From Chitinivibrionales bacterium (GTDB taxonomy: Bacteria; Fibrobacterota; Chitinivibrionia; Chitinivibrionales; JANQEN01), in contig JAUVGS010000186.1 in NCBI GenBank assembly GCA_030593665.1, positions 1 through 5,245 on the forward strand: a stretch of 5,245 bases of DNA. Direction: 5' to 3'. The number at the start of each line of letters is the position of its first letter. Position 1 is the first letter of the stretch. Positions 1 to 5,245 of this stretch are shown here, in pieces. Both the position numbers and the translations under genes were made by a program. Below the pieces are notes generated by a model. It saw nothing but the letters and a program-made list of their open reading frames with translations, was not told the DNA's origin and ran no database searches.

Positions 1-279
1 GGTAAATGTTGAATCGGTGAGATCTTCGATACCATAAATAAACCACCTGCTTGTAATACTTGATACACAAACAGCAACCAATTCTGAATACACTCCGGTC
101 TCAGCTTCATAAGCAATTTCAGCGGTATAATACTGCATCAATACCGTTGGGAATTCAGAAGCTTTTGCCTTATGAGAGGCATGGGTAAATTTAGGAATAG
201 CAACAGCAGCGAGAATTCCAACAATAGCGATAACAACCATTAATTCAACAAGGGTAAAACCTTTTTTTGTTAATTTCAT
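1..279 (-). CDS. Type IV prepilin / pseudopilin, N-terminal part (runs off the left edge)
   Basis: The first 93 residues of a type IV pilin-like protein are visible, and the frame stays open to base 1. The leader is short and basic (MKLTKKG). It is followed by the class III signal GFTLVELMVVIAIVG and then ILAAVAIPKF. Prepilin peptidase should cut after Gly7 and methylate Phe8, and Glu12 is the conserved Glu5 of the mature pilin used in assembly. Residues 8-30 form the hydrophobic N-terminal helix that anchors the subunit in the inner membrane and packs in the filament core. The next segment (HKAKASEFPTVLMQYYTAE) resembles the 'KASE' pilins I associate with Fibrobacter-type bacteria; that is from memory. 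AAGGGA about 8 bases before the ATG supports the start. The globular C-terminal domain is missing, so major pilin, minor pilin and type II secretion pseudopilin cannot be separated. Confidence 0.93.
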   Translation of the reverse strand, partial: MKLTKKGFTLVELMVVIAIVGILAAVAIPKFTHASHKAKASEFPTVLMQYYTAEIAYEAETGVYSELVAVCVSSITSRWFIYGIEDLTDSTFT

Positions 280-317
280 TTTGTTTCCCTTCTCATTACG
301 AGAATACACGATGATTG

Positions 318-393
318 GTACTTTTTGTTAAACGAGGTAAAATATAAAGTACAAATTCGGGGTATTAACTCCTTCCCGGACAGGTGTCTGTCC
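318..393 (-). other. Inverted repeats in the prepilin mRNA leader
   Basis: Two perfect inverted repeats lie between the predicted start of transcription and the prepilin ATG. The first is a hairpin with stem GGACAG/CTGTCC (378-383 and 388-393) and a 4-base loop. The second is a 7-base pair GTACTTT/AAAGTAC (318-324 and 346-352) around a 21-base spacer. Neither is followed by a T-run on the minus strand, so they are not typical terminators. They could affect leader stability or translation of the pilin mRNA; that role is inference. Confidence 0.4.
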
Positions 394-411
394 CGTAATC
401 TTTATAGCACT

Positions 412-447
412 ATTATAAATGGTACATGATTTGTGTAATAATGTCAA
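412..447 (-). promoter_or_regulatory. Sigma70-type promoter of the prepilin gene
   Basis: On the minus strand a perfect -35 box TTGACA (442-447) is followed, after 17 bases, by TACCAT (419-424). A perfect TATAAT (412-417) overlaps the downstream side and may be an alternative -10. A run of eight Ts (468-475) lies about 20 bases upstream and could act as an UP element. Transcription would start near 405-412, giving the prepilin an untranslated leader of about 130 bases. Confidence 0.6.
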
Positions 448-584
448 TGTTTTTATGAGAAAACCGGAAAAAAAATGAAAAAACAGAAATCATATTTCCG
501 AAAACGGTTATTCAGGAGCTTTCATATTCAGTTCATGGGATAATACGAGGTGACGTTAATAAAAGCAAGAATTATACTGTGTTA

Positions 585-722
585 TTAGTACCTTACAGAT
601 TGCTTTCTTGTTTTTTAGGTATTGGTTACAAATTTATTTGTTACAATACTTTATTCCGAATGCTTTCTTCGGTTAGAAAGGAATCTGATAAGGTACTTAC
701 TTGCGGGTTTATCCCGCGTTAG
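585..722 (+). repeat. Structured palindromic element, copy A
   Basis: The outer arms 585-607 and 676-699 pair almost completely: TTAGTACCTTA-CAGATTGCTTTC against the reverse complement of GAAAGGAATCTG-ATAAGGTACTTA, with two mismatches and one bulged base. Inside them are two further stems: 619-633 with 636-649 (GTATTGGTTACAAAT / ATTTGTTACAATAC) and CCGAA/TTCGG (656-660 with 668-672). Just outside the outer stem is a perfect hairpin, GCGGG-TTTAT-CCCGC (703-717), followed by GTTAG. Both ends are shared with copy B at 3574-3657 on the other strand. The whole lies directly downstream of the DUF4177-like gene's stop codon, so it could also shape the 3' end of that transcript. The orientation given is that of the AAGGTACTTACTTGC end. 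Confidence 0.75.
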
Positions 723-733
723 CGAAGTAATAG

Positions 734-1114
734 TTACTTAGGCCGCTTCATAATTATATAAAGATGTTCTACGGGCAGGGTTCCTGATCTGATACTCATG
801 TGGCTGGTAACACTCACAGATTCCCAGCCCTTTGCACCTTCGTCGTTTAAATAATTATACAGCGTTATGTCTGTCCAGTTTTTCTGTACCTTGCCGTTAA
901 CATAGTGAATTTTCCACGAAATGTCTTTGGGGAGGACAAATCCGAAGATGCCTTTTCCATGTTTTTCAGCTATTAGAAATTTATGTTCCCAGGTTTGCAT
1001 CATTAGTATGAGGTTAAGGGATAGTGATTTTAATTGATTACAGTAAGTTAAGCAGAAAGGCATGGAAATGGCCACTGCACAATTCGAATTGGAAATCAAT
1101 TTCCTAATTCTCAT
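734..1114 (-). CDS. Small DUF4177-like protein; start uncertain
   Basis: The reading frame is 126 codons, but only the last 88 or so look like a known fold. From Met39 it reads QTWEHKFLIAEK, then YNYLNDEGAKGWESVSV, and ends in LYIIMKRPK. This is the usual pattern of DUF4177-type small proteins: an N-terminal 'W-E-Y/H-K' strand, a 'LN..G.xGWE.V' helix-turn in the middle and a C-terminal '...LKRP' strand. Their molecular role is unknown. Residues 1-37 resemble nothing I know, and their DNA contains two perfect palindromes. The true start may therefore be Met38 or Met39 (1003 or 1000), leaving a long leader. No good ribosome binding site precedes either start; GAAAAG before 1114 is the better of the two. 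The gene has its own promoter and stands alone behind the repressor gene. No signal peptide or membrane segment is seen in the conserved part. Confidence 0.6.
   Translation of the reverse strand: MRIRKLISNSNCAVAISMPFCLTYCNQLKSLSLNLILMMQTWEHKFLIAEKHGKGIFGFVLPKDISWKIHYVNGKVQKNWTDITLYNYLNDEGAKGWESVSVTSHMSIRSGTLPVEHLYIIMKRPK
1080..1104. promoter_or_regulatory. Two adjacent perfect palindromes, possible operator
   Basis: CAATTCGAATTG (1080-1091) is a perfect 12-base palindrome with a central CG. It shares a base with a second perfect inverted repeat, GGAAAT-CA-ATTTCC (1091-1104). They lie 40-65 bases downstream of the predicted start of transcription of the DUF4177-like gene. LacI-family repressors usually bind palindromes with a central CG, and such a repressor is encoded just upstream, so this is a candidate operator. 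Binding by that repressor is inference. Confidence 0.35.
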
Positions 1115-1151
1115 TTGACTTTTCTGCTTCTACTTAATGTTATGCTTTAGT

Positions 1152-1180
1152 ATAATACTATCATGGTACAAATATGTCAA
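1152..1180 (-). promoter_or_regulatory. Near-consensus sigma70 promoter of the DUF4177-like gene
   Basis: On the minus strand a perfect TTGACA (1175-1180) is separated by exactly 17 bases from TATTAT (1152-1157), one mismatch from the -10 consensus. Transcription should begin near 1145, about 30 bases before the ATG at 1114 and about 140 bases before the alternative start at 1000-1003. Confidence 0.7.
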
Positions 1181-1187
1181 CTCAGGT

Positions 1188-1208
1188 TAATATCCAATAT
1201 CTAATATC
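1188..1208. repeat. Three tandem heptamers (YAATATC)
   Basis: TAATATC, CAATATC and TAATATC follow each other without a gap. They lie between the end of the repressor gene and the promoter of the DUF4177-like gene, just upstream of its -35 box. They may simply be slippage-prone AT-rich DNA. Confidence 0.4.
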
Positions 1209-1219
1209 TAAACAATTTT

Positions 1220-2215
1220 CTAGGCAGAATTCCTTATAATCAACTTGGTCTGCAACTCTTTGTGTTTAATTCCTGTTGTACGTCCTTCAATTTTATCAAT
1301 GATTAAATCAATAGCATGATCACCCATTTCAAGCTTTGGCTGCCTGACCGTAGTAAGTTCCGGTTCAATAACCTCTGCTGCCGGCAGGTCGTCAAATCCG
1401 ACAACCGCAAGGTTCCGGGGAGTAGGTATCTCGTTTCGTTTAGCCATTTTTATTATACCTATAGCGACCATGTCGCCGGCAGGAACAAAAATAGCAGTTG
1501 GTTTATTAGGGGAAGAATAGATTTTTTCAAACACAGCTTCTCCATCAGCCATTTTTTCGTCAGGAACTTCGAATACCAGACTGTTATCAAACGGGATGTT
1601 ATGAGATATCAGGGTCATTCTGTATCCATCAAGCCGGTCATCCATAGGCAGTATTCTTTTATTACAAACGACACAGGCAATGGTACGGTGTCCTTTCCCG
1701 ATAAGGTAGTCTGTTGCATCCTTTGCACCCTGGGTGTTGTTCACATACACCGAATCGAGTATATCACATCTTCTGGCCACTACAACGCATGGTACGTGTT
1801 CATCTTTAAAGACCCGAAGCTCCTTTTCCGAGCATGATGCCCCGATCAGAATTGCGCCGTCAATGCGACGCTCACGTGCGAGGCGTTGAAACAGTTGTGA
1901 TTCGGTTTCCTTCTGGCCGATAGTATCAAAGAGTTGAACCGTGTAATCAATATCCCTGTTGGTGCTTTTAATGCCCTGGAGTATGCGTACTACATACGAG
2001 GATGCAAGGTTTGGTACAATCACCCCGATGGCATTGGCTTTCCTTGTTGCCAGACCGCGTGCTATCGCGTTGGGATAATAATTCAACTCCCGTGCAATTT
2101 TTAGGACACGCTCACGGGTCCCCTCTGAGATGTTCGGCTTGTTGTTAATGACCATGGATACCGTTGCCGATGTTACTTTTGCGCGTTCAGCAATATCTTT
2201 TAATGTTACTGCCAT
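1220..2215 (-). CDS. LacI/GalR-family transcriptional repressor
   Basis: This 331-residue protein has the usual length and order of the LacI family. Residues 3-24 form the helix-turn-helix (TLKDIAERAKVTSATVSMVI), followed by the third helix (EGTRERVLKIARELNYYPN) and the hinge helix (residues 49-58, NAIARGLATR). The hinge helix inserts into the minor groove at the centre of a palindromic operator. From residue 61 on there is a periplasmic-binding-protein-like effector domain. It begins ANAIGVIVP, includes DRLDGYR (193-199), IFVPAGDMVAIGII (242-255) and VVGFDDLP (271-278), and ends with the family's LQTKLIIRNS tail. It should be a cytoplasmic dimer that responds to a small molecule, often a sugar. 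No transporter or catabolic gene is in view, so effector and regulon are unknown. A strong ribosome binding site supports the start. It lies 57 bases behind the DUF5683 gene and is probably co-transcribed with it; only a weak TTGATT/TATGAA promoter is visible in the gap. Confidence 0.97.
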   Translation of the reverse strand: MAVTLKDIAERAKVTSATVSMVINNKPNISEGTRERVLKIARELNYYPNAIARGLATRKANAIGVIVPNLASSYVVRILQGIKSTNRDIDYTVQLFDTIGQKETESQLFQRLARERRIDGAILIGASCSEKELRVFKDEHVPCVVVARRCDILDSVYVNNTQGAKDATDYLIGKGHRTIACVVCNKRILPMDDRLDGYRMTLISHNIPFDNSLVFEVPDEKMADGEAVFEKIYSSPNKPTAIFVPAGDMVAIGIIKMAKRNEIPTPRNLAVVGFDDLPAAEVIEPELTTVRQPKLEMGDHAIDLIIDKIEGRTTGIKHKELQTKLIIRNSA

Positions 2216-2218
2216 AGT

Positions 2219-2227
2219 TCCTTCCTT
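2219..2227 (-). promoter_or_regulatory. Ribosome binding site of the LacI-family gene
   Basis: The minus strand reads AAGGAAGGAACT directly before the ATG at 2215, giving two overlapping AAGGA sites. The upstream one (2223-2227) has a 7-base spacer, which is optimal. It is the clearest Shine-Dalgarno site in the window and fixes the start. Confidence 0.75.
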
Positions 2228-2272
2228 ATTAAAACACCTGTCATTTCAAATATAATTCATATCGCTATCACA

Positions 2273-3307
2273 TTAGAAATCAACATCCATTTTCAATTTT
2301 ACCGATTCGTTTTCAGTATCCAATTCCGGTCGCAGACGTATTTTAATTTTATAGTCATGAAGATGGGCATCAACAGCAGCATCAAAGACACCATAGAAAT
2401 AGAAGAGTACGAAATACCATAGATAGGTGTTTCTTTTTCTGAAGGCAATGTTGTGTTCTTCATCCCATCGAGCGATATACCATGTTTTCAAATCCGGCTG
2501 TTTATTAGACGAGACGGATTGTGTGGATTCAACCTGGTTGCGTTTATTTATACAGTCATTCAGGAGCCGGTTATAGTTGTATGACATATAGGCGAGAAGA
2601 GTATGGATTGTCAAGATGAGACCGGCTTTTGAATACGAGCCGTTGTATATCTGGCCCAGACCCAGAAATGGTATTGCAGAGAGCCATGCTGCCGCAGCGG
2701 GATTTCGCGGGTTGTTGTTTTTTAAAGCGTTACTACAGTCGAGTGCATCCCATATATTCCACAAGTAAAGCCCCGTCATCCATCCGACTCCATGATACGA
2801 AGCGTAGCGTGCGGTTCTCCGGCGGTATCTGGCAAGGTCGTACCCCATTTGAGCATCGATTAAATTGTCATAATGTTGCGTATATGCCGCCATATTTGGC
2901 GTATAGCACGAAAGGGTTTCCAGATGCTGATCTATCAAAAGGGAATAATCGTCTATTGGTTTTTGCAGGGTATATTTGTAGCGGTTCATACGATCGGTGG
3001 TGTATAATGTCCAGATAATTTCGGTACCCATAAAGAGAACACCTTTTACCCTTTTTCGGCAATATATCTGACCCAATCCCGGCAAAACAGCAGATAGTCC
3101 AACGGATTTCAACGGGTTATAGCAGACCGGTTCTGTTAGAGAGGGGTCGTCGGTAAGTTCTGTCGGCGGCATTACAAGTTCAAAGGAATCGGCAGAATCA
3201 GTTTGTAGAGAATCATGTAATACCGTTTCCGTATCGTTCGTATCCAGCGAATCCGTAAATGCCGCTTCTCCCAGAACAGTTAGTATAAGAAACAATATTG
3301 ATTTCAT
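2273..3307 (-). CDS. Exported/membrane protein with two tandem DUF5683 domains
   Basis: The protein has 344 residues. Residues 1-17 (MKSILFLILTVLGEAAF) look like a signal peptide. They are followed by an acidic Ser/Thr/Asp-rich linker to about residue 60. Two similar units come next. Unit 1 opens with KSVGLSAVLPGLGQIYCRK (67-85) and closes near RRRTARYASYHGVGWMTGLY and NIWDALDCSNALK (184-196). Unit 2 opens with AAWLSAIPFLGLGQIYNGS (206-224) and closes with KRNTYLWYFVLFYFYGVFDA and the DAHLHDYK ending (291-320). The 'PGLGQIY' turn and the 'DA.VDAHL.D' ending are the marks of DUF5683, a family I know mainly from Bacteroidota and Fibrobacterota, of unknown function and tied to the envelope. Hydrophobic segments near 87-103, 174-186, 226-242 and 295-308 suggest membrane association. 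No clear ribosome binding site precedes the ATG; the signal peptide supports this start. It is the first gene of a likely pair with the LacI-family repressor. Confidence 0.88.
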   Translation of the reverse strand: MKSILFLILTVLGEAAFTDSLDTNDTETVLHDSLQTDSADSFELVMPPTELTDDPSLTEPVCYNPLKSVGLSAVLPGLGQIYCRKRVKGVLFMGTEIIWTLYTTDRMNRYKYTLQKPIDDYSLLIDQHLETLSCYTPNMAAYTQHYDNLIDAQMGYDLARYRRRTARYASYHGVGWMTGLYLWNIWDALDCSNALKNNNPRNPAAAAWLSAIPFLGLGQIYNGSYSKAGLILTIHTLLAYMSYNYNRLLNDCINKRNQVESTQSVSSNKQPDLKTWYIARWDEEHNIAFRKRNTYLWYFVLFYFYGVFDAAVDAHLHDYKIKIRLRPELDTENESVKLKMDVDF

Positions 3308-3573
3308 TAATCACTGTGTTGTGCGGTGTATCAGAAATGATGTTGTTGGTTAGTAATAATTAGTTAAGCCCTTAAGCAATATAATACAAGCACGTTGTAA
3401 AAAGAAAATTTTACCGGAATAATATGAATTACGAGAGATGAATAAAAATATTCAGGAGGGTTATCACTTAGCCCGATTAATTGGCTCCCTGGCTTCCATG
3501 CGGTTATAATCGCCTCTGCTTCGCGGTCATAAACTTCGCCACAAAGCATGCCCTCGATTTTAATCGGGGGACC

Positions 3574-3657
3574 CTAACGCAGATAAACTGCAAGTAAGTA
3601 CCTTCACGAAATAATTTTCTGCCAAGAAATGGCAGAAAATTATTTCTAAGGTACTAA
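3574..3657 (-). repeat. Structured palindromic element, copy B
   Basis: Read on the minus strand, this copy starts TTAGTACCTTA (3657-3647) and continues with a perfect 17-base-pair stem (3630-3646 with 3608-3624) capped by a 5-base loop. Then follow AAGGTACTTACTTGC, a hairpin GCAG-TTTAT-CTGC (3591-3579) and GTTAG. The end sequences match copy A exactly: 11 bases on one side and 15 on the other, plus the TTTAT loop and the GCGTTAG tail. The core stem is unrelated to that of copy A. The stem has no T-run after it on either strand, so it is not an ordinary terminator. Copy B faces copy A in inverted orientation. Confidence 0.75.
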
Positions 3658-3751
3658 ATCATGAAGAATCTGGGGGAAAAAAAAGACCGTGTAAATTTAT
3701 TTTAATTGTAAGCAGCTCTCTGAATTTTATTATCCTTTACCCTATAGATAC

Positions 3752-3775
3752 TTAGTGTCTTCGTGTCTTAGTGGC
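3752..3775. repeat. Tandem octamer repeat (TTAGTGTC / TTCGTGTC / TTAGTGGC)
   Basis: Three octamers follow each other without a gap, differing at one or two positions each. From memory, similar 'TTTGTGTC/TTCGTGTC' octamer tracts occur between genes in many environmental bacterial genomes. Their origin and role are unknown to me. They lie just downstream of the receiver-ATPase gene. Confidence 0.5.
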
Positions 3776-3796
3776 GGTTGAATAATTCAAGTTAGA

Positions 3797-4708
3797 TTAA
3801 ATTTCGTTGATATAGAGCGGTTTAAATCCCTTGTATTTCTCATCGAGATAGTTTATAAAAATTGCTTCCGTAACCACATCTTTTTTGATGTTGATAATAA
3901 AGCGGTCTGAATAGATGCGGGACATATGAAGGCCTCTGCCGTCTTCATCCAGAAGGCCTTCGCCATGAATATGCCGATCTATTTTAAAGAGCGCCCGTTT
4001 CTTGGTCAGTTTTCCACTGGTGTCTAAAACAGAAACACCGTATTTCTCGGAATCCCTGCCGACATAGATTTTTACCGCCTCTGATTCGTCAAGCTCGATA
4101 GCGGAGTGTTTTCTATATTTTTCTTTACCGTTTTCATCAACGGGGGCATGGTACACCGCATTGGTAATAAGTTCTTCGAGAAGGATGTTGACAAACGGTT
4201 CTGCTTTGTGAAATCGTGAGATGAGATCGATAACATTATCTTCAACAGCACTAATCTGCCGGGAGTTGACAATCGTATATTCTCCCAGGACATTAAAGTC
4301 GGGAAGCATATAATTTTCAAGGCCGAAAATTTGTTCAGTTACCAGATTTTTGACGATAGAATTGAATTCATCGAAGTTGAATGGGGTGGATTTTGAAATG
4401 ATATTCGAGATATCATTTTCCTTTGCCATTCTTACGTAATCATTTACATTATACGCGGTGATGAGGGCTGTTCGGGTGCCGGGATATTTTTCCCTCACCT
4501 GCTTAATCAGCTCAAATCCTTTCATACCCGGCATGTTGATATCAGATATTACCAGGTCAATGGATTTTTCATTGAGAACATCGAATGCTTTCCCTGCGTC
4601 CTCTGCTGTATACACCTCATAGTGCCTTTCCAGCTCGACCTGGAGCATCTCACGAATAATTGCCTCATCGTCAACGATAAGAACTTTGCCAAACATTGTA
4701 TCGGCCAT
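3797..4708 (-). CDS. Response regulator: receiver domain fused to an RsbW-like (GHKL) ATPase domain
   Basis: This 303-residue protein begins with a complete receiver domain (about 7-124). The acidic pocket is D13-D14 in LIVDDE, the phospho-acceptor is D56 in ISDINMPG, the switch threonine is T84 in ALITAY, and the conserved lysine is K106 in ISKSTPF. A linker (125-170) follows, and then a HATPase_c domain. Its N box is ILLEELITNAVYHA (175-188, with E179 and N183), its G1 box is VLDTSGK (227-233), and its glycine-rich lid is GEGLLDEDGRGLHMS (249-263). There is no HisKA dimerisation segment, phosphorylatable histidine or DNA-binding domain. The ATPase part therefore resembles anti-sigma factor/serine kinases of the RsbW/SpoIIAB kind more than a histidine kinase. 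The inferred role is a cytoplasmic switch in which phosphorylation of D56 controls binding to, or phosphorylation of, a partner protein. No histidine kinase, STAS protein or sigma factor is in view. ATG at 4708 has no clear ribosome binding site; Met5 (4696) is possible. Confidence 0.93.
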   Translation of the reverse strand: MADTMFGKVLIVDDEAIIREMLQVELERHYEVYTAEDAGKAFDVLNEKSIDLVISDINMPGMKGFELIKQVREKYPGTRTALITAYNVNDYVRMAKENDISNIISKSTPFNFDEFNSIVKNLVTEQIFGLENYMLPDFNVLGEYTIVNSRQISAVEDNVIDLISRFHKAEPFVNILLEELITNAVYHAPVDENGKEKYRKHSAIELDESEAVKIYVGRDSEKYGVSVLDTSGKLTKKRALFKIDRHIHGEGLLDEDGRGLHMSRIYSDRFIINIKKDVVTEAIFINYLDEKYKGFKPLYINEI

Positions 4709-4736
4709 AATTTCGTATTAAGCAGGTTATAAATTT

Positions 4737-4765
4737 ATTGTAAGGATACAGTATACCTTTTGCAA
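4737..4765 (-). promoter_or_regulatory. Sigma70-type promoter of the receiver-ATPase gene
   Basis: On the minus strand TTGCAA (4760-4765) is followed after exactly 17 bases by TACAAT (4737-4742). Transcription would begin near 4730, about 22 bases before the ATG. A second, weaker candidate, TTGACT (4824-4829) with GATGAT (4801-4806), lies further upstream, also with a 17-base spacer. Confidence 0.6.
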
Positions 4766-4780
4766 CAGAATTTTCCTGTT

Positions 4781-4800
4781 ACAATACCATACAATACTAT
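4781..4800. promoter_or_regulatory. Two 10-base direct repeats upstream of the promoter
   Basis: ACAATACCAT is followed at once by ACAATACTAT, one mismatch apart. The pair ends 15 bases upstream of the -35 box of the receiver-ATPase gene. Direct repeats spaced by one helical turn in this position are typical of activator binding sites, for example of OmpR-type regulators. The identity of any binding protein is unknown. Confidence 0.35.
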
Positions 4801-4834
4801 ATCATCTTATCAGGAACGATAAAAGTCAATATTT

Positions 4835-5245
4835 TTATGCGAATATATCGCAATTCTGTGACAGGGTTGTGTCGGAAAACGGCACGCGAATTCCCTGTTT
4901 TGAATAAGTGGCTGTTTGAGGGGATTTATTACTATTTGAGGACTCATTCTGAGGATTGTTTTCGTTTTGCTCTGCTACTGCTTCTTCCCGTATTTCGGCG
5001 CTCGCCTGTACCTGCGTCTGTGATGCCTGGGCAGCCACGGCCCTGTCCTGAGCTGACGGTTGTGCCGGTGCAAGTGCAGCTTTACGCACGACCTGCATTT
5101 TCCGTACTGTAGCTTCAGGGTCTCCGCTTACCGCAGAGGAATCAATAGAGACTTCACCACCCACAGCATAACGTTTTCCATCAGGCCCGGTCTGGTATTC
5201 GAAGTTGGCACCACCGCGGACATACTGTCCGCCGGCAGAAATATG
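4835..5245 (-). CDS. SprA-related putative metalloprotease, C-terminal part (runs off the right edge)
   Basis: The last 136 residues are visible. The frame is open to base 5245, so the Met at 5164 is internal and is not the start. The visible part begins HISAGGQYVRGGANFEYQTG, continues PDGKRYAVGGEVSID, and then DPEATVRKMQVVRKAALAPA and PSAQDRAVAAQASQTQ. This order is characteristic of the SprA-related family, annotated as putative metalloprotease of the CJM1_0395 type. In that family an HExxH zinc motif runs straight into '.xAGGxY'. The first visible residue, His at 5243-5245, is therefore probably the last His of HExxH, with the rest just outside the window. The activity is predicted from the motif. 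The tail (from about residue 85) is rich in Glu, Asn, Gln and Ser, looks disordered, and ends CDIFA. The gene ends 126 bases before the receiver-ATPase gene, which has its own promoter, so the two are probably separate units. Confidence 0.9.
   Translation of the reverse strand, partial: HISAGGQYVRGGANFEYQTGPDGKRYAVGGEVSIDSSAVSGDPEATVRKMQVVRKAALAPAQPSAQDRAVAAQASQTQVQASAEIREEAVAEQNENNPQNESSNSNKSPQTATYSKQGIRVPFSDTTLSQNCDIFA

Follow-up and report, generated by a model that had tools for sequence, protein, structure and literature searches.

The 5,245-nucleotide stretch of Chitinivibrionales DNA analyzed here (the window) raises the question of what kind of element would leave two copies with the same ends and different cores on one contig. 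The original prediction, made by reading the sequence, described these two segments, copies A and B. Both are real: a repeat finder recovered their shared ends as inverted matches, one pairing 585-608 with 3634-3657 (I2, 79%) and the other 690-709 with 3585-3604 (I4, 90%). Their parts are listed in Table 1.

Table 1. Features of copies A and B in the window
Feature	Position	Strand	Basis
Copy A, with left TTAG	585..722	+	sequence reading
Copy A, shared left end TTAGTACCTTA	585..595	+	sequence reading
Copy A, shared right end AAGGTACTTACTTGC	690..704	+	sequence reading
Copy A, left TTAG, target tetranucleotide in the flank	585..588	+	TTAG 5' of left ends in relatives
Copy A, inserted unit, including nested unit and right-end TTAG	589..722	+	homology; boundaries transferred from units placed by uninterrupted sites
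Copy A, outer stem, left arm AGTACCTT	587..594	+	fold; columns 3-10 pair with 89-96
Copy A, outer stem, right arm AAGGTACT	690..697	+	fold; alignment columns
Copy A, CTTA at 5' foot of 3' hairpin, candidate guide	696..699	+	guide role putative
Copy A, 3' hairpin GCGGG/TTTAT/CCCGC	703..717	+	stem conserved at same place in relatives
Copy A, right-end TTAG, final 4 nt of unit	719..722	+	sequence reading
Nested unit GTATTGG...TTCGGTTAG, 58 nt	619..676	+	3' of TTAG at 615-618
Copy B, with left TTAG; same shared ends as copy A	3657..3574	-	
Copy B, left TTAG, target, in the flank	3654..3657	-	TTAG 5' of left ends in relatives
Copy B, inserted unit	3574..3653	-	G192-family core and Desulfobulbaceae-type 3' hairpin tail
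Copy B, core hairpin, 17-bp perfect arms	3608..3646	-	repeat finder (I6)
Copy B, 3' hairpin GCAG/TTTAT/CTGC	3579..3591	-	sequence reading; fold
Copy B, CTTA, candidate guide	3595..3598	-	guide role putative
Copy B, right-end TTAG	3574..3577	-	sequence reading

Further copies, which the original prediction proposed to look for, were found in large numbers. The right-end pattern GGTACTTACTTGC-N5-17-GCGTTAG matched 52 stretches exactly. These lie on 51 contigs from seven MAGs of Desulfobulbaceae type, and all the contigs are titled Desulfobulbaceae, Desulfocapsa or Deltaproteobacteria. These right ends are not due to chance, because the reversed pattern, as a control, gave 0 matches in 144 genomes. 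By genome, exact right ends numbered 28 in G001 (a 3.1-Mb draft, the richest in copies), 14 in G003 and 10 in G002. First-look candidates numbered 192 in G001, 77 in G003, 43 in G034 and, by BLAST with the subfamily of copy B, 74 in G192, a genome of another order; 40 were scored in each. An exact pattern for the full architecture matched at least 2 of 395 genomes of the phylum, a lower bound because G192 yields 1 copy by pattern and 74 candidates by BLAST. As the genes of the window look like those of Fibrobacterota, this non-coding element family probably spans two phyla. Protein matches for the window include a response regulator at 96% and a DUF5683 protein at 93%. Neither the right-end pattern nor the full-architecture pattern had a match in IMG/VR (0 each), and the queries used on phage and plasmid records gave none.

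The unit has the following architecture: a TTAG in the flank, then TRCCTTA...core...AAGGYACTTA-hairpin-G-YTAG, where the unit ends. In the sets examined, rows run from 82 to 173 bp, too short to hold a transposase gene. Besides the 3' hairpin there are left and core stems, but the left stem pairs with the right half as an inverted repeat, and only at one end does a hairpin, the 3' one, stand beyond the inverted-repeat arm. The central stems had been called unrelated in sequence. The two cores do differ, but they represent two subfamilies with relatives elsewhere, and the core of copy A is split. Copy B, whose core is homologous to that of the G192 family, matches this family at 85% over 84 nt (E 6.5e-20). 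The relatives of copy A are G034 units, matching the first 26-41 nt of copy A only (83-91%). The interruption in copy A is a third, nested unit. Once this is taken out, CAGATTGCTTTCT and AGAAAGGAATCTG form a continuous palindrome, a single uninterrupted stem, and related G034 units lack the nested unit, as judged by eye. Its limits rest on the TTAGs, because neighboring offsets give equal folding energy. Across copies, cores and 3' hairpins combine in differing pairings.

Units insert directly 3' of TTAG, which stays in the left flank. Of 68 copies, 56 have this tetranucleotide directly before their left end, as do 41 of the 53 that lack a preceding GTTAG; in tandem arrays, neighboring units have a TTAG in common. 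The copy at L007 splits a dispersed repeat of which 15 other copies are intact, and the lengths are equal if one TTAG is kept. Because these uninterrupted repeats read TCGG (12), TTGG (2) or TTTG (1) at the target and none reads TTAG, we infer the pre-insertion target rather than read it. The site of the L060 composite is uninterrupted in G149, where it reads AAGCATCAAATCATTACTG, and in G001 it reads AAGCATTAG|...|ATCATTACTG. For the L052 copy, two orthologues are uninterrupted and can be read at the left junction, and the empty site corresponding to L104 is too divergent for junction placement. A comparison for target-site duplications, also proposed originally, found that TTAG alone occurs twice, and that the tetranucleotides on the two sides vary in a way unlike a duplication. 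In G192, all 36 readable copies have TTAG on the left but just 10 of the 36 have it on the right, and a right CTAG occurs in 6 of 8 copies with the hairpin allele CCAG/CTGG versus 1 of 28 others. Such inequality, with the right tetranucleotide tracking the hairpin allele, argues against an ordinary 4-bp duplication. Insertion appears to leave no target duplication; for each copy taken alone, a TTAG duplication that later decayed is a possible alternative.

Selection on structure had been proposed originally, along with the observation that the 3' hairpins of copies A and B differ by a G-C to A-T change and one pair gained. That difference proves to be one case of wide hairpin turnover. A 3' hairpin stem of at least 4 bp stands at the expected place in 73 of 83 rows (a set with a few mis-ended or spurious rows, e.g., L032:7415 and L040), compared with 25% of shuffles. 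Among 25 G192 copies, changes on both sides of the stem occur in 8 pairs and in 27 cells, exceeding all 500 shuffles (9.5 ± 1.9 double-change cells; 0/500 as high), while slid versions of the alignment reached at most 4 pairs and 10 cells. The stems are thus kept through compensatory change, and selection on structure is supported. Neither outcome that would have refuted the original prediction, a lack of further copies or stems free of compensatory changes, was observed. In the mixed alignment A1, the covariation term from RNAalifold was low (−0.31; 3 of 11 pairs).

Every one of the 35 rows of A1 has CTTA at the 3'-hairpin foot, and CTTA is conserved at both ends of the unit. Its pairing with TTAG would be plain antiparallel at 3 of 4 positions; the guide geometry of IS608 is other than plain antiparallel. 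No joint change of CTTA and target was found. The fold has a weak strand preference: G-T exceeds A-C by 21 to 8 when cells are counted (p 0.024) and by 13 to 6 when positions are counted (p 0.17), in a tally that omits pair 63-79 and the almost invariant T-G at 64-78. Copy orientation relative to GC skew, a proxy for fork orientation, showed no significant bias (39 of 67, p 0.22). Across 89 rows, including some spurious ones, the outer stem was TACC/GGTA in 41, TGCC/GGCA in 13, TGCC/GGTA in 11, TACC/GGCA in 5 and other in 19; a strand inference from the outer stem was rejected, as GGTA had been imposed by the initial pattern.

The uninterrupted sites, many copies, and tandem and nested units support the miniature mobile element moved in trans that the original prediction listed. 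With moderate confidence, we consider the copies to be non-autonomous elements that depend on an enzyme acting in trans, most likely a Y1 HUH transposase handling single-stranded DNA, as in IS200/IS605 or PATEs. The element would move as folded single-stranded DNA, and a trans-acting Y1-type HUH tyrosine transposase would recognize its hairpins, with the left cut falling 3' of TTAG and the right cut 3' of the terminal YTAG. The CTTA at the 3' hairpin foot and at the left end may pair with TTAG to direct cleavage and target choice, as the guides of IS608 do.

Several known systems resemble this arrangement. IS608 keeps its TTAC target in the left flank and has a guide 5' of a hairpin (PMC5934647). 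The element studied here likewise inserts 3' of a left-retained tetranucleotide, with a hairpin near its right end and a tetranucleotide 5' of that hairpin that may pair with the cleavage site, but it has no tnpA or tnpB, and a single genome holds differing alleles of its 3' hairpin. The palindrome-associated transposable elements (PATEs) of Haloquadratum, related to IS605-type transposons, are similar in several respects (PMC3119063): they lack a transposase gene, have a left targeting sequence of 4-5 nt and a conserved short terminal oligonucleotide, form no target duplication, and occur in many copies and heterogeneous subfamilies. Their near-terminal palindromes are comparable in part: the left palindrome of the element is a long core-spanning stem whose arms are inverted repeats, reported to be absent from PATEs. 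PATEs are archaeal, whereas the element is bacterial, and for the element we found no IS605-type transposon with matching ends. SMR-A of Haloquadratum, a small mobile repeat (PMC3119063), is also comparable, at ~110 bp with inverted repeats, no duplication and a mobilizer likewise unassigned; it targets palindromes of PATEs and IS605-type elements, whereas the element inserts 3' of TTAG and has a hairpin outside one repeat arm. No description of such a family was found in the literature searched, a weak sign of novelty given that subscription journals were mostly uncovered.

A transposase gene was not found inside any of the copies seen. We searched nine genomes (G001-G007, G034 and G192) for Y1 genes, obtaining 34 matches, 3 of them under Pfam's cut-off. 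None of the 30 fetched as loci had ends matching the element, in scans that in part used type-1 right ends and would there let other tails escape; L240 and L241 were partly read by eye. Four loci lie near the element or a fragment of it (L056, L061, L060 and L054), the last with a 55-bp element piece 1.2 kb away. The IS200 at L053/L054 was rejected as partner, its ends being different by eye. No long copy with cargo was seen among 20 regions fetched for unpaired ends, several of which turned out to be complete copies ending in different tails. Left ends with no nearby right end include L160, L161, L163 and L166; at L163, the right end is found upstream of its left counterpart, and the ORFs listed in L160 and L161 look by eye like ordinary chromosomal genes.

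The small, dispersed, hairpin-bearing copies could also be REP or REPIN palindromes spread by a resident RAYT (TnpA_REP), and several carriers have Y1 genes that exceed IS200 TnpA in length and are of RAYT size. We regard this as unlikely. The copies share high copy number, hairpins and Y1 genes in the same genomes with REP/BIME/REPIN systems (PMC8266576 and PMC6006769), but they are whole two-ended units without the GTAG/GTGG foot. "REP-like", as originally suggested, therefore holds only loosely: in place of the canonical GT[AG]G, the foot reads CTTACTT or CTTATC, or on the other strand CTAAC, with CTAGC and other forms in G192. The foot by itself does not dismiss a RAYT, because some Y1 subclasses have atypical hairpin feet, according to PMC6006769. 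No RAYT was seen flanked by cognate copies, apart from the doubtful case of L061, where a RAYT-size gene sits between two direct copies; this gene was rejected as partner, since it has its own, differing flanking repeat and the two copies lie within a ~230 bp duplicated segment (by eye). A scan with type-1 right ends showed a two-ended copy at 0 of the 8 Y1 loci of G034, and the draft genome of G001 showed two IS200-size tnpA genes and none of RAYT size. A MITE of the DDE type that duplicates a 4-bp TTAG target is a still poorer candidate. Single uninterrupted sites, taken one by one, fit such a duplication, and the arms AGTRCCTT/AAGGYACT look like inverted repeats; against it stand the unequal tetranucleotides of G192 and a right arm that is not terminal, with the hairpin tail outside it, unlike DDE terminal repeats. 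The combination of terminal inverted repeats and equal target duplications expected of such a MITE is thus absent.

The fold is conserved, and on one strand G-T mismatches somewhat outnumber A-C, which would suit a structured RNA or a retro-element spread by reverse transcription, which we judge improbable. RVT_1 was absent from G001, the richest carrier, and gave 5 matches in the four other genomes searched, leading us to reject a reverse transcriptase as general partner. Rfam had no match at gathering level in the window; with E up to 5, it returned four sub-threshold matches only, three microRNA families on the copy B hairpin and rli41 at 231-298. The structured RNA family among the original proposals thus found no backing, and the uninterrupted sites, tandem and nested copies indicate DNA mobility, while none of the findings points to an RNA function. 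Sites of the attC type have variable hairpins between conserved ends and GTTAG-type ends, and units with such hairpins that end in GTTAG invite comparison with the folded recombination site of a tyrosine integrase. That origin is highly improbable: the complementary core at the other end is absent, as the original prediction had recognized in setting attC aside, the TTAG repeat is direct rather than inverted, a G stands 5' of the left tetranucleotide in just 15 of 68 left ends, and the copies read contain no cassette gene.

Returning to movement by a Y1 transposase, a more specific and tentative version is that the copies are cross-phylum modular single-stranded units, in which cores and 3' hairpin cassettes are swapped at a fixed CTTA, a transposase absent from the copies recognizes the fold more than the sequence, and pairing with TTAG sets the target. 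Copy B, with its G192 core and Desulfobulbaceae tail, would then be a natural recombinant. A varying but paired 3' hairpin beside a fixed guide-like tetranucleotide and TTAG offers a testable model of one transposase acting on many hairpin sequences. Small mobile repeats of the single-strand type would extend to uncultured sulfur-cycling bacteria, probably of two phyla.

One further Y1 locus bears on the target. The IS200 at L060, whose hairpins differ from those of the element, was found in full only once in seven genomes of the genus, so that its ends rest on this one copy. Located at a type-2 copy's left end, it has TTAG followed by AAAC at the hairpin foot, and may share its TTAG target with the element.

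The hairpin-ended repeat belongs to a family that is real, large, and mobile, in line with one option of the original prediction, a miniature mobile element, with insertion sites and with candidates in three Desulfobulbaceae-type genomes (G001, G003, G034) and one from another order (G192). It is best called PATE-like or SMR-like, with exchangeable parts. Copies A and B are present as predicted and share the layout TT-AGTACCTT ... AAGGTACT-TA-CTT-(hairpin)-G-TTAG; in the fold, the two outermost arms pair over 8 bp, and this outer stem takes in the AG of the left TTAG. Within copy A, otherwise as described, a third, nested unit had been missed. Like the element itself, it contains one long hairpin and one short one (CCGAA/TTCGG) and has TTAG at its end. 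Without it, an uninterrupted palindrome remains, and, by eye, G034 units that match copy A in its first 26–41 nt lack it. Shifted excisions fold equally well, so its limits are set by the TTAGs. Copy B aligns as a G192-like core with a Desulfobulbaceae-type tail. The stretch adjoining copy B contains CCCTCGATTTTAATCGGGGG and other inverted motifs.

Coordinates of the repeat copies and associated features
Feature	Location	Strand	Remarks
Copy A	window 585-722	+	sequence and repeat finder
Copy B	window 3657-3574	-	sequence and repeat finder
Nested unit in copy A	window 619-676	+	58 nt; preceded by TTAG at 615-618
Palindrome GGACAG-GTGT-CTGTCC	window 376-395
Possibly one more repeat	window 3468-3573		follows TTAG (3468-3471)
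Three near-identical tandem copies	L041 1274-1604	-	109 bp spacing; TTAG shared
~115-bp palindromic repeat	L031 5986; L043 1719 (-); L172, L173, L178, L179
~27-nt hairpin block	L082, L113, L136, L223 and others
RAYT-size Y1 gene with two flanking direct copies	L061 681-2110		gene of 326 aa
IS200-type unit	L060 (G001 contig 90) ~1366-2010		637 bp up to next element

Further copies, which the original prediction proposed to look for, proved abundant in relatives by right-end and BLAST searches. Scanning a collection with one genome per species (84,980 species) for the right end returned 52 stretches; they lie on 51 contigs of seven MAGs whose titles read Desulfobulbaceae, Desulfocapsa or Deltaproteobacteria. 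Seven of 144 genomes of the class carry it (G001, 28; G003, 14; G002, 10; G034, 3; G004, G006, and G007, 1 each), and the pattern read backward matched nothing in these 144. First-look BLAST with one copy as query gave 192, 77, and 43 candidates in G001, G003, and G034, with 40 scored per genome. The strict full pattern matched only G001 and G192 among 395 genomes of the phylum Desulfobacterota. The window-B subfamily has 74 candidates in G192, 40 of them scored (best E 6.5e-20; 80–91% identity for the first 39 among the matches listed), and both genomes of that order in the collection (G192, G227) match. Named relatives of the window response regulator are Chitinivibrionales, Chitinispirillia, Chitinispirillaceae or Fibrobacterota (120 listed of 1,171 matches); those of the DUF5683 protein are Chitinivibrionales, Chitinispirillia and relatives, and Fibrobacter, with two weaker ones from Zixibacteria and Flammeovirgaceae. 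Affiliation is taken from named matches, the majority being nameless. Because the carriers are of Desulfobacterota type and the window genes' relatives point elsewhere, the family probably extends over Desulfobacterota and Fibrobacterota.

Constant ends around a variable palindromic core had suggested selection on structure, and the larger sample bears this out. The right hairpin stem reaches at least 4 bp in 73 of 83 rows (88%) versus 25% of shuffles; the pattern used to find type-1 copies (the tail class to which right-end scans were tuned) fixes the outer GC pairs, which are therefore not counted, and other tails were reached via the left end. Among the different complementary stems are GCAG/CTGC, GCGG/CCGC, GCCG/CGGC, CCGA/TCGG, CCAGC/GCTGG, CCCGG/CCGGG, GCGGG/CCCGC, and ACTCC/GGGGT (one G-T). 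Across 25 copies from G192, 93.5% of cells are paired at the 27 named pairs, a favoured figure, as the structure came from one of these sequences. Both-sided changes affect 8 pairs and 27 cells. Shuffles give 3.6 and 9.5, with none of the 500 reaching the observed values, and slid versions of the structure give at most 4 pairs and 10 cells. From 35 mixed copies, RNAalifold recovered the outer stem together with a portion of the right hairpin, with a small covariation term (−0.31). Preference for folding of one strand over the other is weak. A movable hairpin block, ACCCCTCAAGGGGGTACT..., occurs within the tail of some copies and, in inverted orientation, towards the left of others.

With left ends located without use of TTAG, this tetranucleotide directly precedes 56 of 68 copies, or 41 of 53 after setting aside those preceded by GTTAG; beyond it, the only upstream deviation is scarcity of C at the next base. 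The L007 copy lies inside another dispersed repeat, of which 15 uninterrupted examples have the length of the L007 flanks joined with one TTAG. Their target position reads TCGG (12), TTGG (2) or TTTG (1), which implies either that the repeat copy had another sequence there before insertion or that the site tolerates variation. At L052, the copy lies 3' of a gene whose stop codon falls in TTAG; two copy-free relatives have ATAG and CTAG, their right sides too divergent for alignment. At L060, a composite of IS200 and a type-2 copy occupies a site intact in G149. The L078 empty site is consistent with insertion 3' of TTAG, though too divergent to place the junction. Tandem units have one TTAG common to neighbours, and L041 holds three copies in tandem. 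A palindromic repeat, ATTCTATGGTTGACAC...GTGTTAACCATATCAG, lies between TTAG and the element left end in 6 of 6 distinct places with both repeat ends.

Target-site duplication, a check raised with the original prediction, is compatible as a TTAG duplication with any single site taken alone, but the two sides are unequal in G192, which argues against simple duplication of the target. The 41 loci fetched yielded 40 copies in which both inner ends were present; 4 were dropped, leaving 36 whose 3' hairpin was readable; the left tetranucleotide is TTAG in 36/36, the 40 copies being best BLAST matches to a TTAG-containing query, and the right is TTAG in 10, CTAG in 7, and other in 19. Right CTAG accompanies hairpin allele CCAG/CTGG in 6/8 copies versus 1/28 for the rest (Fisher p 9e-5). 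Since the right tetranucleotide tracks the hairpin allele and the left is constant, the former seems to be part of the element and the latter part of the target. The base 3' of the right tetranucleotide is G in 25/36, which could reflect either a preference at target position +1 or an additional element base.

PMC5934647 and PMC3119063 describe the IS200/IS605 single-strand route as insertion 3' of a left-kept tetranucleotide, with a hairpin near the end and a pairing tetranucleotide. Similarly, our element sits 3' of a tetranucleotide retained on the left, holds a right-end cleavage tetranucleotide with a hairpin alongside, and has a hairpin-foot tetranucleotide that might pair with the cleavage site. 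Transposition would follow a single-strand route of this type, with CTTA at the hairpin foot as candidate guide for TTAG. CTTA also occurs in the left end and pairs with TTAG at 3/4 positions. Under the IS608 pairing rule, however, a TTAG target would require AAAC where the element has CTTA, which leaves CTTA as a proposed guide. By analogy, the element would work like an IS200/IS605 derivative; since a search for a matching transposon came up empty, we do not assign it to that group.

Nine genomes hold 34 Y1 matches, in IS200-size and longer, RAYT-size genes. Scans tuned to type-1 tails found no matching element ends at the 30 that were fetched, and no reverse transcriptase was found in G001. 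The nearest transposase leads, both doubtful, are the L061 Y1 gene and the L060 IS200. The former lies between two direct element copies, which are in a duplicated segment of ~230 bp, and has its own GGGGTCAAGTCCGC repeat. The latter, which adjoins the left side of a type-2 copy, starts GCATTAG/TTTTCCAT-AAAC-hairpin, its AAAC being that expected under the IS608 rule for a TTAG target. By eye, the window palindrome GGACAG-GTGT-CTGTCC is similar to repeats close to an L058 gene of RAYT size.
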